DNA from: Gimesia sp. | Lineage (GTDB): Bacteria > Planctomycetota > Planctomycetia > Planctomycetales > Planctomycetaceae | Length of the DNA stretch: 64,000 nt | Assembly (NCBI GenBank): GCA_002706765.1 | Contig: PAJV01000037.1 | Coordinates: 1-64,000, forward strand | Direction of reading: 5' to 3' | Shown here: positions 1 to 64,000 of the stretch, piece after piece | Layout of the letters: each line of letters opens with the position of its first letter | Position numbering within the stretch: position 1 is the first letter of the stretch | Notes under the pieces: model-generated | What the model was told of the DNA's origin: nothing | Database searches by the model: none | Seen by the model: only the letters and a program-made list of their open reading frames with translations | Made by a program: the position numbers and the translations under genes

Positions 1-155
1 ATGCTGTTTCCCTGACACTTTGGACTCCTTGCTCATAAATTCCTCCTAAGAAGATTCTGAAGTATTCTTCAGGAGTCCGCCAGTCTTGGGCTATCGCATC
101 TTCCAGTTTCGGTGAGACGTATTTTCAGAATCTTGATGAGGAATTACTGACAACT
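1..155 (+). other. Left-edge coding remnant with probable frameshift
   Basis: The frame of the gene that follows stays open back to a TAA at 36-38, with no ATG, GTG or TTG before 156. The extension (39-155) reads like ordinary protein and includes Ser-Phe-Gly-Glu-Thr-Tyr-Phe-Gln and Leu-Asp-Glu-Glu-Leu just ahead of the first membrane helix. Proteins of this type usually carry a long domain before that helix. Another frame (2-46) reads into the same place and ends at TAA 47-49, so skipping one base near 41 would join the two. I read this as the tail of a larger protein broken by a one-base shift, or a sequencing error. Confidence 0.45.
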
Positions 156-1115
156 TTGACTGACATCAGTAAGCCACGACAAATCTGGTATCTGATATTC
201 ATACTATCGTTCATTTATCTGATCATTGTCGGACCAGTTTATTATCTGATCACAAAATACTCCAGATATTCTTATAGCTTCTATCTAATCTATGGTTTGA
301 ACACACTATTGTTTTGTTTCATATTTCTTTTTGTGGGCCGCTATAGCACAAACCAAACATCTCAAATTTATTCTCTGATCATTGCTGAAGTTGTCCCGGA
401 TCACAAAACAATCATTTCTGAATGGTCAAGTATGGGAATTGTTTCTGGTGGGAATTTTATAATCACTCATGAGGGAGATTCCCATATTTATTGTACGTGT
501 CAACCCTATAACAAAGTGAGCGGTTTTACCACCAGTGGGACGCAAGGACAATTACAGGCCGATATTCCTCCGAATTCTTTTCGAACTTTCTTTCATCATG
601 CAAGAATTCCAGAACCATTAATCATGGCGAAATCAGCTTCATTCCTTATCAATGAATCTGGCTTGGAATCGCTCACACTTGAGATTGGTAAAGAATTCCC
701 CAGCAATGTAGAACAGGCTCATTTTGTATTTGATTCCAATATCTATGAACTGCAGAGGGAAAAGAACCAATTAATCTATCAGGGAAAATCGAGGAAATTA
801 TCCCCATTATTGTTAGAAAACCCGCTTCTCGATTCATCTTATATCGCACCGAACCAATTATTTCCATTTGTCAGACCAAAAGAAAATAATCAGAGTTTGG
901 CTTGGGAACAATTTTTTCCAATCCTTGTTCAAAAGTCATTAAACGTATCATCAGACCACGTAAATCAAAATATCAGTTGGCCAGTGCACAAAGGAAAATT
1001 ACTCGTGCTGGCCAAGGTACCAGAATCATTATTTCCAAAGACACCAGAAATCTTCAAGAAAGAGGGGCTGATTTTATATTCACTTGATATTCCGCTGTCT
1101 GATCAGGGGAGCTAA
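156..1115 (+). CDS. Membrane protein of an ABC-2 type export cluster, C-terminal part
   Basis: 319 residues from a TTG start. Two membrane helices lie at about residues 11-32 and 43-62, joined by a short loop with Val-Gly-Pro-Val-Tyr-Tyr. That resembles the Val-Gly-Pro-(Val/Leu)-Asp-Tyr loop of planctomycete membrane proteins that travel with ABC-2 permeases (GldG-like neighbourhoods; this comes from family knowledge). The remaining 250 residues form a soluble domain, probably extracytoplasmic, with no motif I recognise. The next gene, an ABC permease, starts 34 bp downstream, so the two are likely co-transcribed. The TTG start is doubtful because the frame stays open upstream to 39. The intact protein may be longer, or this copy may be broken. 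Function beyond a role in export is not inferred. Confidence 0.6.
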   Translation: MTDISKPRQIWYLIFILSFIYLIIVGPVYYLITKYSRYSYSFYLIYGLNTLLFCFIFLFVGRYSTNQTSQIYSLIIAEVVPDHKTIISEWSSMGIVSGGNFIITHEGDSHIYCTCQPYNKVSGFTTSGTQGQLQADIPPNSFRTFFHHARIPEPLIMAKSASFLINESGLESLTLEIGKEFPSNVEQAHFVFDSNIYELQREKNQLIYQGKSRKLSPLLLENPLLDSSYIAPNQLFPFVRPKENNQSLAWEQFFPILVQKSLNVSSDHVNQNISWPVHKGKLLVLAKVPESLFPKTPEIFKKEGLILYSLDIPLSDQGS

Positions 1116-1149
1116 CTTCCAGAATTAAACTTAAGGAAACAGGTGAGCT

Positions 1150-2721
1150 TTGAGAGGGTCATTCATTTTTGCCAGCTTTGCGTTAAAGAAAGATACGCGA
1201 GAGAAAAAAACGCATCTACTTCGATTTGCCTGTGTAGGAATTGTGTTCTGTATTCTCTTTTCTTCCTGGATATCCAGCTCACGAGTTGGTTCACCCGGGT
1301 TGGATTTTTTTACTAAAATAATATGGCTCAATTTCTGGCTGGTATCATTAGCCGGGATAGGATTTTTCTCCACAGCAATCACGGAAGAAAAAGAAGAAGA
1401 AACTCTCCCCCTGTTAAAACTTGCCGGGATCAATACGCTTGCATTGTTAACTGGAAAATCCAGTGTCAGAGCATTGCGTATCATTTTGTTATTATTGGGA
1501 CAATTACCCTTTTTGCTGCTTTCAGTCTCGTTAGGTGGAATTACCCCGCTACAAATCTATGCAACATTTGCCGCCTTAATTGGCTACATTATCCTAATAT
1601 CTAACTTTGCCTTACTCTGTTCGGTCTATGCCAGAAGATCAGGTGAAGCGATTGCGTTTGTACTTTTAGCATTATTCTTCTACTTCATAGTTCCAACACT
1701 TCAATATCGTCTCACTGTCAATCTTCAAACACGGGGATATCTCTCAACAACGGATCCCATTTCAAAAAGCAGCAAATATCTCTTTGAAATCAGCCAGGAA
1801 CATTCAGTCGTTGAACAAATAAAGCAAATACTCACAACAGGATATTCAAACTCCATTCTGAGCTCACAAGTCATCAGTAATGTTTCACTGGGAATCTTGT
1901 TCTTTATTGCAGCCTGGCTGGTCTTTGATAGATGTACTTCTCATCCATCTTTCAAAGAGTCAGGAATCCGAAAAAAGCGGTCGTATCATCGAGTGATGAA
2001 TTCACGTCCCGGCACAAATGTATTTGTCTGGAAAGAATTCCAGTTCTCGGGCGGTGGTATGAGAGCAAGTCTGCTGAAGCTGTTTCTATATCCAGCGTTT
2101 ATTACCATCGTAGTAGGAGGAGGAATATTATTCGATCAATACACCACTTCCAGCTCAATACAGACCTTTACCTGGAAGGACTTGGTGAGCGCATCTCTTA
2201 TATTGTTGTTTATCAGTTTTGCTGTGGAATGCACCATCTATACATCGCGGATTTTTCGTGAAGAACGCATTCAGAAAATGATTCCGCTCCTCTCTATTCT
2301 GCCATGTTCGATGTTGCGCATCGCTTATGAAAAAGTGGGGGGAATTCTAATTTCCCTGATACCGGTCAGTCTTACCATTGCACTTGTATTATATATTTTG
2401 CCAGAAAGCATTTCTTACCTTACAACGACAGGCCTCTACTCCCTGGTTCCCCTGATGATCATCCAATTCTGCGTTTTTCTCCATTTATTAGCATACTACT
2501 CACTGGTTGTCCGTTGGGGCTCCCTGGCAGTGGCGTTAGGCACATTTATTGTTGTGGAAGCTTGCGCAACGCCACTTTTACATCTTTTCTATTTCATGTT
2601 CCAAAATACGATCGGAGAAGCTGGGATACTGTTGCCAGCATTTTATTTGAGTCTGATTTGCTGTTTTATTCTGCAAATCCTGATCGCCGGCCGTTTACAT
2701 CAAATTGCCGCAGAAGAATAA
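1150..2721 (+). CDS. ABC-2 type transporter permease
   Basis: 523 residues and very hydrophobic, with about 10 to 12 predicted membrane helices in two sets (about residues 20-240 and 305-520). A hydrophilic stretch around 255-290 separates them. The first half has the ABC-2 permease pattern: a helix near 56-77, then a charged cytoplasmic segment rich in Glu (Thr-Glu-Glu-Lys-Glu-Glu-Glu-Thr-Leu-Pro), then a helix bundle. The start is TTG 1150, since an in-frame stop lies at 1144-1146. An AAGGAAAC and a GGTGAG lie just upstream as ribosome binding sites. The matching ATPase is not in the window and is expected to the left. The gene ends 16 bp from the convergent esterase with no terminator hairpin between. 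The substrate is unknown. Confidence 0.75.
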   Translation: MRGSFIFASFALKKDTREKKTHLLRFACVGIVFCILFSSWISSSRVGSPGLDFFTKIIWLNFWLVSLAGIGFFSTAITEEKEEETLPLLKLAGINTLALLTGKSSVRALRIILLLLGQLPFLLLSVSLGGITPLQIYATFAALIGYIILISNFALLCSVYARRSGEAIAFVLLALFFYFIVPTLQYRLTVNLQTRGYLSTTDPISKSSKYLFEISQEHSVVEQIKQILTTGYSNSILSSQVISNVSLGILFFIAAWLVFDRCTSHPSFKESGIRKKRSYHRVMNSRPGTNVFVWKEFQFSGGGMRASLLKLFLYPAFITIVVGGGILFDQYTTSSSIQTFTWKDLVSASLILLFISFAVECTIYTSRIFREERIQKMIPLLSILPCSMLRIAYEKVGGILISLIPVSLTIALVLYILPESISYLTTTGLYSLVPLMIIQFCVFLHLLAYYSLVVRWGSLAVALGTFIVVEACATPLLHLFYFMFQNTIGEAGILLPAFYLSLICCFILQILIAGRLHQIAAEE

Positions 2722-2737
2722 ATTGATTTAATGCATT

Positions 2738-3679
2738 TTAGATGCGGGCATAAATCTGTTTCAATTTCTTTCCCGCAGCTTGTACTGCTTCGTAAGCACG
2801 ATCGTATAAATCGGAGCGTCTGAAAAAACCATGGATCATGTCTTCATAATTCAGATGTTCTACATTCACATCAGATTTTCGCAGTAAATCCATATACTGA
2901 ACTACTTCCGAATATAATGGATCATACCCTGCTGTAATAACGAGGGCATCTGGCATTCCTGTCAGATTTTTGCAGCGGAGCGGTGAAGCATAGATTTCTC
3001 TTCCCGCAGATTCGTCAGGCAGATATTGCTCCCAAAACCATTCCATCGCCCGCTTTGTCAGAAAGTAATTCGACCCAAATCTCTGGTATGATTCTGTATC
3101 GAAGCGGTAATTTGTGACGGGGTAAACTAATAACTGATAAACCAGATTTAAAGATTCTGACTGTCTCGCTTTAAGCGCTACTGCTGTTGCCAGATTTCCG
3201 CCCGCGCTATCTCCGCCGATTGCAATTTGCTGACGATCAATGCCTAATTCGCTGGCATGTGCCGAAATCCATTCCGTGGCTAAGTAAGAATCTTCAAAAG
3301 GAACCGGATAGGGGAATTCCGGTGCCATACGATAGTCTACAGAAATTACTTTACAACTGGCGGTACCAGCCAGATCCTGGCATACACCATCATATGCGTC
3401 CAATGTACCGATCACCCAGCCTCCGCCATGAAAAAAAACAAGGGCCGGTAACACTTCATTCTTTTTTATTTGGGCTTCGGGTGGAGTATAGAGTCGAATT
3501 GGGATTTCCGTACCATTCACTGGGATAGATCGATTCTCAATCGTACTGGATGGTATATGGGGATCCGGCGAAGGCGTAAGCGTACTTCTCATGAATTCCG
3601 GAGTCATTTCATCGAAGGGAGGTAGATCTATTTTTGCTATTTCTTCCAGGTATTGAGCTACTTGAGGATGTACCGGCAT
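2738..3679 (-). CDS. Alpha/beta hydrolase, hormone-sensitive-lipase-like carboxylesterase
   Basis: 313 residues from the ATG at 3679, chosen because TAGGAACACC precedes it; the longer reading from 3727 adds residues with no homologous look. The oxyanion-hole motif His-Gly-Gly-Gly-Trp is at about residues 84-88. The nucleophile motif Gly-Asp-Ser-Ala-Gly-Gly has Ser158. An Asp follows in Gly-Tyr-Asp-Pro-Leu near 254, and the catalytic His is in Ile-His-Gly-Phe-Phe near 284. This is the GDSAG esterase/lipase pattern (alpha/beta hydrolase 3 family) acting on short-chain esters. No signal peptide is seen, so it is probably cytoplasmic. It is convergent with the ABC permease gene and divergent from cheB. 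Confidence 0.85.
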   Translation of the reverse strand: MPVHPQVAQYLEEIAKIDLPPFDEMTPEFMRSTLTPSPDPHIPSSTIENRSIPVNGTEIPIRLYTPPEAQIKKNEVLPALVFFHGGGWVIGTLDAYDGVCQDLAGTASCKVISVDYRMAPEFPYPVPFEDSYLATEWISAHASELGIDRQQIAIGGDSAGGNLATAVALKARQSESLNLVYQLLVYPVTNYRFDTESYQRFGSNYFLTKRAMEWFWEQYLPDESAGREIYASPLRCKNLTGMPDALVITAGYDPLYSEVVQYMDLLRKSDVNVEHLNYEDMIHGFFRRSDLYDRAYEAVQAAGKKLKQIYARI

Positions 3680-3953
3680 GGGTGTTCCTAAATCAAAAAT
3701 GCGGGCTGAGCAAACCAGTGAACGCAATAAAACAAATAAGTAAGATCGCTGATCGACAGTCCGATTATAACGAAAGCAGGAACTGTTCCAGCATCTGTAA
3801 TCAATTAGTTTTCAAAAAACGAATCACAAATTCGAGCATATCAAATAACTGACCTATCCTATTTAGGGGGAGAGTGTTGAATCAAAATTAACCTTTCATC
3901 TTTCAATTCATATAGTCAACCTGTTTGAGTTTGTTAAACACAAGGAAGTCTTC

Positions 3954-5063
3954 ATGCCATCTAACCTGATTCGCGTTTTAGTTGTTGATGATTCCGCTGT
4001 CATACGTGGATTGATTTCCAAAGCTCTGGAACAAAATCCTGATATTGTAGTCGCCGGTACAGCAATGAATGGGGAATGTGCACTGAGCTGGATGAAGGCT
4101 CATCCCGTTGACGTAGTAATTCTAGATGTTGAAATGCCGGTAATGGATGGACTGACTGCGCTGCAGGAAATTCAAAAACGATTTCCTGACACCCCTGTCA
4201 TAATGGCTAGCGGTTTAACCTCTCAGGGCGCAGAAACGACTGTGAAAGCCCTTTCTCTGGGTGCGATCGGCTGTGTTGCAAAACCACAAACATCCAGTGC
4301 AGCAGAAAGCATTCGTGTGCTCTCTCAGGAACTGGTTATGATGATCAAAGCCGTTGGCCCGAAGAGAAATTCAGCAAACAGTAACCAACCAGAAACTAAA
4401 AAACAAATCGCTCCTAAATTTGGAATAAAGACCCCTGACCCACAAAAAAAGCCTTTATTCAGTAAGAACATCAAATTTTATAAACAACCGGAAGTTATCG
4501 TCATTGGGACCAGCACAGGGGGCCCTAAAGCACTCGCTGAACTGTTACCTCAAATCCCGATCGACTTACCTATCCCCATACTGATAGTGCAACATATGCC
4601 CCCGGGATTTACCGAAATCCTGGCTGCACATATTCAAAAGGACAGCGGGCGAGTCACTGTGGAAGCCAGACATAACGAACCACTTGAATCGCATAAAACC
4701 TATGTAGCCCCCGGTGGCAGCCATCTTCTCATTGGTGAAAATGAGGGGCAGAAGGTAACGTTAATCAGTCAGGAACCACCTGAGCATTTTTGCAGACCTT
4801 CAGTAAACCCATTATTCAGATCAGCTGCGGAACATTTTGGAAGTGCCACACTGGCCGTTATGCTCACGGGTATGGGAGAGGATGGAATCGAAGGCAGTTT
4901 TGATATCGCAAGATCTGGTGGAACGATTATTGCGCAGGACGAAGCTTCAAGCGTGGTCTGGGGAATGCCTGGTGCAGTCGTCGGCTCAGGATTAGCGGAT
5001 AAGATCCTGCCGCTCAAAGAGATTGCCGCAGAAATCAGATCCCATTGTCTTGTACGAGCCTGA
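3954..5063 (+). CDS. cheB: Chemotaxis response regulator / protein-glutamate methylesterase CheB
   Basis: 369 residues, the normal CheB length. A receiver domain (about 5-125) has Asp12-Asp13 and phospho-acceptor Asp58 in Ile-Leu-Asp-Val-Glu-Met-Pro. A linker (about 135-175) is rich in Lys, Asn and Gln. The methylesterase domain (about 180-365) has the catalytic triad: Ser187 in Gly-Thr-Ser-Thr-Gly-Gly-Pro, His214 in Gln-His-Met-Pro-Pro, and Asp310 in Gly-Met-Gly-Glu-Asp-Gly. CheB removes methyl groups from chemoreceptor glutamates, and also deamidates glutamine, when phosphorylated by CheA. AAGGAAG precedes the ATG. No cheA, cheR, cheW or receptor gene is in the window, so it is an orphan here. 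A hybrid kinase lies downstream across a terminator-bearing gap. Confidence 0.95.
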   Translation: MPSNLIRVLVVDDSAVIRGLISKALEQNPDIVVAGTAMNGECALSWMKAHPVDVVILDVEMPVMDGLTALQEIQKRFPDTPVIMASGLTSQGAETTVKALSLGAIGCVAKPQTSSAAESIRVLSQELVMMIKAVGPKRNSANSNQPETKKQIAPKFGIKTPDPQKKPLFSKNIKFYKQPEVIVIGTSTGGPKALAELLPQIPIDLPIPILIVQHMPPGFTEILAAHIQKDSGRVTVEARHNEPLESHKTYVAPGGSHLLIGENEGQKVTLISQEPPEHFCRPSVNPLFRSAAEHFGSATLAVMLTGMGEDGIEGSFDIARSGGTIIAQDEASSVVWGMPGAVVGSGLADKILPLKEIAAEIRSHCLVRA

Positions 5064-5427
5064 ATCCTGATCGCAAGGCTTCATGATCTACAGTTCAACC
5101 ACCAGAATATCGTCACAATCGACACTCCTGTAATGATCCGGTAATCGTTGACAATCGATTTAAAAGTCGATTTTTTATTTCTTGTGAGGCTTCGCTCAAT
5201 CACAATACGATAACTTATAATGACCTGATAAAAGAGACATCCAGCATAGTTCCAGCTGGAAATTATCAGTTTCACGACTAAGTTACCTCTCAAGAGCAAG
5301 CAACCTTGAATCTATCTGGTTGAAATTGTGGCCGTTTCGATTTGCTTCCTGTATTTTGTTTTGCCGAATTAAATATCTGGACACTTATCACTTCAGTTTT
5401 CAATTAGCTAACCAGATTTTTGTTGAC

Positions 5428-5472
5428 CGCCAGTATCGTTCACCCCCCTCTGAACGGTGCTGGCGTTTTTTT
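5428..5472 (+). terminator. Strong rho-independent terminator
   Basis: CGCCAGTATCGTTCA (5428-5442) pairs with TGAACGGTGCTGGCG (5451-5465). The stem is 15 pairs, two of them G-U, with an 8-base C-rich loop, followed directly by seven T (5466-5472). The two wobble pairs make the hairpin stronger on the plus strand RNA than on the minus. It lies about 365 bases past the cheB stop. Confidence 0.9.
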
Positions 5473-5566
5473 ATTGCTGCTTAGTATCGATTTCAAGCTA
5501 TGTCAGGTTGTTACTATCACTTCAACCTGCAAGCGTCATATTTTCATTAATCAAATTGCGTTTTTT

Positions 5567-5605
5567 CGTGATGATTTATATTTCTTAAATCATCACGTTT
5601 TTTTT
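5567..5605 (+). terminator. Second rho-independent terminator in tandem
   Basis: CGTGATGATTT (5567-5577) and AAATCATCACG (5587-5597) form a perfect 11-pair stem with a 9-base loop, followed by eight T (5598-5605). It lies 94 bases past the previous terminator's T run and in the same direction, so it may end a separate short transcript. Six T upstream of the stem mean that the minus strand has no T run on its exit side. Confidence 0.85.
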
Positions 5606-5752
5606 CAGCGTACAGTTTTGAGGAGGGATTTGCCTCTCTTGGGGCATGATAAATTCAACGTTCTTTCTATGTACAACCTGTCGTGTTGAGATAAATCCCA
5701 CATCACTTTAGCTCTACTTCCATATCTAATACCTCGTTTTTTATTCAATCCG

Positions 5753-8113
5753 ATGAAAATCTCAAAACCATTACTCAGAATAGCTTCCAAATTGCGAAAA
5801 TGGTCGATCTCAGACCGTCTCAAGTTTGCTTTTGGCCTACTGGTCTTGATTCAGGTTGTCAGTGGAATTGTAACATGGTTCCAGATCTCTCTCATCAATC
5901 AGAATATATCTCAATTGGTGAATGTAGATGAACCACTTGAAGAATCCGTTCTTGAAATGGAAATCAAAGCGGGAGAAATCGCTCGCGCAGTATTGGATTA
6001 TGTACGTGACAGAAACCAGAAACATCTCTCAAAACTGATTAATTCACGTGATGGTTTTTCTGATAATTATTTGCGTTACCAAAAACTGGCAAACTCGGAT
6101 GACGAACTGATATTGAGAAATAAAATCTCGATTCTGTATGAAAAATATAATCTGATGTCTTCAGAAATTATTGATCTAGCTGATAGACGAGACGCTGCTC
6201 TCAATGTCTTTATCAACCATGTCGGCATCATCAATCAATTGATCGACCGTGAGAGGCTGAAATCAAATGATGATTTGTCTGAGGAGGGAATTAAACGCGC
6301 TGAAGTAACTCATAACATGGAGAAATATCTGAATATCGCTTTTGGATCGATAGAAGAATATATCGTCAAACGGAATCAGACTTTACTTTCACGCATCTTC
6401 GATGCCGAAAAGAAATTTAAAGTCTTTGAAGCAAAATACCTGAATATTATTTCGAATCACATAGAATACCAACGAGTGAAGCTAATCGATGAGGAATTTG
6501 TCAAGGCAACTACCTATGGAAATCAGGTTGTCAAAATTACTGATAAAATCGATCGTTTATTAAGCCAATTTGAACTATGCCTGGACTCGATTGATGCATT
6601 ACTGCAGAATCAGGCTCACCCTTTAATACATTTAAAGACAGTCGCTGCGACACACAATGCGGATTCATCAATTCAATCAGCTAAGTTGGTAATCGGAATC
6701 CTGGCATGTGCGGGAACAATATTCGGCCTACTGTTTGTCTGGATGATCTCACGAGGAATTGTCTCCCCGATTCTGGAGCTGTCACAAAGTGCAGAACTCA
6801 TTGCGGCTGGAAATGTGAACCACCGGATATCCGTTGAGTCACAAGACGAAATCGGTAGACTCGCTGAAGCGTTTAATCATATGGTGGAAGACTTGGTCAT
6901 TGCACAGCAGGACGCAGAAAAAGCCAGCCATATCAAAAGTTCGTTCCTCGCAAATATGAGTCACGAAATACGAACACCGATGACAGCGATTCTGGGTTTT
7001 GCGGAAATCATGAGACAACGTAACGATGATCCGGAAATGAACCAGCATATTGACACGATCAGGAAAAATGGTGAATACCTGCTGGAGATCATTAACGATA
7101 TTCTGGACGTTTCTAAAATTGAAGCTGACAAACTGGAAGTGGAAGCCATTCATTGCTCCTTAGTTGAGCTACTGGATGACGTAAAAACATTAATGAAAAT
7201 TCGAGCAATCGACCGGGGACTTGATCTCTCTGTGCTAATTGATGGATCAATTCCCCGCTGGATTCAAAGCGACCCTGTCAGAATACGGCAAATTCTGATT
7301 AATCTGCTGAGCAACGCAATCAAATTTACCAGAAAAGGCCACGTAAAACTGATTGTTGCAGCCTCAGCGCTAGACACAAATGAACCGATAATTCAGTTTG
7401 ATGTAGTTGATTCTGGCATTGGAATGACTGAGGAACAAATCTCACGACTGTTTCAGCCTTTTATGCAGGCAGACTCTTCAACAACTCGACAATATGGAGG
7501 AACCGGCCTGGGCCTGACAATCTGCAAGCGCCTCACTCATATACTCGGAGGAGAAATTTCTGTAAAGAGTCAGTATGGAAACGGAACCACTTTCTCAGTA
7601 ACTGTCAAAACGGGTCGGTGTCAGGAACAGGAGCTTGTTGATCAAAAAACATTTGAAGCGGAATGCGTGCGTACTAATCATCAAAATACTGATACTCAAT
7701 TCACGGAGATGAATTACGATATCCTGCTTGCTGAAGATGGGATCGATAATCAGAAATTGATCAGTTACCTGTTAAAAAAAGCTGGTAACACTGTGACCCT
7801 GGCTGAAAATGGATTGATTGCCCTCAAAAAAGCTATGATAGCCAAGGAAGCAGGCTCACCATACGACGTGATACTGATGGACATGCAAATGCCCGAACTC
7901 GACGGATATGCAGCCACCAGACAACTCCGATCCCAGGGTTATTCTTATCCAGTAATTGCCTTGACTGCTCATACAATGAATGGTGCCCGCGAAGAATGCC
8001 TGGTTGCAGGCTGTGACAGCTACGCAACAAAACCGATTCAACGTGAACAGTTATTTGAAACAATCAATCAGTGCGTACAGAACTTTCGGAATCAGGAATC
8101 AACAATCTGCTGA
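5753..8113 (+). CDS. Hybrid sensor histidine kinase with HAMP and receiver domains
   Basis: 786 residues. Membrane helix 1 is at about 25-46. A helical extracytoplasmic sensor (about 47-308) has no recognised fold beyond a four-helix look. Membrane helix 2 is at about 311-333 and a HAMP linker at about 333-385. The HisKA dimerisation domain has phospho-acceptor His404 in Met-Ser-His-Glu-Ile-Arg-Thr-Pro. In the HATPase domain (about 508-620), the N box is near Asn517 and Asn521, with Asp-Ser-Gly-Ile-Gly-Met and Gly-Gly-Thr-Gly-Leu-Gly-Leu for the G boxes. The C-terminal receiver (about 655-775) has Asp710 in Met-Asp-Met-Gln-Met-Pro. It probably runs an internal His-to-Asp relay and hands on to an unidentified partner. 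Its stop abuts the convergent tsaC gene with no gap. Confidence 0.95.
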   Translation: MKISKPLLRIASKLRKWSISDRLKFAFGLLVLIQVVSGIVTWFQISLINQNISQLVNVDEPLEESVLEMEIKAGEIARAVLDYVRDRNQKHLSKLINSRDGFSDNYLRYQKLANSDDELILRNKISILYEKYNLMSSEIIDLADRRDAALNVFINHVGIINQLIDRERLKSNDDLSEEGIKRAEVTHNMEKYLNIAFGSIEEYIVKRNQTLLSRIFDAEKKFKVFEAKYLNIISNHIEYQRVKLIDEEFVKATTYGNQVVKITDKIDRLLSQFELCLDSIDALLQNQAHPLIHLKTVAATHNADSSIQSAKLVIGILACAGTIFGLLFVWMISRGIVSPILELSQSAELIAAGNVNHRISVESQDEIGRLAEAFNHMVEDLVIAQQDAEKASHIKSSFLANMSHEIRTPMTAILGFAEIMRQRNDDPEMNQHIDTIRKNGEYLLEIINDILDVSKIEADKLEVEAIHCSLVELLDDVKTLMKIRAIDRGLDLSVLIDGSIPRWIQSDPVRIRQILINLLSNAIKFTRKGHVKLIVAASALDTNEPIIQFDVVDSGIGMTEEQISRLFQPFMQADSSTTRQYGGTGLGLTICKRLTHILGGEISVKSQYGNGTTFSVTVKTGRCQEQELVDQKTFEAECVRTNHQNTDTQFTEMNYDILLAEDGIDNQKLISYLLKKAGNTVTLAENGLIALKKAMIAKEAGSPYDVILMDMQMPELDGYAATRQLRSQGYSYPVIALTAHTMNGAREECLVAGCDSYATKPIQREQLFETINQCVQNFRNQESTIC

Positions 8114-9094
8114 TTAAGATGCCGCAGCTCGTTCGAGACGATTATTGATTGTTCTTCCCAATCCCCTCTCTGGTAGTCTAATAGCAATTATCTGATCCAC
8201 GCCAGATGCATCTAAGTTTCTGAGGGCTGAAAAGAAATTGGTAGCAGCGATTTTCAGATCTCCAGTAGGAGATAAAATCTGCTGAGCGGAAAACTGGCAA
8301 TCCCTGAATTCAGTGTCTTCTAACGGGTAGAGACTCAACACACCAAATAAGCCTGATTCAGGCAGTTGATCCGGATGATCAACAATGATCAGTGGGGTGC
8401 CAGGAGCATAATGCTTTGGCAGCATTCCTGGACTGACATGAGATTTTACTTCAGCATAATCTTCTATTTCAGCCATTCGAATCTCCCCTACACAAGCTTG
8501 AATATCTTCTAGAGAAATTCCCCCTGGTCTGAGTAGAACAGGACATTCCCCAAGACACTGGATGACAGTCGATTCCACGCCGACAGTACAAGTTCCACCA
8601 TCCAGGATAAGTTTGATTTCTTCACCAAGCTGCTCAGCAACATCAATGGCTCGCGTTGGACTAAGGCATCCAAATTTATTTGCACTGGGTGCCGCAATCG
8701 GCAATCGAGCTAGATCCAGTAACTCTCTGGCTACGGGGTGTGCAGGAATACGAATCGCAACTGAATTTAATCCAGACGTCACAAGATCGGGAACGATCTT
8801 TTTTTTAGGTAATACCAACGTCAAAGGTCCAGGCCAGAATGTAGATGCCAGTTTTTCAGCTGTTGAAGTAAAGTCAGAAGTCAGTTCCTCAAGTTGATCC
8901 GTGTTCGCGATATGTACGATTAACGGATCAAAGTGTGGTCTTTGCTTCACTGCAAATATTTGTGCTACCGCTTCTGGATCCAGTGCGTTAGCTCCAAGCC
9001 CGTATACCGTTTCAGTCGCAAATGCAACCAGTTCTCCATTTTGAATCAGTCTGGCAGCTGACTGAACATTTCGTGAAATTTCACACTTCATCAT
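8114..9094 (-). CDS. tsaC: L-threonylcarbamoyladenylate synthase, Sua5/YrdC type
   Basis: About 326 residues from the ATG at 9094 (an adjacent ATG at 9091 is equal); the open frame to 9238 adds unrelated sequence. The enzyme makes threonylcarbamoyl-AMP from threonine, bicarbonate and ATP for the t6A37 modification of ANN-decoding tRNAs. The YrdC domain (about 10-195) shows Phe-Ala-Thr-Glu-Thr-Val-Tyr-Gly-Leu-Gly near the N terminus, Lys-Gln-Arg-Pro, Pro-Gly-Pro-Leu-Thr-Leu-Val-Leu, and Pro-Ser-Ala-Asn. A Sua5 extension follows Ser-Pro-Gly-Met-Leu-Pro-Lys-His-Tyr-Ala-Pro, so this is the long Sua5 form rather than short TsaC. Its last codon lies directly against the last codon of the convergent kinase, so neither has a private terminator. 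Confidence 0.93.
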   Translation of the reverse strand: MMKCEISRNVQSAARLIQNGELVAFATETVYGLGANALDPEAVAQIFAVKQRPHFDPLIVHIANTDQLEELTSDFTSTAEKLASTFWPGPLTLVLPKKKIVPDLVTSGLNSVAIRIPAHPVARELLDLARLPIAAPSANKFGCLSPTRAIDVAEQLGEEIKLILDGGTCTVGVESTVIQCLGECPVLLRPGGISLEDIQACVGEIRMAEIEDYAEVKSHVSPGMLPKHYAPGTPLIIVDHPDQLPESGLFGVLSLYPLEDTEFRDCQFSAQQILSPTGDLKIAATNFFSALRNLDASGVDQIIAIRLPERGLGRTINNRLERAAAS

Positions 9095-9285
9095 CAATCT
9101 CGAATTGGATACTTGTAGGATGGGTTCTCTGAGGAACCCAATATAAATAAAAAACTCTCGCATCATACAAGTCTCGATGCCCGGCGAAACCGGAAAAGCA
9201 AGTCGCTCTATATCGAAACCCGAAAATACGAGAGTCATTATTTTATCAGGAACAAGTTGAAACTTGATAATCCAGAGACTTCAAA

Positions 9286-11262
9286 TTAGCCTGAAAACTG
9301 AAATAGTGCTGGTTTTGCCTGTGGTTTTCCAGACATATTATTTACCAGTTCACCTGGTTTATGGCTTAAAATCGTATTGACACCAGCCTGCAGGTCCCGG
9401 TCGACAGGTCCGATCTCTTCCAGCTCCCGTTCGCTCATATTTACAGTCACGTCTGGATTTACTCCAACACCAGCCATCTCTCGACCTGTTGGAGAATAAA
9501 ACTTGGCGGTTGTTAACCAGAAAGTACCAGAAACAGATTGCAGCGGAAAATGAGTCTGTACGGTCCCTTTACCATAGGTCTTTCTCCCGACAATCAGCCC
9601 CCTGCGATTTTCCTGTATAGCAGCAGCGAATATTTCGCTGGCACTCGCACTGTCACCATCGACTAATACGACAAGAGGTATTTTCCAGGTTTGATCATGC
9701 GTAGCTGACTCAACAGTATTATCACCCTGAGTTCGTCCTCGAGTTGAAACGATTTTACCAGATGGAACAAAACGATTCGAGATCGATATTGCCTCGGTCA
9801 ATAACCCGCCTGGATTTCCTCTCAAATCGAATACCAGTGACTTCATGCCCTGTTGATGCAGGCTCCATAAAGCTCGATCTAATTCCTGTAAAGCCCCCTC
9901 ACCAAATTTTTCAAGCCGGATGAGTCCTACCTTCTGTTGTACATCAACCATTTTGACTTCGCTGATATTGGTAATGCGAATTGCCTGACGATTCAGGTTC
10001 ACACGGGCATTACTATCTCCTCTACGAACATCAATGGTCACCGTGGAACCCGCTGGGCCGGTAATCAGATTGGCAACTTCGTCCAGAGACAGCCCAGCTA
10101 AATTCCTCTGATTGACACCGACGATCACATCACCTCTTTGCAGTCCGGCTTTTTGAGCTGCACCACCATTCAATGTTCTCAAAATAACAGCTCCCTCTTG
10201 ATGCGTTTTCAGTTGAACGCCTACTCCGACCACACTGTTGCCACCCACATCAACACGGGGACCTGAAGAACTGGGTGTAAATTCAAACCGAGAGTGCTTA
10301 TCAATCGCTTCCAGGGACCCATAAGCAAACTCATAAATCACTCCTGTTGCCTGCATTCTCAGTTGACTTCCTGCAATGTCCGCAGCCTGACGCATTACCG
10401 TAACCGAATCCTGAGCATTCCGAGCAGGATTCTGATTCATCAGTTGCTGCCAGCTTTGCTGTACCATTCGAATCTGTTCTGGTGAGGCTGCGATCCGATT
10501 GGCATTGATGAAATTCTGGTTTTCTACTGCCAAAATCAGATTTTGAAGTGATTTTCGGGTTCTCACATCATAGGAAGGTGGCTGGACATGACGTGAATCG
10601 ATCATACGGTTCACTTCCAGGTAAAATGAATAAGCTCGTTGCGGATCCATATTCTGCAAAGTTCCCACAACTGAGGCACTGGAATATCGCTGTGAAATTT
10701 TATTTCTCAGTTCCTGATCTGGGTCGACAGGATACTGTTTGGGAAATTCGGTTTCATATCGATCTCGGTCATACTGAGGCATACTCCTCTGTTGTAACTC
10801 TCGAATCAGCTCTCTTAACTTTTGACTGTCGATCCTGTCATCGAAATTTTCACGACTTTGACGTCTCTGACCGGAATCAAATCGATCTCTGGAGAAAGAG
10901 TTGTATTGGTTTTGAGGTCGTTCATAAGTTTGAGCCTCTTCCGACAACAGTTGCTTCAGCTTTAATTCATACTCATCAAATCGATTTTCATCTGTAACAG
11001 GGCGATATCGCTGATGACGCCGACCGTTTGAATAAGAAGGTGTATATGAATCCCGCCCCGCATTGAATGGGTCGCGTTCAAATGATTGTCCAGAACCATT
11101 TTGATTGAAATGATTCTGATATGGGTCATACTCTGCCGCATGCGATAGTGTCGTGCATCCTGACAGAAAAACTGCGGTTAGCAGAATCACCATACTCCAG
11201 ACAAACAGTCGGGCAGAATTGATGGTTTCAGTTTGTGAATAATTGAATTGTGATCGGTTCAT
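9286..11262 (-). CDS. Lipoprotein S41 C-terminal processing peptidase with PDZ domain
   Basis: 658 residues from ATG 11262, chosen over an upstream in-frame start because GGAGGGG lies six bases before it. A lipobox ends at Cys36 (Leu-Ser-Gly-Cys), so it is probably a lipid-anchored periplasmic protease. Residues 45-190 are Gln/Arg/Tyr-rich and likely disordered. A helical region follows, then a PDZ domain (about 345-430) with Gly-Leu-Gln-Arg-Gly-Asp-Val-Ile, then the S41 core (about 445-620). The Ser/Lys dyad is Ser550 in Ser-Ala-Ser-Glu and Lys575 in Tyr-Gly-Lys-Gly-Thr-Val-Gln. CtpA/Prc-type enzymes cleave C-terminal tails of envelope proteins. The long disordered N-terminal arm is unusual for the family. 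The csrA gene lies upstream on the same strand, 137 bp away. Confidence 0.92.
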   Translation of the reverse strand: MNRSQFNYSQTETINSARLFVWSMVILLTAVFLSGCTTLSHAAEYDPYQNHFNQNGSGQSFERDPFNAGRDSYTPSYSNGRRHQRYRPVTDENRFDEYELKLKQLLSEEAQTYERPQNQYNSFSRDRFDSGQRRQSRENFDDRIDSQKLRELIRELQQRSMPQYDRDRYETEFPKQYPVDPDQELRNKISQRYSSASVVGTLQNMDPQRAYSFYLEVNRMIDSRHVQPPSYDVRTRKSLQNLILAVENQNFINANRIAASPEQIRMVQQSWQQLMNQNPARNAQDSVTVMRQAADIAGSQLRMQATGVIYEFAYGSLEAIDKHSRFEFTPSSSGPRVDVGGNSVVGVGVQLKTHQEGAVILRTLNGGAAQKAGLQRGDVIVGVNQRNLAGLSLDEVANLITGPAGSTVTIDVRRGDSNARVNLNRQAIRITNISEVKMVDVQQKVGLIRLEKFGEGALQELDRALWSLHQQGMKSLVFDLRGNPGGLLTEAISISNRFVPSGKIVSTRGRTQGDNTVESATHDQTWKIPLVVLVDGDSASASEIFAAAIQENRRGLIVGRKTYGKGTVQTHFPLQSVSGTFWLTTAKFYSPTGREMAGVGVNPDVTVNMSERELEEIGPVDRDLQAGVNTILSHKPGELVNNMSGKPQAKPALFQFSG

Positions 11263-11399
11263 GATCCCCTCCGATATCAACCGCTATGCGGTTATTAAGT
11301 CCGGCCTATCAACTTCCTCTATGATGGCTTAACGGAATTCTTTGATAGAAAATAATATAACGGCTCACATAATATGCCCCGTTCCAACAATTCAGTTCG

Positions 11400-11624
11400 C
11401 TATGCACATTGTGCATTTAATCCCTGTTTTTTTTGTGCCGAGGCGGGAGTTTCTACAACCTCTGTCTGCTTTTCTGTTTCCAGTAGTTCTCCTCGAATGA
11501 CGCGGATATCACCAGGTGCTTCAATACCAATTTTGATTGCACCTTTTCCTGTTTTTAAAATCTTGATCACAATATTGTCACCAATTTGAATCACTTCATC
11601 TCGTTTTCGAGTTAATACTAACAT
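11400..11624 (-). CDS. csrA: Carbon storage regulator CsrA
   Basis: 74 residues. The N-terminal 48 match CsrA/RsmA closely: Met-Leu-Val-Leu-Thr-Arg-Lys, then Ile-Gly-Asp-Asn-Ile-Val-Ile, then the conserved Gly-Ile-Glu-Ala-Pro with Arg-Val-Ile-Arg-Gly-Glu-Leu. Both RNA-binding arginines (about 6 and 44) are present. CsrA dimers bind GGA loops in mRNA leaders and alter translation or stability. The tail after residue 50 is Gln/Ala-rich and variable. AGGAGAG sits seven bases before the ATG. A planctomycete CsrA has no confirmed target here. In many bacteria csrA accompanies flagellar genes, which are absent from this window, although cheB lies nearby. Confidence 0.96.
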   Translation of the reverse strand: MLVLTRKRDEVIQIGDNIVIKILKTGKGAIKIGIEAPGDIRVIRGELLETEKQTEVVETPASAQKKQGLNAQCA

Positions 11625-12339
11625 TTCAAACTCTCCTGTTATTGCTGAGCATCAATACTCATCTCATCCCGGAATCATAATGATGTCATTTGGACATTGT
11701 TAAAGTGGCTGATTAGATCTATAGCATTCAGTGTGCCAAATACTATCACCACAATCATAGACCACATTATCTTACTATTATATATACACTTACGAATTCA
11801 CATTCTCATCAAACGCACATTGAAAGCATCTCGTAAAAGTGTAACATTGACAACACACAACTAAACGCCCCCAAAATTACAATGGATCAAATCAATTCCC
11901 GTCCATTATATGATTACACCATTTATCGTTTTCCGCGTGGAATAATCCATAAATATACCCTGCAGCACAAAGCCTGCACCTTTCCCCTGGACTGCCGTCT
12001 CAGGTTTTGTATTGGCTGCGTAATTATTCTTTTGAGCTTCGAATCTTGAAGCATTAAGACTCACGGAGGATTACCCCTGAGCATGGTCTTGACGTAATTT
12101 CCAAAACCAGTAAACTTCGCCGCCTGATCTGCCGGGACACTTTGATAGGATTCTCTTTTTCTTTAGAGCACCTTCTCCGGCAATATCTTATAACACTGAT
12201 ATAAACGTGTTCATTTTTGACAGGGCCCATTGTTTCGAGCGTCATTTCATGCTCGGTCTTTACACAACATCGACTAAGTGATCGTCAAGGAAGGCACTTG
12301 CTGGTCAAGCCGTAGAATTCACGAGAAAGGATTGTGTGA
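11625..12339. other. Divergent intergenic region, no supported gene
   Basis: About 715 AT-rich bases upstream of both csrA (minus) and the secreted protein gene at 12340 (plus), so it should hold both promoters. A TATATATA stretch lies near 11780, but no convincing -35 partner was found. The only frame of note (11882-12049, 55 codons) has no ribosome binding site. No RNA gene is recognised. Confidence 0.5.
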
Positions 12340-13989
12340 ATGTATTCCCGCCTCCACCACACTTTTTGTAATCACATGTTTTGGAAGGACTCAAAGTCCT
12401 TTGGTCCCCAGATAATGGTTATCCTTCTGGTATCCGGACTCACATTAACCTGTTTAAACTCCAACGTTCAAGCACAATCGATCAATGATGGAAACAGTAA
12501 ATTAGTTAATGATTTGCTTCGTCTGTTAGAGAAATCAGAACTGGCGACACGTGATCGGGAATACAAACCTTCTGGTTTGGACCTCCCCCCTGCACCACAA
12601 TTGAATACATCACGGATTAATATCAATGAAGTTCGCCAGACCCTTGAGGAATTCTCCAAGGACAGTTCCGCTCTTGCGATCAGCTTAAATCGGGTGATGT
12701 ATCAGGTTCCTGGAGTGAGAGAGTATATTGCAGATGTTCTCAAAGTGAGAGCTCGTGCTTCAATCCTCGCAGATCGTGTCCGCCGCGATAATGATTTAAA
12801 TCAAATTGCTGCGGAATATGGTGAAATTGATCAGCTCTGGCGAGTTGTCTCGCTTCAATTGGAAAACGTTCGTGGCCTTGACCGGGAATCTCAAAATCTG
12901 ATTGCGAAAATGAATCAGTCAGATCGTAAACTGGGTGATTTACTTCAGACCGGTCCTCAGCTGAAACGAACAGAACTCCTGACTCAAACTTCTGCACTTT
13001 CCAATGCACTCGGAATTCTGGTGGAAGATATTGAGATTGAACTATCTCGCGAACCTCAGAGATTTGAACTGGTAAGAGCAGGACAAGAAGTAGAGCAACG
13101 AATGATTCAGGTCTCCAATCTGATCATAGATCGCCAGAGCTATGATGCAATCAAACGCGAGTATCTGGCTTTTCGTGATTCCTGGAATTCGTTTGCAACT
13201 CGTCTGCGGCCTTACCACAATCGAATCTTAAGCCGTGGCATTCAACGAGTTGTACAGCAGGACCGATCCATCCAGGAATTACTATGGTTGCCTCAGGATG
13301 GAGCGAACATGCAGGAAATCGCTCACTTAACAGAAGCGCTTAAACGTGATGTTGATGAATTTTATCGTAGAGCAACACTGCGTTTGTTAATCAGCCTGCC
13401 ACCAGCAAATTACATTGCGACTTCCGATGAATTCTACGGAACTGTGGAAAACCTGATCGATACAGTCAACCATAACGAATCTACAAGTAACCTGATTACA
13501 TCTTTCTCGTATATTGAGCAAGCATGGAAAGATTTCTCGGCCATGTTCCATACAGTTGAGAGCCCTGCCGCTCTTCAACTGCTGGATAAAGTTGATAATT
13601 CAATCAATGCTTTGCGGGTTTCTCTGCGAATTGAACAACCCTCAGAGAGTATTGATCTGGCAAAACTGGTTGTTTCTCTGGAAACTCAAAGTACTCAGCT
13701 CTCAGTTATTGCCGAGCAATGGCTGGCTACAGAGTCTCCTTCATTCCGTCAGTCTACTCAGAATTCCATTCGGGATTTCTCGAATACAGCCCACGAACTG
13801 CATCGAATTATTCTCATGCGACCAGCATCACCTGCTCTGGTCCGAACAAAAAGTTCAGAGTTGTTTGATAGCTGGTTCCAGGTACACGAAAAGATTTCAC
13901 GATGTGAAACTCGTGAAAAATTCCAACTCCAGGAAACAGCTGTTCGTATCACACAGATGCTGATGGACCTGCGTTACGCAACTAAATAA
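12340..13989 (+). CDS. Secreted all-helical protein of unknown function
   Basis: 549 residues starting at an ATG preceded by GAGAAAGGA. The hydrophobic core of a signal peptide is at about 27-44, with a likely cleavage after Val-Gln-Ala, so the mature protein is exported. The rest is rich in Leu, Arg, Glu, Gln and Asn, with few Gly or Pro, and reads as long amphipathic helices throughout. No enzymatic motif is visible. It stands alone, with a perfect 12-pair hairpin starting 23 bases after the stop. I do not recognise a family. A structural or scaffold role in the periplasm is possible but is not shown by anything specific. Confidence 0.75.
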   Translation: MYSRLHHTFCNHMFWKDSKSFGPQIMVILLVSGLTLTCLNSNVQAQSINDGNSKLVNDLLRLLEKSELATRDREYKPSGLDLPPAPQLNTSRININEVRQTLEEFSKDSSALAISLNRVMYQVPGVREYIADVLKVRARASILADRVRRDNDLNQIAAEYGEIDQLWRVVSLQLENVRGLDRESQNLIAKMNQSDRKLGDLLQTGPQLKRTELLTQTSALSNALGILVEDIEIELSREPQRFELVRAGQEVEQRMIQVSNLIIDRQSYDAIKREYLAFRDSWNSFATRLRPYHNRILSRGIQRVVQQDRSIQELLWLPQDGANMQEIAHLTEALKRDVDEFYRRATLRLLISLPPANYIATSDEFYGTVENLIDTVNHNESTSNLITSFSYIEQAWKDFSAMFHTVESPAALQLLDKVDNSINALRVSLRIEQPSESIDLAKLVVSLETQSTQLSVIAEQWLATESPSFRQSTQNSIRDFSNTAHELHRIILMRPASPALVRTKSSELFDSWFQVHEKISRCETREKFQLQETAVRITQMLMDLRYATK

Positions 13990-14011
13990 AAATCGAATTT
14001 ATCACGTACTT

Positions 14012-14040
14012 ACAAGGCCCTCCTTCCGGGAGGGCCTTGT
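14012..14040 (+). terminator. Terminator-like hairpin
   Basis: ACAAGGCCCTCC (14012-14023) and GGAGGGCCTTGT (14029-14040) pair perfectly over 12 bases with a 5-base loop. It lies just after the stop of the secreted protein gene. No T run follows on either strand, so it may act as an RNA-stabilising or partly rho-independent end. Confidence 0.6.
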
Positions 14041-14149
14041 GCATGCGCAGCGCTTTACAATCAAAGAAAGATCGTTTTGATTGAATCTCTTTCGTGGATC
14101 TGTCCCACACATCACTGAACCGACTTATTTGTGAGAACCCAGGATAAAT

Positions 14150-14995
14150 ATGACTGTCACAAATTCTTCCGGAGATTCTCCCTTTGGGGAACATCATTCA
14201 GATTCCAGAAATCCGAACGAAACTGACTGGGTGGATTACCTGTTCGCATATTTTGAAGCATTGCAGCGATGTATTCGCATACCGATGCTTAATCTCCAGT
14301 CTGATCGCCAACAGATCATCCGGAAACGAAGTACTCTGTTTCTTCCCGCTGCTGGATTGACGTTAGCAATTCTTCTGATGCTTCTGTTAATAATCGTCCA
14401 ATTATTCTGGCCATTGTATATCGCCGTTCTTCTGGTTGGCTCTCTGGAATTACTCTGCCTGCGTACTTTTACTCCTGGCGCAATCCCTCAAAGTCGTGAA
14501 TTAATTTTTCCGTCTTCTTCAGCAGGTTCTGCAGGAAATATTTTTGTTTTGACGATTACGCTGATGTTGCTGAGAATGGGGCTGCTTTATCATCTGCTAA
14601 CTGACTCAGTTACTCTGCTGGCACCCTGCATATTAATTATCATCTCAATTACACTGGGAATCTGGCTAATCCCCTTCTCTATCTGCTTTGCAGAGGCAAC
14701 TGATGAAGCAGCGAAATGGGCAAACCCGAAGTTTCCATTAACATTAAAACAACTCACTTATTCCAGTTTAATTTTAACTCCATTGCTTCTAGCAGGAATC
14801 TGGTTTTCTCCAGGGAGGTTTGCACCGGGTTTACTTGCAGCTGCCATATTGATTTACTGGATTATTCGAAAACTGGAAGACTATCATATCGAGATTTCTG
14901 ATATGCATATAGAAGGTATCTCTTCGCTGTTTCAAATTATTTTTCTGCTGATATGTAGTATTGATTTCTCATTTTGGACTAAATTTGCAGAGTAA
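14150..14995 (+). CDS. Polytopic membrane protein, possible remote CobS relative
   Basis: 281 residues. About 45 hydrophilic N-terminal residues are followed by six or seven predicted membrane helices (about 62-85, 87-106, 128-150, 155-178, 200-217, 223-240, 258-275). The order of features loosely recalls adenosylcobinamide-GDP ribazoletransferase (CobS): an amphipathic Arg-Ile-Pro segment near the start, a charged loop before the last helix, and about the right length. However, the Asp-rich active-site motif of CobS is not visible, so the likeness is weak and could be chance. No cobalamin gene lies nearby. It sits between a secreted unknown and a convergent methyltransferase gene 18 bp away. 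Function unknown. Confidence 0.6.
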   Translation: MTVTNSSGDSPFGEHHSDSRNPNETDWVDYLFAYFEALQRCIRIPMLNLQSDRQQIIRKRSTLFLPAAGLTLAILLMLLLIIVQLFWPLYIAVLLVGSLELLCLRTFTPGAIPQSRELIFPSSSAGSAGNIFVLTITLMLLRMGLLYHLLTDSVTLLAPCILIIISITLGIWLIPFSICFAEATDEAAKWANPKFPLTLKQLTYSSLILTPLLLAGIWFSPGRFAPGLLAAAILIYWIIRKLEDYHIEISDMHIEGISSLFQIIFLLICSIDFSFWTKFAE

Positions 14996-15013
14996 ATCAG
15001 TGTCTCTGACAAT

Positions 15014-15658
15014 TTAGAGTCCCCGTTGTCTTAGTTCAGCTCGCATCAATCCATTATCAAACTCATTGGAACATATCACTTGAAAGCCATTGCGATCAAG
15101 CAGTGTTGAAGGATCAGACAACCGCATTGTTTGAATGTCAGCAGCAAATTTAAAGAATAGATACATGATTTTTACCCATGCTATTGCCCGCCATCGTCGA
15201 AATCGATTACCGGTCACCTGAAAATCGGCATATAACCAGTGAGCCTCATCAGTACATGCTGAGGAAATCTTTGAGACAACCTCATTGAGAGTAGCTTCAT
15301 TGAAAACATCGAGAAAGAAGTTCGTAACAATCAGGTCATAATTTTGAGCTGGCATTGCGTCGTGAGTCAAATCACAGCTGTGAAACTCGATTCTCTCTAT
15401 CCCGGGTAGAACGTTTTTTCGCAATCGTTTTTGAGCAAGCTCTAACATTGTTTCGCTGGAATCAATGTAATGAATTTCTTCAAACGTACACTGTTGGAGA
15501 AATTGGATCAGGAAAGTTCCGTTACCTTCCCCGATCAAAGCGGCTTTTTTGATTTCTGGCAAATCGGAGAGAAACGCGGTTCTACAGAACTGCATCTGCT
15601 CCCGGAATACAATTTTTTCTAATCGCTCGAACCAGGGAGCAACTCGATTAAAATTCAT
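15014..15658 (-). CDS. Class I SAM-dependent methyltransferase
   Basis: 214 residues. The start at ATG 15658 makes a four-base ATGA overlap with the stop of the upstream membrane protein gene, which is why it is preferred over a TTG at 15700. Motif I of the Rossmann fold is Ala-Leu-Ile-Gly-Glu-Gly-Asn-Gly near residues 40-47. An acidic residue after the second strand (Tyr-Ile-Asp-Ser-Ser) would bind the SAM ribose. A later Asp-Leu-Ile-Val-Thr-Asn is motif IV-like. The substrate is unknown. Overlap with a UbiA-like gene suggests a lipid or quinone-type substrate, as in UbiA/UbiE pairs; this is inference only. Confidence 0.8.
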   Translation of the reverse strand: MNFNRVAPWFERLEKIVFREQMQFCRTAFLSDLPEIKKAALIGEGNGTFLIQFLQQCTFEEIHYIDSSETMLELAQKRLRKNVLPGIERIEFHSCDLTHDAMPAQNYDLIVTNFFLDVFNEATLNEVVSKISSACTDEAHWLYADFQVTGNRFRRWRAIAWVKIMYLFFKFAADIQTMRLSDPSTLLDRNGFQVICSNEFDNGLMRAELRQRGL

Positions 15659-16809
15659 ATCCGGAGGCTCAAATATAAACACGGTGTGAGCAATGCGCAA
15701 TCAGCTAACACTGGTTTAAGCTGATGATTTATCGAACGCCGATCAAGTATCAATAAAATCAAACTACTGGAGATCATCGATATTTCAAATACTGGCACGA
15801 GATTTATTGCGATCGCGTAACTACAGATACATAACTGAAACATGATGAACCCCGTCAGAAAGTACGGAACTTGAATCATTAAATCGGGGTGTCTTGTAAA
15901 AAATGATACTTCGCCAGCCTGTCTGTCAGTTTGATATTCCCAACGGGAAATACAAAGGCAGTTCAATGTACATAAAAAGAGAAAGCAATTAAATGTCCAT
16001 ATAAAACCATTGTCCCAGCTTTGGACCTGTGACCAGATAAAGAAGTGAGTTGCCAAGGAAAAAAACATACCCACCAGTAGTTCTCTCGGAAGCAAACCTC
16101 TGGCAAATTTGGGGATATAAAAACAACTGAGGAAGTAGATTGCCAGCACAAACAGTAAACCGAAGCCCCAAACCAACTCAATTTTTGTCAGCAATTCAAA
16201 TAAACAGATTGTCGAAATGAGTGCAACAAGCCCCCAGCAGATCAGCAGTGGCCAGAAGAATTCCCGAGTAAATCGATGCCGCGGCGTTCTCTCTGGGGCA
16301 TCTGGTAATCGTAAACTATCCAGCAATCGGTCTCCCAAATAGGCTAACCAGGTCACACTGAATAAGATAAAATAATCATGAATCTCGACTTTAGTTGAGT
16401 ACCTTGTTGAAAAACACCATAACCAGGTGATCGCAACAAATGGAGCATCCAGACTTAGTGAATTAACGAGTAAGAGAATTTTAGCCGGAAATTGACTGAC
16501 TTGGCTGCAGTGGGGGGAGACAGCCCTATAATAAGGTAATCTCTCGGCTGATACTTTTTGGGCTGTCCTGTGTGTGAATTTGCTTAACATCTGATAAGAA
16601 AATGACTTCTGATTATTTTTTCTAACAAGGGGCATGAGCAAGACCACAAAATTTATTATCCGCTTACTGATCAAGGTCTGTAATAATACAATTAGAGCTG
16701 ACAAGCTTCTGATCCCATAGTGTTTAAATGTATCAAACCGAATAGAATCCGGATTATTATCAGATGTTGAAACAGATACGAATATTCTAATAGAGTATAA
16801 TGCAAACAT
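15655..16809 (-). CDS. UbiA-like polytopic membrane protein
   Basis: Up to 384 residues with about eight predicted membrane helices after residue 100. A segment reads Ser-Leu-Asp-Ala-Pro, then a helix, then Trp-Leu-Ala-Tyr-Leu-Gly-Asp-Arg-Leu-Leu-Asp. That resembles the helix 2 region of UbiA prenyltransferases, where an Asn/Asp-x3-Asp motif binds Mg-diphosphate. The second Asp-rich motif is not clear, so enzymatic activity is uncertain. The start is doubtful: ATGs at 16809, 16635 and 16590 all lack a ribosome binding site, and the first 75 residues look unlike the rest. It overlaps the methyltransferase gene by ATGA, so the two are translationally coupled. Its 5' region faces exbD. Confidence 0.65.
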   Translation of the reverse strand: MFALYSIRIFVSVSTSDNNPDSIRFDTFKHYGIRSLSALIVLLQTLISKRIINFVVLLMPLVRKNNQKSFSYQMLSKFTHRTAQKVSAERLPYYRAVSPHCSQVSQFPAKILLLVNSLSLDAPFVAITWLWCFSTRYSTKVEIHDYFILFSVTWLAYLGDRLLDSLRLPDAPERTPRHRFTREFFWPLLICWGLVALISTICLFELLTKIELVWGFGLLFVLAIYFLSCFYIPKFARGLLPRELLVGMFFSLATHFFIWSQVQSWDNGFIWTFNCFLFLCTLNCLCISRWEYQTDRQAGEVSFFTRHPDLMIQVPYFLTGFIMFQLCICSYAIAINLVPVFEISMISSSLILLILDRRSINHQLKPVLADCALLTPCLYLSLRI

Positions 16810-16969
16810 TCAGGGCGTCTGCAGCAGTTCATTCCATGAAACGTGGAGTTTCAACGCAATCATCAAATCGGTTCGAGGTATCTTCGAAGCACAATCCCCC
16901 TCACCCAAATTTCATAAACTTTTAATTTGCGAAAATCGGGTCTATGAATTCTGATTCAGGATGTAAAGA

Positions 16970-17386
16970 ATGCCGTTAAAAACGGGTACCGTCGAAGAGC
17001 CAAAGCTCGATTTGACCCCCATGATAGATATTGTTTTCTTGCTGATCATCTTTTTTATGGTTGGTACTCAGTTTACAGAGATGGAGCGCCAGTATGATAT
17101 AAAGCTTCCAACAGTGACTGATGCGAAGCCTTTAACAAATCTGCCCGATGACATCATCGTCAATGTACAACAGGATGGTCAAATTTCGATTAATGGTGAG
17201 AAGAAAAGTCTGGAAGATCTGGAATCTTTCCTGAAAACGGCCACTCAAAATTTCCCGGGACAATCCGTCGTTATACGGGGAGACTCCACAGGCCCCTATC
17301 AAAATGTAATGAATATTCTGGAGATCTGCCACAGGGTCAAAATTCGTTCTGTCTCTTTAGCAAATCGATTAAGAGACGATTCCTGA
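16970..17386 (+). CDS. exbD: ExbD/TolR family biopolymer transport protein
   Basis: 138 residues with the ExbD layout: a short cytoplasmic N terminus, Leu-Asp-Leu-Thr-Pro-Met-Ile-Asp-Ile-Val-Phe-Leu-Leu at about 13-25 with the proton-carrying Asp in the single membrane helix (about 18-40), and a periplasmic domain to the end. With ExbB it uses the proton motive force to energise an envelope process. No exbB lies next to it: upstream is a divergent UbiA-like gene. Its stop is followed one base later by the start of the toroid-protein gene, so the two are an operon. The partner is therefore probably the toroid protein rather than a TonB. Confidence 0.92.
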   Translation: MPLKTGTVEEPKLDLTPMIDIVFLLIIFFMVGTQFTEMERQYDIKLPTVTDAKPLTNLPDDIIVNVQQDGQISINGEKKSLEDLESFLKTATQNFPGQSVVIRGDSTGPYQNVMNILEICHRVKIRSVSLANRLRDDS

Positions 17387-17387
17387 C

Positions 17388-19637
17388 ATGAATAATCGCA
17401 TTCATAACCTGATCGAAAAGATCCTGGCTGGTCGAGAGATGACTTTCGAGCAGATTCTATGGGGGTTTTTAATCTTAGCAGCGATCTTCGCATCCATTCA
17501 TCTGCTTTCGATGCTGGTCACGCGCTGGGGAGATCGGAACGCATCATCGAAAGCGCTCTTATTTTCTATCATAGTTCATCTGTCATTATCGCTCGGAGTA
17601 GTCACTTTCTGGCCGGAGCAGGCAGTAAAATCACTGGCTAACGCAAAGCCGGAACAGGAAAACGATGACATTACCCTCAATCTGGCAGAGAGCACGGAAA
17701 CGATAAAAAATAAACTGTCAGGCAACTCGCCTGTCTGGGAAAAACTGACTCCCCCCCAAAAGCAGGAACTATCCCGCATTGATTTGAGTCGACCTGAGTT
17801 CACTCCCCTGTCTGCGCCCCCAGAAAAAGAACAGCCACAGGAAATCTCAGAGACGCCGATGCCAGATGTTGTTTCGAAATCTGACTTGCCGGTCACTCCA
17901 TCGAAAGTAAACATTGAAAGCGTCAGTCAGAAACGCATACAGTCTCAGGCACCTCTGGAAATCACTGATACTACTGCTGAATCCAGAGCAGAAGTCTCAG
18001 TACCGTCGACATCAAATACTCGCAGCAAAATGATTCGTAGTGGCCAGTTCAATCAGCAACTCGAGCGTCAATCAACACCAGGAGCAGTAGATCGCATTCA
18101 GCCTTCATTTAATGACCAGAAAAAAACATTGGCTTTAAATGCCCAAACAGATCCTCAGTCGGTTCTGGAACGAAATGCCTATGATTCCCTGCTGTCCAAG
18201 CGAACCGGTCCTGCACCATCAAACCTGAAAATGAATACTACAGGTGTGGAAACTGCTGAGTCCAGCGAAACCAACTCTAACGTCGCCCCCACGGAACCTC
18301 GCTTTGCCAGACGAAAATCTCGCACGACGCGATCTGCAACTGATGGGACGATCCAACGTTCAGCTCCTCAAACCACTTCGGGTAAAGCCAATCCCGACTC
18401 TGATCGATTACTGGCAGAACGAAGTACGCTGCCACTCACAATGAATCAAAAAGGGCCTCAACCTGATGCACTTCGTCCTAACTTTGATGCTGTTTCCAAT
18501 CGAACCAAGGCCAATATCCCTGCAACTTACAGACTGAGAAATTTATCAAAGAGAAAAGAGATTGCCCAGAAGTTTGGTGGGACGGAAGAATCGGAACGTG
18601 CAGTTGAATCGAGTTTGAAGTGGTTAGCCAATCATCAGGAACGGGCAGGTTACTGGGACGCAAATCGGTTTGGTGCAGGCCAAGTCAAAATTGATGAACA
18701 GGGAATTGATCGCCGCAATGCAGGAATACAGGCAGATGCAGGATTAACAGCTCTCTCAATATTAGCATTTTTGGGTGCAGGCTACACTCAGGAAGAAGGC
18801 CTGTATGCTGATAATTTAAATCGTGCGATACAGTGGATGATCAAACAGCAGAATTCCGATGGTTTTCTGGGCGGAGAGGCAACCCATTATGCCCGTATGT
18901 ACTCGCATGCCATGGCAACATATGCGCTGGCAGAAGCTTACGGCTTACAAAACGATCCAAAATCAAATCCGCAGTTACGAGAAAGTGTCGCTCGGGCTGT
19001 TGCTTATATTATTGAAAACCAAAACCCATATGATGGTGGCTGGCGATATGTCAAAGGACAGAAAAGTGATATGAGCATGTTTGGCTGGCAACTGATGGCT
19101 TTGAAGAGTGCTGAAATTGCCGGTATCCCCATTCCCTCGGACGCCAAACAGCTGATGGTTAAATTTCTGAAAGATCGCAGCATGGGTAAGCACGATGGCT
19201 TGGCCACATATCGTCAAGTCGAACCTGCGACGCCTCCCACCCCTGCAATGACGGCTGAATCTTTATTCTGCAAACAAATGCTGGGGATCCGCAGAGATAA
19301 TCCTGCATGTACTGAAGCTGTACAGTTTCTTTCTGAACGGCCACCCCGTCGTTCAGAACACAATCTTTACTATTGGTACTATGGTACCCTGGCCATGTAT
19401 CAATATGGCGGAAATCCCTGGCGGGAATGGAATGAGGATTTGAGAGAACTTTTGATTTCAGAACAAATCACTCAGGGAGATAATGCGGGAAGCTGGGAAC
19501 CGCGCCCCCCGTGGGGTCCTTATGGGGGTCGACTCTATTCAACAACCCTGAGCACACTTTGTCTCGAAGTCTACTATCGGTTTTTGCCACTCTATCAGAT
19601 GGGAGGTCGTTATGGAGATGAAGGCACTCCAGACTAA
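17388..19637 (+). CDS. Membrane-anchored protein with squalene-cyclase-like toroid domain
   Basis: 749 residues. Two membrane helices lie at about 20-42 and 58-75. A long Pro/Ser/Thr/Gln-rich linker (about 85-390) is surely disordered. The C-terminal domain (about 400-740) contains prenyltransferase/squalene-oxidase repeats, seen in Ala-Gly-Tyr-Trp-Asp, Asp-Gly-Phe-Leu-Gly-Gly, Asp-Gly-Gly-Trp-Arg-Tyr and Gly-Ser-Trp-Glu-Pro. These predict an alpha/alpha toroid. The catalytic Asp-x-Asp-Asp-Thr-Ala of true hopene cyclases is absent, so a binding or scaffold role is more likely than catalysis. It starts one base after exbD, pointing to a proton-driven ExbBD-type complex with this protein in the TonB-like position. 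Confidence 0.85.
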   Translation: MNNRIHNLIEKILAGREMTFEQILWGFLILAAIFASIHLLSMLVTRWGDRNASSKALLFSIIVHLSLSLGVVTFWPEQAVKSLANAKPEQENDDITLNLAESTETIKNKLSGNSPVWEKLTPPQKQELSRIDLSRPEFTPLSAPPEKEQPQEISETPMPDVVSKSDLPVTPSKVNIESVSQKRIQSQAPLEITDTTAESRAEVSVPSTSNTRSKMIRSGQFNQQLERQSTPGAVDRIQPSFNDQKKTLALNAQTDPQSVLERNAYDSLLSKRTGPAPSNLKMNTTGVETAESSETNSNVAPTEPRFARRKSRTTRSATDGTIQRSAPQTTSGKANPDSDRLLAERSTLPLTMNQKGPQPDALRPNFDAVSNRTKANIPATYRLRNLSKRKEIAQKFGGTEESERAVESSLKWLANHQERAGYWDANRFGAGQVKIDEQGIDRRNAGIQADAGLTALSILAFLGAGYTQEEGLYADNLNRAIQWMIKQQNSDGFLGGEATHYARMYSHAMATYALAEAYGLQNDPKSNPQLRESVARAVAYIIENQNPYDGGWRYVKGQKSDMSMFGWQLMALKSAEIAGIPIPSDAKQLMVKFLKDRSMGKHDGLATYRQVEPATPPTPAMTAESLFCKQMLGIRRDNPACTEAVQFLSERPPRRSEHNLYYWYYGTLAMYQYGGNPWREWNEDLRELLISEQITQGDNAGSWEPRPPWGPYGGRLYSTTLSTLCLEVYYRFLPLYQMGGRYGDEGTPD

Positions 19638-19764
19638 TCTGAACAAAAACCAATCGTTTGAAAAGTAGACACTGTCTCTAAGTCATGAGTACGAGCCGGA
19701 GTTCAAAAGATCTCATTAATCTTTTTACCGAAACGAAACACTATTCGGCAGAAATAATTATTCA

Positions 19765-21279
19765 ATGAATACTTCTAATAATACATATGAACTGTTACTT
19801 ACCAGACTGAAACAGACCTCATTGCTGGCCTCCTGCTCAGCTGTGCTGGAATGGGATGAGCAGACCTGTCTGCCTCATGCAGGAGCTGAACATCGTGCGA
19901 ATCAACTTGCTTTAATGGCAGGTCTGGTTCATGAGCAGGCTACCAATACTGAAATTGGTGATCTCCTGGATGAACTGGAATCAAACTCTGCCTGGGATGA
20001 AGATTCATACGAACAGGCTAATATCAGAGAATCACGCCATGAATATGACCGCATGACGAAACTTCCACGGCGTCTCGTGGAAGAACTTTCCAGGGTGGGA
20101 ACTCTTTCTCACCATGCCTGGGTTTCAGCACGAAAACAAAACAGGTTCGACGACTTCTTACCCTGGCTGGATCAGATGATTGCCCTGAAGCGCGAACAGG
20201 CGTCGGCGATCGGATTTGAAGGAAATCAGGCCTATGATGCCTTGCTCGACGAATACGAACCAGGGGCGACTGCTGAATTAATTGAGCAGGCTTTTCTCCC
20301 CTTACGGAATGAACTTGTTAACCTCGTAGCAGAAATTCAGAACTCCGGAGTGAAACCTGATATTTCAATTCTGACCAGAAGCTATCCCATCGAAAAACAA
20401 CGTGAGTTCAGCCTTAAAGCAGCTGAAAATATTGGATTTAATTTTGAAGCCGGACGACTGGATATCGCAGCTCATCCATTTTGCAGTGGAATTGGCCCCG
20501 GGGATTGTCGCCTGACAACCCGATATGACGAACATCATTTTCCTGGTGCTTTTTTTGGAACACTGCATGAAGCCGGTCATGGAATCTATGAGCAGGGCCT
20601 GCAAACGGAATTCTTTGGCACTCCAGCCGGGAGTTCAACATCACTGGGAATCCATGAATCGCAGTCACGGATGTGGGAGAATCTGGTTGGCCGTAGTCGA
20701 GCATTCTGGAACCGATTCTATCAGCCCGCACAGAAAATGTTTCCCGAAGCTTTATCGGATGTGGCAATCGATGATTTTTATAGCGCGATCAATAATGTTC
20801 GCCCCTCATTTATACGAGTCGAGGCGGATGAAGTGACTTATAACCTGCATATCATGCTACGTTTTGAATTAGAAAAAGCACTAATCTCGGGAGATTTGAA
20901 ACCCGCTGATTTGGAATCAGCCTGGAACGAGAAATTCAAAGAGTACTTTGATCTCACTCCAGACACCCCTGCAAATGGATGCCTGCAAGATGTCCATTGG
21001 AGTGCCGGGTTGATTGGTTATTTTCCTACTTATGCATTGGGAAACATGTATGCAGCTCACTTCTATCAGGCAGCAGAAAAAGAACTGGGAGACCTGAATC
21101 AGTTGATTGAAGCCGGTGAATTTTCTTCACTTAAGAACTGGTTGAACCAGAATATTCATCACCACGGTAAACGTTATCGTGCCAATAGACTGGTCGAAGT
21201 TGTCACAGGAAACACTCTTTCACATTTCCCGCTAATGAATCAACTCAAACAGAAATACAGCGAACTCTATCACCTGTAA
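19765..21279 (+). CDS. M32 family metallocarboxypeptidase (Taq type)
   Basis: 504 residues, the usual length for thermostable carboxypeptidase 1 (Taq). The zinc site is His268-Glu269-Ala-Gly-His272, with a further Glu ligand in His-Glu-Ser-Gln-Ser-Arg near 298. The enzyme removes C-terminal residues with broad specificity. Other family signatures include Asp-Glu-Tyr-Glu-Pro-Gly near 162-167 and Thr-Thr-Arg-Tyr near 251-254. No signal peptide is seen, so it is cytoplasmic. It leads a set of four plus-strand genes that ends at a strong terminator at 23217. Confidence 0.95.
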   Translation: MNTSNNTYELLLTRLKQTSLLASCSAVLEWDEQTCLPHAGAEHRANQLALMAGLVHEQATNTEIGDLLDELESNSAWDEDSYEQANIRESRHEYDRMTKLPRRLVEELSRVGTLSHHAWVSARKQNRFDDFLPWLDQMIALKREQASAIGFEGNQAYDALLDEYEPGATAELIEQAFLPLRNELVNLVAEIQNSGVKPDISILTRSYPIEKQREFSLKAAENIGFNFEAGRLDIAAHPFCSGIGPGDCRLTTRYDEHHFPGAFFGTLHEAGHGIYEQGLQTEFFGTPAGSSTSLGIHESQSRMWENLVGRSRAFWNRFYQPAQKMFPEALSDVAIDDFYSAINNVRPSFIRVEADEVTYNLHIMLRFELEKALISGDLKPADLESAWNEKFKEYFDLTPDTPANGCLQDVHWSAGLIGYFPTYALGNMYAAHFYQAAEKELGDLNQLIEAGEFSSLKNWLNQNIHHHGKRYRANRLVEVVTGNTLSHFPLMNQLKQKYSELYHL

Positions 21280-21311
21280 TCAATTAATAAATAGTGTTGG
21301 AACCTGTCTCT

Positions 21312-21875
21312 ATGAGCAATCAGAGTATGAAAAAAGATTTTACGATCGCGCTTGTGCTGGTCCTGGCTGGAGTGATTCTGTTTACTGTCTGGTTAGGCTA
21401 TGGATTGAATGGAAACCGACGAGCATCACAAAATCTGACCTTGTTAAATGTGGGCGAAACGGCACCTCCATTGAAAGCGGAAGGATGGGTAAATGGCAAT
21501 CCACACCAGAACAACTATCTTGAAGGAAAAGTCATTGTCGTCGATGCATGGGCCACCTGGTGTGGACCATGCAGAATGGCTGCACCGCATATGGTTGAAA
21601 TCTATGAGAAATTCAAAGACCAAAAGGTGGCTTTTATCGGCCTGACCTCAGACAGTGAAGAATTGCTTCCCGAGATTAAAGAATGGTTATCTGACACAGG
21701 AATCACCTGGCCTAATGGTTACGGAGCCATCGATTCTCTTACTGCCTTCAAGGCAGAATTCATTCCTCAAGTATGGGTGGTCGGCACTGATGGAAAAATT
21801 GTCTGGAATGAAGATTCGAGATCAACCGAATCTCTCGAAGAGGGGATTCGACAGGCCTTGAAGAAGACTGACTAA
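21312..21875 (+). CDS. Membrane-anchored TlpA/ResA-like thioredoxin protein
   Basis: 187 residues from the ATG at 21312, with GGAA nine bases before; an upstream in-frame TTG at 21294 is less likely. An N-terminal anchor helix (about 11-31) places the thioredoxin fold outside the cytoplasm. The active site is Trp-Cys84-Gly-Pro-Cys87, preceded by Asp-Ala-Trp-Ala-Thr, and the cis-Pro is in Phe-Ile-Pro-Gln-Val. Proteins of this type reduce or pass electrons to exported thiols, for example in cytochrome c maturation. It lies 32 bp after the carboxypeptidase gene. Confidence 0.9.
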   Translation: MSNQSMKKDFTIALVLVLAGVILFTVWLGYGLNGNRRASQNLTLLNVGETAPPLKAEGWVNGNPHQNNYLEGKVIVVDAWATWCGPCRMAAPHMVEIYEKFKDQKVAFIGLTSDSEELLPEIKEWLSDTGITWPNGYGAIDSLTAFKAEFIPQVWVVGTDGKIVWNEDSRSTESLEEGIRQALKKTD

Positions 21876-21921
21876 TCAGAAGTGGCTTCTTCATTCACTT
21901 CAACTTGCAATCAATTCTGGA

Positions 21922-22761
21922 ATGATGAAACCGAAAGACTGGAACATGAATCGGAAACTTGTGGAGCAGAGTGTAAATGGAATTTGTATGCGAGCCCTGA
22001 TCGCGGGATCTGGACCTCCTTTGCTCCTGGTCCATGGATTCCCTTTGAGCCACCAGATGTGGCTGCCACAAATTGAGCATTTTCAATCCAGCTATACGGT
22101 TATCGCGCCCGATTTGCGTGGATTTAGGGATTCAGATATTTCTCCCGGGATTGTAACAATGGAACAACACGCTCGGGATTTGAACGTGCTTTTACAAGAC
22201 TTGAAAATTGAAGATCCTGTTTCCTATTGTGGTCTCTCGATGGGCGGATATATCGCCTGGGAATTCTGGAAGCATTTCCCTGATCGATTACACGCATTGA
22301 TTCTGTGTGACACTCGAGCGGATGCTGATTCAGAAGAAGACGTCAATAATCGCTTGAAAATGGCCGATCTAGTGCTGAGGCATGGTCCGGAAGCGATTTC
22401 AACAGCCATGATTCCGAACCTGATCAGTGAATCCAGTCAACAGAACCAGCCTCATATTTCTGAACACCTTATCTCGATGATTGAAGCGACAGACAGCGAG
22501 GGTATTGCCGCCAGTCAGAAAGGTATGGCCGCACGTTCTGATTTTTCTGATCTGATCAAGGACATCCATATCCCGACTTTATTTATCGTAGGGAAAGAGG
22601 ACCGATTAACCCCTCCGGCGGTGATGCAACAGATGAGTACTCAAGTGCTGGAATCAAAGTATTTCGAAGTGAGTGATGCAGGCCATATGGCTCCCATGGA
22701 AGCTCCAGATTTAGTGAACCAGGCGATCGATGATTTTCTTTCCACCCGTTTGAATTCCTGA
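21922..22761 (+). CDS. Alpha/beta hydrolase
   Basis: 279 residues with an intact hydrolase layout: His-Gly-Phe-Pro-Leu-Ser oxyanion loop near 40, nucleophile elbow Gly-Leu-Ser-Met-Gly-Gly near 105, acid Asp in Gly-Lys-Glu-Asp-Arg-Leu near 218, and catalytic His in Ala-Gly-His-Met-Ala-Pro near 254. The pattern resembles 3-oxoadipate enol-lactonase and related carboxylesterases, but the substrate cannot be told. An internal ATG at 21946 is an alternative start that would drop eight residues. It is cytoplasmic and probably co-transcribed with the thioredoxin-like and rhodanese genes. Confidence 0.85.
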   Translation: MMKPKDWNMNRKLVEQSVNGICMRALIAGSGPPLLLVHGFPLSHQMWLPQIEHFQSSYTVIAPDLRGFRDSDISPGIVTMEQHARDLNVLLQDLKIEDPVSYCGLSMGGYIAWEFWKHFPDRLHALILCDTRADADSEEDVNNRLKMADLVLRHGPEAISTAMIPNLISESSQQNQPHISEHLISMIEATDSEGIAASQKGMAARSDFSDLIKDIHIPTLFIVGKEDRLTPPAVMQQMSTQVLESKYFEVSDAGHMAPMEAPDLVNQAIDDFLSTRLNS

Positions 22762-22819
22762 TATCACCTTGCTGATTATCTTAATTTTTTATCTAACTAC
22801 CTCTGAACAAGGAACTGAT

Positions 22820-23203
22820 ATGGCCAAAAATCATTCACCTCGTTTTCTCGATATCGTCAATTCTGCCAAGTCACGCGTTCCTGAATGCACGGTTCATGAT
22901 GTGAAATCACGCCGTGATAAAGGAGAAGAATTCACTCTGATTGATGTCCGGGAAGATCATGAATTCAGTCAAGGCAGGATCCCTGGTGCGATTCATCTGG
23001 GCAAAGGAATTATTGAACGAGATATAGAACAACAGATACCTGATACATCTACACTTTTGATTCTCTATTGCGGAGGTGGCTTTCGTTCTGCTTTAGCGGC
23101 CGACAATCTGCAAACGATGGGTTACACGAATGTGATCTCGATGGATGGTGGCTTTAGTGGCTGGAAATCTGCCGACTATGATATTGAAACCGATTCACCC
23201 TGA
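22820..23203 (+). CDS. Single-domain rhodanese-like protein
   Basis: 127 residues from the ATG at 22820, chosen because AAGGAAC lies just before it; the frame is open further up without such a site. The rhodanese fold shows Leu-Ile-Asp-Val-Arg-Glu near 40-45, Gly-Ala-Ile-His-Leu near 56-60, and the active-site loop Tyr-Cys84-Gly-Gly-Gly-Phe-Arg-Ser. Cys84 would carry a persulfide in sulfur transfer. It is the last gene before a strong terminator. The loop length of six fits thiosulfate or small sulfur donors rather than Cdc25-like phosphatases. Confidence 0.92.
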   Translation: MAKNHSPRFLDIVNSAKSRVPECTVHDVKSRRDKGEEFTLIDVREDHEFSQGRIPGAIHLGKGIIERDIEQQIPDTSTLLILYCGGGFRSALAADNLQTMGYTNVISMDGGFSGWKSADYDIETDSP

Positions 23204-23216
23204 TTCCACCAACTCT

Positions 23217-23259
23217 AAAAAAAGAGCACTGTATCCGTAACAGATACAGTGCTCTTTTT
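23217..23259. terminator. Rho-independent terminator, probably bidirectional
   Basis: AAAAAGAGCACTGTATC and GATACAGTGCTCTTTTT pair over 17 bases around a 7-base loop (23236-23242). The A run before and the T run after the stem make it work on both strands: it ends the rhodanese operon (plus) and, 22 bases past its stop, the small membrane protein gene (minus). Confidence 0.93.
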
Positions 23260-23281
23260 GAATTTGTGAGTAGCCTGGTGG

Positions 23282-23446
23282 TCAACCACCCAGTTCCCAG
23301 TTGTAAGTCTGGAGCTCCAGTACGAGAAAGACAATTCCTGCAATCAATGCGGAAAGAGAGACAAATAACAATCCTACGTAGATATTAGGGCCAGCTGCTT
23401 CGCCTGCACCGGCTTTTCCTTTAGATTTAGAGCTTCGAGTTGACAT
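23282..23446 (-). CDS. 54-residue single-helix membrane protein
   Basis: A small gene overlapping the 3' end of the upstream coiled-coil gene by 20 bases. The ATG at 23446 has GAGAAAGG at a good distance, and the frame ends at TGA 23282. Residues 1-18 are Ser/Lys/Gly/Ala-rich, 19-42 form one hydrophobic helix (Tyr-Val-Gly-Leu-Leu-Phe-Val), and the end reads Tyr-Asn-Trp-Glu-Leu-Gly-Gly. The overlap, ribosome binding site and clean membrane-helix composition support a real gene. It is probably a partner subunit of the two membrane coiled-coil proteins encoded just before it. Function unknown. Confidence 0.8.
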   Translation of the reverse strand: MSTRSSKSKGKAGAGEAAGPNIYVGLLFVSLSALIAGIVFLVLELQTYNWELGG

Positions 23447-24299
23447 GGTCACCTTTCTCAATCACACCATTTTTAGCGGCGTCTATTACTGTCCCGACAG
23501 CTTTATCAGGATCGACATAAACGAGTTCAATCTTACCCAGATACTTGGGGCGATTCCCGTTCGCTTCAGTACCAAAACGATATACAAACAGTTGATGCCC
23601 TTTGCTGAGTCCATCATCACTACCCAGTGATACTTCGACAAACCGTGTACCGTTTCGTTTATCTTTCTTAGTATTGATGATCAGGCCTTCCACAGCCGGT
23701 GGAGGAGACTGCATTCCGGCGATTGCGGGATCTTGGGGATCAATCCCCAGGTTGGCAACAATCTTGTTTAAGTAGTTAAGTTCTTCTACCACTTTTGTGT
23801 GCTTGGCAACCAGGTTTTTCTCACGAATTGACTGTGTGAAAATTGTATCTTCAAGACCTTTGATTTTGGCACGTAATTCATTCACCGTATCATGCAGAGA
23901 TTTATTCACAACCCGCTGTCGATCTGATTCCTGACGCCGAAACTTTGCTTCTTCCCCGGTTGTTTCTGCTTGAGCAACAGATGTGTCGCGCTCTACGCGA
24001 GCAGTATCGAGCTGAGTCTGCAAAGTCTTAGTCTGTGCCAGCAGTGCTTCGTTGGCAGCTTTGGCAGTCTCTGCTTCGCTTTGAGCTTTATTCAGCTCTT
24101 TCGTCATCTCAGTTTTTTCATTATTAAATTCTGACTCTAATTCGTTCATGCTTTTCTGCAGAGAGGCTACATTGTCTTTGAGTTTAAGACTTTCATTGCG
24201 CCAGTTGTTTTGAGCAGTAAAGACAGCACCTGCAAATCCCATGAAACAGACACTGAGTACAACTTGAACGACGACCAGTACTTTGCCGACAAACGACAT
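23427..24299 (-). CDS. Membrane-anchored coiled-coil protein
   Basis: 290 residues. An N-terminal membrane helix (about 7-28) is followed by a long coiled coil (about 35-185) rich in Glu, Lys, Gln and Ala. The last 90 residues form a compact beta-rich domain with Arg-Phe-Val-Glu-Val-Ser-Leu-Gly-Ser-Asp-Asp-Gly-Leu. That stretch recalls the small beta-barrel of shape-type proteins such as MreC, though I would not assign it. The N terminus (Met-Gly-Phe-Ala-Gly) is similar to that of the next upstream gene, suggesting duplication. Third-party family names are not recognised. It lies in a three-gene minus-strand operon. Confidence 0.75.
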   Translation of the reverse strand: MSFVGKVLVVVQVVLSVCFMGFAGAVFTAQNNWRNESLKLKDNVASLQKSMNELESEFNNEKTEMTKELNKAQSEAETAKAANEALLAQTKTLQTQLDTARVERDTSVAQAETTGEEAKFRRQESDRQRVVNKSLHDTVNELRAKIKGLEDTIFTQSIREKNLVAKHTKVVEELNYLNKIVANLGIDPQDPAIAGMQSPPPAVEGLIINTKKDKRNGTRFVEVSLGSDDGLSKGHQLFVYRFGTEANGNRPKYLGKIELVYVDPDKAVGTVIDAAKNGVIEKGDHVNSKL

Positions 24300-24342
24300 C
24301 TAATCGCTCCTGATATTTGTTTTAAATGACGAGTTTATATTT

Positions 24343-25035
24343 TTACTTCTGAGAAAGCTCTTTTTTTTCTTCGATATTGTTTCCAGGAGCCAGCACGACT
24401 TTTTTCAACGACTCTTTTTGTCTCTGCAGTCGCTGAACTTTTCCCTGAATGCGATCGATATAATCACGAAGAGTTTTCTGTTGTTGTTCCGCTAGAAATC
24501 GTTCATTTCGAATTTCATCAATCTGATCTCGCAGGCGAAATATATCGGCTCTACGTTCGGAAGCTTCCTGATTTACTTCCAGAGTCTGCTGGCCAATTTT
24601 GATGCCTTCATTTGCAAGCTGAATGATCTGCTGATCGAGTTGAACTATTTTCTGTTTCAGCTCGGTTGCTTTATCCTTCATTGCCGTTCGATCGACTTTA
24701 TTTATCAATTCCCATCTTTTGATCGATGTCTTAAGTGGTTCAATTGTTTTCGTAACCTCATCCAGCTTTTCATTCTGTTGCTGAAGTTTGTGTTTTTGTG
24801 CGGCCACGATGACTTTTGCCAATACGGGAGAAGTAGTAAGTTGCTCACCTCCCCTTCTGGTCTTTACAGACCAGATCGGGTTCTCACCAGCCTGGTATTC
24901 AAATACATAATCAGTCAAGGCGTCTTTTTCTTGAGACCAGTTGGGGCCTCCAACAGCACTGACTGCGGCAAATCCCATAAAGGCAATACTGGCAAAAAAT
25001 ACCAGTACTAACAGGATTTTACTTAGAAGGGTCAT
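24343..25035 (-). CDS. Membrane-anchored coiled-coil protein, paralogue of its neighbour
   Basis: 230 residues and the first gene of the three-gene operon. The N-terminal helix (about 5-27, ending Met-Gly-Phe-Ala-Ala) matches the start of the next protein. A small segment with Trp and Glu (about 30-70) comes next, then a coiled coil from about 75 to 210 rich in Gln, Lys and Glu. It lacks the beta-rich C-terminal domain of its neighbour. Both face the same side of the membrane by this reading and may form a hetero-coil. Function unknown. Confidence 0.75.
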   Translation of the reverse strand: MTLLSKILLVLVFFASIAFMGFAAVSAVGGPNWSQEKDALTDYVFEYQAGENPIWSVKTRRGGEQLTTSPVLAKVIVAAQKHKLQQQNEKLDEVTKTIEPLKTSIKRWELINKVDRTAMKDKATELKQKIVQLDQQIIQLANEGIKIGQQTLEVNQEASERRADIFRLRDQIDEIRNERFLAEQQQKTLRDYIDRIQGKVQRLQRQKESLKKVVLAPGNNIEEKKELSQK

Positions 25036-25827
25036 TGATACATTCCTGTGTCAGGGTAAATACGCTGAACTACTCTGATTTCTCTATATTTATTATGCTT
25101 TATCTTTTAAGCTTAGGCTATTCACTTTATTCCTATTGCGGAATAAGAGTTAAAAGAATTGAGTCATTTCAAGAAAGAATCAGGGCAAAATACCTGAGTT
25201 ATGAAAGTAATAAAGCAGAAAATCGATCTGCGGCGAAAAGGCTCTCTTGAGACGATATGATTAGATAACTGCTACAGGTAATTCGTACGCAAAAACAACC
25301 TATATTGTGAAATCGGTTATTTCCTAATTATAAATACGCCTAAAAAGCATAGTCAAACTGAATTTAAGCTAACTGTCTGGTATTTAACTGTTTGACCTTT
25401 CTAACTTGGGTTGCAGACACAATCCCTACGTTCAGAATACTTGACATAACATCAACTTCCAGTGAAAAATCCTGAATTAATGCCTGTCGAATATCTCGAT
25501 CGGTTATTTCCAGACAGCCAGCAGACATACCAGCAAGCTGATATGTTCATAAATACACATTCTTGGTTTGAAACTATATGGATGATTATTTGAAAATATT
25601 AACAAGTGATGAAGCGAACTTGTTTGTATTAAAATACTTAGTAAATCCCGCACTTTGGTCCAAATTTCGATAGGTAAATTCTGGTTCCATTGGTATTTTG
25701 CATTACATGCAACGATTATTGCCGATCTTATATAGTACGATCAAACCAGTACTCACTGATTAGACTTTAATCTAATGCCGGGCCCTCAGATGCATCAGAT
25801 ACCGAGATTAGTTGGAGATTGGTTTAA
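25036..25827. other. AT-rich divergent intergenic region
   Basis: About 790 bases between the coiled-coil operon (minus) and the STAS gene (plus), very AT-rich at 25260-25720. It must hold two promoters. A small inverted repeat ATTAGA/TCTAAT lies near 25762-25779. A plus-strand frame at 25035-25250 has no ribosome binding site and unusual composition, and is not called. No RNA gene recognised. Confidence 0.5.
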
Positions 25828-26478
25828 ATGACTACCCGGGAAGCCCCTTACCGTATCACAAACGTAAACGAACATCTCAAAGTCCAGTTACTTCCAGAAT
25901 TGAATGATTCAGCCTGGACGGAACTGGAATCACTGGGTGATTCGCTTCTACTGGTATTGAAGGAAGTAAAACGCCCCACGGTGATAATCGACTTATCAAA
26001 ATTGAACTATATAAGCAGTTCACTGGTCGCCATAGTGATTCAAGTCTGGAAGCTGGTTGATGAACAGGGCGGGAAAACGGCCGTTCTGAATCAAAGCGAA
26101 ATGGTTGAAGAAGTACTTAATATCTCCGGCTTGAAAAAAGTCTGGTGTATTGTCCCCACTGAAAAAGAAGCCATCAACCACTTAAACCAGACCCTCAAGC
26201 AGGAGCGTATTGAGCGCAGACGGAACTTCTCGACACCCATTCTTCTAGGCATTGTGGCTGTCCTTTCTGCTGTTATCTGTTTCGCATTATATGTGAGTGA
26301 ATCACTCAACCTGGATCCGAAGGTTGCCTTAGCGGCCACCATTTCCTTCTCAGTCGCGGGCATATTACTAAGTGCAACAGTACTTACTGACCGCAGAAAG
26401 AATATACGGGTATTGGGTGTAGTGGTTCTTATCTGCAGTCTTATTGTAGGTGGACTTGGCATATTCAAATTGTTTTGA
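25828..26478 (+). CDS. STAS-domain protein with C-terminal membrane helices
   Basis: 216 residues. The STAS domain (about 10-118) has the family pattern Val-Ile-Ile-Asp-Leu-Ser at about 51-56, Tyr-Ile-Ser-Ser-Ser-Leu-Val-Ala at about 61-68 where anti-sigma antagonists carry the phosphorylatable Ser, and a variable helix after Leu-Asn-Ile-Ser-Gly-Leu. Three predicted membrane helices follow (about 137-155, 162-182, 193-214). Most anti-sigma antagonists are soluble, so a membrane-tethered STAS protein is unusual and may sense the envelope. No anti-sigma kinase or phosphatase gene is adjacent. Confidence 0.82.
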   Translation: MTTREAPYRITNVNEHLKVQLLPELNDSAWTELESLGDSLLLVLKEVKRPTVIIDLSKLNYISSSLVAIVIQVWKLVDEQGGKTAVLNQSEMVEEVLNISGLKKVWCIVPTEKEAINHLNQTLKQERIERRRNFSTPILLGIVAVLSAVICFALYVSESLNLDPKVALAATISFSVAGILLSATVLTDRRKNIRVLGVVVLICSLIVGGLGIFKLF

Positions 26479-26560
26479 ACCCGGAATAGCCACCACAATC
26501 ACAAACGACAAATAAGAAAACAACTTGAATATCATAGGTCAGGACAGAAAGAGTTGAGCC

Positions 26561-27802
26561 ATGTCAGATTCGTCAGCAAAACCCGAAAATAAGCAGGAAG
26601 GACGTCAGCAGGCCCTTCAGGCAGAGTTGAGAGAACTGGTTGATGTTGTAGGTCCAGGCCCCCTTGTAGATTTATTGATGGAAAGAGCATTCCAGTTACA
26701 GGCAACAGACATCCATCTGGATCCTCTGGATGATGGGTTGCGCCTCCGACTACGTGTCGACGGAATGCTGCATGACATTATTCAGCTCCCCAAAGAGGCA
26801 GCAGCTTCAGTCATTTCCAGACTCAAACTGGCGGCAAACATGGATATCACTGAACGTCGCCTGGCGCAGGATGGTCATATCAATAACGAGACGTTGCAGA
26901 ACCGTCGAGACATACGGGTAGGCTCAGGGCCCACGATTCACGGCGAAAGACTTGTACTGAGGTTGATGCCAGATCATAAACGGTTTACCCATTTCAGTGA
27001 ACTGGGGCTCAGTGAACGACAGACAAGTGAGATCACAAAATATTGTCAGGCCCCCTACGGGATGATTCTAAGTGTAGGTCCGGTAGGCTCGGGTAAAAGC
27101 ACTACAATCTATAGTTGCCTGGACCATCTCAACCAGCCTGAAATGAGTCTGGCAACTATTGAAGACCCAGTGGAGCGTCGGATTGAAGGCGTGAACCAGA
27201 TCCAGATCGACCCCAAAATCGGTTTCAGTTTCGCTGAAGCATTACGAGGTGTGCTCCGCCAGGACCCCAATGTGATCATGGTCGGGGAAATTCGTGATTC
27301 TGAAACAGCTCATATCGCCGTAAGGGCAGGTTTGACAGGCATTCGTGTACTCTCCACTTTGCATTCCAATGATGCTGTAGCTGCCATTGATGTTTTCCGT
27401 GAGTTTGGAATTCCCTCCATGTTTATCACTGACAGTCTGCAGGGCATTATTTCACAGCGTCTGGTGAGGTGCATCTGCGAAAAGTGTCGAACTCCCTATC
27501 AACCTGATACCGGAGCCTGCGAATACCTGGGCATTAATGCGGATCAACTGTCTGATTCAAAAATAGCCAGGGGTACTGGTTGTGAACATTGTTTCCAAAC
27601 TGGCTATTTAGGCCGAACGGGAATATTTGAAACGCTCGGGATCAAGGGAGAGTTAAGAGACGCCATTCTCCGCGGATTGACACAATCGGAGATCCTGAAA
27701 CTAGCTTCCAGCCTGGGCATGACCACCATGGAAGAATCCGGAAAGGCCAAGGTGCTGGAGGGACTTACTACCGTCCAGGAATTGCATCGTGTTCTGGTCT
27801 GA
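26561..27802 (+). CDS. GspE/PilB-type secretion or pilus assembly ATPase
   Basis: 413 residues and shorter than typical GspE/PilB because the N1 domain is missing. Walker A is Gly173-Pro-Val-Gly-Ser-Gly-Lys179-Ser. The Asp box is around Glu-Asp-Pro-Val-Glu (201-205). Walker B is Val-Gly-Glu-Ile-Arg-Asp (241-246). The His box contains Leu-Ser-Thr-Leu-His-Ser-Asn (264-270). The cysteines of the zinc motif are present (Cys304, Cys306, Cys309, Cys341, Cys344). It would power assembly of a type IV pilus, type II secretion system or similar. No other pilus or secretion gene lies in the window, so its partner machine is elsewhere. Confidence 0.93.
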
Positions 27803-27928
27803 TCAGACACATTCGCTTGAAATGCCTCGTTCTCAGAACCTGGTTTGCAGGCCCACTCTGTACACTATTTCTCGTCGAATTGGTAAAACAGTCTCTTTGG
27901 AGAACCTTATGTTCTCAGGAAAAAAACA

Positions 27929-27956
27929 TTCAATTCTGGTAGAACTGTTATATAAT
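27929..27956 (+). promoter_or_regulatory. Possible promoter
   Basis: A consensus TATAAT (27951-27956) lies 16 bases after a weak -35 candidate TTCAAT (27929-27934), about 90 bases before the gene at 28046. The match rests mostly on the -10 element. Confidence 0.3.
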
Positions 27957-28045
27957 AATACGTAATTGACAGTAATGGGTTAGCACCCTGCATAACCCTT
28001 CCGGCCATCCTCATTCACTCAGATGAGACGTTGAAGGATTGCCAC

Positions 28046-29041
28046 ATGAATTTGAACCACAGAGAGCCGACTGGTATCAATGACACAGGTGATGCCACCC
28101 TCGGCTGTTCCCAGTCAGCGACGGTTTCTATGTCGAACCAATCCAGGTCCGCAACGTATTTTAAAGCGGACTCATCATCCAAGGTCTCTGCATTAAAGGA
28201 GCGCCTGGACTCCCCTCAGGATGAATTACATCCGGACAAAAATGATGATACCATGCTCTCGCTGAAACAGAAAACCGTAATCTGGCTGGCCAGTTTTACT
28301 GCAACGGGATATTTGATTTCCTTACTTTTCCATTCGACAGTATTAACCCTGATGGCGATCGTGATTGTCGGAGGAATTAAGGGAGATGATGATATTTCTA
28401 CACTTGTCAGTCTTGAGGATGATCAAAACTTCTCACTGAATGGTCCTCTCGATACCCGCATCAAAGAAGCAGGGGGGCAAACCACCGAGTTTAATGTCAT
28501 GCAACCTGTCAAAACAATGACGGGGGAGAACGAAAATACAGTCGAAGAAATTCAGGAAGATTTTTCTGCTCATTTTGGCAAAGGAACAGGTGAATCTGAA
28601 GGTGACGGGGCCGGTGCGGGGGGGGGAGATTTTAAATTAAAACCAATGGGAAATGCCGTCACCGTTGGCAGTTTTACTGCCTGGACTGTCCCTAAAGACC
28701 CGGATTTAAATGAAGACTATCTGATTATTATCCAGGTTAAACTTCCTGCCAGTTATAACTCAACCCGTTACCGTGCCTCGGACCTCTCAGGTCTCGTTCT
28801 GGGGACTGATGACCATCGCCAGGCGATTCCCTGGGACTCGAAGTGGCTCAATTCTACCTTCACACCTAATGCAGTAGGCGATATCCGACCGGTTGATAAA
28901 GGGGATTATCTACCTCTCAAAAATCGGGTCGCACAATTAATCGTTAAAGTTCCAGGATCAAAAATCCCAGCGACGCGCGACACCATCAAAATCAGATCCA
29001 GAGTTCTGAAAGAAAATCAGACTCTGGAGATTGTATTCTGA
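28046..29041 (+). CDS. Single-span membrane protein of unknown function
   Basis: 331 residues from the ATG at 28046, preceded by GAAGGA at seven bases; a TTG at 28031 is in frame but poorer. About 75 hydrophilic residues come first, then one or two membrane helices at about 80-110, a Gly/Asp/Glu-rich linker (about 185-210, including a run of Gly), and a beta-rich C-terminal domain of 115 residues. The layout is like TonB or TolA (anchor, linker, terminal domain), but no TonB motif is visible. It sits alone between a secretion ATPase gene and convergent unknown genes. Confidence 0.7.
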   Translation: MNLNHREPTGINDTGDATLGCSQSATVSMSNQSRSATYFKADSSSKVSALKERLDSPQDELHPDKNDDTMLSLKQKTVIWLASFTATGYLISLLFHSTVLTLMAIVIVGGIKGDDDISTLVSLEDDQNFSLNGPLDTRIKEAGGQTTEFNVMQPVKTMTGENENTVEEIQEDFSAHFGKGTGESEGDGAGAGGGDFKLKPMGNAVTVGSFTAWTVPKDPDLNEDYLIIIQVKLPASYNSTRYRASDLSGLVLGTDDHRQAIPWDSKWLNSTFTPNAVGDIRPVDKGDYLPLKNRVAQLIVKVPGSKIPATRDTIKIRSRVLKENQTLEIVF

Positions 29042-29060
29042 ACCCTGTCTCGAATCTCAG

Positions 29061-29351
29061 TCAATCGTCTGTCTGACCTGTTACCACCGAGATCCAACCT
29101 CTCTGATAGATTTCACCAAAGCTGGCCCAGTGAGCGGGAGGAACCATTAAATTTCCTGAACAACAAGGGCAGGGCAGGTCCGGTTGAGCGGGGAACATAG
29201 GTTTCTGTGAAAGATCTGTCGATTCCCAGGCTGCATCACACTCATCGCAGAGTATGAGAGCGTGTTTTTCACTGCTGCAAATCCGAATCCCCAGTGCGCC
29301 CTGTTCGCAAAAAGAGCAAATCCCTGCGTAATACGTGTTTTGCACCTTCAA
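29061..29351 (-). CDS. Small zinc-ribbon protein of unknown function
   Basis: 96 residues with three Cys-x2-Cys pairs: Cys-Ser-Phe-Cys near 12, Cys-Asp-Glu-Cys near 35, and Cys-Pro-Cys-Cys near 60. It therefore probably binds one or two zinc ions. The end is rich in Trp and Gly. It ends 20 bp from the convergent membrane protein gene and follows the anchored protein gene by eight bases, so the two minus-strand genes are probably one unit. No family recognised. Confidence 0.7.
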   Translation of the reverse strand: MKVQNTYYAGICSFCEQGALGIRICSSEKHALILCDECDAAWESTDLSQKPMFPAQPDLPCPCCSGNLMVPPAHWASFGEIYQRGWISVVTGQTDD

Positions 29352-29359
29352 TTTAATCT

Positions 29360-30160
29360 TTACAAGGGAAATGCTGAAATGACATCAGTGCCTTCCAGGA
29401 CTATCCGTATCCTGTAAGCTTTTGGGTTTCCCTGTTGGTTACCGACGCGACCTCCCACATAACCGATCGGACGTTTCATATCGACGGTGTAAACAACTCG
29501 TGTCCCTTCTTTCTTTTTATTTACAGTTTTGCCACCTGCAAGCGCTTTGAGATAAGCCTCATCGATTAGCGCCAGTATATTTTTTCTCACACCATCACCG
29601 TCAAACACTCCATGTTTACCGGGGCGATCCGGTTGATCTTCTGCATGTTTCATCACATGCAATAAACGGTGTTTTTCCTGGCTTCCAGGACCATACTTGA
29701 GTCCTGCAGCGGACTCCCAGACTTTACCTCCTAAATCACGAAGCTGCCCCAAGTCTGGCTGCGATTTCGAATCAGATACTTTCTCAGCAGGAGGTGGCCT
29801 GCTGGATTTTGCCGGCGTTTGCTTTTCGCCCAATCCAGGTAGATCCGGCATTGTGGATTTATTTTCGGAATTCGAAGACGGTAGCTGTTCTTTCAGGGAC
29901 ATGCTGTCAGATGTCCTGTCTGAAGTCTGATCCTGAACTGATCCCGGTTTTAAAATGGAAGAACCACCCGATCCCGTTCTATGTGCGGAGTCCTGAGTGG
30001 CGTGCTGTTTCGGGGACTCGAACGTTTCGTTGCGAACCTCTTCAGAAGGTGTCCGCTGGTTTTGTCTGACAGAATAAATCACCAGCGCGAAGACGATGAT
30101 CAACCCGATACGAATCGACCGTGAGTTAAATTTTTTCTGTTTCTCTGCGGAAAGATTCAT
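29360..30160 (-). CDS. Single-pass membrane protein of unknown function
   Basis: 266 residues. GAAAGGATAACAC precedes the ATG. A membrane helix is at about 15-31. A Ser/Pro/Gln-rich low-complexity region (about 35-140) follows. The C-terminal domain (about 145-266) is conserved-looking, with Gly-Gly-Lys-Val-Trp-Glu-Ser and a final strand-rich part (Arg-Ile-Val-Leu-Glu-Gly). The tail domain is likely extracytoplasmic. It lies 28 bp after the sulfatase gene on the same strand. Function unknown. Confidence 0.7.
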   Translation of the reverse strand: MNLSAEKQKKFNSRSIRIGLIIVFALVIYSVRQNQRTPSEEVRNETFESPKQHATQDSAHRTGSGGSSILKPGSVQDQTSDRTSDSMSLKEQLPSSNSENKSTMPDLPGLGEKQTPAKSSRPPPAEKVSDSKSQPDLGQLRDLGGKVWESAAGLKYGPGSQEKHRLLHVMKHAEDQPDRPGKHGVFDGDGVRKNILALIDEAYLKALAGGKTVNKKKEGTRVVYTVDMKRPIGYVGGRVGNQQGNPKAYRIRIVLEGTDVISAFPL

Positions 30161-30188
30161 GTGTTATCCTTTCAGGTCACCGTCAGCT

Positions 30189-31577
30189 TTATTCAGACAA
30201 TGATTTCTGATACTGATTGTAAATCTTCTTGAGGTGATCTACCTTTTCGGGATGCCGGGCGGCAAGATTCTTTGTTTCGCCGATATCTTTGGAAAGATCA
30301 ACCAGAAAAATTTGATCATCTTTTCCCAATGGTGCCTGCTGGCTGGTGTCACGGGGGTTCTCCAGTAATTTCCAGTCACCTTCTCGGACTGCCCAGCTTT
30401 TACCAATCTGCCAGTAAAAATGGTCGTGCGGACTCCTGGCATCTGCAGACTCGATGACTGCTTTCAAATTTTTGCCATCCAGTTGATGCTCAGGCAGTGG
30501 TGCGCCAGTTAAAGCTGAAATGGTAGGTAGCCAGTCACATCCGGTTGCCAGTTGATTTCGTACTTCTCCTTCAGCGATTGTTCCCGGCCAGGAAACCATT
30601 GCCGGGACACGGATTCCTCCCTCAAACAGGCTGAATTTAGCTCCTCGATACGGGCCTGCACTGCCTCCGCCTCCGAACGTTCTTTCTTCCTGTGAATGTC
30701 CATGGTCGGACTGGAAAATGATGATCGTCTTTTCTCGAAGCTGGCATTCGTCGAGCGTTGCTAACACTTCACCAATACAATCATCCATCGTTGAAACAAA
30801 TGCCGCATATTTATTTCGAGGAGAGGGCAGGTGAGCATAAGCTTTTCTCCACTTTGCTTTTCCCTGTAGGGGATAATGAGGGACATTGATGGCCCAATAT
30901 AAAAAAAACGGTTTATCACCTGCCTGCCGAATATAACTCTGACACTTCTCTACCATGAGATCCGGAAAAAACGCGCCATCATGCCAGACTTCTCTGCCAT
31001 TCTCCCATAAGTCATGTCGGTTTGGTCCATTCCAATAGAAGAAATGTGAGTAATTGTCGATGCAGCCACCCATATGCCCGAATGAGGTCTCGAACCCTTG
31101 TCCATTAGGCATTGTTTCGGGTGTATAACCCAGATGCCACTTTCCGATATGCGCGGTTTGATAGCCGGCCTGCTGCATCATCTCTGCAATCGTGACCTGT
31201 TCAGCAGGCATGCCACTTTTACCGTGATGCGATGATACATTTCCAGGTACTCCCGCTCGTGCAGGAAATCTGCCGGTGAGCATCCCCGCCCGGGAAGGAG
31301 AACACACCGGCGCAGAGGCATAAAACTGTGTGAAGCGAATTCCCCGGCGCGCAATCGAATCCATGTGAGGCGTGATTAGATCTTTCGCACCATAGCAATT
31401 CAGATCGACTGAGCCCTGATCATCCGTGAAAATAATAATCACGTTTGGCTTCTCAGTCCTGATTGCGCTTGATGCAGTGTTGGAGAACTGTAAAAGCTGG
31501 TAAATCAGGACGAAAACCCCAATGCAAACGAAATACTTTGGAATAACAATACAATATTTCACCGAGGTCTTGTTCAT
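30189..31577 (-). CDS. Type I sulfatase
   Basis: 462 residues from the ATG at 31577, preceded by AGGTG; starts at 31607 and 31637 are also in frame. An N-terminal membrane helix or signal is at about 10-31. The formylglycine motif Cys92-Ser-Pro-Ser-Arg is in Ala-Pro-Val-Cys-Ser-Pro-Ser-Arg-Ala-Gly, with the usual Thr-Gly-Arg a few residues on. The metal-binding Asp pair lies at Phe-Thr-Asp-Asp-Gln near 50. The enzyme hydrolyses sulfate esters of polysaccharides, glycosaminoglycans or aryl compounds and needs a formylglycine-generating enzyme, not in this window. A transaldolase gene precedes it on the same strand, so both may serve sulfated-sugar breakdown. Confidence 0.92.
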   Translation of the reverse strand: MNKTSVKYCIVIPKYFVCIGVFVLIYQLLQFSNTASSAIRTEKPNVIIIFTDDQGSVDLNCYGAKDLITPHMDSIARRGIRFTQFYASAPVCSPSRAGMLTGRFPARAGVPGNVSSHHGKSGMPAEQVTIAEMMQQAGYQTAHIGKWHLGYTPETMPNGQGFETSFGHMGGCIDNYSHFFYWNGPNRHDLWENGREVWHDGAFFPDLMVEKCQSYIRQAGDKPFFLYWAINVPHYPLQGKAKWRKAYAHLPSPRNKYAAFVSTMDDCIGEVLATLDECQLREKTIIIFQSDHGHSQEERTFGGGGSAGPYRGAKFSLFEGGIRVPAMVSWPGTIAEGEVRNQLATGCDWLPTISALTGAPLPEHQLDGKNLKAVIESADARSPHDHFYWQIGKSWAVREGDWKLLENPRDTSQQAPLGKDDQIFLVDLSKDIGETKNLAARHPEKVDHLKKIYNQYQKSLSE

Positions 31578-31639
31578 ACTTTCACCTGAATTTGTATCGA
31601 TTGACATTAGTCGGAATTCATTATCTGGTATGGTCATCT

Positions 31640-32308
31640 TCAGGAATCCTCAGAGGGAGTTTCATCCCAGGCAGCCTGGAATATTTTTTCCCCGTGAACC
31701 GTGTAAGGGTTCTGCATGCTCTCTTGATATACGGCAAGGCCGGCAGTCACACAGTGTGCTCCTGCGAGGGCAACATCTGTGATCTGACGGCTGTTCCTGA
31801 TAGCGGCTGCGATGATCTGTGAATCATACTCATGTCGCTCCAGCATTTCTGCAACTTCCAGAATAAAAGTCGTGGTCGATTCGCCGTATGCTTCTTTCCA
31901 GCCTATGAAGGGGCTGATAAAATAAGCGCCTGCACGCGCAGCATGCCAAGCTTGAGAAACAGAAAATATCAGGGTGGCATTTGTTCTGATGCCCAGTTGA
32001 GTCAGTTCTCGAATGGCTTTGAACCCTGACTCGCTGGCACCGACTTTAACAACAAAGTTCGGTGACATTTTTGAAAGCTTCACTCCCTGTTCCACAATCT
32101 TTTCCCAATCTGTGAGATGCGGGTCCACTTCAACACTGACCGGTTTATCTGTTCCAGAAAAGAGTCCCGCGATTTCCTCAATCACCCTAAAGAAAGGCTT
32201 GCCTGAATTTTTAATATGTTTGGGATTGGTAGTCAGTCCATCTAAATCCCAATATTCCAGGCTGTGTTTGATCTCATCTGTAATCGCACTATCCAGAAAC
32301 AACTTCAT
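31640..32308 (-). CDS. Transaldolase / fructose-6-phosphate aldolase-like protein
   Basis: 222 residues, the length of the small Fsa/TalC group. The active site is visible: Phe-Leu-Asp-Ser-Ala at 4-8 with Asp6, Thr-Thr-Asn-Pro-Lys at 26-30, and the Schiff-base Lys88 in Asn-Phe-Val-Val-Lys-Val-Gly. Glu-Val-Asp-Pro-His at 60-64 also fits. It transfers or cleaves a dihydroxyacetone unit of sugar phosphates. Proteins of this size include true transaldolases, fructose-6-phosphate aldolases and uncharacterised relatives, and I cannot separate them here. It lies upstream of the sulfatase gene and divergent from nagB, which suggests carbohydrate catabolism. Confidence 0.85.
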   Translation of the reverse strand: MKLFLDSAITDEIKHSLEYWDLDGLTTNPKHIKNSGKPFFRVIEEIAGLFSGTDKPVSVEVDPHLTDWEKIVEQGVKLSKMSPNFVVKVGASESGFKAIRELTQLGIRTNATLIFSVSQAWHAARAGAYFISPFIGWKEAYGESTTTFILEVAEMLERHEYDSQIIAAAIRNSRQITDVALAGAHCVTAGLAVYQESMQNPYTVHGEKIFQAAWDETPSEDS

Positions 32309-32529
32309 TGTGTATTCCTTTCGTCAGGATAAAATGGCTATAACTTTGAATATGTGACATCAAGAGCAACTCGAAAGGAAGATTCCTTGAGAGCAAACTG
32401 ATATTTTAAATTTTCCTGAATCCATTATTCTATCGCTTCGTTATTAATATAGCAGGTAATGAGCCAGCCATCGTTACTGAAAACAACCAGAAATACCCCG
32501 CCCTGCTTCAATAAAGTGTAGATTATATC

Positions 32530-33378
32530 ATGACATTTCACTTCCCTGACTACCTGGATATCAGACGCAATGAACTTGCGACGGGAACTTCCGTTAAGTT
32601 CTCAGTTGTCAAAGATATGCCGGATATCGCACAACATATGGCGATAGCCATGCTGCGAGTTATTGAGACTGCAGAAGCGAAAGGAAAACCGGCAACGCTT
32701 ATTGTCCCAGTGGGCCCCGTCGATCAATATCCCATTCTGGCAGATATGATTAACCAGCAACAATACTCCGTTAAAGACGTAATGCTGATTAACATGGACG
32801 AGTACCTGACAGATGATGATCAATGGGTCGATCTCTCTCATCCGCTCAGTTTTCGAGGTTATATGAATCGAAAGTTTTATGATCTGCTAAAACCCGATCT
32901 GGCTCCTCTACCCGAGAATCGAATCTGTCCGGATCCCAATGATGTTGGTGCCATACTAAAAATGATCGAACAGCGAGGAGGAGTGGATGCTTGTTTTGGC
33001 GGGATCGGAATTAATGGTCACATCGCATTCAATGAACCTCCGGAGGCAGATCAAACAAACAGCGCAGAAGAATTTGCGCAGCTTTCGACTCGGAATCTGG
33101 ATTTGACGCGTGAGACCCGCACCATCAATTCGGTAACTGTCGGCGGTGAGATTTCGATCATCCCATGGCGGGCTGTTACGATTGGCATGAAAGAAATCCT
33201 GTCTGCAGCGGAGCTACATTTTTATTGCAATCGGATCTGGCAGAGCTCTGTCGTTCGTAGAGTCTTGCATGGCCCTGTTACCAGTGACTGCCCCGCTTCA
33301 CTTCTCCAAACGCACCCTGCCGCCTCACTAACCGTTGCGGAATATGTAGCTGAGCCTCCTGATATTCGTCTTCGTTGA
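32530..33378 (+). CDS. nagB: Glucosamine-6-phosphate deaminase
   Basis: 282 residues. NagB signatures are Asn-Met-Asp-Glu-Tyr-Leu with the catalytic Asp90, and Gly-Gly-Ile-Gly-Ile-Asn-Gly-His-Ile-Ala-Phe-Asn-Glu-Pro at about 157-170 with His164. The enzyme turns glucosamine-6-phosphate into fructose-6-phosphate and ammonia in amino-sugar catabolism. The next gene on the same strand encodes a PIG-L/LmbE deacetylase, and the divergent neighbour is a transaldolase-like gene whose substrate class includes fructose-6-phosphate. Distant 6-phosphogluconolactonase-like relatives share the fold, but the His-Ile-Ala-Phe-Asn-Glu-Pro motif favours NagB. Confidence 0.9.
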   Translation: MTFHFPDYLDIRRNELATGTSVKFSVVKDMPDIAQHMAIAMLRVIETAEAKGKPATLIVPVGPVDQYPILADMINQQQYSVKDVMLINMDEYLTDDDQWVDLSHPLSFRGYMNRKFYDLLKPDLAPLPENRICPDPNDVGAILKMIEQRGGVDACFGGIGINGHIAFNEPPEADQTNSAEEFAQLSTRNLDLTRETRTINSVTVGGEISIIPWRAVTIGMKEILSAAELHFYCNRIWQSSVVRRVLHGPVTSDCPASLLQTHPAASLTVAEYVAEPPDIRLR

Positions 33379-33507
33379 ATAGAACTGGAAACATACTTCT
33401 GGAGCACATCACATTTAACCATAGCGTCTCTTAATATATTATACTCGGCTCAAATGGCCCTGGAAACGCTACAGTAAAACTAGATACAGTCTAAGAGTAC
33501 CGTACCA

Positions 33508-34218
33508 ATGAAATTGAATTTCGAACAGGAACGAATCCTGGCAGTCGTCGCCCACCCAGATGATGCCGAATTATTATGTGCCGGTACACTGACGCGTGCA
33601 CAACAGGCAGGCGCCGTGATTGGAATCTGCGTGCTCTGTCAGGGAGATAAAGGACAACCAGACCCTCCTCTGGATAATCTGGTAGAAGTGAGACAACTGG
33701 AAATGCAGTCTGCAGCGAAAATTGTCAGTGCGGAACTGTTTTTTGGAGAGCAACCGGATGGTGGCCTCTTTGACAGTCTTGAATTACGCAGGAAACTGAC
33801 CGAGATCATGCGTCAGTTTTCACCGACACTTGTCCTGGCCCATTCTCAGTCGGATTATCATGCCGACCATCGGGCGGCTTCGGTGATCACAGAAGCTGCG
33901 ACATGGTTCAGCGCATCAGCGGGTAACAAAACTGCTTCACCTGCTCTGGCCAAACCACCTGTACTATGGTGGATGGATACGGTCAACATGACCTCGTTTG
34001 CCCCCCATTTTTACCTCAACATCAGTGATTTTGTCGAAACGAAAATATTGATGTTAAACTGCCATCAGAGTCAGCTGCAACGAGGAAAGGATTCCAGCTT
34101 CTCTCCCTTGCAGGAACTGATGCTTCAGCAATGCAGTACACGTGGCGCTCAATCTGGCGTGAAAGCTGCCGAAGCTTTTCAGACGCATACTGCCTGGAAA
34201 CGCTGCGCCGCCTGGTAA
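33508..34218 (+). CDS. PIG-L/LmbE family N-deacetylase
   Basis: 236 residues. The zinc and catalytic motif Ala-His16-Pro-Asp18-Asp19-Ala-Glu is near the N terminus, and the third zinc ligand is in His-Ala-Asp-His-Arg near 113-117. The family deacetylates N-acetylglucosamine-containing compounds, such as GlcNAc-phosphatidylinositol, mycothiol and bacillithiol precursors, and chitin oligomers. Placed after nagB, it could supply glucosamine for deamination; this is inference. It ends five bases before the end of the convergent ABC-GNAT gene, the first gene of the phage-like island, so this stop marks the left edge of that island. Confidence 0.9.
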   Translation: MKLNFEQERILAVVAHPDDAELLCAGTLTRAQQAGAVIGICVLCQGDKGQPDPPLDNLVEVRQLEMQSAAKIVSAELFFGEQPDGGLFDSLELRRKLTEIMRQFSPTLVLAHSQSDYHADHRAASVITEAATWFSASAGNKTASPALAKPPVLWWMDTVNMTSFAPHFYLNISDFVETKILMLNCHQSQLQRGKDSSFSPLQELMLQQCSTRGAQSGVKAAEAFQTHTAWKRCAAW

Positions 34219-34223
34219 GGCTG

Positions 34224-35342
34224 TCAAATTAATCCAAACTGTCGTGCTTCTTCCTCATGTCTGGGTCCACAATATAGAAATCCAGCTGTCACCCTGCCAT
34301 TGCTGGAAGCGAGGCGGCGTTTACCGTTTTTCTCCAGACCCATTTGCCGGGAAACGGAAGAAGGTTCTCGCGTCATCTGCCAATGTTTTGATTTTGCGCG
34401 ATGCTGAATCATAGCGGGATGACCTGTAACACTGGTGTATTTTTTCCTGCAGGCATAAAGAGAGGCTACAAATTCGCTGAGTGCGTTACCAATTCCGATT
34501 CCCTGAAAATCGGGAAGACATACAGTACGATGTTCGCGAAATGATGAAGATTGTCGGTGTGGAAAATGAATGACAGCCGTGAAAGCAGCCGGCTGCCCAT
34601 CCACTAAAGCCAGAAAACAATTCGCTGATTTTTGAATGGTAGAATCTAAATAGTGATGTTTGCGGAATATTTTCCAGGCATCTCGATGCACGTTAATAAT
34701 TTGGAGTGTAACGGGTGGTCGCGATTGCCTTTCAGACCTCCATTGAAATTCGCTGGTCGCAGGCAAATAAATCCAGTCTGGATTTAACCATTCGATAATA
34801 TCAAAATGACAACTGACGGCGACAAACTTCTGTTTTCTTTTTCTAACAGCCCTGGCAATGGCGCAACTTCCGACTTTTGCAACAGTCCGATCAACAACAG
34901 AAGTAAATTCATCGATAACAACGGTTTTTGATTGTTCTGCAAGTGCCCTTGCCATTGTCACTCGAAACTGCTCTCCATTTGACAATGCATTGAAAGGTCT
35001 TAACCAGCCGGGAGGCGAGGAAAATCCAACCGATGAGAGTAATGACGTAATCTCTTTTATTCCCATTTCCTCTGGGAACGAATCAATAATACTTTTCTGC
35101 TTGTACCAGTTAAATTCACTGATAATTTCGTTCTTGAAACATTCCCTGGCGATGGTGGTTTTACCACATCCTGAGGGACCGACGATCAGACCTATATTCC
35201 ACTCATTCTTTTCGATCGGCAAATCGACTGTCCATTGTTGTCTGCTGGTTGTTTCAGCAGACATTCCAAACATGCCTTCCAGTTGGATGACTCGGGGACT
35301 GCGAATGACCCGCGTTTTCTTTACGAGATCCAGGCGCGGCAT
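34224..35342 (-). CDS. ABC-type ATPase fused to GNAT acetyltransferase domain (COG2401 type)
   Basis: 372 residues. The N-terminal ABC domain (about 1-200) has Walker A Gly-Pro-Ser-Gly-Cys-Gly-Lys-Thr-Thr near 54-62, a signature-like Leu-Ser-Asn-Gly-Glu-Gln-Phe-Arg near 120-127, and Walker B Val-Val-Ile-Asp-Glu near 140-144. There are no membrane segments, so it is a soluble non-transport ABC. The C-terminal GNAT domain (about 212-340) has the acetyl-CoA loop pattern Gly-Ile-Gly-Ile-Gly-Asn-Ala, with His-His-Tyr-Leu and Arg-Glu-His-Arg-Thr-Val nearby. This fusion is the COG called 'ABC-type ATPase fused to a predicted acetyltransferase domain'. GAGGGA precedes the ATG, and it overlaps the ParB-like gene by 22 bases. 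Its substrate is unknown; DNA base modification or repair is a guess. Confidence 0.85.
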   Translation of the reverse strand: MPRLDLVKKTRVIRSPRVIQLEGMFGMSAETTSRQQWTVDLPIEKNEWNIGLIVGPSGCGKTTIARECFKNEIISEFNWYKQKSIIDSFPEEMGIKEITSLLSSVGFSSPPGWLRPFNALSNGEQFRVTMARALAEQSKTVVIDEFTSVVDRTVAKVGSCAIARAVRKRKQKFVAVSCHFDIIEWLNPDWIYLPATSEFQWRSERQSRPPVTLQIINVHRDAWKIFRKHHYLDSTIQKSANCFLALVDGQPAAFTAVIHFPHRQSSSFREHRTVCLPDFQGIGIGNALSEFVASLYACRKKYTSVTGHPAMIQHRAKSKHWQMTREPSSVSRQMGLEKNGKRRLASSNGRVTAGFLYCGPRHEEEARQFGLI

Positions 35343-35872
35343 TGTATTCCCTCTTTCTTGAATCGTTTTAATAAAGCAACCTGCCCCGCTTCATCTTCAC
35401 AGTCAATCAGGATTCTGTATGTGTCCACCAGCACTGGGGTCTGATCTTCAGCCTCATACACTTCCTGGAATTCCAGATTTTCACGCTTCAGGGAATCCAG
35501 TAAATCTCGTACTTCTTCAGATTCTGTCGAAATGCTTCCGATTAGCCGTTCCAGCGCCAGCTGATCGGTTCTGGCCATGGAAGTCACGACATCAAAGGTC
35601 GCCAGTATCTTGTCGGCTTCTTTTTTAGTGACATTCAAAATCAGGCAGGGCACTTTTTCATCTTCGGCTATATCAGCCCGTAAATGTCCATCGATCAGTT
35701 CAAAAGTTCCATTCTTACAGTCACGTACCAGACATGCGGAAGCAAATCCGACTTCATTCAAAATCGCACGTAATGCCGTTTCCTGTGATTCTGTATGCTC
35801 ACGCCAGTTATTGGCATTTCTTTTTAATAGAGATGCCTTGATGCGTCTGAAACTGCTGATTCGATCTTTCAA
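35321..35872 (-). CDS. ParB-like nuclease-fold protein
   Basis: 183 residues from a TTG start after GGGAGAG. The ParB/Srx fold is indicated by Glu-Leu-Ile-Asp-Gly-His-Leu-Arg-Ala (about 57-65; Gly-His-Leu-Arg takes the place of the usual Gly-x-x-Arg CTP-binding motif) and by Val-Pro-Cys-Leu-Ile-Leu-Asn-Val near 73-80. The rest is helical and lacks the HTH of chromosomal ParB. Stand-alone ParB-like proteins are common in phages and phage-derived operons. It overlaps the ABC-GNAT gene by 22 bases, so the two act together. There is no parA partner or visible parS, which argues against a partition role. Confidence 0.8.
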   Translation of the reverse strand: MKDRISSFRRIKASLLKRNANNWREHTESQETALRAILNEVGFASACLVRDCKNGTFELIDGHLRADIAEDEKVPCLILNVTKKEADKILATFDVVTSMARTDQLALERLIGSISTESEEVRDLLDSLKRENLEFQEVYEAEDQTPVLVDTYRILIDCEDEAGQVALLKRFKKEGIQCRAWIS

Positions 35873-35900
35873 TTAACTCTCCCACTCTGATTAATGAACT

Positions 35901-36161
35901 CTACAAGCAATCCAGACATCGGTTAGTTCCATTTCGCTGTCGAATCTGATCTTTATGAAAGTCTCCTTTAAATACAGGTCCGCCACACCTGGCGCATGTG
36001 GAAATAAGCTCATGTTTTTCCAGGACAGAACTCACACACAGATCCGGAAATTCTGCTTCCACCATTTTTGCTGCTAAAACATGTGTCTGCGCTTCTCGGT
36101 CGAGTCGTTTGACAGGCCGTGCTCCGTTAACTTTTGAAAGATAAACAATGAATTGAGGCAT
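35901..36161 (-). CDS. Small zinc-binding protein
   Basis: 86 residues starting after AGGGAGA. Two Cys-x2-Cys pairs at 56/59 and 82/85 sit in a Gly-Gly and basic context (Lys-Gly-Asp-Phe-His-Lys, Arg-Gln-Arg), giving a zinc-ribbon or HNH-like tail. The first 45 residues are mixed alpha/beta. It lies 28 bp upstream of the ParB-like gene, so it is probably the first gene of a three-gene set with ParB and the ABC-GNAT protein. I do not recognise the family. A DNA- or protein-binding adaptor is plausible. Confidence 0.7.
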   Translation of the reverse strand: MPQFIVYLSKVNGARPVKRLDREAQTHVLAAKMVEAEFPDLCVSSVLEKHELISTCARCGGPVFKGDFHKDQIRQRNGTNRCLDCL

Positions 36162-36291
36162 CTGTTTCTCCCTTTAGAAATCCGCATTAAAAAGACTTAA
36201 ATCAATACACGTTTTGTATTCTAAAAGGAGAATCTCAGTTTTCTTGGGGTGCATTCAGGCAGCAGTGATCACAACGAACCAACCGGTTAAA

Positions 36292-36714
36292 TTACGGCAA
36301 CAATTCCACTTCATATTCTGTGTTGGTATCGATTGTCTGATCGACTTGTGTTGGCTGATTCTTCAACGCTTCCCAGATCATGTAACCGCCCGCTGGCACT
36401 CCGATTCCCGTTGTGATCAATCCCGCTCCCAATGCGAGTTTCGCAAGTGAACCCATCACGCTGCCCTGCTGCTGTTGTGGTTGCAGGTACTGGTGTATCA
36501 CGCTGTTATCGTCGCCAATGTGCATGTCTTCGCCCTCTGGACGATTGTTGTCGGTAATCTCCTTGCCAAGAAGTTTTTCGCGGGTTGCCATTGTCAGGGA
36601 ATTCACGTTATTGAACCTCGCTGCCGATTGCCTCAGCCCCTCCGCTCTCTCCCCCACTTTCACCGCCCACAGTTTCTGCGCTAGCTTCTCCTTCCAGTTC
36701 AGATCCTCCACCAT
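36292..36714 (-). CDS. Small phage-like protein with C-terminal membrane helix
   Basis: 140 residues from the ATG at 36714, chosen for GGAG at eight bases. Other readings start at GTG 36606 (after GAGG) or ATG 36591. A basic helical N terminus (about 1-45) comes first, then Asn-Arg-Pro-Glu-Gly-Glu-Asp-Met near 60, a Gln run near 80, then a hydrophobic helix (about 90-115) and an acidic tail. If 36714 is right, it overlaps the previous gene by 107 bases in another frame, which is unusual and is reported as a finding. Function unknown. The setting suggests a phage virion or lysis accessory. Confidence 0.6.
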   Translation of the reverse strand: MVEDLNWKEKLAQKLWAVKVGERAEGLRQSAARFNNVNSLTMATREKLLGKEITDNNRPEGEDMHIGDDNSVIHQYLQPQQQQGSVMGSLAKLALGAGLITTGIGVPAGGYMIWEALKNQPTQVDQTIDTNTEYEVELLP

Positions 36715-36850
36715 CGTTACTGCTCCGTGATTGCACGAACTCACCGAACGTTCCACCTTGAAACGCCCGGTCCAGTTCGCTGTTTTCCAAGATCATGGCA
36801 TTATGAGCCTCTGTACTCTGCCTGATCAGCTCGTCCAATGGGTCAGTCAT
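36608..36850 (-). CDS. Small acidic low-complexity protein
   Basis: 80 residues. Its ATG shares a base with the TAA of the upstream gene (TAATG), so it is translationally coupled. The first 45 residues are helical (Asp-Pro-Leu-Asp-Glu-Leu-Ile). The last 35 are runs of Gly, Glu, Ser and Ala (Gly-Gly-Glu-Ser-Gly-Gly-Glu-Ser-Gly-Gly). The tail overlaps the next gene in another frame. It may be real as drawn, or the N-terminal part may shift frame into the next protein. No family recognised. Confidence 0.55.
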   Translation of the reverse strand: MTDPLDELIRQSTEAHNAMILENSELDRAFQGGTFGEFVQSRSSNDGGGSELEGEASAETVGGESGGESGGAEAIGSEVQ

Positions 36851-37125
36851 TAGCTTGCCTGAGAAGGACCACCGGGAGTTGTTTTGCTGGCGACTTCACG
36901 AATACCAACGGCTTCGTCCAGGGTCACCATGCGTTTGTTTTCGAGGTAGTCATAATCAACCACCTTCTGAACGGTCACGAAGTTGTTCTGCGCGACAGTC
37001 CCGGTCTGCATCAGTTGCGTCAGCATGTGATTGGCAACATTGTCGGATAAATCCACAGCCATCTCCTTCTCACTTTCTCCCTCAATGGGGATCTCAACAT
37101 CTAAAACATCATCGCCGTCTGGCAT
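36850..37125 (-). CDS. Small acidic phage-like protein
   Basis: 91 residues, coupled by TAATG to the protease gene before it and to the next gene after it. The acidic N terminus (about 1-25) is followed by a helical middle with Asn-His-Met-Leu-Thr-Gln-Leu, then Val-Ala-Gln-Asn-Asn-Phe and Asp-Tyr-Asp-Tyr-Leu-Glu-Asn-Lys-Arg. No motif I can name. The tight coupling on both sides makes it a firm gene. The role is probably as an accessory of the same module as the protease. Confidence 0.7.
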   Translation of the reverse strand: MPDGDDVLDVEIPIEGESEKEMAVDLSDNVANHMLTQLMQTGTVAQNNFVTVQKVVDYDYLENKRMVTLDEAVGIREVASKTTPGGPSQAS

Positions 37126-37973
37126 TACTTTGCCTCACTTTGTTTAACGGCCTTAAAACGAAGCTTGATAGGATCACCAAGCGGGTACGTTTGTTTTGCG
37201 ACTGGTTCACCGTCTGCACCTACAATCCAGACAGGAATCTGCGTCTTATTCAGTTTGTCTATCTCGACCCTGAGTTTGTTCAATTCCCCCTGCAGGGCTG
37301 TCAGATCGGTTGTGTCCGCTGGTGGTGCTTCCGGTGTTTCCTCAACAATCAACGGCTCGCACTCACACTGGGGAAGCCTGCCGTAGATCTGGATCAACTG
37401 CCGCCGAATCAGCACGCCATCCGTGTAAATCGTGTTCTGGTAGTCATGCCCGCTGATAATGCCCACCACCTGACCATTCACCAGAATCGGCCCGCCTGAG
37501 TCACCCTTGGCTACCACCTTAGAGAAATATCGCCCGCGGCGTGTCACTCGGATCTTGGCCCGCAGTGATCGCAGGTTATAAACCCCGTTTGAATAGCCAT
37601 AAGCGACCGCATCAACTCCATGTACAGGATAGGCTTCTGCCACCTTAAAGCATTTCGTGGCCTTGATGCTCTGGGTTTCGATGATTGCGTAATCGACGTT
37701 GCTTGCGTACTGCTTGTGAACGACGCGAGCGCCCCACCACTGGCCGTTATAGCCGATGTGGATGGTTTTAGCCTGGTTGACGTTGTGAGCTGCTGTGAGG
37801 AAGACAGAACGGCTCTCGATGTCTCCCACATAGGCACACGCCCCGATCCCGATCAACTGCCGACATCCACCATTGGGAGTGCATTCGGTTTCAGTCGTCC
37901 TGATCGCCAGCGCCTGCGCCTGCACAACGGAAGTTATCATCAACACAAATAGAATTGTGAGTGTTTTTACCAT
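37125..37973 (-). CDS. Secreted trypsin-like serine protease with coiled-coil tail
   Basis: 282 residues. The signal peptide has a hydrophobic core at about 5-18, with likely cleavage after Gln-Ala. The chymotrypsin-fold triad is complete: His63 in Thr-Ala-Ala-His-Asn, Asp94 in Val-Asp-Tyr-Ala, and Ser159 in Gly-Asp-Ser-Gly-Gly-Pro. Several Cys may form disulfides. After residue 205 come a Pro/Glu linker, a short coiled coil (about 222-245) and a beta-rich tail. Trypsin-fold proteases are rare in phage-like operons. Beside holin-like and phospholipase-like genes it could act on the host envelope; this is inference. It overlaps both neighbouring genes. Confidence 0.85.
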   Translation of the reverse strand: MVKTLTILFVLMITSVVQAQALAIRTTETECTPNGGCRQLIGIGACAYVGDIESRSVFLTAAHNVNQAKTIHIGYNGQWWGARVVHKQYASNVDYAIIETQSIKATKCFKVAEAYPVHGVDAVAYGYSNGVYNLRSLRAKIRVTRRGRYFSKVVAKGDSGGPILVNGQVVGIISGHDYQNTIYTDGVLIRRQLIQIYGRLPQCECEPLIVEETPEAPPADTTDLTALQGELNKLRVEIDKLNKTQIPVWIVGADGEPVAKQTYPLGDPIKLRFKAVKQSEAK

Positions 37974-38341
37974 TTCAGATACCGATCCCAGAACAAAAGC
38001 CAGTAGTGCCAGGGGTTGTTTGGAACCTTCCCCTCAGCCCAATTAAATGCCGCCACACCAAATAACCGCACACGACGGTAGTAAATGTTTGCCATGAACT
38101 TCCCCAGATCACAGCGTCTCAAATTCCGATACAGTTGACCGTCTGCCAGTTCCCGATCTTTCTTACATCCACCCCGCTGATAGGCGAAATCATGCCAGTG
38201 GCAGGCAGGTCGGATATCAACGCCTCCCCACTGGTCCGGTGAGTAGCTGCAACCGTTTGAGATGAAGTAATCAGGAGGCTCTGGACCTTCCATCAGCTCT
38301 ACCAGTGCTTCTGGCAAATCAGCTGTTGCAAGCTTTATCAT
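37967..38341 (-). CDS. Phospholipase A2-like protein
   Basis: 124 residues. The segment Cys47-His-Trp-His50-Asp51-Phe-Ala-Tyr matches the catalytic His-Asp helix of phospholipase A2 (Cys-Cys-x2-His-Asp). It is preceded by a Gly-rich stretch (Ser-Pro-Asp-Gln-Trp-Gly-Gly-Val-Asp) where the calcium loop would lie. A second helix starts at Asp62, and Trp/Tyr-rich segments end the protein. No signal peptide is seen. Similar small proteins occur in phages. It is coupled by ATGA to the holin-like gene and by a seven-base overlap to the protease gene. It may disrupt membrane lipids during lysis. Confidence 0.7.
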   Translation of the reverse strand: MIKLATADLPEALVELMEGPEPPDYFISNGCSYSPDQWGGVDIRPACHWHDFAYQRGGCKKDRELADGQLYRNLRRCDLGKFMANIYYRRVRLFGVAAFNWAEGKVPNNPWHYWLLFWDRYLKW

Positions 38342-38586
38342 GGGCTATCTCCAAACACACGGTCCTCAATGCGGCTGATCCGCCTTTCATGCGAGTTCAC
38401 CATTTCGATCAACAGTTCTTTATTCGCATCCAGTTTTTCATCAATTTCTATCAGTTGATGACTGTGCTCAATTAACGTTTTCGCTGTCCAGGTAATCGCG
38501 CCCACGCCACCCGCAACAATGGGCGAAAAAATGCAGGCTATAACCCAGGCGGGAATGAAAATCCCTTTTCGATTTGACTCTGCCAT
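38338..38586 (-). CDS. Holin-like small membrane protein
   Basis: 82 residues from the ATG at 38586 with GGGA before it. One membrane helix (about 12-36) is rich in Gly and Ala. A coiled coil follows (about 40-75) with Leu-Ile-Glu-Met-Val-Asn-Ser-His-Glu-Arg-Arg, then an acidic tail. Size and layout (short N terminus, one helix, charged coil) fit a class III-like holin or a spanin-like spacer. Membrane position alone cannot prove it. It is the first gene of the minus-strand operon and overlaps the phospholipase-like gene by four bases (ATGA). Confidence 0.6.
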   Translation of the reverse strand: MAESNRKGIFIPAWVIACIFSPIVAGGVGAITWTAKTLIEHSHQLIEIDEKLDANKELLIEMVNSHERRISRIEDRVFGDSP

Positions 38587-38670
38587 GATAATCCCGCGAA
38601 AACATATATTTCTGTTGTCAGAAACCATGATTTTCATGAAAGGCACGAGTGACACAACAGAGACAGGCAA

Positions 38671-38709
38671 TAAAAAAACACCTGCCGTTGCTCAGAACGA
38701 CAGGTGTTT
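38671..38709 (-). terminator. Rho-independent terminator, minus strand
   Basis: AAACACCTGCCGTT (38676-38689) and AACGACAGGTGTTT (38696-38709) pair over 14 bases with one mismatch and a 6-base loop. On the minus strand the T run (38672-38678) follows the stem. It lies 48 bases past the stop of the 114-residue protein gene and just before the island, so the island needs its own promoter. Confidence 0.9.
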
Positions 38710-38756
38710 AAATTGCATCGGATACTATATTCCGACTCTCATAATTAAGTTATCAG

Positions 38757-39101
38757 TCAGTCAAACAGATCCAGCGGAAATTCGCTGATAGAAAGTTGTT
38801 TGTTTTTGACTTCCTGTAATCTTCTCCAGCCTCTGGTAACCAGAGATTCCCGCAACTTGACTTCTTCGGAATCCAGTTCCCGTTTATCAAAAGGCCCATC
38901 TACAGTAATCGGCTCAAAGCCATTGTCGACAATGAACTGAGCCAGAACGGGATTGCAGCGTACATGGTGCTCAGGCTGCGCCTGCAATTCCTCTGCATGT
39001 ACTTCACCAATAACGTAGCGGAGATATAAACCGCTATCTTCGATATGTTCTACTTCTTCACCACATACCACGCAGAGATAGCCTTGGTCACACTTTGCCA
39101 T
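38757..39101 (-). CDS. Conserved planctomycete-type protein of unknown function
   Basis: 114 residues with an N-terminal Cys-x2-Cys (Cys-Val-Val-Cys, 10-13) and Asp-Gln-Gly-Tyr-Leu before it. A central acidic/His part contains His-Ala-Glu-Glu-Leu, and Asn-Pro-Val-Leu-Ala-Gln-Phe follows. The C-terminal 40 residues are charged. A single further Cys (near 49) gives an incomplete zinc site. I recall similar short proteins in planctomycetes but cannot give a function. It is probably chromosomal rather than part of the island, because a terminator lies just past its stop. Confidence 0.7.
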   Translation of the reverse strand: MAKCDQGYLCVVCGEEVEHIEDSGLYLRYVIGEVHAEELQAQPEHHVRCNPVLAQFIVDNGFEPITVDGPFDKRELDSEEVKLRESLVTRGWRRLQEVKNKQLSISEFPLDLFD

Positions 39102-39212
39102 AATTTTCCCTCACTTCGGCTTACCGAATGGAGTTATTGAATCTGTTCCTGATGTGAATTTTTCACCTGCCAGTTTATTTTAAACTGATCGAAATGATGA
39201 AGTGAGGGGTGA

Positions 39213-39791
39213 TCAGGATGTTTTCAGATATTTCTTCAGGTTGGCAATTTCTTCCAGCAGAATTTTAAGAAACTCGGACGCCGCCTCTTTATTATCAGCC
39301 TCAACGATTTCTCTTACAGACTGCCTGACTTTTTGAGTCGGCGAGTAAAGATCCAGAACCATCTCACTTTCTGTGGAATGAATCACATTCAATGACATGT
39401 CATTCAGTTCCTGTTTTAATTCATTCTGGTCGAGCGGCTTGAACATGATTTTAGAGAAACCAAGTTCATTAGCCAGCTTGATTCTCTGAAGGTTTTTATC
39501 CTGGGGGTTTTTGTCAGGTCTGACGGCAGTCATCAGAATGAATTGCGGTGGCGCAACCGCACCGCTGTCTGAGTATCGCTCTACCTGTTGTGCCTGTTGA
39601 AATAAATCAACTCCATCCATGCCGCTCATGACCAGGTCTGTCAGTACGACATGAATTTCGTTATCCGTCTGGAGCAACTTGATGGCTTCGTATCCAGAAG
39701 AAGCAGTGATTGCAGTGAAGCCAATTTTTTCGACGAGTCGCGCATAATAATGGCAGGAATATCCAATATCGTCGACAATTAAAACTTTCAT
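39213..39791 (-). CDS. Single-domain response regulator with helical tail
   Basis: 192 residues from the ATG at 39791; a TTG four codons earlier is possible. The receiver domain (about 1-125) has Asp7-Asp8, phospho-acceptor Asp in Leu-Thr-Asp-Leu-Val-Met near 57, Thr in Met-Thr-Ala near 88, and Lys in Phe-Lys-Pro near 118. The last 65 residues are helical, contain no DNA-binding motif, and may mediate protein contacts. Output is therefore probably by protein interaction. It is not adjacent to a kinase gene. The nearest kinase in the window is the hybrid kinase at 5753. Confidence 0.88.
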   Translation of the reverse strand: MKVLIVDDIGYSCHYYARLVEKIGFTAITASSGYEAIKLLQTDNEIHVVLTDLVMSGMDGVDLFQQAQQVERYSDSGAVAPPQFILMTAVRPDKNPQDKNLQRIKLANELGFSKIMFKPLDQNELKQELNDMSLNVIHSTESEMVLDLYSPTQKVRQSVREIVEADNKEAASEFLKILLEEIANLKKYLKTS

Positions 39792-40304
39792 AGACAAACC
39801 CAAAGAATTGAAGAGTTGTATACAGTTTCATCTCTCAATAGCGTTGGCGTTTTGATCAGAAGGCTGTTTTCAACAAGTTGATTACTGTTTATATATAAAT
39901 AATATTTAAATTCGACACTTTAAGGTTTTTAACTGCATACGTTTTAAAGATTTATCCCTCAACATAGAATCACTTTCGAACCTCGTTCCAGTTGACTTAC
40001 GTTTGAAAAATGGACAGTTCATACAGATCGAAAACAGCCGAATACGCTAACTTCAGTGATAATAGCTCGATACTAAATCGCACTTAAATGTCTGAAATAT
40101 AACAGACAACTAACTCCAGTCTTTCAGAAATTTTTTGGTCCAGTTTACCAATTATTCCAAGAAACACCTGATTTAAAATGCACGAATGTTTCAGAGATGT
40201 TTCTTTGATGGAATTGTTTATAACCAAATATCGACATGGTAAATAAGAATGATTCCAATCTCGCAATGTAACGGGATTCAGACCTCTAGGTGAAGAAAAT
40301 TGGT
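39792..40304. other. AT-rich intergenic region, no supported gene
   Basis: About 510 AT-rich bases between the response regulator and the small HTH gene. One 60-codon minus-strand frame (40084-40266) has no ribosome binding site and unlikely composition. No RNA gene or repeat stands out. It may hold the response-regulator promoter. Confidence 0.45.
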
Positions 40305-40559
40305 TTAAACTTCGCGGTGCGATTGGCCTGACCAGAAATCCTGGGCATCTACGATGATATTGCTGCCAAATTTAAAGTAGGGAATTCTGGTTTCTTTCAA
40401 GAGTTCTTTGAAATTCTTCTCTGTCATTCCAAACAGCTGCGCCCAGATCTTACTGCTGAATTTTCCGGTTTGAGGAAATGCTCCAGGAGACTTTGCCAAA
40501 TTAGCTACCAACTCGAATGCAAATCTATCAGACTCAATGTGCGTATTTGATTCCGTCAT
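40305..40559 (-). CDS. Small HTH protein, excisionase-like
   Basis: 84 residues. A helix-turn-helix reading fits Ser-Ser-Lys-Ile-Trp-Ala-Gln-Leu-Phe-Gly, then Lys-Asn-Phe-Lys-Glu-Leu-Leu, then Ile-Pro-Tyr-Phe-Lys-Phe-Gly, which is like the winged HTH of excisionases and plasmid or phage helix-turn-helix proteins. A final Asp-Phe-Trp matches the Trp-rich wing end. GGTAGGG precedes the ATG. Near the phage-like island it could be an Xis remnant, but no integrase gene is present. Function not assigned beyond DNA binding. Confidence 0.6.
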   Translation of the reverse strand: MTESNTHIESDRFAFELVANLAKSPGAFPQTGKFSSKIWAQLFGMTEKNFKELLKETRIPYFKFGSNIIVDAQDFWSGQSHREV

Positions 40560-41031
40560 GAGATCAAACCCTACCAGTGATTTATCTCGTCTTTTACCAG
40601 ATGCGAATGCGCGTACCTCTGACGCAAAACATATGCTTCAAAAGGTGAAAACGCGTTTCCTGAGAGTCAGGAATGACGCTTGGATTGGGTAGAATGACGC
40701 GATAAATATTTAGTGACACCTACAGCGGTCACTCCGCGGCTGCCCCCAGGCAGATATGGTATTGTGGCTTGAAACCACTCCCCGACAACGAGAATTATTG
40801 TACCAGCGATCCCTGAACAAAGCAATATACATGTTGTTTTTTTCTTGCTTCCTCAGAAACGATATTACACAGAATGAGACCTGTTTTATAGGTCTTTGTT
40901 GCATTTTTGTTGCACTTCAGGTTTACAAATCTCACCATCCTGTAAAAAGCTGATGCAACATTAAACTTCTCTTATATAATCGGCAGTTAATATTGGCAAT
41001 CACGAACCTTCTGACCGGCCCGGGACTCACG
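40560..41031. other. Intergenic region near the island
   Basis: About 470 bases without a called gene, between the HTH gene (minus) and the deacetylase gene (plus). A small inverted repeat AGACCT/AGGTCT lies at about 40879-40897, and TTGTTGCA repeats near 40898-40914. An att site could lie here, but I see no clear flanking repeat partner. Confidence 0.4.
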
Positions 41032-42069
41032 ATGGACTTTCAAAACGGTTTTAAAGCGGATTCCCATTTCTCACTGTCACGCCGCTCTTTCTTGAGCTCA
41101 GCCATTGCCACCACTCTTGGAATTCAGCCATACAACTTTAGCGCCGCTGAATCCCCGGTTACCTCGAAAGCACAAATCGCAATTACCTTTGATCTGGAAA
41201 TGAGTCGCCAGTATCCGCGACGTGATATGCTGGAATGGGATTTTCAAAAGGGGAATCTGAATCAGGAAACAAAAGCCTATTCTTTAAAGGCAGCTGAAAT
41301 TGCATCCGGACTGAATGGACTCGTTCATTACTTTTGTGTGGGACGAGTTCTGGAACAGGAAGATATCCAATGGTTGAAAACCATTTCCGAACTGGGCCAC
41401 CCGATTGGCAATCATACTTATGACCATGTCAATGTCTGGGCAACAGATCCGGAGAAAACGCAATTTCGGTTTCAACGTTCGCCCTGGTTGTTGGGAGGAA
41501 AGTCTGCAGATCAGGTTATTCGTCAAAATATTCGCCTGACTACGGAAGCGATGAAACAACGACTGAACATTTCACCTGATGGTTTCCGGACCCCGGGGGG
41601 ATCCAGTACCGCATTGGATGCTCGAGAAGACTTACAAAACATGCTCTTGGCGGAAGGCTTCTCCTGGGTCAGTTCCAAATATCCCAGCCATAAATACAGC
41701 TCTCCCGACACGGAACCGGACAACGACATTTATCAGTCGATCCTTACTGCACAGAAAGAAGCTCAACCCTATATTTATCCCTCTGGTCTGGTTGAAATTC
41801 CCATGAGCCCCATCAGTGATGTCGGCGCGTTTCGCACTAGTCACTGGAAATTGAAATATTTTCTGAAGTCGGTCGAACTCTGCATCCAACAAGCGATCGA
41901 GCAGGGCTCCGTCTTTGATTTCTTATGCCACCCCTCAATCATGTATGTCGAAGACCCTCATTTCGAGACAGTCAAATTAATTTGTAAACTGGTAAATCAG
42001 TCGGGAGGTCGGGCAGAGATAGTTGGTTTAAGTGACATCGCAAAAAGTGTGCCTCGAAAAACCTCTTGA
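41032..42069 (+). CDS. Exported polysaccharide deacetylase (NodB type)
   Basis: 345 residues from the ATG at 41032. The N terminus carries a twin-arginine signal (Ser-Arg-Arg-Ser-Phe-Leu-Ser, about 17-23), so the protein is exported folded. The NodB fold shows Ile-Thr-Phe-Asp-Leu-Glu (motif 1; Glu at the usual second Asp), Gly-Asn-His-Thr-Tyr-Asp-His (metal-binding His-x3-His, motif 2), and Gly-Phe-Arg-Thr-Pro-Gly-Gly (motif 3). The enzyme removes N-acetyl or O-acetyl groups from polymers such as chitin or peptidoglycan. The exact substrate is unknown. Confidence 0.88.
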   Translation: MDFQNGFKADSHFSLSRRSFLSSAIATTLGIQPYNFSAAESPVTSKAQIAITFDLEMSRQYPRRDMLEWDFQKGNLNQETKAYSLKAAEIASGLNGLVHYFCVGRVLEQEDIQWLKTISELGHPIGNHTYDHVNVWATDPEKTQFRFQRSPWLLGGKSADQVIRQNIRLTTEAMKQRLNISPDGFRTPGGSSTALDAREDLQNMLLAEGFSWVSSKYPSHKYSSPDTEPDNDIYQSILTAQKEAQPYIYPSGLVEIPMSPISDVGAFRTSHWKLKYFLKSVELCIQQAIEQGSVFDFLCHPSIMYVEDPHFETVKLICKLVNQSGGRAEIVGLSDIAKSVPRKTS

Positions 42070-42235
42070 AAACCCTCCATCAGTCAGACTGAGAAGAGTG
42101 AATTTCCCCCATTGATGACATCCATCGTTTCTCGCCTTTTCGGTAGCGACATATAAGTGGAGTGGCGATCCTGTTTCATTCTCCTTAGAATAAAAATCCT
42201 TCTGAATCCCGCTCGCCGTTCACGAAAGACGCCCC

Positions 42236-43984
42236 ATGTCCAACCATAGTCAACCTGCTGTCGAAGAAGAACTGGTACCCGATGAAGTCATACCACACCA
42301 GTCCTTGCCGCCTCTGAAATATCGGGACCTGCCACCAGCAATCTCCTGGCGAAAAATGATCGGCCCCAGCATCATGCTGGCTGGATTATCACTGGGTTCG
42401 GGAGAATTCGTGCTCTGGCCCTATATCACATATAAAACGGGTTTCATTTTCTTTTGGGCGTGCCTGCTGGGAGTACTCACACAGTTTTTCATGAATATGG
42501 AAATCGAGCGCTGGACACTGGCAACGGGGGAAAGTGCGATCACCGGCTTCTGTCGACTGAATAAACACTGGGCCTGGATTATGCTGTTGTTAAATATTAT
42601 TCCCTGGGCGTGGCCAGGCTGGGCTACCGGTGCTGGCACGATGCTCAGTTGGACTTTCTTCGGGCCTGAGACGATTGCCAGTGTTCAAATAGAGCCGACT
42701 CCGACTCAGTTCTCCCAGGATAAACTTCCTTTCCAAAAGATTGAGTACTCCACCGAAACGGGAGTTTTAAAATGGCGTGGAGACATGAGTGCCGACGAAC
42801 GCGACATTCTCGGTGATGCATTTATCCAGAATCAAGTTCAAAATCATGCACCGGCCCTGTTTGAAAAAATCAACCAGGGACAAGATTTGCAGTATGAAGC
42901 AAAGCACAGCACCTTCCTGGGAATAGGTGGCCTGTTACTGGTTGGTATTGTCTTAACGACTGGACCTGTCGTTTATAACACAGTAGAAAAAATTCAAATC
43001 TTCCTGGTAGGCATGATCTTTGTAATTGCAGTCATCCTGGGGATCTATCTGATAGAGCCCTATGCCATTACATCCATGATGAAAGGTGCCATCAATATTG
43101 GTCAGATGCCCGATGAAACGAGTGGATTGAATACGATGGCATTACTCGGAGCACTAGCCTTTGCCGGTGCCGGCGGTACGATGAATCTTGGTCAAAGTAA
43201 TTTCATCAAAGATAAAGGTTATGGCATGGGTAAATATATCGGACGCATTACCAGTCCGATTACAGGGCAGGAGGAAGCAGTCAGTGAAGTTGGCTATCAT
43301 TTCAAACATACCGCCGAAAACCAGACGCGTTGGCGTCAGTGGTGGCGGGCTGCCAATATTGAGCACTTTTTCAGTTTCTTTCTGACCTGCCTGGCATGCC
43401 TCGTTTTATTATCACTGATATCCTATTCGTTGTTCTATCAAGCCGACGGACAATTAAAAGAAGGCGTATCGCAGTTTGGAACAGGCCTTAACTTCATCTG
43501 GGGACAGGCTATTTTGCTGGAAGGCCGTCTCGGCAGCACTTTCAAATTGATGTTTCTGCTGATGGGAGCAGCCATTCTGCTGACAACCGAGCTGGGTGTA
43601 CTTGATGCGACTGCCCGTATCTCAGCCGACATTCTGAAAGTCAATTATCTCAGAGACAATGCACTCTGGTCGCTGAGTAAATTATACTACTGCTTCCTCT
43701 GGGGCGAGATTCTGTTGGGTTCTGCAATATTACTATATGGTTCTGTCAATCCCCATTTCAAACAGCCTCTGTTTCTGATTGAAACCTCAGCCGCCATGAA
43801 CGGGGGTGTGATGTTTTTATATTCGATGATACTGCTCTATATGAATTCAAAGATTCTCAGTCGCAGCATCAGTACCAGCCCACTTCGATTTGTAGCAATG
43901 GTATGGGCTGCAGCCTTCTTTGGATACTTCAGTCTTCAGGCGTTTCGTGTGCAGATTATTCCCTATTTTTCTTCGCTCTTTTAA
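42236..43984 (+). CDS. Nramp-family-like membrane transporter
   Basis: 582 residues with about eleven or twelve membrane helices. Helix 1 carries Gly-Pro-Ser-Ile-Met-Leu-Ala-Gly-Leu-Ser-Leu-Gly-Ser-Gly-Glu. In Nramp the metal-binding Asp-Pro-Gly-Asn lies here, so the binding site has been replaced. A soluble insertion of about 75 residues lies between two early helices (about 150-225). A later helix contains Gly-Ala-Leu-Ala-Phe-Ala-Gly-Ala-Gly-Gly. The substrate is unknown: a divalent metal is the default guess, but loss of the Asp-Asn site weakens it. The secreted beta-helix gene starts 39 bp downstream. Confidence 0.75.
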   Translation: MSNHSQPAVEEELVPDEVIPHQSLPPLKYRDLPPAISWRKMIGPSIMLAGLSLGSGEFVLWPYITYKTGFIFFWACLLGVLTQFFMNMEIERWTLATGESAITGFCRLNKHWAWIMLLLNIIPWAWPGWATGAGTMLSWTFFGPETIASVQIEPTPTQFSQDKLPFQKIEYSTETGVLKWRGDMSADERDILGDAFIQNQVQNHAPALFEKINQGQDLQYEAKHSTFLGIGGLLLVGIVLTTGPVVYNTVEKIQIFLVGMIFVIAVILGIYLIEPYAITSMMKGAINIGQMPDETSGLNTMALLGALAFAGAGGTMNLGQSNFIKDKGYGMGKYIGRITSPITGQEEAVSEVGYHFKHTAENQTRWRQWWRAANIEHFFSFFLTCLACLVLLSLISYSLFYQADGQLKEGVSQFGTGLNFIWGQAILLEGRLGSTFKLMFLLMGAAILLTTELGVLDATARISADILKVNYLRDNALWSLSKLYYCFLWGEILLGSAILLYGSVNPHFKQPLFLIETSAAMNGGVMFLYSMILLYMNSKILSRSISTSPLRFVAMVWAAAFFGYFSLQAFRVQIIPYFSSLF

Positions 43985-44023
43985 TTTTTGTTTTTATTCC
44001 CAGGTAAGTTTCAGGCCCTATTC

Positions 44024-45478
44024 ATGCTGTTCTTAATTCTTCAATGTTGCCGAAACCAGCTTTCAGCTTTACATCTTACTCATTGTTGTCTGTTACTTTT
44101 GTGGTTGTTATTCAATCCACAGGTAATTTCATCAACGAGTGCCGCCATCTGGTATGTGGATAATCAAGCGGGTAGCGACAATCATGATGGTACTTCACAG
44201 TCAACGGCGGTCGCTACAATTTCCAGAGCAATCTCGTTAGCCGGGACCAGTGATACATTGGAACTCACAAATACGGGAATTCCCTACCGGGAATCCATGC
44301 TGTTCCGCAATCTGGGCGGGCGGCCTGATCGCTCCTTTGCCATCGAAGGTAATGGGGCCGTATTATCTGGATTGAAAGCCATCGATGGATCCAAATGGGA
44401 AAATGTCAAAGAAGACCTCTATGTATTCCCTCTTGCTAAAACTCCCTATGGGAATCCATTTCTGGTCTCTCAAGGCAAACGCATACCTCAAGCGAAAAGC
44501 CTGGCTCTGCTCCAGACCGGTCAGCACTACTGGGACCGCAACGGAAACAAAATCTATTTTCAATGCGCTGTCGGCAAACAACCGGCTGACTATGAGCTGG
44601 AAGCAACATTACGCGTCAGTGGTTTTACACTGACCAGCGCCAGTTATATTGTCTGTCGCAATCTGTCAGCTGAATTTTTCTCAAATGATGGATTCAATAT
44701 CCATGGCGATTGCCGTGGCGTTCGGCTTGAGAATGTGATCGCCCGACACAACGGCGATGATGGAATTTCGATCCACGAGTCCGGCGGATTGATTGTGCAA
44801 CATGCTTATGTCCATGACAACTTTTTTGGTATCCAGGACGTGAACGCTTCGCGATCGGTTTACAACGGTGTACTCGCTGAGAGAAATCAGATTGGCGTCA
44901 GCCTGGTCGGCGGCTATCACTCGCTTGTTGACTGCCAGATTAGAGACAGTATTCAGAAAGAAATCGATATTGCCGGATCAAACCCCGGACACCTGATTGG
45001 AGCTGAACACAATCCTCTCTGCAGGACCATTTTATTTGCACAGAATTTATCTCTCTTTGGAAAGGGAAATCTGGCGGGGTTGACCATTCGAAAAGGTGCA
45101 ACCGCAATCATAGAACGTTCGGTCATTTCCGACTCGCAGACGGGTCTGGTCGTTGATAGTACCAGCCAGTGCCATATGACACAGACGGCAATTATCGATT
45201 GCAATACAACTCTGGAATCCACCTCCCAGGACGTCTATTTTAATTACAACTATTATACCCCTGGTCAGATCAGCTGGCAGAATACCATCTTTCAAACAAG
45301 GCAGTTTCCTGATTACGTAGCGACATCAAAAGAAGACACAAATTCTAACGTCGGCCCCTTGAGAGCAGCACCCGATGGAATTGTTGAGTTACCATCTACG
45401 AAAACTGGTATTCAAACGAAATTGAAACCCGGTCCATCGGTTCCCTTTACATCCACTTTCTCAGCAATCAAACGATAA
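44024..45478 (+). CDS. Secreted right-handed beta-helix protein
   Basis: 484 residues from the ATG at 44024, with a hydrophobic signal at about 1-40. The opening Ile-Trp-Tyr-Val-Asp-Asn-Gln-Ala-Gly-Ser-Asp plus Asp-Gly-Thr is typical of pectate-lyase-fold surface proteins. Repeated Asn/Gly/Ile-rich turns follow (Gly-Asp-Asp-Gly-Ile-Ser, Asn-Phe-Phe-Gly-Ile, Gly-Val-Ser-Leu). The fold acts in polysaccharide binding, lysis or epimerisation; no catalytic residues are assigned. It lies 39 bp after the transporter gene, so it may be co-transcribed with it. Confidence 0.75.
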   Translation: MLFLILQCCRNQLSALHLTHCCLLLLWLLFNPQVISSTSAAIWYVDNQAGSDNHDGTSQSTAVATISRAISLAGTSDTLELTNTGIPYRESMLFRNLGGRPDRSFAIEGNGAVLSGLKAIDGSKWENVKEDLYVFPLAKTPYGNPFLVSQGKRIPQAKSLALLQTGQHYWDRNGNKIYFQCAVGKQPADYELEATLRVSGFTLTSASYIVCRNLSAEFFSNDGFNIHGDCRGVRLENVIARHNGDDGISIHESGGLIVQHAYVHDNFFGIQDVNASRSVYNGVLAERNQIGVSLVGGYHSLVDCQIRDSIQKEIDIAGSNPGHLIGAEHNPLCRTILFAQNLSLFGKGNLAGLTIRKGATAIIERSVISDSQTGLVVDSTSQCHMTQTAIIDCNTTLESTSQDVYFNYNYYTPGQISWQNTIFQTRQFPDYVATSKEDTNSNVGPLRAAPDGIVELPSTKTGIQTKLKPGPSVPFTSTFSAIKR

Positions 45479-45787
45479 TAGTCTTCACTCGCCATTCGAT
45501 TTCGAACTATTTCCAGAAGCAAAAAACTTCGAATATCCAGGACGAGTCAGGTCCCGATTCTGCCAAAATCGGCTCGCACCTGCTATTTTGTAATGAGTTC
45601 GACTTACATTGCGGAGTCTATCGAAAAGGGATTGCCTCAATTTAGGCGATTTTACATAATACAGGCGATCTGGCGAGGGCTGTCAACTATCAGCCCCGTC
45701 AACATTTACGTTACACGAAAAACAGCATCGGACTCTGATCCGTTTAGGTAAATCGTCTGGAAGTTCCTCTGATCGAAAGAAATAGAC
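45479..45787. other. Intergenic region before cysK
   Basis: About 309 bases. Two hairpins are seen: CCGATT pairing with AATCGG near 45552-45570, and GGGCTG (45677-45682) pairing with CAGCCC (45691-45696). A T-box or SAM riboswitch was considered, given the sulfur-metabolism gene that follows, but the conserved features of these are not visible, so no riboswitch is called. Confidence 0.4.
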
Positions 45788-46717
45788 ATGTCCATATACA
45801 ATGATAATTCTGAAACAATCGGCCGAACTCCGCTGGTGAAAATCCATCACCTGACTGAAGGACTTAAGGCAACGGTACTGGCAAAAGTGGAAGGACGAAA
45901 TCCCGCTTACAGTGTGAAATGCCGAATCGGCGCCAATATGATCTGGGAAGCAGAAAAAAGTGGACAGTTGAAACCGGGCATGCAGGTTGTTGAGCCAACC
46001 AGTGGCAATACCGGAATTGCACTTGCCTTTGTTTGTGCAGCACGGGGATATCAGTTAACTCTCACCATGCCGGACTCCATGTCTGTGGAGCGTCGTCTGA
46101 TGCTGAAAGGCTTTGGTGCGAATCTGGTTCTTACTCCTGGTGCGGATGGAATGAAAGGTGCCATTCAGAAAGCGGAGGAACTGGCAGCCAGCCCTGAGTT
46201 TTTTATGCCACAGCAATTTGAAAATCCAGCCAACCCGGAAATTCACTTTAAAACAACTGGTCCAGAAATCCTGAAAGATACCGAAGGGAAGATCGATTAC
46301 TTCGTTGCCGGAGTCGGGACAGGGGGAACGATCACCGGCGTCTCCCGGTACCTGAAACAGGATCAGGGATTGAACCTGAAGTCTGTGGCTGTAGAACCGA
46401 CCAGCAGTCCAGTCCTCTCAGGCGGAGAACCAGGCAAACATAAAATTCAGGGAATCGGAGCTGGTTTCATTCCCGGCAATTGTGATACATCACTGATTGA
46501 TGAAGTGATTCAGGTCACGGATGATGAAGCATTTGAGATGGCAGGTAAAATTGCCCGCCGCGAGGGAATCACTTGTGGAATCAGTTGTGGTGCCGCGATG
46601 CATGCCGCTTTAGAGATCGCCCGGCGCCCGGAAGCAGAAGGCAAAACGATTGTCGTCATTTTACCTGACTCCGGGGAACGTTATTTGTCCACCTCACTGT
46701 TTGATGATGCTCGCTGA
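45788..46717 (+). CDS. cysK: Cysteine synthase
   Basis: 309 residues, the normal CysK size. The PLP lysine is Lys44 in Asn-Pro-Ala-Tyr-Ser-Val-Lys, followed by Cys-Arg-Ile-Gly. The substrate loop Thr-Ser-Gly-Asn-Thr-Gly is at about 71-76. The phosphate-binding Gly-Thr-Gly-Gly-Thr is at about 177-181. It makes cysteine from O-acetylserine and sulfide with PLP. It is followed on the same strand, 256 bp away, by a cystathionine gamma-synthase/lyase-type gene, a normal sulfur-metabolism pairing. Confidence 0.96.
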
Positions 46718-46973
46718 TCGCGCTTGCAGCTACAAGTCATTAGAAAATAATCAGTTCCGGGCAGTATTTCAGTACAGACCTGCTGTACAAAGATCTTTAC
46801 GTCCTGTTCTCCTGCCCGAACGGTAGCCACCAGCGGTCAGCGGCTGTATTCTTCTATAAAACAGAAATTACACGGAACCCTCAGACTGGACCGGTGTCTT
46901 TCGGAACAGCACACCAGCCAGTAGTAGTTACGGGAATCCCTTCAGATATTCACACAGATTTGGACAGTTAACC

Positions 46974-48119
46974 ATGCGTTTTGAAACCAAGTGCGTACAT
47001 ACCGGCGTTGATAAAGACAGCACCTTTAACAGTTGTACAACTCCCATCTATACCTCATCGACTTTTTACTGGGACAGCCTGGAAAGTCATAAGGGGTTCG
47101 ATTACACCCGAAGTGGAAACCCGACCCGCAGCGCCATGGAAGAGAATATCGCTGCATTGGAAGGCGGGGTCGCCTGTCGAGCCACTGCGACCGGGATGGC
47201 TGCCATCACACTGGTAATGCATCTGTTTAAACCTGGAGATCATATCATTGCCGGCGACGACATCTATGGAGGCACATATCGTCTCTTTGCGGATGTCTTC
47301 ACTAAATGGGGAATTACATTTTCGTTTGTAAAAATGAGTGATGCTGAAAATGTCCGATCAGCCATTACCCCGGACACCAGAGCAATCTGGATAGAGACCC
47401 CCAGTAACCCGCTGTTAAATCTGGTCGACATCAAAGCAGTCACTCAAGTGGTTTCTGAAGCGGGCTCTGACATCCTGACCATCGCTGACAACACGTTCTG
47501 TTCTCCCTATCTGCAGCGACCTATCGAATTCGGTGTTGATCTCGTATTGCATTCGACAACAAAATATTTAAACGGTCATTCCGATGTTGTCGGAGGCTGT
47601 GTTGTTTCCCGGACTGAGGAACTGGCAGAACGCGTTGCCTATATATCGAATGCCCTGGGTCTGGGTTGTGCTCCCTTTGATGCCTGGCTGGTATTGCGAG
47701 GAATTAAAACACTGGCTCCGCGCATGGAAGCACATCAGCGAGGTGCAATGGCGTTGGCACAGATGCTGGAATCCCATCCCAAAGTAGAGCGCGTCTATTA
47801 TCCAGGTCTGGAATCACATCCGCATCATGAACTGGCAAAGCGTCAACAGGATGGTTTCGGCGGCATGTTGAGTTTTGATGTGCATGATGGACGCCCCGTA
47901 GCGGAAAAGGTCATGCTCAATACCAGGTTGTTCCTGCTCGCAGAATCACTGGGTGGTGTGGAATCATTAATTGAATACCCTGAAAGCATGAGCCATGCAT
48001 CCATGACACTGGAAGCGCGCCGTGCCGCCGGCATCACTGAAAAAACAGTACGGGTTTCTGTGGGGATCGAAAGCCCTGAAGACCTCGTCGCAGATCTGAA
48101 ACAGGCATTAGACAGTTAA
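46974..48119 (+). CDS. Cystathionine gamma-synthase/lyase family PLP enzyme
   Basis: 381 residues of the Cys/Met metabolism PLP family. The PLP Lys197 is in His-Ser-Thr-Thr-Lys-Tyr-Leu-Asn-Gly-His. Also visible are Tyr-Thr-Arg-Ser-Gly-Asn-Pro-Thr near 44-51, and a cofactor site in Ala-Thr-Gly-Met-Ala-Ala-Ile near 72-78. Family members include cystathionine gamma-synthase, gamma-lyase and beta-lyase, and the sequence cannot separate synthase from lyase with certainty, so no symbol is given. The gene lies after cysK, so either direction of trans-sulfuration fits. Confidence 0.92.
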   Translation: MRFETKCVHTGVDKDSTFNSCTTPIYTSSTFYWDSLESHKGFDYTRSGNPTRSAMEENIAALEGGVACRATATGMAAITLVMHLFKPGDHIIAGDDIYGGTYRLFADVFTKWGITFSFVKMSDAENVRSAITPDTRAIWIETPSNPLLNLVDIKAVTQVVSEAGSDILTIADNTFCSPYLQRPIEFGVDLVLHSTTKYLNGHSDVVGGCVVSRTEELAERVAYISNALGLGCAPFDAWLVLRGIKTLAPRMEAHQRGAMALAQMLESHPKVERVYYPGLESHPHHELAKRQQDGFGGMLSFDVHDGRPVAEKVMLNTRLFLLAESLGGVESLIEYPESMSHASMTLEARRAAGITEKTVRVSVGIESPEDLVADLKQALDS

Positions 48120-48379
48120 TCCGACTATCGCTGGTACTTTCCAACCACAGAAATGCAGCGGAACTCTGATTACATTTCGCTGCTGCAGGGAGTCAGTGAT
48201 TTCTCGTAGAAGTACGCTCTAAGCGCGTGCAATATGCGATTCTATTGTGATATGATGTTCCATTGGATTAAAAATTGATTCCAATGAAACTCTACTTCGA
48301 TCCTGCATGATCAGACTGTTTTTCGATCACGATACTTTTCTCACAGTTCAACCTTCAGGAAACCAAGAAGGCCGAGGTT

Positions 48380-50575
48380 ATGAGTATAGATTCCTACGAC
48401 CCCTGTCCGTGTAACAGTGGCAAAAAATATAAGTTCTGCTGTCATTCCGTCGGCGATGAAATCAGTAAAATTTCGCATCTGCATGAAACTCATCAGACAG
48501 CAACCGCATTACAACTGCTGGATCGACTCAAAAAGAACCATCCCAATCAACCTTTAAGCTTTATTACCGAAGCTCAGATCCTGATGGCAGAACGGCGGTT
48601 TGAGGACGCGATTGCACCTTTAAACCAGTGCCTGGAACACGATCCGGACCACCCGGCTGCCCATTCGCTACTGGCCACTTCTTCTTTCCTGGCTCATGGT
48701 TATAAGCATTCACAAAAAACGATTTATACGGCGTTTCAGAAATGTGCTGCTGTCGATGTCAGCCTCGCAACACCACTGGCCATCAGCATTGCCATCGCGC
48801 TTCAGATGCGCGGTTACTACCTGGCGGCACGCGAACACTTTGCCCTCGCGATGCGGGTTGCTTCTCAGGAATATCAGCAGAACCTGTTCATGAACCTGCT
48901 GGAATTTGATGGGGATGATCAAATTCCCTATCCGTTTCGAGGGGTTCATATCCTGGAACGCTGCGCGCTGGAAGACCCAGAACACCAGGCTACATTTGAT
49001 AAAGCTCAGCGTCTGGCAAACCTAGGCTGCTATCGATCAGCAGCAGGGCTCTTCAAACAACTGGCTGAAGCAGCCGGACTGGTCACACTCTGGAAAAATG
49101 CTGCCTTCTGTTATGCATGGGCTACAGATGAAGTCAAAGCGGCTGAACTTTTTCATCATGCGGCCAGCCTCGAATCAGATTTTGCCGAAGCGGTTGAACT
49201 GGAAACACTGGCACAACTGCTCGACCTCAATAACACAGCGGAAGTTGTCAATTCCATCGAAAAATTATTTGAAGTGGAATCCATCTCTCGTTTTCTGACG
49301 CTGCTGGAACAACATCCGCAAATTTTGCGTGGAAACGTTCCGCCTCCACAGGAACAGAACCCCGAAGAAAACAGCCCGATTGCTTATTTCCAGATCACTA
49401 ATACTCCCGTGGATGCGGAATCGAAGGGTGAAGACATTACTCTCGAAAATGTCCCGACAGTCATTGGCGATATTGATATCTTCGATGCAGATCGACAAAT
49501 TGGTCAGCCAGCGCTGATTCATTTATATGCTTATGAAGGGGAACAACAGACGGTCGCAGAGAAAATCTTTGACGAAGCACTGGGAGATCAGGGGAAAACA
49601 GACTGTGGCTTGAAAGTCGTAGAACGGGACAGCGAAGAAACCGGCAACCCACTTTCCCCAGTCCCGATAGAACAATGGCCTCTGTTTTTCCGCTGGAGTT
49701 TCCCGCAAAAAATGCCAATTCTCAAGCGACGGGAACTGGAAGCGCTGCAGTGGAAAAAACTTCTTTCAGATACCTGGCCCAACACCAAACTGTCAGGTCT
49801 GGACGGCGAAACACCCAAAGAAGCTGCTTCCGATGAAGACTCGAAAATGGCATTGACTGCAGCTGCTTACGTTCTAGATGCACAAACACTGTCGCTGGGA
49901 CATTTCCTGGAATTCTCGGAGCTCGATCCAGAGCTTGGTCTGACCGAGCTTCCCAGCCTGGAAGTAAATGAGTCTTCGCATTTCAATACCTGCTCCTCAA
50001 TGACACAAAACAGGATTCCAGCGAAAGAACTCAGCGATTCCCAGTTGATGTATATCTTCAATCGGGCCCTGCTCATTCGTCATCCTCGATTTCTGTATGA
50101 TGTTCTGATCGAAGTACTCAATCGTGACGAATGTAAGAAAGAAGTGGACCTGGATCGAGTCTATACCACCCTGACAGAGATCTGCCATAAAAAAAATCAA
50201 CGCGAGGAAATGCTGAACTGGATCAAAAAAGGACAGGAGAATTCGCAGTCGCAACCCAATAAAGCATTTGAAAACGAAATGCAGTGGAAAATGCGCGAAC
50301 TCTCTTTCCGTCTGGAAGACACTTCCGATCCCGGGCTTTCTGATTTTATGAAAGAGATCTGGGATAAATATGGCAAAAAAACACCTCAAATCAAAGAATA
50401 CCTCATGGCTTTTGCCCATGCATTTGAGTTAGATGTCCCCTGGATGTCAGGTGCCTCACTCCTTGACACAGGGGAATTCAGTGGAAATGCCTCAAGCGAG
50501 GGACTCTGGTCTCCCGGTGATTCCACCCCTGACACTGATGCCGAACAGAAACTCTGGATTCCGGGACAATCCTGA
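48380..50575 (+). CDS. SEC-C motif protein with TPR-like repeats
   Basis: 731 residues. The N-terminal SEC-C zinc motif is Cys9-Pro-Cys11-x8-Cys20-Cys21-His. Helical repeats of TPR type follow (about 30-330): Ala-Leu-Gln-Leu-Leu and Ala-Ile-Ala-Pro-Leu with Pro at position 32 of the repeat. An acidic middle (about 335-500) and a helical C-terminal part complete it. SEC-C motifs bind zinc and often ribosomal or SecB-type partners. Long SEC-C/TPR fusions are frequent in planctomycetes, but their function is unknown. Confidence 0.85.
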   Translation: MSIDSYDPCPCNSGKKYKFCCHSVGDEISKISHLHETHQTATALQLLDRLKKNHPNQPLSFITEAQILMAERRFEDAIAPLNQCLEHDPDHPAAHSLLATSSFLAHGYKHSQKTIYTAFQKCAAVDVSLATPLAISIAIALQMRGYYLAAREHFALAMRVASQEYQQNLFMNLLEFDGDDQIPYPFRGVHILERCALEDPEHQATFDKAQRLANLGCYRSAAGLFKQLAEAAGLVTLWKNAAFCYAWATDEVKAAELFHHAASLESDFAEAVELETLAQLLDLNNTAEVVNSIEKLFEVESISRFLTLLEQHPQILRGNVPPPQEQNPEENSPIAYFQITNTPVDAESKGEDITLENVPTVIGDIDIFDADRQIGQPALIHLYAYEGEQQTVAEKIFDEALGDQGKTDCGLKVVERDSEETGNPLSPVPIEQWPLFFRWSFPQKMPILKRRELEALQWKKLLSDTWPNTKLSGLDGETPKEAASDEDSKMALTAAAYVLDAQTLSLGHFLEFSELDPELGLTELPSLEVNESSHFNTCSSMTQNRIPAKELSDSQLMYIFNRALLIRHPRFLYDVLIEVLNRDECKKEVDLDRVYTTLTEICHKKNQREEMLNWIKKGQENSQSQPNKAFENEMQWKMRELSFRLEDTSDPGLSDFMKEIWDKYGKKTPQIKEYLMAFAHAFELDVPWMSGASLLDTGEFSGNASSEGLWSPGDSTPDTDAEQKLWIPGQS

Positions 50576-50660
50576 GCAGAATCTAGCTGAGCCCGAATTA
50601 AGTCAGCCATTTCGAGTTCCATTATTTTAAATCGGTCCCTGCAGGAAAGTAAATCAGACT

Positions 50661-51794
50661 GTGGATCCTATCAGCATGTTTTCCAGTCCAGAGGATGTCA
50701 TGCAACGCGCCCTGGAACTGGCTCGACTTGGCACAGGTTCTGTGGAACCCAACCCTGCTGTGGGATCGGTAATTGTGGATGACCGACTGCACTTGATTGG
50801 TGAAGGATATCATCAGCAATGCGGGGGTCCCCATGCAGAAATCAATGCGCTTAAGATGGCCGGAGATCAGGCTCGGAGCAAAACCATCTATGTCACTCTT
50901 GAACCATGTTGCCATCAGGGCAAAACCGGTCCCTGTTCTCAAGCCCTGATCCAGGCGGGAATAAAAAAAGTGATAATTGCAATGCGTGATCCAGCCCCCC
51001 ACGTCGACGGAGGTGGCATAGCAGAATTAAAGCAGGCTGGAATTGAAGTCGAAGTGGGTCTGCTGGAATCAGAAGCATTGGCTCTGGTCCGCCCGTTCGT
51101 CAAACGTGTGACACAGGGCTTACCCTGGATTCACGCCAAGTGGGCTATGACACTGGATGGGAAAATTGCCACCCGTACCGGCCATTCGCAATGGATCTCC
51201 AACCCTCAATCACGGGAACGGGTACATGAATTGCGTGGCCGCATGGATGCAATCGTGGTCGGCCAAAGAACAGCAGAAGCCGATGATCCACTCCTGACTG
51301 TCCGACCGCCCGGAAAACGAATACCGGCCCGCATTGTCATCGATTCCCAGGCCAGGCTTTCTGTGCAATCCCGTCTGGTTCAATCAATAGCTGAGGCGCC
51401 CGTCATGGTTGTGGCGCACACTTCAGCGCCTCAGGAAAATGTCATCCCGCTCCAACAGGCAGGAGTAGAAGTGTTGCAATTTTCCAGTTCTGCCAACGAG
51501 CTTGAGAATCAACCTGACCTGCGAGAATGCATGCAGGAACTGGCGCGACGGGAGATGACAAATATTCTGGTGGAAGGGGGGGGGAGCTTACTGGGTTCCT
51601 GCTTTGATCAACGACTCATTGATGAAGTCCACATCTTTATCGCTCCGAAAATTATTGGGGGAGCAGAAGCGGTGACACCCCTGGCCGGTAAAGGGCTGGA
51701 GATGATTCCCGAGCGTCATAACATCCGGGAGTATCTGGTCCAGCAGCTGGATGCTGACATTTATGTAAATGGTCAGCTTGAATATCCTGTCTGA
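50661..51794 (+). CDS. ribD: Bifunctional riboflavin deaminase/reductase
   Basis: 377 residues from GTG 50661; an ATG at 50676 would remove five residues. The deaminase domain (about 10-145) has the zinc site His58-Ala-Glu60 and Pro-Cys-Cys-His (Cys83, Cys84) with Cys92. The reductase domain (about 150-377) has Lys-Trp-Ala-Met-Thr-Leu-Asp-Gly-Lys near 156 and Gly-Gly-Gly-Ser-Leu near 305. It performs two steps of riboflavin synthesis, deaminating and reducing the pyrimidine from GTP. No ribosomal or other rib gene lies beside it. Confidence 0.96.
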   Translation: MDPISMFSSPEDVMQRALELARLGTGSVEPNPAVGSVIVDDRLHLIGEGYHQQCGGPHAEINALKMAGDQARSKTIYVTLEPCCHQGKTGPCSQALIQAGIKKVIIAMRDPAPHVDGGGIAELKQAGIEVEVGLLESEALALVRPFVKRVTQGLPWIHAKWAMTLDGKIATRTGHSQWISNPQSRERVHELRGRMDAIVVGQRTAEADDPLLTVRPPGKRIPARIVIDSQARLSVQSRLVQSIAEAPVMVVAHTSAPQENVIPLQQAGVEVLQFSSSANELENQPDLRECMQELARREMTNILVEGGGSLLGSCFDQRLIDEVHIFIAPKIIGGAEAVTPLAGKGLEMIPERHNIREYLVQQLDADIYVNGQLEYPV

Positions 51795-51808
51795 GAAAAC
51801 CAGACAGG
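51786..51808. terminator. Hairpin between convergent genes
   Basis: CCTGTCTG (51786-51793) pairs with CAGACAGG (51801-51808) around a 7-base loop. It begins within the ribD stop region and ends just before the convergent membrane protein gene at 51810. A T run is missing on both sides, so it is a possible weak terminator or transcript-stabilising hairpin. Confidence 0.5.
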
Positions 51809-51809
51809 T

Positions 51810-52304
51810 TCAATGCAGAGAGCGTGAGAGTGTATCCAGAAGGGTGCGCAACTCAGGCCGTTGCCTGATGACGCCCACTAATGCGTACTTGCTCAGATTG
51901 CTGCCATACATCTGGCGATTCAGAGTAGGACGAACTTCATTTTTGAAATAACGATCCTGGCGTAACCGAATGGCGACGTAACTGGCGGCCATCGCGACCA
52001 GCCCCAAGCCCAGATCGATATACCATCCACCCCAGCCCAGGCTAAGGTTTTCATGGAGGACCACACAGGTCCAGAACCAGACAAGAATCGAGATCCACAC
52101 TGGCCGGGCAACCAGGGCATTCAGGCGCTCATTTGCGTGAACGAGATGACCATAAAATTCGGGGCTTGCCATTTCATCAAGAGGACGTTCTTTCTGGAAA
52201 TTCTCACAGATCAGTTCTCCATGATTGCGTGACACAATCACAGACTCTCCCTCCTCTGGGAGAAAATCAGCAATATATTCCAGTTCCTCAAAGGGTGAAC
52301 TCAT
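51810..52304 (-). CDS. Two-helix membrane protein of unknown function
   Basis: 164 residues; AAGGGG precedes the ATG. A soluble acidic N terminus (about 1-68) is followed by two membrane helices (about 69-87 and 93-112), then a basic helical C-terminal tail with Arg-Gln-Asp-Arg-Tyr-Phe. It lies downstream of threonine synthase on the same strand, 99 bp away. No family recognised. Confidence 0.65.
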   Translation of the reverse strand: MSSPFEELEYIADFLPEEGESVIVSRNHGELICENFQKERPLDEMASPEFYGHLVHANERLNALVARPVWISILVWFWTCVVLHENLSLGWGGWYIDLGLGLVAMAASYVAIRLRQDRYFKNEVRPTLNRQMYGSNLSKYALVGVIRQRPELRTLLDTLSRSLH

Positions 52305-52403
52305 CCCGTGCCCCTTATACTCATTTCCACCGGTAGTGGAATTACAAATTAATAGAAATCTTAACCTGAAACACAGTCCACTGTGCCAGAAGCAAAAATC
52401 AGT

Positions 52404-53807
52404 TCAAAACGATCGAATGACTTCCATTATTTTATCTAAATCATTCTCAACGACAATAGGTCCGTTGGAAAAAGGTGCTGCGTTGACGCCGTGACTCGAC
52501 AGTTTTTCATCTATATGTTCATCATTTGCAGAATGATAGGCAACGGTGGCATTGGGGTCTTTGAGCTGGTGCCCTGTTAAAATACAGACAACGCGGTCAC
52601 TGGCTGCAATCACTCCTTCATTTTTCAACAGCTTCGCTCCTGCGACGCTGGCGGCACTCGCTGGTTCGCACCCGAATCCACCTGCGCCTACTTGTGCTTT
52701 CGCATCCAGAATCTGCTGATCATCGACTTCACGAACCACGCCGTCACAGACATCCAGAGCACGTAAAGACTTGGAGAAATTCACCGGTCGGTTAATTTCA
52801 ATCGCACTGGCCAAAGTCGAAGCACGACGGTTTTCCGCATCCATTCGCGTAAAATAGTCTGTGGACTGATGACGATCATAATTTCCGCCATTCCAGCGCA
52901 TACCGTGTTGTTCATAGAGTTGATATAATGTATTGGCTCCCTGTGCATTAATAATTGCCAGTCGAGGGATGCGATCAATCAACCCCAGTTGTTTCAACTC
53001 CATAAATGCTTTGCCGAAAGCACTTGAGTTGCCGAGATTTCCTCCAGGTACCACGATCCAGTCTGGAACTTCCCAGTTCAAACTTTCGAGGACCCGAAAC
53101 ATGATCGACTTCTGGCCTTCCAGTCGAAATGGGTTGACACTGTTACAAAGGTAAATTCCTTCCTGGGTACAGACTTCACGTACCCGGGCCAGCGCATCAT
53201 CGAAGTCTCCCTGAATCTGCACCGTCTTGGCGCCATAATCAAGGGCCTGTGATAATTTTCCGAATGCAATTTTTCCACTGCCGACAAATACGACGACTTT
53301 GAATTTCTGTGCGACGCTGGAATAGATTGCCAGGGAAGCACTGGTATTTCCCGTCGAAGCACAAGCAGCCACTTTTGCTCCTACCATGACCGCATGTGTG
53401 GAAGCTGCAGTCATACCGTTATCTTTGAAGCTGCCTGAGGGATTCAAACCTTCGTACTGCAGAAACAGACCATCTTCCTTCAAACCCGTGTAGCGTGCGA
53501 CCGATGGCGATGCCTTCAGCATGGTCTGGCCTTCGCCAATTGTGATAATCTGGTTGTCCCGTGCGAATGGCAATAATTCCCGGAATCTCCAGACGCCACT
53601 GAAATCAATCGGATGATTCCGTGTACTCCAGCGTTTTTCAAACTCGCGCAACGACTGAGGTACCGGAACCTGATCCCAGTGATAAGTCACATCCAGTAAT
53701 TCGCCACACTTGGGACAGCTGGTTAAAACTTCGCCCAGGGAATAGGTCGCCTCACAGGCAGGCGAAATGCATTTCTGGTAAGCAAGTTCAGTCGATACGG
53801 TGGAAAT
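52404..53807 (-). CDS. thrC: Threonine synthase with N-terminal zinc ribbon and apparent ATT start
   Basis: 467 residues if started at the ATT codon at 53807. The first standard start, a GTG at 53690, would leave 428 residues and lose the zinc ribbon. In-frame codons from 53693 up to 53807 give [10 protein letters not shown] and then [10 protein letters not shown], a clean zinc ribbon of the kind seen at the head of planctomycete threonine synthases. GGAG lies eight bases before ATT; a stop follows upstream at 53822-53820. The PLP lysine is Lys128 in Ser-Gly-Ser-Phe-Lys-Asp. It converts O-phosphohomoserine to threonine. Confidence 0.9.
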
Positions 53808-54077
53808 CGTCTTCTCTCCTCAGTTTTTTATGACAGGTTCAATGACAGGAATGGAATGCTGATTCTGTTCTGCAGGCGATATTGTCCTGACCATCACTAC
53901 GATTGGCAACAGAAAGCGTCTGGAATCAAGCCGTTTTTCCCGGAAGTTCGCCTGATAATAAAGGATGTCACGTCTCATCCTTCTTGAAATAATAATTCTA
54001 ACGTCTTACATTGATTTGATTAACAACCTTTTCTATTGATCCGTTCATTAAAACCTCAAAAAGCAGGCAGTACCTCC

Positions 54078-55268
54078 ATGTTCGAACTTTCTCAGGTGCA
54101 GGCAGCATTGGAACAATTTTCTCTGGATGGATGGCTGTTATATGATTTTCGCGGAAGTAATCTCCTGGCTCGCAGAATTCTTGATATCCCCAGTGATGTA
54201 ATGGGGTCACGTCGTTTTTTTTACTTTATTCCCCGTTCTGGCAAACCAGTGAAACTGGTTCATCGTATCGAATCAGAAGCCTTGGATCATTTACCGGGCA
54301 AGAAAATCATCTACCTGAAATGGCAGGAGCTGGAAGAGGGTATCAGGACAATGCTCCACGGGACCAGAACGGTCGCCATGGAATATTCGCCGCGAAATGC
54401 GAATCCCTATATTTCCCGCGTCGATGCGGGGACGGTTGAGCTTGTAAGTGAATCGGTGGAATCCGTTGTTCCCTCTGGTGATCTGGTACAACTGTTTGAA
54501 GCGGTGTGGGACCAGGAACAATGGAATCTGCACCAGCAGGCGGGAATACATACCGACAATGCATTTGCAGTCGCCTGGCAATTTATTGCTACCCGGATCC
54601 GAGAGCAGGGGAGTGTAGAGGAACAGGCGGTATGTGATGTGATCATGCAGCATTTTCAAGAGACCGGATTAACAACATATCACCCTCCCATCGTCGCGCG
54701 CGAAGCACATAGTGGAGACCCGCATTATGAAACCGGAACCGGCAAGGAAACCTCCATCAGAGAAGGGGAGTTCGTTCTGATTGACTTGTGGGCCAAACTC
54801 GATGTGCCACGTGGCGTCTACAGCGATATGACCCGGGTCGGGTTTACCGGCAAAGAAGTCCCGGAACAGTATCGGCATATTTTTCAGATCGTGGCCGCAG
54901 CTCGGGATGCAGGAATTTCACTGGTAGAACAGTCGTTTCAATCAGGCAACCCCCTGCAAGGCTGGGAAGTGGATCAGGCATGTCGAGACGTGATTGAAGA
55001 TGCCGGCTATGGAGAATACTTTGTACATCGAACCGGTCACAGCATTGGGCAGGAAACACATGGGAACGGAGCCAACATGGATAACCTGGAAACTCACGAA
55101 GAACGGCTGGTTTTACCTCAAACATGTTTCTCGATCGAACCGGGAATCTATCTCCCGGAATTTGGCGTGCGCAGTGAAGTCAACGTTTTCATCGACGAAG
55201 ACCACCAGGTGCATGTGACAGCAGGAGAACGCCAGACAGAGATCCTGCCAGTTATGTTAGAATATTAG
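54078..55268 (+). CDS. Xaa-Pro peptidase (M24 family)
   Basis: 396 residues from the ATG at 54078; the frame is open further up without a ribosome binding site. The N-terminal creatinase-like domain (about 1-150) is followed by the pita-bread domain (about 155-385). That has metal ligands Asp in Leu-Ile-Asp-Leu-Trp-Ala and Ser-Asp-Met-Thr-Arg, His in His-Arg-Thr-Gly-His-Ser-Ile-Gly, and Glu in Ile-Glu-Pro-Gly-Ile-Tyr-Leu and Arg-Ser-Glu-Val-Asn. It is an aminopeptidase or prolidase acting on X-Pro bonds. Confidence 0.9.
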   Translation: MFELSQVQAALEQFSLDGWLLYDFRGSNLLARRILDIPSDVMGSRRFFYFIPRSGKPVKLVHRIESEALDHLPGKKIIYLKWQELEEGIRTMLHGTRTVAMEYSPRNANPYISRVDAGTVELVSESVESVVPSGDLVQLFEAVWDQEQWNLHQQAGIHTDNAFAVAWQFIATRIREQGSVEEQAVCDVIMQHFQETGLTTYHPPIVAREAHSGDPHYETGTGKETSIREGEFVLIDLWAKLDVPRGVYSDMTRVGFTGKEVPEQYRHIFQIVAAARDAGISLVEQSFQSGNPLQGWEVDQACRDVIEDAGYGEYFVHRTGHSIGQETHGNGANMDNLETHEERLVLPQTCFSIEPGIYLPEFGVRSEVNVFIDEDHQVHVTAGERQTEILPVMLEY

Positions 55269-55297
55269 AGACCGGTTTGCATTGAATCGGCCATTTG

Positions 55298-55346
55298 TAG
55301 CGTCTCCGTGTCCATCTGAAGAATAATCGACAGAGTGGAGACGCTA
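55298..55346. repeat. Inverted repeat after the peptidase gene
   Basis: TAGCGTCTCC (55298-55307) and GGAGACGCTA (55337-55346), ten bases with a 29-base spacer. It may be a weak bidirectional terminator or a protein site between convergent genes. No T run follows. Confidence 0.45.
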
Positions 55347-55392
55347 TGGTTTCAATGAATGAGTTATTGGCTGCAATCCCGTACAACTGGGA

Positions 55393-55572
55393 TTACTCCT
55401 GATCGATGCGTAGCATCTCATCCAGAATGACGGGGTGCCAGAGATCGTCGCGTTGTGATACGTCGATGTAGTTCTTTCTTGCCCAGGTGCGCAGCTTCAT
55501 CTCCTCAATAGCATCGACTGAAAGTCGGTCTGCTTCTTCTGCTGAAAAAGGAATTGTTGCTGAAATACCCAA
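55393..55572 (-). CDS. 59-residue protein of unknown function
   Basis: 59 residues from a TTG at 55572, with GAGGAG at seven bases before it. The open frame continues up to 55701 but that part looks non-coding. The protein is acidic/helical: Phe-Ser-Ala-Glu-Glu-Ala-Asp-Arg-Leu, Glu-Glu-Met-Lys-Leu-Arg-Thr-Trp-Ala-Arg, Trp-His-Pro-Val-Ile-Leu-Asp-Glu-Met. No cysteines. It lies 335 bp downstream of the HlyD-type gene on the same strand, with no gene seen in that gap. Function unknown. Confidence 0.7.
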   Translation of the reverse strand: MGISATIPFSAEEADRLSVDAIEEMKLRTWARKNYIDVSQRDDLWHPVILDEMLRIDQE

Positions 55573-55907
55573 CGGTCTTCTCCTCACGCTAAAAGTTTTG
55601 AGAATGAAACTCGGCGAACCAGCTTCCTGCAGCCGCGCGACCCAATTTGTTAAAGAACAATCCTGAACTCTCTCGGGATGATCCCTGGCAAGGATCTTCA
55701 AGCGGGTGAGAGAGCTGTTTCAGATCTCTGGCGAAAAAACCACTCCGGATATTAATCACCAGAATTGACAAATATTGTAGTTTATGTGGTATAAATTCAA
55801 GTCGAAAATGGACCTGTAAAACGATAAATGACGGAAGAGCAAGTCCAGCCTAGAGTTAGAATTTCGCTCATTTCACAGCCCGGAACCGGATTATGCCAAT
55901 CTCAGCG

Positions 55908-57071
55908 TTATTTCTCTAGCGTGACATCGACAGTAGTCCCCATCGGGAATTCAGGCCAGAGAGGCCCGGCAGGTTCAACATACACCAGAATGACACTTTC
56001 CGTCGAGCCAGGCTTGTGAATGGCCTGCTCTGAGATCCTCTGGATGGTGCCTTTGCCTTTCGCATTACCGGAAAACATAATTTTGACCGCTTTCCCCTCG
56101 TCAAACAGGCTGATTTTCCGGGAAGGCACTTCCACGACCAGAAAGGGATGTTCTTTGTCGAAGAGTTCCACAATCGGAGTCCCTTTCTTCACAGGATCCC
56201 CTTTTTCGTTGGCAAAGATCCCGACAGTCCCGTATCGACCGGCTTTTAACTGCAAAGCATCTCGCTGTGATTCCAGTTGTTTTAACTCCTGTTTCACACG
56301 ATCCAGACGGTTTTTAATCACTTCCACACCCATGGCAACCCGAATTTGAGCAGGCAGTTTACGCTGGATTGCTTTCAACTCTTCCATCTGATCTTCACAG
56401 AGCTTGACGCGCGCCGCAAAAACTTCTGCGGAATTTCGGGCAGATTCCTGACGCAGCATGGCTGTGATACGATTTTCATCCGGCAAGCGGCTTTCATAAA
56501 CGAGAGAGCGAAAGACATCCTCAGCGGACCCGTTACTGGAAAGGGAATCGTAGTCCTGAAGAAAATCCTGCCAGGCCAGATTGGTTATCTGGTGAATGTA
56601 CTTTTCCTTCAGGTATTGCGATGATTTCAACTTGGCATTGAAGACTTCTGATTCGATTTCTTTATTTCGTAACGCCAGTTCGACTTCGCTTTTTGCTTTA
56701 GACTGTTCCAGCTCAGATTCCAGCATCACCAGTTCCTGCTGTTTTGACTTCCAGTTCTTTTCAAGACTGCGATCATACAGCGTCAATATGGTCTCTCCGC
56801 TGGCGACGGTCTGTCCTTCCTGGACATGCACTTCCTGAATGATCGCATCATTTTTCGCAGTAATGATGGTCTTCGGAGCCTGCAGTGAGCCCACGTAACT
56901 CTCCACGCGCACACCACGAACCCACTGGGCACACAAAATCCCACCCGTCAGGGCGATAAATAAAATGGCAACCGCCCGAACTCCAAATGGAGAATGGTGT
57001 TCGTGCAGATGGTCCTGTACCTGATAATCATCTAATAATTCAGAAGGCATTTCTGGCTGTCCTACAATCAT
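55908..57071 (-). CDS. HlyD-type membrane fusion protein
   Basis: 387 residues from ATG 57071; 57050 is an alternative. A single N-terminal membrane helix is at about 31-50. A lipoyl-like half (about 60-100: Asn-Asp-Ala-Ile-Ile-Gln-Glu-Val-His-Val-Gln-Glu-Gly) is followed by a coiled-coil hairpin (about 105-260), the second half of the lipoyl domain (Lys-Ala-Gly-Arg-Tyr-Gly-Thr-Val-Gly) and a beta-barrel. It would act as the adaptor of an export pump. No ABC or RND partner gene is adjacent. The 59-residue gene lies downstream and may be on the same transcript. Confidence 0.88.
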   Translation of the reverse strand: MIVGQPEMPSELLDDYQVQDHLHEHHSPFGVRAVAILFIALTGGILCAQWVRGVRVESYVGSLQAPKTIITAKNDAIIQEVHVQEGQTVASGETILTLYDRSLEKNWKSKQQELVMLESELEQSKAKSEVELALRNKEIESEVFNAKLKSSQYLKEKYIHQITNLAWQDFLQDYDSLSSNGSAEDVFRSLVYESRLPDENRITAMLRQESARNSAEVFAARVKLCEDQMEELKAIQRKLPAQIRVAMGVEVIKNRLDRVKQELKQLESQRDALQLKAGRYGTVGIFANEKGDPVKKGTPIVELFDKEHPFLVVEVPSRKISLFDEGKAVKIMFSGNAKGKGTIQRISEQAIHKPGSTESVILVYVEPAGPLWPEFPMGTTVDVTLEK

Positions 57072-57432
57072 CCAGACTCATTCAATCATCCCGCATGCGT
57101 GACACAATACGCCATTAATCGAATCGGATGTCGCACGTCCAGAATTTACCTCAAAACCTGCAAAATCCACACGACCCTGCAGTTAGCTGTTAAACTTTAA
57201 CGCTTACGAAGTCTCACTCTCTCCGCAGGCCCAACAGGCATGTCAACATGTACACATTTTGAAATTCTTGCCAGAGTCGCTGTAGGCGTTCGCATTTATC
57301 AATTTCTTCCGATAGGATGTTCCTTAACCTGAGCTGATCTGTCTTACAATCTCCTGCAGTCGGCCAGTATCAGATGTGAGAACATATTACTGTCCACCGA
57401 TTTCAACCGTGCAAGAAAGTGATCTCAATTTC
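57072..57432. other. Divergent intergenic region
   Basis: About 360 bases upstream of the HlyD-type gene (minus) and the sugar-catabolic operon (plus), so it probably holds both promoters. An in-frame start at 57376 for the downstream gene was rejected for lack of a ribosome binding site. No RNA gene or repeat is recognised. Confidence 0.45.
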
Positions 57433-58140
57433 ATGAAGCCAATCGTACAAATCTCACTGGATCTGACTAATATTGAAGAGGCTTTGGAGACAGCGGCACT
57501 GGCGATGAGAGCCGGCGTAGACTGGCTGGAAGCAGGCACGCCACTGATCCTCGCGGAAGGTCTGAATTGTGTGCGAGAGTTGCGTAAAAACTTTCCGGAA
57601 ACTCCCATCGTTGCGGATCTCAAAACAATGGATGGCGGCTACCTTGAAGCAGAAATGATGGCCAAAGCCGGAGCCTCTCACGTGGTGGTCATGTCACGCG
57701 CACATGAAGAAACCATTCGCTGCGTCGTTCAGGCGGGAAGAGACCATGGTGTGGAAGTCATGGGAGACAACCTGGCAGATGACATGATTTCCGCTGCCAG
57801 AAGACTGGAAGATCTGGGCTGTGATTATGTGATACACCATGTTGGCTACGATGAACGCCGCGGGATTGCCGCCCGAGGTGAGCGGATGCCAAGTCCCCTG
57901 GATCAACTGAAAGAAGTGGTCGCTGCTGTCAGTATTCCTGTGCAGGCGGTCGGTGGACTTTCCCTCGAACAGGCGATCCAGACGCCCGAGTATGGTGCCC
58001 CACTTGTCGTGCTGGGAGCCCCTCTGACCATTGACGCGGACTCCTTCAAAACCGCAAGTGGAAACCTCGAAGACTCTTTGAGGTTGATTTGTGAAAAAGT
58101 ACATGCATACGGTGATGTCGCTATCGGAGGTCAAAAATGA
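57433..58140 (+). CDS. 3-hexulose-6-phosphate synthase / keto-gulonate-phosphate decarboxylase-like protein
   Basis: 235 residues from the ATG at 57433. It belongs to the orotidine-monophosphate-decarboxylase superfamily (HPS/KGPDC suprafamily). Visible are Asp10-Leu-Thr, Glu33-Ala-Gly-Thr-Pro, the metal/catalytic motif Asp62-Leu-Lys64-Thr-Met-Asp67-Gly-Gly, and Gly-Gly-Leu-Ser at the phosphate loop. Family members aldol-cleave or decarboxylate sugar phosphates, and which one this is cannot be told. It overlaps the next gene by four bases (ATGA), so it acts in the same pathway. Confidence 0.85.
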   Translation: MKPIVQISLDLTNIEEALETAALAMRAGVDWLEAGTPLILAEGLNCVRELRKNFPETPIVADLKTMDGGYLEAEMMAKAGASHVVVMSRAHEETIRCVVQAGRDHGVEVMGDNLADDMISAARRLEDLGCDYVIHHVGYDERRGIAARGERMPSPLDQLKEVVAAVSIPVQAVGGLSLEQAIQTPEYGAPLVVLGAPLTIDADSFKTASGNLEDSLRLICEKVHAYGDVAIGGQK

Positions 58141-59183
58141 GTCAGGCTGAATTAACACAAACTGCTGTTGTCAATTACGTCCCGGAAGCGAACTCCGTCG
58201 AACTTCAGGAGATTCCCATACCGGATATCGGCCCGGACGAAGTGCTGCTGGAAGTCGCAGCAGTCGGCGTCTGCGGCAGCGACCTGCATCAATGGACGGC
58301 AGATCATAGCTGGCCTGTGAATTACCCCGTTGTCCTGGGACATGAATTTGCCGGCAAGATCAGTAAAGCTGGAAACCTCGTTCGGAACTGGTCTGAAGGA
58401 GACCGCGTTGTCAGTGAAACGGCAGCCATCATCGATCCTGACAACCCGCTGTCGCGCGAAGGCCGCTATAATCTGGACCCAACCCGGAAAGGATTCGGGT
58501 ATGGTGTAAATGGCGCCATGACCAGTTTTGTGCGTGTCCCCGCGCGTTGCCTGCACCGTGTTCCGGACAGCTTAGCACTGGAAAAAGCAGCGCTCACAGA
58601 ACCCTGCTGCGTTGCCTTCAATGCTGTTGTAATGAATGGAGATATTCAGCCCGGCGATCGCATTGTCGTCTTCGGTCCGGGACCAATTGGCCTGCTCTGC
58701 GCCGCCATGGCGCGACTACAGGGAGCAGAGGTCGCCGTGGTTGGTCTGGAACGGGATAAAGAACGCCTGGAAATTGCAGAGCGATATTACGGGTGCCAGC
58801 CTGTTATCGAAGGACTTGATGACTGGGCTTTGGATGTGGACGGACTGGGAGTCAATGGTGTTGTTGATGCCGCCGGTGTGTCTGTCACTTTGAAAAAGTC
58901 ACTGGAGATTGTGCGTCCGGGTGGCTGGATCAGCAAAGTCGGCTGGGGACCACAACCATTGGGGTTTTCGCTTGATCCGCTGGTGCAGAAAAATATCCGA
59001 CTTCAGGGCAGTTTCAGTCATAACTGGCCGATCTGGGAACGTGTGATTCGCCTGTTGACGACGGGCCAGTTGAATATCGAACCCATTATCGGTGGAACAT
59101 GGCCCCTCGGTGAATGGCATACCGCATTTGAAACCATGCACTCGGGGGGAATTGTGAAAGCTGTATTAACGCCTGAGAGTTGA
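58137..59183 (+). CDS. Zinc-dependent medium-chain alcohol/sugar dehydrogenase
   Basis: 348 residues. The catalytic zinc site is Cys46-Gly-Ser-Asp, His69-Glu70 and probably Glu155. The structural zinc loop has no four-Cys set. The Rossmann motif is Gly180-Pro-Gly-Pro-Ile-Gly185 after Ile-Val-Val-Phe. The enzyme oxidises a polyol or hydroxyl acid with NAD(P); sorbitol and threonine dehydrogenases are the nearest types. It overlaps the HPS-like gene by ATGA and is 62 bp from the epimerase gene, completing an operon. Confidence 0.9.
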   Translation: MSQAELTQTAVVNYVPEANSVELQEIPIPDIGPDEVLLEVAAVGVCGSDLHQWTADHSWPVNYPVVLGHEFAGKISKAGNLVRNWSEGDRVVSETAAIIDPDNPLSREGRYNLDPTRKGFGYGVNGAMTSFVRVPARCLHRVPDSLALEKAALTEPCCVAFNAVVMNGDIQPGDRIVVFGPGPIGLLCAAMARLQGAEVAVVGLERDKERLEIAERYYGCQPVIEGLDDWALDVDGLGVNGVVDAAGVSVTLKKSLEIVRPGGWISKVGWGPQPLGFSLDPLVQKNIRLQGSFSHNWPIWERVIRLLTTGQLNIEPIIGGTWPLGEWHTAFETMHSGGIVKAVLTPES

Positions 59184-59245
59184 TCTCAACGGCAGCAGAA
59201 GATCATTCTCGATATAAAAAATAATATACTTCGATGGAACCTCCG

Positions 59246-60127
59246 ATGCCAAAACTTGCCGCATTTCCCAAAGCCTTTATGGATGAACTATGCCTTTCCG
59301 GAGAGATGACACTGCGACAGTGGATCGATCTGGCAGCCACGCTGGATATTGACGGACTGGAGTTCTACGCCGGTTTTCTCGAGATGAAAGACCGAAATTA
59401 CTGGGCAGAAGCCAAAAAAATGGCCAGTGATCAGGGACTGGAAATTCCCATGATGTGTTGCTCACCCGACTTCACGCATCCTGATGAGGCATTCCGGAAC
59501 GAGCAGATTGAACACGAAAAGTTCTGGATGGAAATGACGGCGTCACTTGGTGGAAAATATTGTCGAGTTCTCTCTGGACAACGCAGGCCTGAAGTTTCCC
59601 GGGAAGAGGGAATTCAGTATGCCGTCGCATCAATCGAAGCCTGCCTTCCACTGGCGAAAGAACTGGGCCTGACACTGATTATTGAAAATCATTACAAAGA
59701 TAATTATTGGGATTATCCGGAATTTGCACAGATGGCCGATGTCTTCTGCGACCTTGTGTCTCGCATTGATTCGCCCCACTTCGGTGTCAATTATGACCCG
59801 AGTAATACAATCCTGGCTGGAGAAGATCCGCTGGAACTACTGGAACGCATTAAACATCGAGTTGTTACCATGCACGCCAGTGACCGTTATCTGACAGAAG
59901 GTACAATTGAAGACCTGCGTAAGGAAGAGAACAGCCTGGGTTATGCCCGCCGACTCAGCCATGGCGTGATTGGAAAAGGGTTAAATGATTATGACACCAT
60001 CTTCACACAACTGAAACAGGTCGGATTCGACAGCTGGATCAGTATTGAAGATGGGGTGAATGGAATGGAAGATTTACAGGAAAGTGTTGCTTTTCTCAGG
60101 ACAAAAATATCTCAATACTGGCCGTAA
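59246..60127 (+). CDS. Sugar phosphate isomerase/epimerase (TIM barrel)
   Basis: 293 residues from the ATG at 59246, after GGAA; an ATG at 59234 is in frame. This is the xylose isomerase-like TIM barrel (AP endonuclease 2 fold). Metal-binding Glu in Leu-Ile-Ile-Glu-Asn-His near 147, His in Thr-Met-His-Ala-Ser-Asp near 212, and Glu in Ser-Ile-Glu-Asp-Gly near 267. It isomerises or epimerises a sugar or sugar acid. With the HPS-like and dehydrogenase genes it forms a catabolic set whose substrate is not known. Confidence 0.88.
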   Translation: MPKLAAFPKAFMDELCLSGEMTLRQWIDLAATLDIDGLEFYAGFLEMKDRNYWAEAKKMASDQGLEIPMMCCSPDFTHPDEAFRNEQIEHEKFWMEMTASLGGKYCRVLSGQRRPEVSREEGIQYAVASIEACLPLAKELGLTLIIENHYKDNYWDYPEFAQMADVFCDLVSRIDSPHFGVNYDPSNTILAGEDPLELLERIKHRVVTMHASDRYLTEGTIEDLRKEENSLGYARRLSHGVIGKGLNDYDTIFTQLKQVGFDSWISIEDGVNGMEDLQESVAFLRTKISQYWP

Positions 60128-60382
60128 ACCGGCTTGTTGAGCATAAAAAGAAGATCTTCAAAGATCTTCAAAATAGATAAGCTGACTGGTCTTGCAGAGG
60201 CAGGAACGTGCAGATAGCATATATACAAATGCATGCCTCCTGAACCCTGCCAGATTTTTTCATGTCTATTTGACCAGACATCGGATTTTGTTTGATCCTG
60301 ATCGCCTGAGATAGCGTAAAATCTATACCAGACAGTTACTGTGCCTGTTTGCCTTTATTCATTCCTATAGAATCGTATTCCT

Positions 60383-61786
60383 ATGCTGGCCAACATTCAA
60401 AACACCAATTTGTCTCTCCTTCTGATTTCTTCCTTATTACTTGCAACCGGGTGTGGCGGATCTGACACAAGTCAGCGACGTGCCAACTCGAACCCGTTTG
60501 CGCCTGCAGATAATAATTCGGCCCCTGCACGGCCTGCACCTGTGACTCCGCGCTTGTCTCAGTCACGACCGGTGGAGACTGACAAAACCCCGGAAGAAAA
60601 AGAATCCGTCGTTCCTAAAATGCAGTCAACAACAGCGACTCCAGCCAACGTGTCTTCCGAGACAGACCTGCTGAGTGAAATCCGCAAAAGGACACTGGAT
60701 ACCGAACAGCCTGGTGTTGCAGTAATTGTACGTGGAATTAATGGAATGGAAGCAGCAGCTGTACCACTGCTTCAGAAAAATCTGCAGTCTGCTTTTCTGA
60801 ATTCAACGGACCAGAACAATCAGGCCACCACCGTTCAAACAGAAAACGGTAAGGTCGAATATTTCAGCAGGGATCAACAGCTGGTCCTGGTTTTACGTCA
60901 GGTTCCCAAAGATCTGTTTGCCTTTGCACAGAAACTCAATTGTGGAAAAATGAAAGAGATTGATGTCCAGAACCGGATCATCACTATTGAGATCAAGCCT
61001 GAGGAACTGACTGCACTTGCACTCCAGGAAAATTCGAATTCTCTGCAGCCTGATCCTTCAGTAAAAGTGTCTGCGAATTCCAATTCACTGAAAAGCATGT
61101 CCAGTTCCCCTGGTTCCGAACCAGAAATGAAGTCTGAAATAACTGCTGACCCGAATCGAAATGATCGGGATTTAAAGCCGCGACCAGACGAAGACACAAT
61201 CGACTGGGCACTCCGTGTGATTTCCGGCACCAGCTCTTTTGCTCATGATACAGCTTGTAAAAAACTGGTCACGATGAAACCGGACTCAGAAAATCTGGCC
61301 CGCGTCTCGACAATACTGGCAGAGACGCTTCCGCAGGCCAAAGAAGGTTTCCGCATGAAAGAGCATATCAACGCCATGTCGATCTGGTACACAGACGAAG
61401 CAACGCTTGCTTTTGCCGCATTACTGGAAGAAGAAAATTCGGCTTTGGTTCGTGAAGATATCATCCAATTGATGCCGACTATTCACTCTGCCACGATGGC
61501 TGAAATTCTGGTAGGCCGTCTCTCTAACCGTGCAGATATGAAAGATGCGCGGACGGCTCTCAAAATCATGGGCTCGATTGCAGAAAAACCGGTTCTGAGA
61601 TTATTGGATGATCCTGACAGTTCTATGAGAATCGAAGCCTGTAACATATTACAGGCGATCGGAACCCGGGAATCTATTGATGCGTTGAAAAAACGTGCCG
61701 AGGTTGAAGAGTCATCAGTCGTCAAACAACAGCTGATGGAAACACAGGCAGAAATCGAAAAGAAAACGGCAGCAGCAGGTAATTAG
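60383..61786 (+). CDS. Lipoprotein with C-terminal HEAT-like repeats
   Basis: 467 residues. A lipobox Leu-Ala-Thr-Gly-Cys24 follows a hydrophobic signal. Residues 26-90 are Pro/Ser/Asn-rich and disordered. A mid domain of about 100 residues (about 98-200, with Gly-Val-Ala-Val-Ile-Val-Arg-Gly) comes next, then a linker (about 215-270), then paired helices (about 275-460) in the manner of HEAT repeats, e.g. Ile-Glu-Ala-Cys-Asn-Ile-Leu-Gln-Ala-Ile-Gly. It is probably an envelope scaffold. No family name assigned. Confidence 0.72.
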   Translation: MLANIQNTNLSLLLISSLLLATGCGGSDTSQRRANSNPFAPADNNSAPARPAPVTPRLSQSRPVETDKTPEEKESVVPKMQSTTATPANVSSETDLLSEIRKRTLDTEQPGVAVIVRGINGMEAAAVPLLQKNLQSAFLNSTDQNNQATTVQTENGKVEYFSRDQQLVLVLRQVPKDLFAFAQKLNCGKMKEIDVQNRIITIEIKPEELTALALQENSNSLQPDPSVKVSANSNSLKSMSSSPGSEPEMKSEITADPNRNDRDLKPRPDEDTIDWALRVISGTSSFAHDTACKKLVTMKPDSENLARVSTILAETLPQAKEGFRMKEHINAMSIWYTDEATLAFAALLEEENSALVREDIIQLMPTIHSATMAEILVGRLSNRADMKDARTALKIMGSIAEKPVLRLLDDPDSSMRIEACNILQAIGTRESIDALKKRAEVEESSVVKQQLMETQAEIEKKTAAAGN

Positions 61787-61818
61787 ACTGGTCTGAAATC
61801 AGTAGTTTCGATCAATCA

Positions 61819-63594
61819 TCAATATCCGGCAGCAGCGCCATGTTTTCGTGAATCGCTATGTCCCCGCAATCCATCTGGTTGACGGGACACAGCCTGGGTC
61901 GCAGCCAGGCTGGAGCTTTTCTTAATCGTATGGCCAAACTGCTTCAGTTGTTCACCAACCTGCTGATACAGCTCCTGTTCCAGCAACAGATCTTCGGGCA
62001 CCCATTGATGATGAATCCGGGGAGACTCAACAGCCTGTTCCGGCTGCATTCCGAATACGATCATGTTCAACAGTACCTGCAGTGTGCTGGAAATGATCCG
62101 CGGACCTCCCGAAGCGCCCGCCGAAAAAACTGCTTTTCCATCTTTGATGGCAATCGTGGGGGACATACTGGAAAGCGGTTTCTTACCTGGTTCGATCTCG
62201 TTGGCTTTACTTTGAAGCAGGCCAAAGGCATTGGGCTTGCCGGGGATGGCTGCAAAGTCATCCATTTCGTTGTTTATGACAATCCCATATTTTGGAATCA
62301 CCACGTAACTTCCAAAGGTCAGATTGATCGTCTCAGTACACGCCACTGCATTTCCCGCTGCATCCATAACTGATAAGTGACTGGTTCCACTGTCTTTCGG
62401 AGGAACATACCGTCCATAGTCTTTCAACTGCCTGGTCTGCTTTGCATCAATGCGAGCTGCCAGACGGGAGGCGTATGCCGGATCCGTTAATCGATCGAGG
62501 GGAACCGGTACGAAGTCGGCATCCCCCAGGTACTCGGCTCGATCTGCAAATGCGTGCTTCATGACTTCCGTCAGGAAGTGGAGTTCCTGTGGTGAATGAT
62601 ATTTCAGATCGGCGAAAGGGTGTTTCAGGACCTGTTTTTCCAGCGCATCAATCATGTTGAATGATTCGATAATCGCAATTCCTCCACTGGAAGGGGGCGG
62701 CATTGTCAGGATCTGATATCCATCAAAAGTGGTTGTCAGAGGTTTGCGGATGATCGGCTGTGTGTCCTTTAAATCCTGAAGCGTCAGAATTCCTCCACTC
62801 TGCTTTCCGCAAGCTGCGACGATTGCATCCGCCACTGGTCCCTCATAAAAACCGGCACGCCCGTTTTCAGCAATCAGTTCCAGCGCTTTCAACTGCGGAC
62901 TGAAAAAACGTGCATTCTCTTTCCAGGGTTCACCACGATTCAGATATTCCTCAATCAGAGGTTGGAATTCTTTCTCATCCAGTTGCCCTTTCTTGAGCCG
63001 AGCCAACATGGAATTCTGTACGGATCGCATGTGATCATTAATCGGAACGCCACGGCGGGCCATCAGAATCGCAGGCTGCAGTACGGTCTTTAAATCCAGT
63101 GTGCCATACTCCTTGACCGCATAACAGAGACCGGCAACTGTACAGGGAACCGCCACTGCCAGAGGTCCCTGTCGACTGGCCAGTTGACGTTGCGCTTCAG
63201 TTCCGGGCAGACGAGAATACATATCAGGTGTGGCAGCAGCCGGCGCCCGTTCACGATAATCAATGACCGTTGATTTCTGCTGTTCGGCATCCCAGATGAC
63301 CATGAAGCCCCCGCCTCCCAGCCCGCAACTGGCGGGTCTGAGAACAGAGAGCGCAAAAGAAGTCGCCACAGCAGCATCAACGACATTACCCCCGGCCTTC
63401 AGAATGGCGATTCCGGAAGCACTCGCCAAGGGATGATCAGCAGCAACCACTGCGTTGGGGTACACTTGGGAGTCTTCGTTTGCAGCAGGCTCTGCAGCAG
63501 TCCCTGTCAAAGTCGTCCCTGAGACCGCAATCGCCAGAATTATACTTAACATTTGGCTCATCAACGTTTTATGATAGCGTAATCGAAACGACAT
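61819..63594 (-). CDS. ggt: Gamma-glutamyltransferase
   Basis: 591 residues with an N-terminal signal (about 11-33), so it is exported. Family motifs: Gly-Gly-Asn-Val-Val-Asp-Ala-Ala-Val-Ala near 68-77, Gly-Leu-Gly-Gly-Gly-Gly-Phe-Met near 91-98, and the autocatalytic cleavage site at Thr404 in Asp-Ser-Gly-Thr-Ser-His-Leu-Ser-Val. The C-terminal subunit has Gly-Ala-Ser-Gly-Gly-Pro-Arg-Ile. It transfers or hydrolyses gamma-glutamyl groups of glutathione-like compounds. It converges on the lipoprotein gene 32 bp away. Confidence 0.94.
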   Translation of the reverse strand: MSFRLRYHKTLMSQMLSIILAIAVSGTTLTGTAAEPAANEDSQVYPNAVVAADHPLASASGIAILKAGGNVVDAAVATSFALSVLRPASCGLGGGGFMVIWDAEQQKSTVIDYRERAPAAATPDMYSRLPGTEAQRQLASRQGPLAVAVPCTVAGLCYAVKEYGTLDLKTVLQPAILMARRGVPINDHMRSVQNSMLARLKKGQLDEKEFQPLIEEYLNRGEPWKENARFFSPQLKALELIAENGRAGFYEGPVADAIVAACGKQSGGILTLQDLKDTQPIIRKPLTTTFDGYQILTMPPPSSGGIAIIESFNMIDALEKQVLKHPFADLKYHSPQELHFLTEVMKHAFADRAEYLGDADFVPVPLDRLTDPAYASRLAARIDAKQTRQLKDYGRYVPPKDSGTSHLSVMDAAGNAVACTETINLTFGSYVVIPKYGIVINNEMDDFAAIPGKPNAFGLLQSKANEIEPGKKPLSSMSPTIAIKDGKAVFSAGASGGPRIISSTLQVLLNMIVFGMQPEQAVESPRIHHQWVPEDLLLEQELYQQVGEQLKQFGHTIKKSSSLAATQAVSRQPDGLRGHSDSRKHGAAAGY

Positions 63595-63862
63595 AACTGT
63601 ACTTTCAATCGAAGAGATATATTGAAACGCTTATTCCTGTAAACGGATCAGACAATTGGTTTCTGCCGCTCGAAGTCTGGTTTGACTCTGATTATACTAT
63701 GCGACCTGACTTGATGAATTTCCAGATGGAAGACGGTAAATTCTGATAAGTCCAGGATTCCAAGCCTTATTCCGATTGGCGTGTTTACAATTTATGAGAT
63801 CGCCACAGTGAAGCAGATCCGCTCACAGTGCACCACAACTGTTAAAATACAGCTGCAAGATC

Positions 63863-64000
63863 ATGACACTCACACAAATTCATATCCCAGAAAAAGAAAA
63901 AACCTGCCAGCTGGTGACGCTCGGCTGCAAGGTAAATCAATACGAAACGCAACTGGTAAAAGAAGCACTTGAGAAAAACGGCTATCGCGAAGCCGGCGAA
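63863..64000 (+). CDS. mtaB: tRNA methylthiotransferase MtaB, 5' part
   Basis: The first 46 codons; the gene runs off the right edge of the window. After a short N terminus comes Val-Thr-Leu-Gly-Cys-Lys-Val-Asn-Gln-Tyr-Glu-Thr-Gln, the first cysteine of the N-terminal iron-sulfur cluster of the MiaB/MtaB family. Cys-Lys-Val-Asn-Gln-Tyr favours MtaB (t6A methylthiolation) over MiaB, which carries Cys-Gln-Met-Asn. MtaB modifies t6A37 of tRNA, which is made with the help of the tsaC product encoded at 8114. Only a weak ribosome binding site (AAGA) precedes the ATG. Confidence 0.85.
   Translation, partial: MTLTQIHIPEKEKTCQLVTLGCKVNQYETQLVKEALEKNGYREAGE

Follow-up and report, generated by a model that had tools for sequence, protein, structure and literature searches.

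Conservation of a probable AUU start codon for threonine synthase in Gimesia and related planctomycete genera

Few natural AUU start codons are well known; those met here are infC, pcnB, cvfC1, and Borrelia pncA. infC, the gene for initiation factor 3 (IF3), starts at AUU, AUC, or AUA and is subject to IF3 autoregulation. In E. coli, pcnB is reportedly a second chromosomal gene with an AUU start, which is said to limit its translation. Here, these systems are compared with the Gimesia gene thrC, which encodes threonine synthase, the final enzyme in threonine synthesis. Start codons are referred to as AUH (AUU/AUC type) or NTG (ATG, GTG, or TTG). Like infC, thrC has a conserved AUH start with a Shine-Dalgarno match, and infC of the genus itself starts at AUC; unlike infC, thrC encodes a biosynthetic enzyme, so that IF3 control, which is hypothetical, would not feed back on IF3. 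The AUU start is shared with pcnB, which differs from thrC in gene and lineage.

General background is given in PMC9845219. IF3 represses nonstandard starts, and infC starts at ATT in E. coli and at ATC in Streptomyces (PMC5472188). The GTC start of Streptomyces sigR is conserved, and IF3 represses it (PMC5472188). Like thrC, sigR is a gene other than infC whose nonstandard start is conserved, follows a strong ribosome-binding site, and has been misannotated; it differs in that the codon is GTC rather than AUU and in that IF3 control was shown by experiment (PMC5472188). In poor medium, S. aureus genes that start at AUU or AUA behind an extended Shine-Dalgarno motif reach ∼10% of the AUG level, and rich medium lifts the ccpN AUA start to 30% and leaves the cvfC1 AUU start unchanged (PMC13009471). 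The cvfC1 AUU and ccpN AUA starts resemble that of thrC in being conserved AUH codons with extended Shine-Dalgarno motifs; they belong to other genes and were established by ribosome profiling and reporters (PMC13009471). Finally, pncA of Borrelia starts at AUU; like thrC it encodes a metabolic enzyme, and its database entry lacks the N-terminus owing to the AUU start, but in this different gene the start was shown by biochemistry and a crystal structure (PMC13398362). A search of a literature collection found no report of AUU or noncanonical starts in planctomycetes. As judged by title and abstract, no AUU start for thrC or threonine synthase was present among the matches listed, and none of the papers on planctomycete start codons and ribosome profiling dealt with an AUU start of thrC.

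The thrC locus and its 5' region

The stretch of DNA analyzed (the window; 64,000 nt) is part of contig C37 of a 7.9-Mb genome whose near relatives are uncultured Gimesia MAGs. The features of the locus are listed in Table 1. The encoded protein scored 220.8 bits against the NCBIfam thrC model TIGR00260 (cutoff, 167.1), which places it among the ThrC proteins, and it contains the Pfam domain PALP. The best PDB match was the plant enzyme 1e5x, with 2zsj almost level; of those two, 1e5x aligned the N-terminal segment and 2zsj did not.

Table 1. Features of the thrC locus (window coordinates)
Feature	Position	Strand	Remarks
thrC, threonine synthase	52404..53807	(-)	467 residues from ATT, plus stop codon (52404-52406)
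In-frame stop TGA closing the frame 5' of thrC	53820..53822	(-)	Window sequence
Shine-Dalgarno AGGAG	53816..53820	(-)	8 nt before ATT; first base is the last base of TGA
ATT, proposed thrC start codon	53805..53807	(-)	ATT in 16, ATC in 1 of 17 genus genomes
Four-cysteine motif C13, C18, C31, C34	53706..53771	(-)	Putative zinc ribbon by its look; 5' of first standard start
GTG, first in-frame standard start	53688..53690	(-)	Rejected as true start
Promoter-like TTGCCA-N17-GACAAT	53881..53909	(-)	Ends 73 nt upstream of ATT; conserved block, role inferred

After the TGA, the frame on the minus strand reads GGA GAG AAG ACG ATT TCC ACC GTA TCG, and GGAG (53819-53816) is separated from the ATT by an 8-nt spacer. 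As originally predicted, no ATG, GTG, or TTG is present from the upstream stop until the GTG at 53690, 39 codons 3' of the ATT, so the stretch up to the cysteine motif is free of standard starts. The intervening codons were also expected to encode an intact zinc ribbon: the four cysteines (numbered from the ATT) are encoded, and the zinc ribbon, recognized by its look only, is putative. Some or all of the four cysteines are missing from ThrC of nine other planctomycete loci (L052, L061, L072, L073, L081, L084, L089, L097, and L100), which retain the surrounding segment; the plant enzyme 1e5x resembles them in both respects.

Alignment of the 5' regions of 17 Gimesia genomes revealed four conserved blocks: the ribosome-binding site, the promoter-like block (TTGCNN-N17-GACAAT), GGAAAAAC, and a block by the divergent gene. 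GGAAAAAC (53933-53940, minus strand) lies ∼125 nt 5' of the ATT, is invariant in the 17 genomes, and sits between thrC and a divergent aminopeptidase-like gene at 54036. Inspection of the 17-genome alignment by eye showed no conserved open frame for a leader peptide. An Rfam search of the thrC 5' region gave one match, far below the gathering score, and the window's thrC 5' sequence gave weaker folds than most shuffled versions of it. Given the subthreshold Rfam match and the unremarkable folds of the window sequence, there was no sign of attenuation or of a riboswitch, and a leader peptide or riboswitch at thrC was rejected.

Conservation of the start site in the genus

A ThrC orthologue was found in all 17 genus genomes, matching from the first residue of the query. 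The aligned start site was ATT in 16 genomes and ATC in one (L011), and ATG in none. The spacing of eight bases after GGAG, noted beforehand for the window, recurred as AGGAG at 8 nt in 17/17 genomes. None of the 17 contained an ATG, GTG, or TTG between the upstream stop and the aromatic-Q core; the TGA stop was at the same place in 15, and the open frame of the other two (L014 and L016) extends upstream by another 11 codons. Taken by itself, the window would accommodate a point mutation or sequencing error that turned ATG into ATT, the fallback offered with the original prediction. This account is refuted by ATT or ATC in every genus genome, with ATG in none, and by AUH starts in 18 more genera (see below), and its probability is negligible.

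Translation from the downstream GTG, the first standard start within the window, would leave the cysteine motif unmade. This codon is GTG in just 4/17 genus genomes, GTT or GTC in 11/17, and ATT in 2/17, and across the genus the first standard start 3' of the ATT or ATC is 23 to 95 codons away. Relatives that begin at the GTG position were looked for and not found. In addition, codons 1 to 38 are constrained like codons 39 to 77: variable columns at codon positions 1, 2, and 3 numbered 11, 4, and 34 in the former and 11, 4, and 33 in the latter. In an AlphaFold2 model based on 41 sequences (mean pLDDT, 87.6), the N-terminal segment is predicted to be folded, with block mean pLDDT values of 92 to 95 for residues 11 to 70 (92 to 94 for residues 11 to 40) and <50 for residues 1 to 5. 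The cysteine motif is framed in the model by strands 9-13 and 38-42, and a start at the GTG (residue 40) would cut inside the second of these strands. A start at the GTG is hardly credible.

Readthrough of the TGA from the upstream frame would draw on an in-frame 52-codon ORF (53820-53978) that ends at that TGA in the window. In the gapped genus alignment, however, 43/45 columns vary from −60 to −16, compared to 5/15 from −15 to −1 and 34/75 from the ATT onward. Thus, constraint begins at the ribosome-binding site and the coding pattern begins at the ATT. Further in-frame stops are present just upstream in several relatives, and the frame is opened differently in L014 and L016, so readthrough has next to no chance of being correct.

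Another nonstandard start nearby, very improbable in our estimate, would be either the ACG that directly precedes the ATT and lies 5 nt after GGAG or an upstream ATT. ACG precedes the ATT or ATC in 16/17 genus genomes, but L005 has ACA, and among the 19 AUH genera described below the codon directly before the start is of 13 kinds. A second in-frame ATT is found two codons upstream in five genomes (L013, L015, L017, L018, and L019), where the same Shine-Dalgarno match, in a weaker register, is 5 nt away; it is missing from the remaining 12. The mutated ATG, the downstream GTG, the upstream readthrough, and the ACG start were all rejected. The conserved ATT is the preferred start, and its codon identity can be set beside the 20 sites that are isoleucine in all 17 genomes, of which 5 have a single codon in every genome; the start site has ATT in 16 genomes and ATC in 1.

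Other genes of the pathway and genome were also examined. The hom gene, found in 15/17 genomes, reads as starting with ATG in 15/15 loci, and ilvA, whose C-terminal domain was found in 3/17, does so in 3/3; AUH starts throughout the pathway were rejected on these results. A scan for AUH starts took in a 381-kb stretch, ∼5% of the genome, with 166 genes, of which 114 were compared across three genus members and the others across two. To be flagged, a gene had to encode 8 or more conserved residues ahead of its first standard start, so that AUH starts with a standard start nearby are missed. Four genes were flagged. Two proved to be conserved leaders shortly 5' of an ATG, one overlaps the end of the upstream gene in another frame, and thrC was the sole remaining gene with a conserved N-terminus lacking a standard start.

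Start codons across the order and beyond

The order was searched in 170 genomes, of which 151, covering 55/58 genera, contained a strong thrC orthologue. The 5' ends were read in 90 of these 151 genomes (52 genera); another set of matches, 80 loci, was viewed and is outside the counts. The 90 comprised 39 AUH, 48 NTG, 2 unclassified (L149 and L164), and 1 ambiguous (L151), after hand changes to the automatic classes (L129 from AUH to NTG, its sole match being a weak GTGA; L180 from NTG to AUH; and L151 to ambiguous). At the genus level, 19/52 were AUH and 31/52 were NTG, and none of the genera read contained both. One locus was left out of the tables: in L049, from a single MAG, a TAG just 5' of a conserved 12-residue segment breaks the thrC frame before the N-terminus, reflecting either a fault of assembly or a broken gene. 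In L187 to L191, an in-frame ATT lies three codons before a GTG, neither with a good Shine-Dalgarno match; these loci were classed as NTG.

Twenty-four AUH genomes in eight genera lacked any standard start between the upstream stop and the core: the 17 genus genomes and one genome in each of seven further genera (L114, L142, L148, L150, L161, L171, and L181). These show the two marks of a natural AUU start, a conserved N-terminus without a standard start and a properly spaced Shine-Dalgarno sequence, the latter as a match of 4 to 7 nt at a spacing of 7 to 8 nt in 24/24. In the remaining 15 AUH genomes, the match is not independent evidence because it helped to make the call. Over all AUH genomes, the spacing was 8 nt in 30, 7 nt in 6, and 6 nt in 3. 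Among the NTG genomes, a match 5 to 9 nt before any NTG near the core was found in 3/48, all in one genus with GTG, and a looser rule (4 to 11 nt, longer consensus) raised this to 8/48. Background frequencies in 381 kb of one genus member were 53/145 for genes with a conserved ATG and 170/2,900 for random positions. Thus, the ribosome-binding site ahead of the weak codon is a good one, which is what a true AUU start should show. As a control, these regions were examined for other in-frame AUH codons, 8 of 74 of which had a match; 7 of the 8 share the ribosome-binding site with the chosen start 1 to 2 codons off, and 1 is in the ambiguous L151.

ATT was also favored over ATC. It was used in 15/19 AUH genera, compared to 5.9 expected from isoleucine usage in the same genes; the observed count was reached in 2 of 200,000 simulations. 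The sites as scored were 33 ATT and 6 ATC; L169, identical in sequence to L053, was scored as ATC but shows ATT with AGGAG at 7 nt, and counting it as ATT gives 34 ATT and 5 ATC, and 16/19 rather than 15/19 genera.

The AUH codon was 6 to 13 codons 5' of the core, at 9 codons in 24/39 genomes, and is not a single alignment column across genera. The original prediction proposed that an ATG in relatives would line up with the ATT, which held only loosely: standard starts in NTG genera are at varying places, mostly ∼3 to 17 codons before the core, compared to mostly 8 to 10 for AUH. The near-constant spacing hints that the AUH start is old and has often given way to standard starts. Outside the order, 40 loci of 55 matches were read, with 38 NTG and 2 AUC (L186 and L198, whose matches both lie at 8 nt). 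The N-terminus was left out of a ThrC tree of 90 rows (78 from the order, including 5 from the genus, plus 12 others). This tree, made by a quick method and with many weak branches, required 15 AUH/NTG changes, compared to a mean of 24 to 25 after shuffling (0/500 as low), of which the starred branches force 3; on this tree, gain and loss of the AUH start are indistinguishable.

Taken together, conservation in the genus, 18 further AUH genera, the Shine-Dalgarno spacing, and coding constraint before the GTG argue that thrC starts, as predicted, at ATT: AUU at 53807-53805 is almost certainly the start codon. Because starts of this kind persist in many related genera, it looks like a retained feature rather than a mutation. 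AUU is not required for thrC, because 48/90 genomes of the order (31 genera) use ATG, GTG, or TTG.

IF3 and the proposed mechanism

We propose that the AUU is read by initiator fMet-tRNA, positioned by the AGGAG eight bases upstream, and that as a weak start it would be discriminated against by IF3. This explanation as a whole is very probable. ThrC output would then be a fraction of that from an AUG, and it would rise when IF3 activity falls, as for infC. The position of the codon, its conservation, the coding constraint, the Shine-Dalgarno match, and the AUC start of infC are seen in the sequences; lower yield, IF3 sensitivity, and in-cell initiation at the AUU are what we infer, and weak, IF3-sensitive initiation at thrC is probable; physiological regulation beyond constant throttling is doubtful.

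IF3 control of thrC is plausible because infC of the genus starts at ATC, after AAGGAG at 8 to 9 nt, in 17/17 genomes, 7 of which offer no standard start. The sequences are consistent with such control, and the most that the AUC start of infC shows is that an IF3 loop could exist. In the genus infC loci (L225 to L241; in the window's own genome, G000:C13:333424-333921), the ATC lies inside a longer open frame, and start predictors may misplace it. Outside the genus, a scan found a suitable AUH codon with a match in 23/37 infC loci, with L303 (ATA before an ATG) uncounted; several of the remaining 14 have an in-frame ATT or ATC just 5' of the scored stretch. infC starts at ATG or GTG in L303, L305, L307, L309, and L328, and an AUH infC occurs alongside a standard thrC start in a number of genera. 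A simple, strict IF3 loop is disfavored in one genus (g40), where thrC has AUC (L160), because its infC (L305) shows only ATG.

Alternatively, the AUU start may be real with ThrC merely held constantly low and IF3 varying too little to regulate, a reading to which we give slightly better than even chances. Yield could be fixed simply by pairing a weak start with a good ribosome-binding site, and the cvfC1 AUU start in S. aureus shows no medium effect (PMC13009471); an ATG with a weaker ribosome-binding site would do likewise, and nothing here separates throttling from regulation. More speculatively, and rather unlikely on present evidence, infC and thrC would form a small IF3 regulon of the order, old and repeatedly lost, in which the AUU acts as a valve tying threonine synthesis to initiation capacity. 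Initiation capacity would here be the IF3-to-ribosome ratio or the fMet-tRNA supply, threonine synthesis would be the step that takes homoserine away from methionine, and in each loss a standard start would have replaced the AUU, with the Shine-Dalgarno match disappearing as well.

The original prediction also expected automatic gene finders to truncate thrC, which was seen in the mechanical ORF list only; start predictors confined to ATG, GTG, and TTG would misplace the starts of both thrC and infC here. Conserved AUU starts are already known from infC, and thrC, on sequence evidence, adds another that is unusual in its breadth and in being that of an amino-acid enzyme. With this type of start in 19/52 genera and standard starts in 31, this central metabolic gene lends itself to comparative work on why weak starts persist in bacteria and on the number of genes, besides infC, that IF3 controls.
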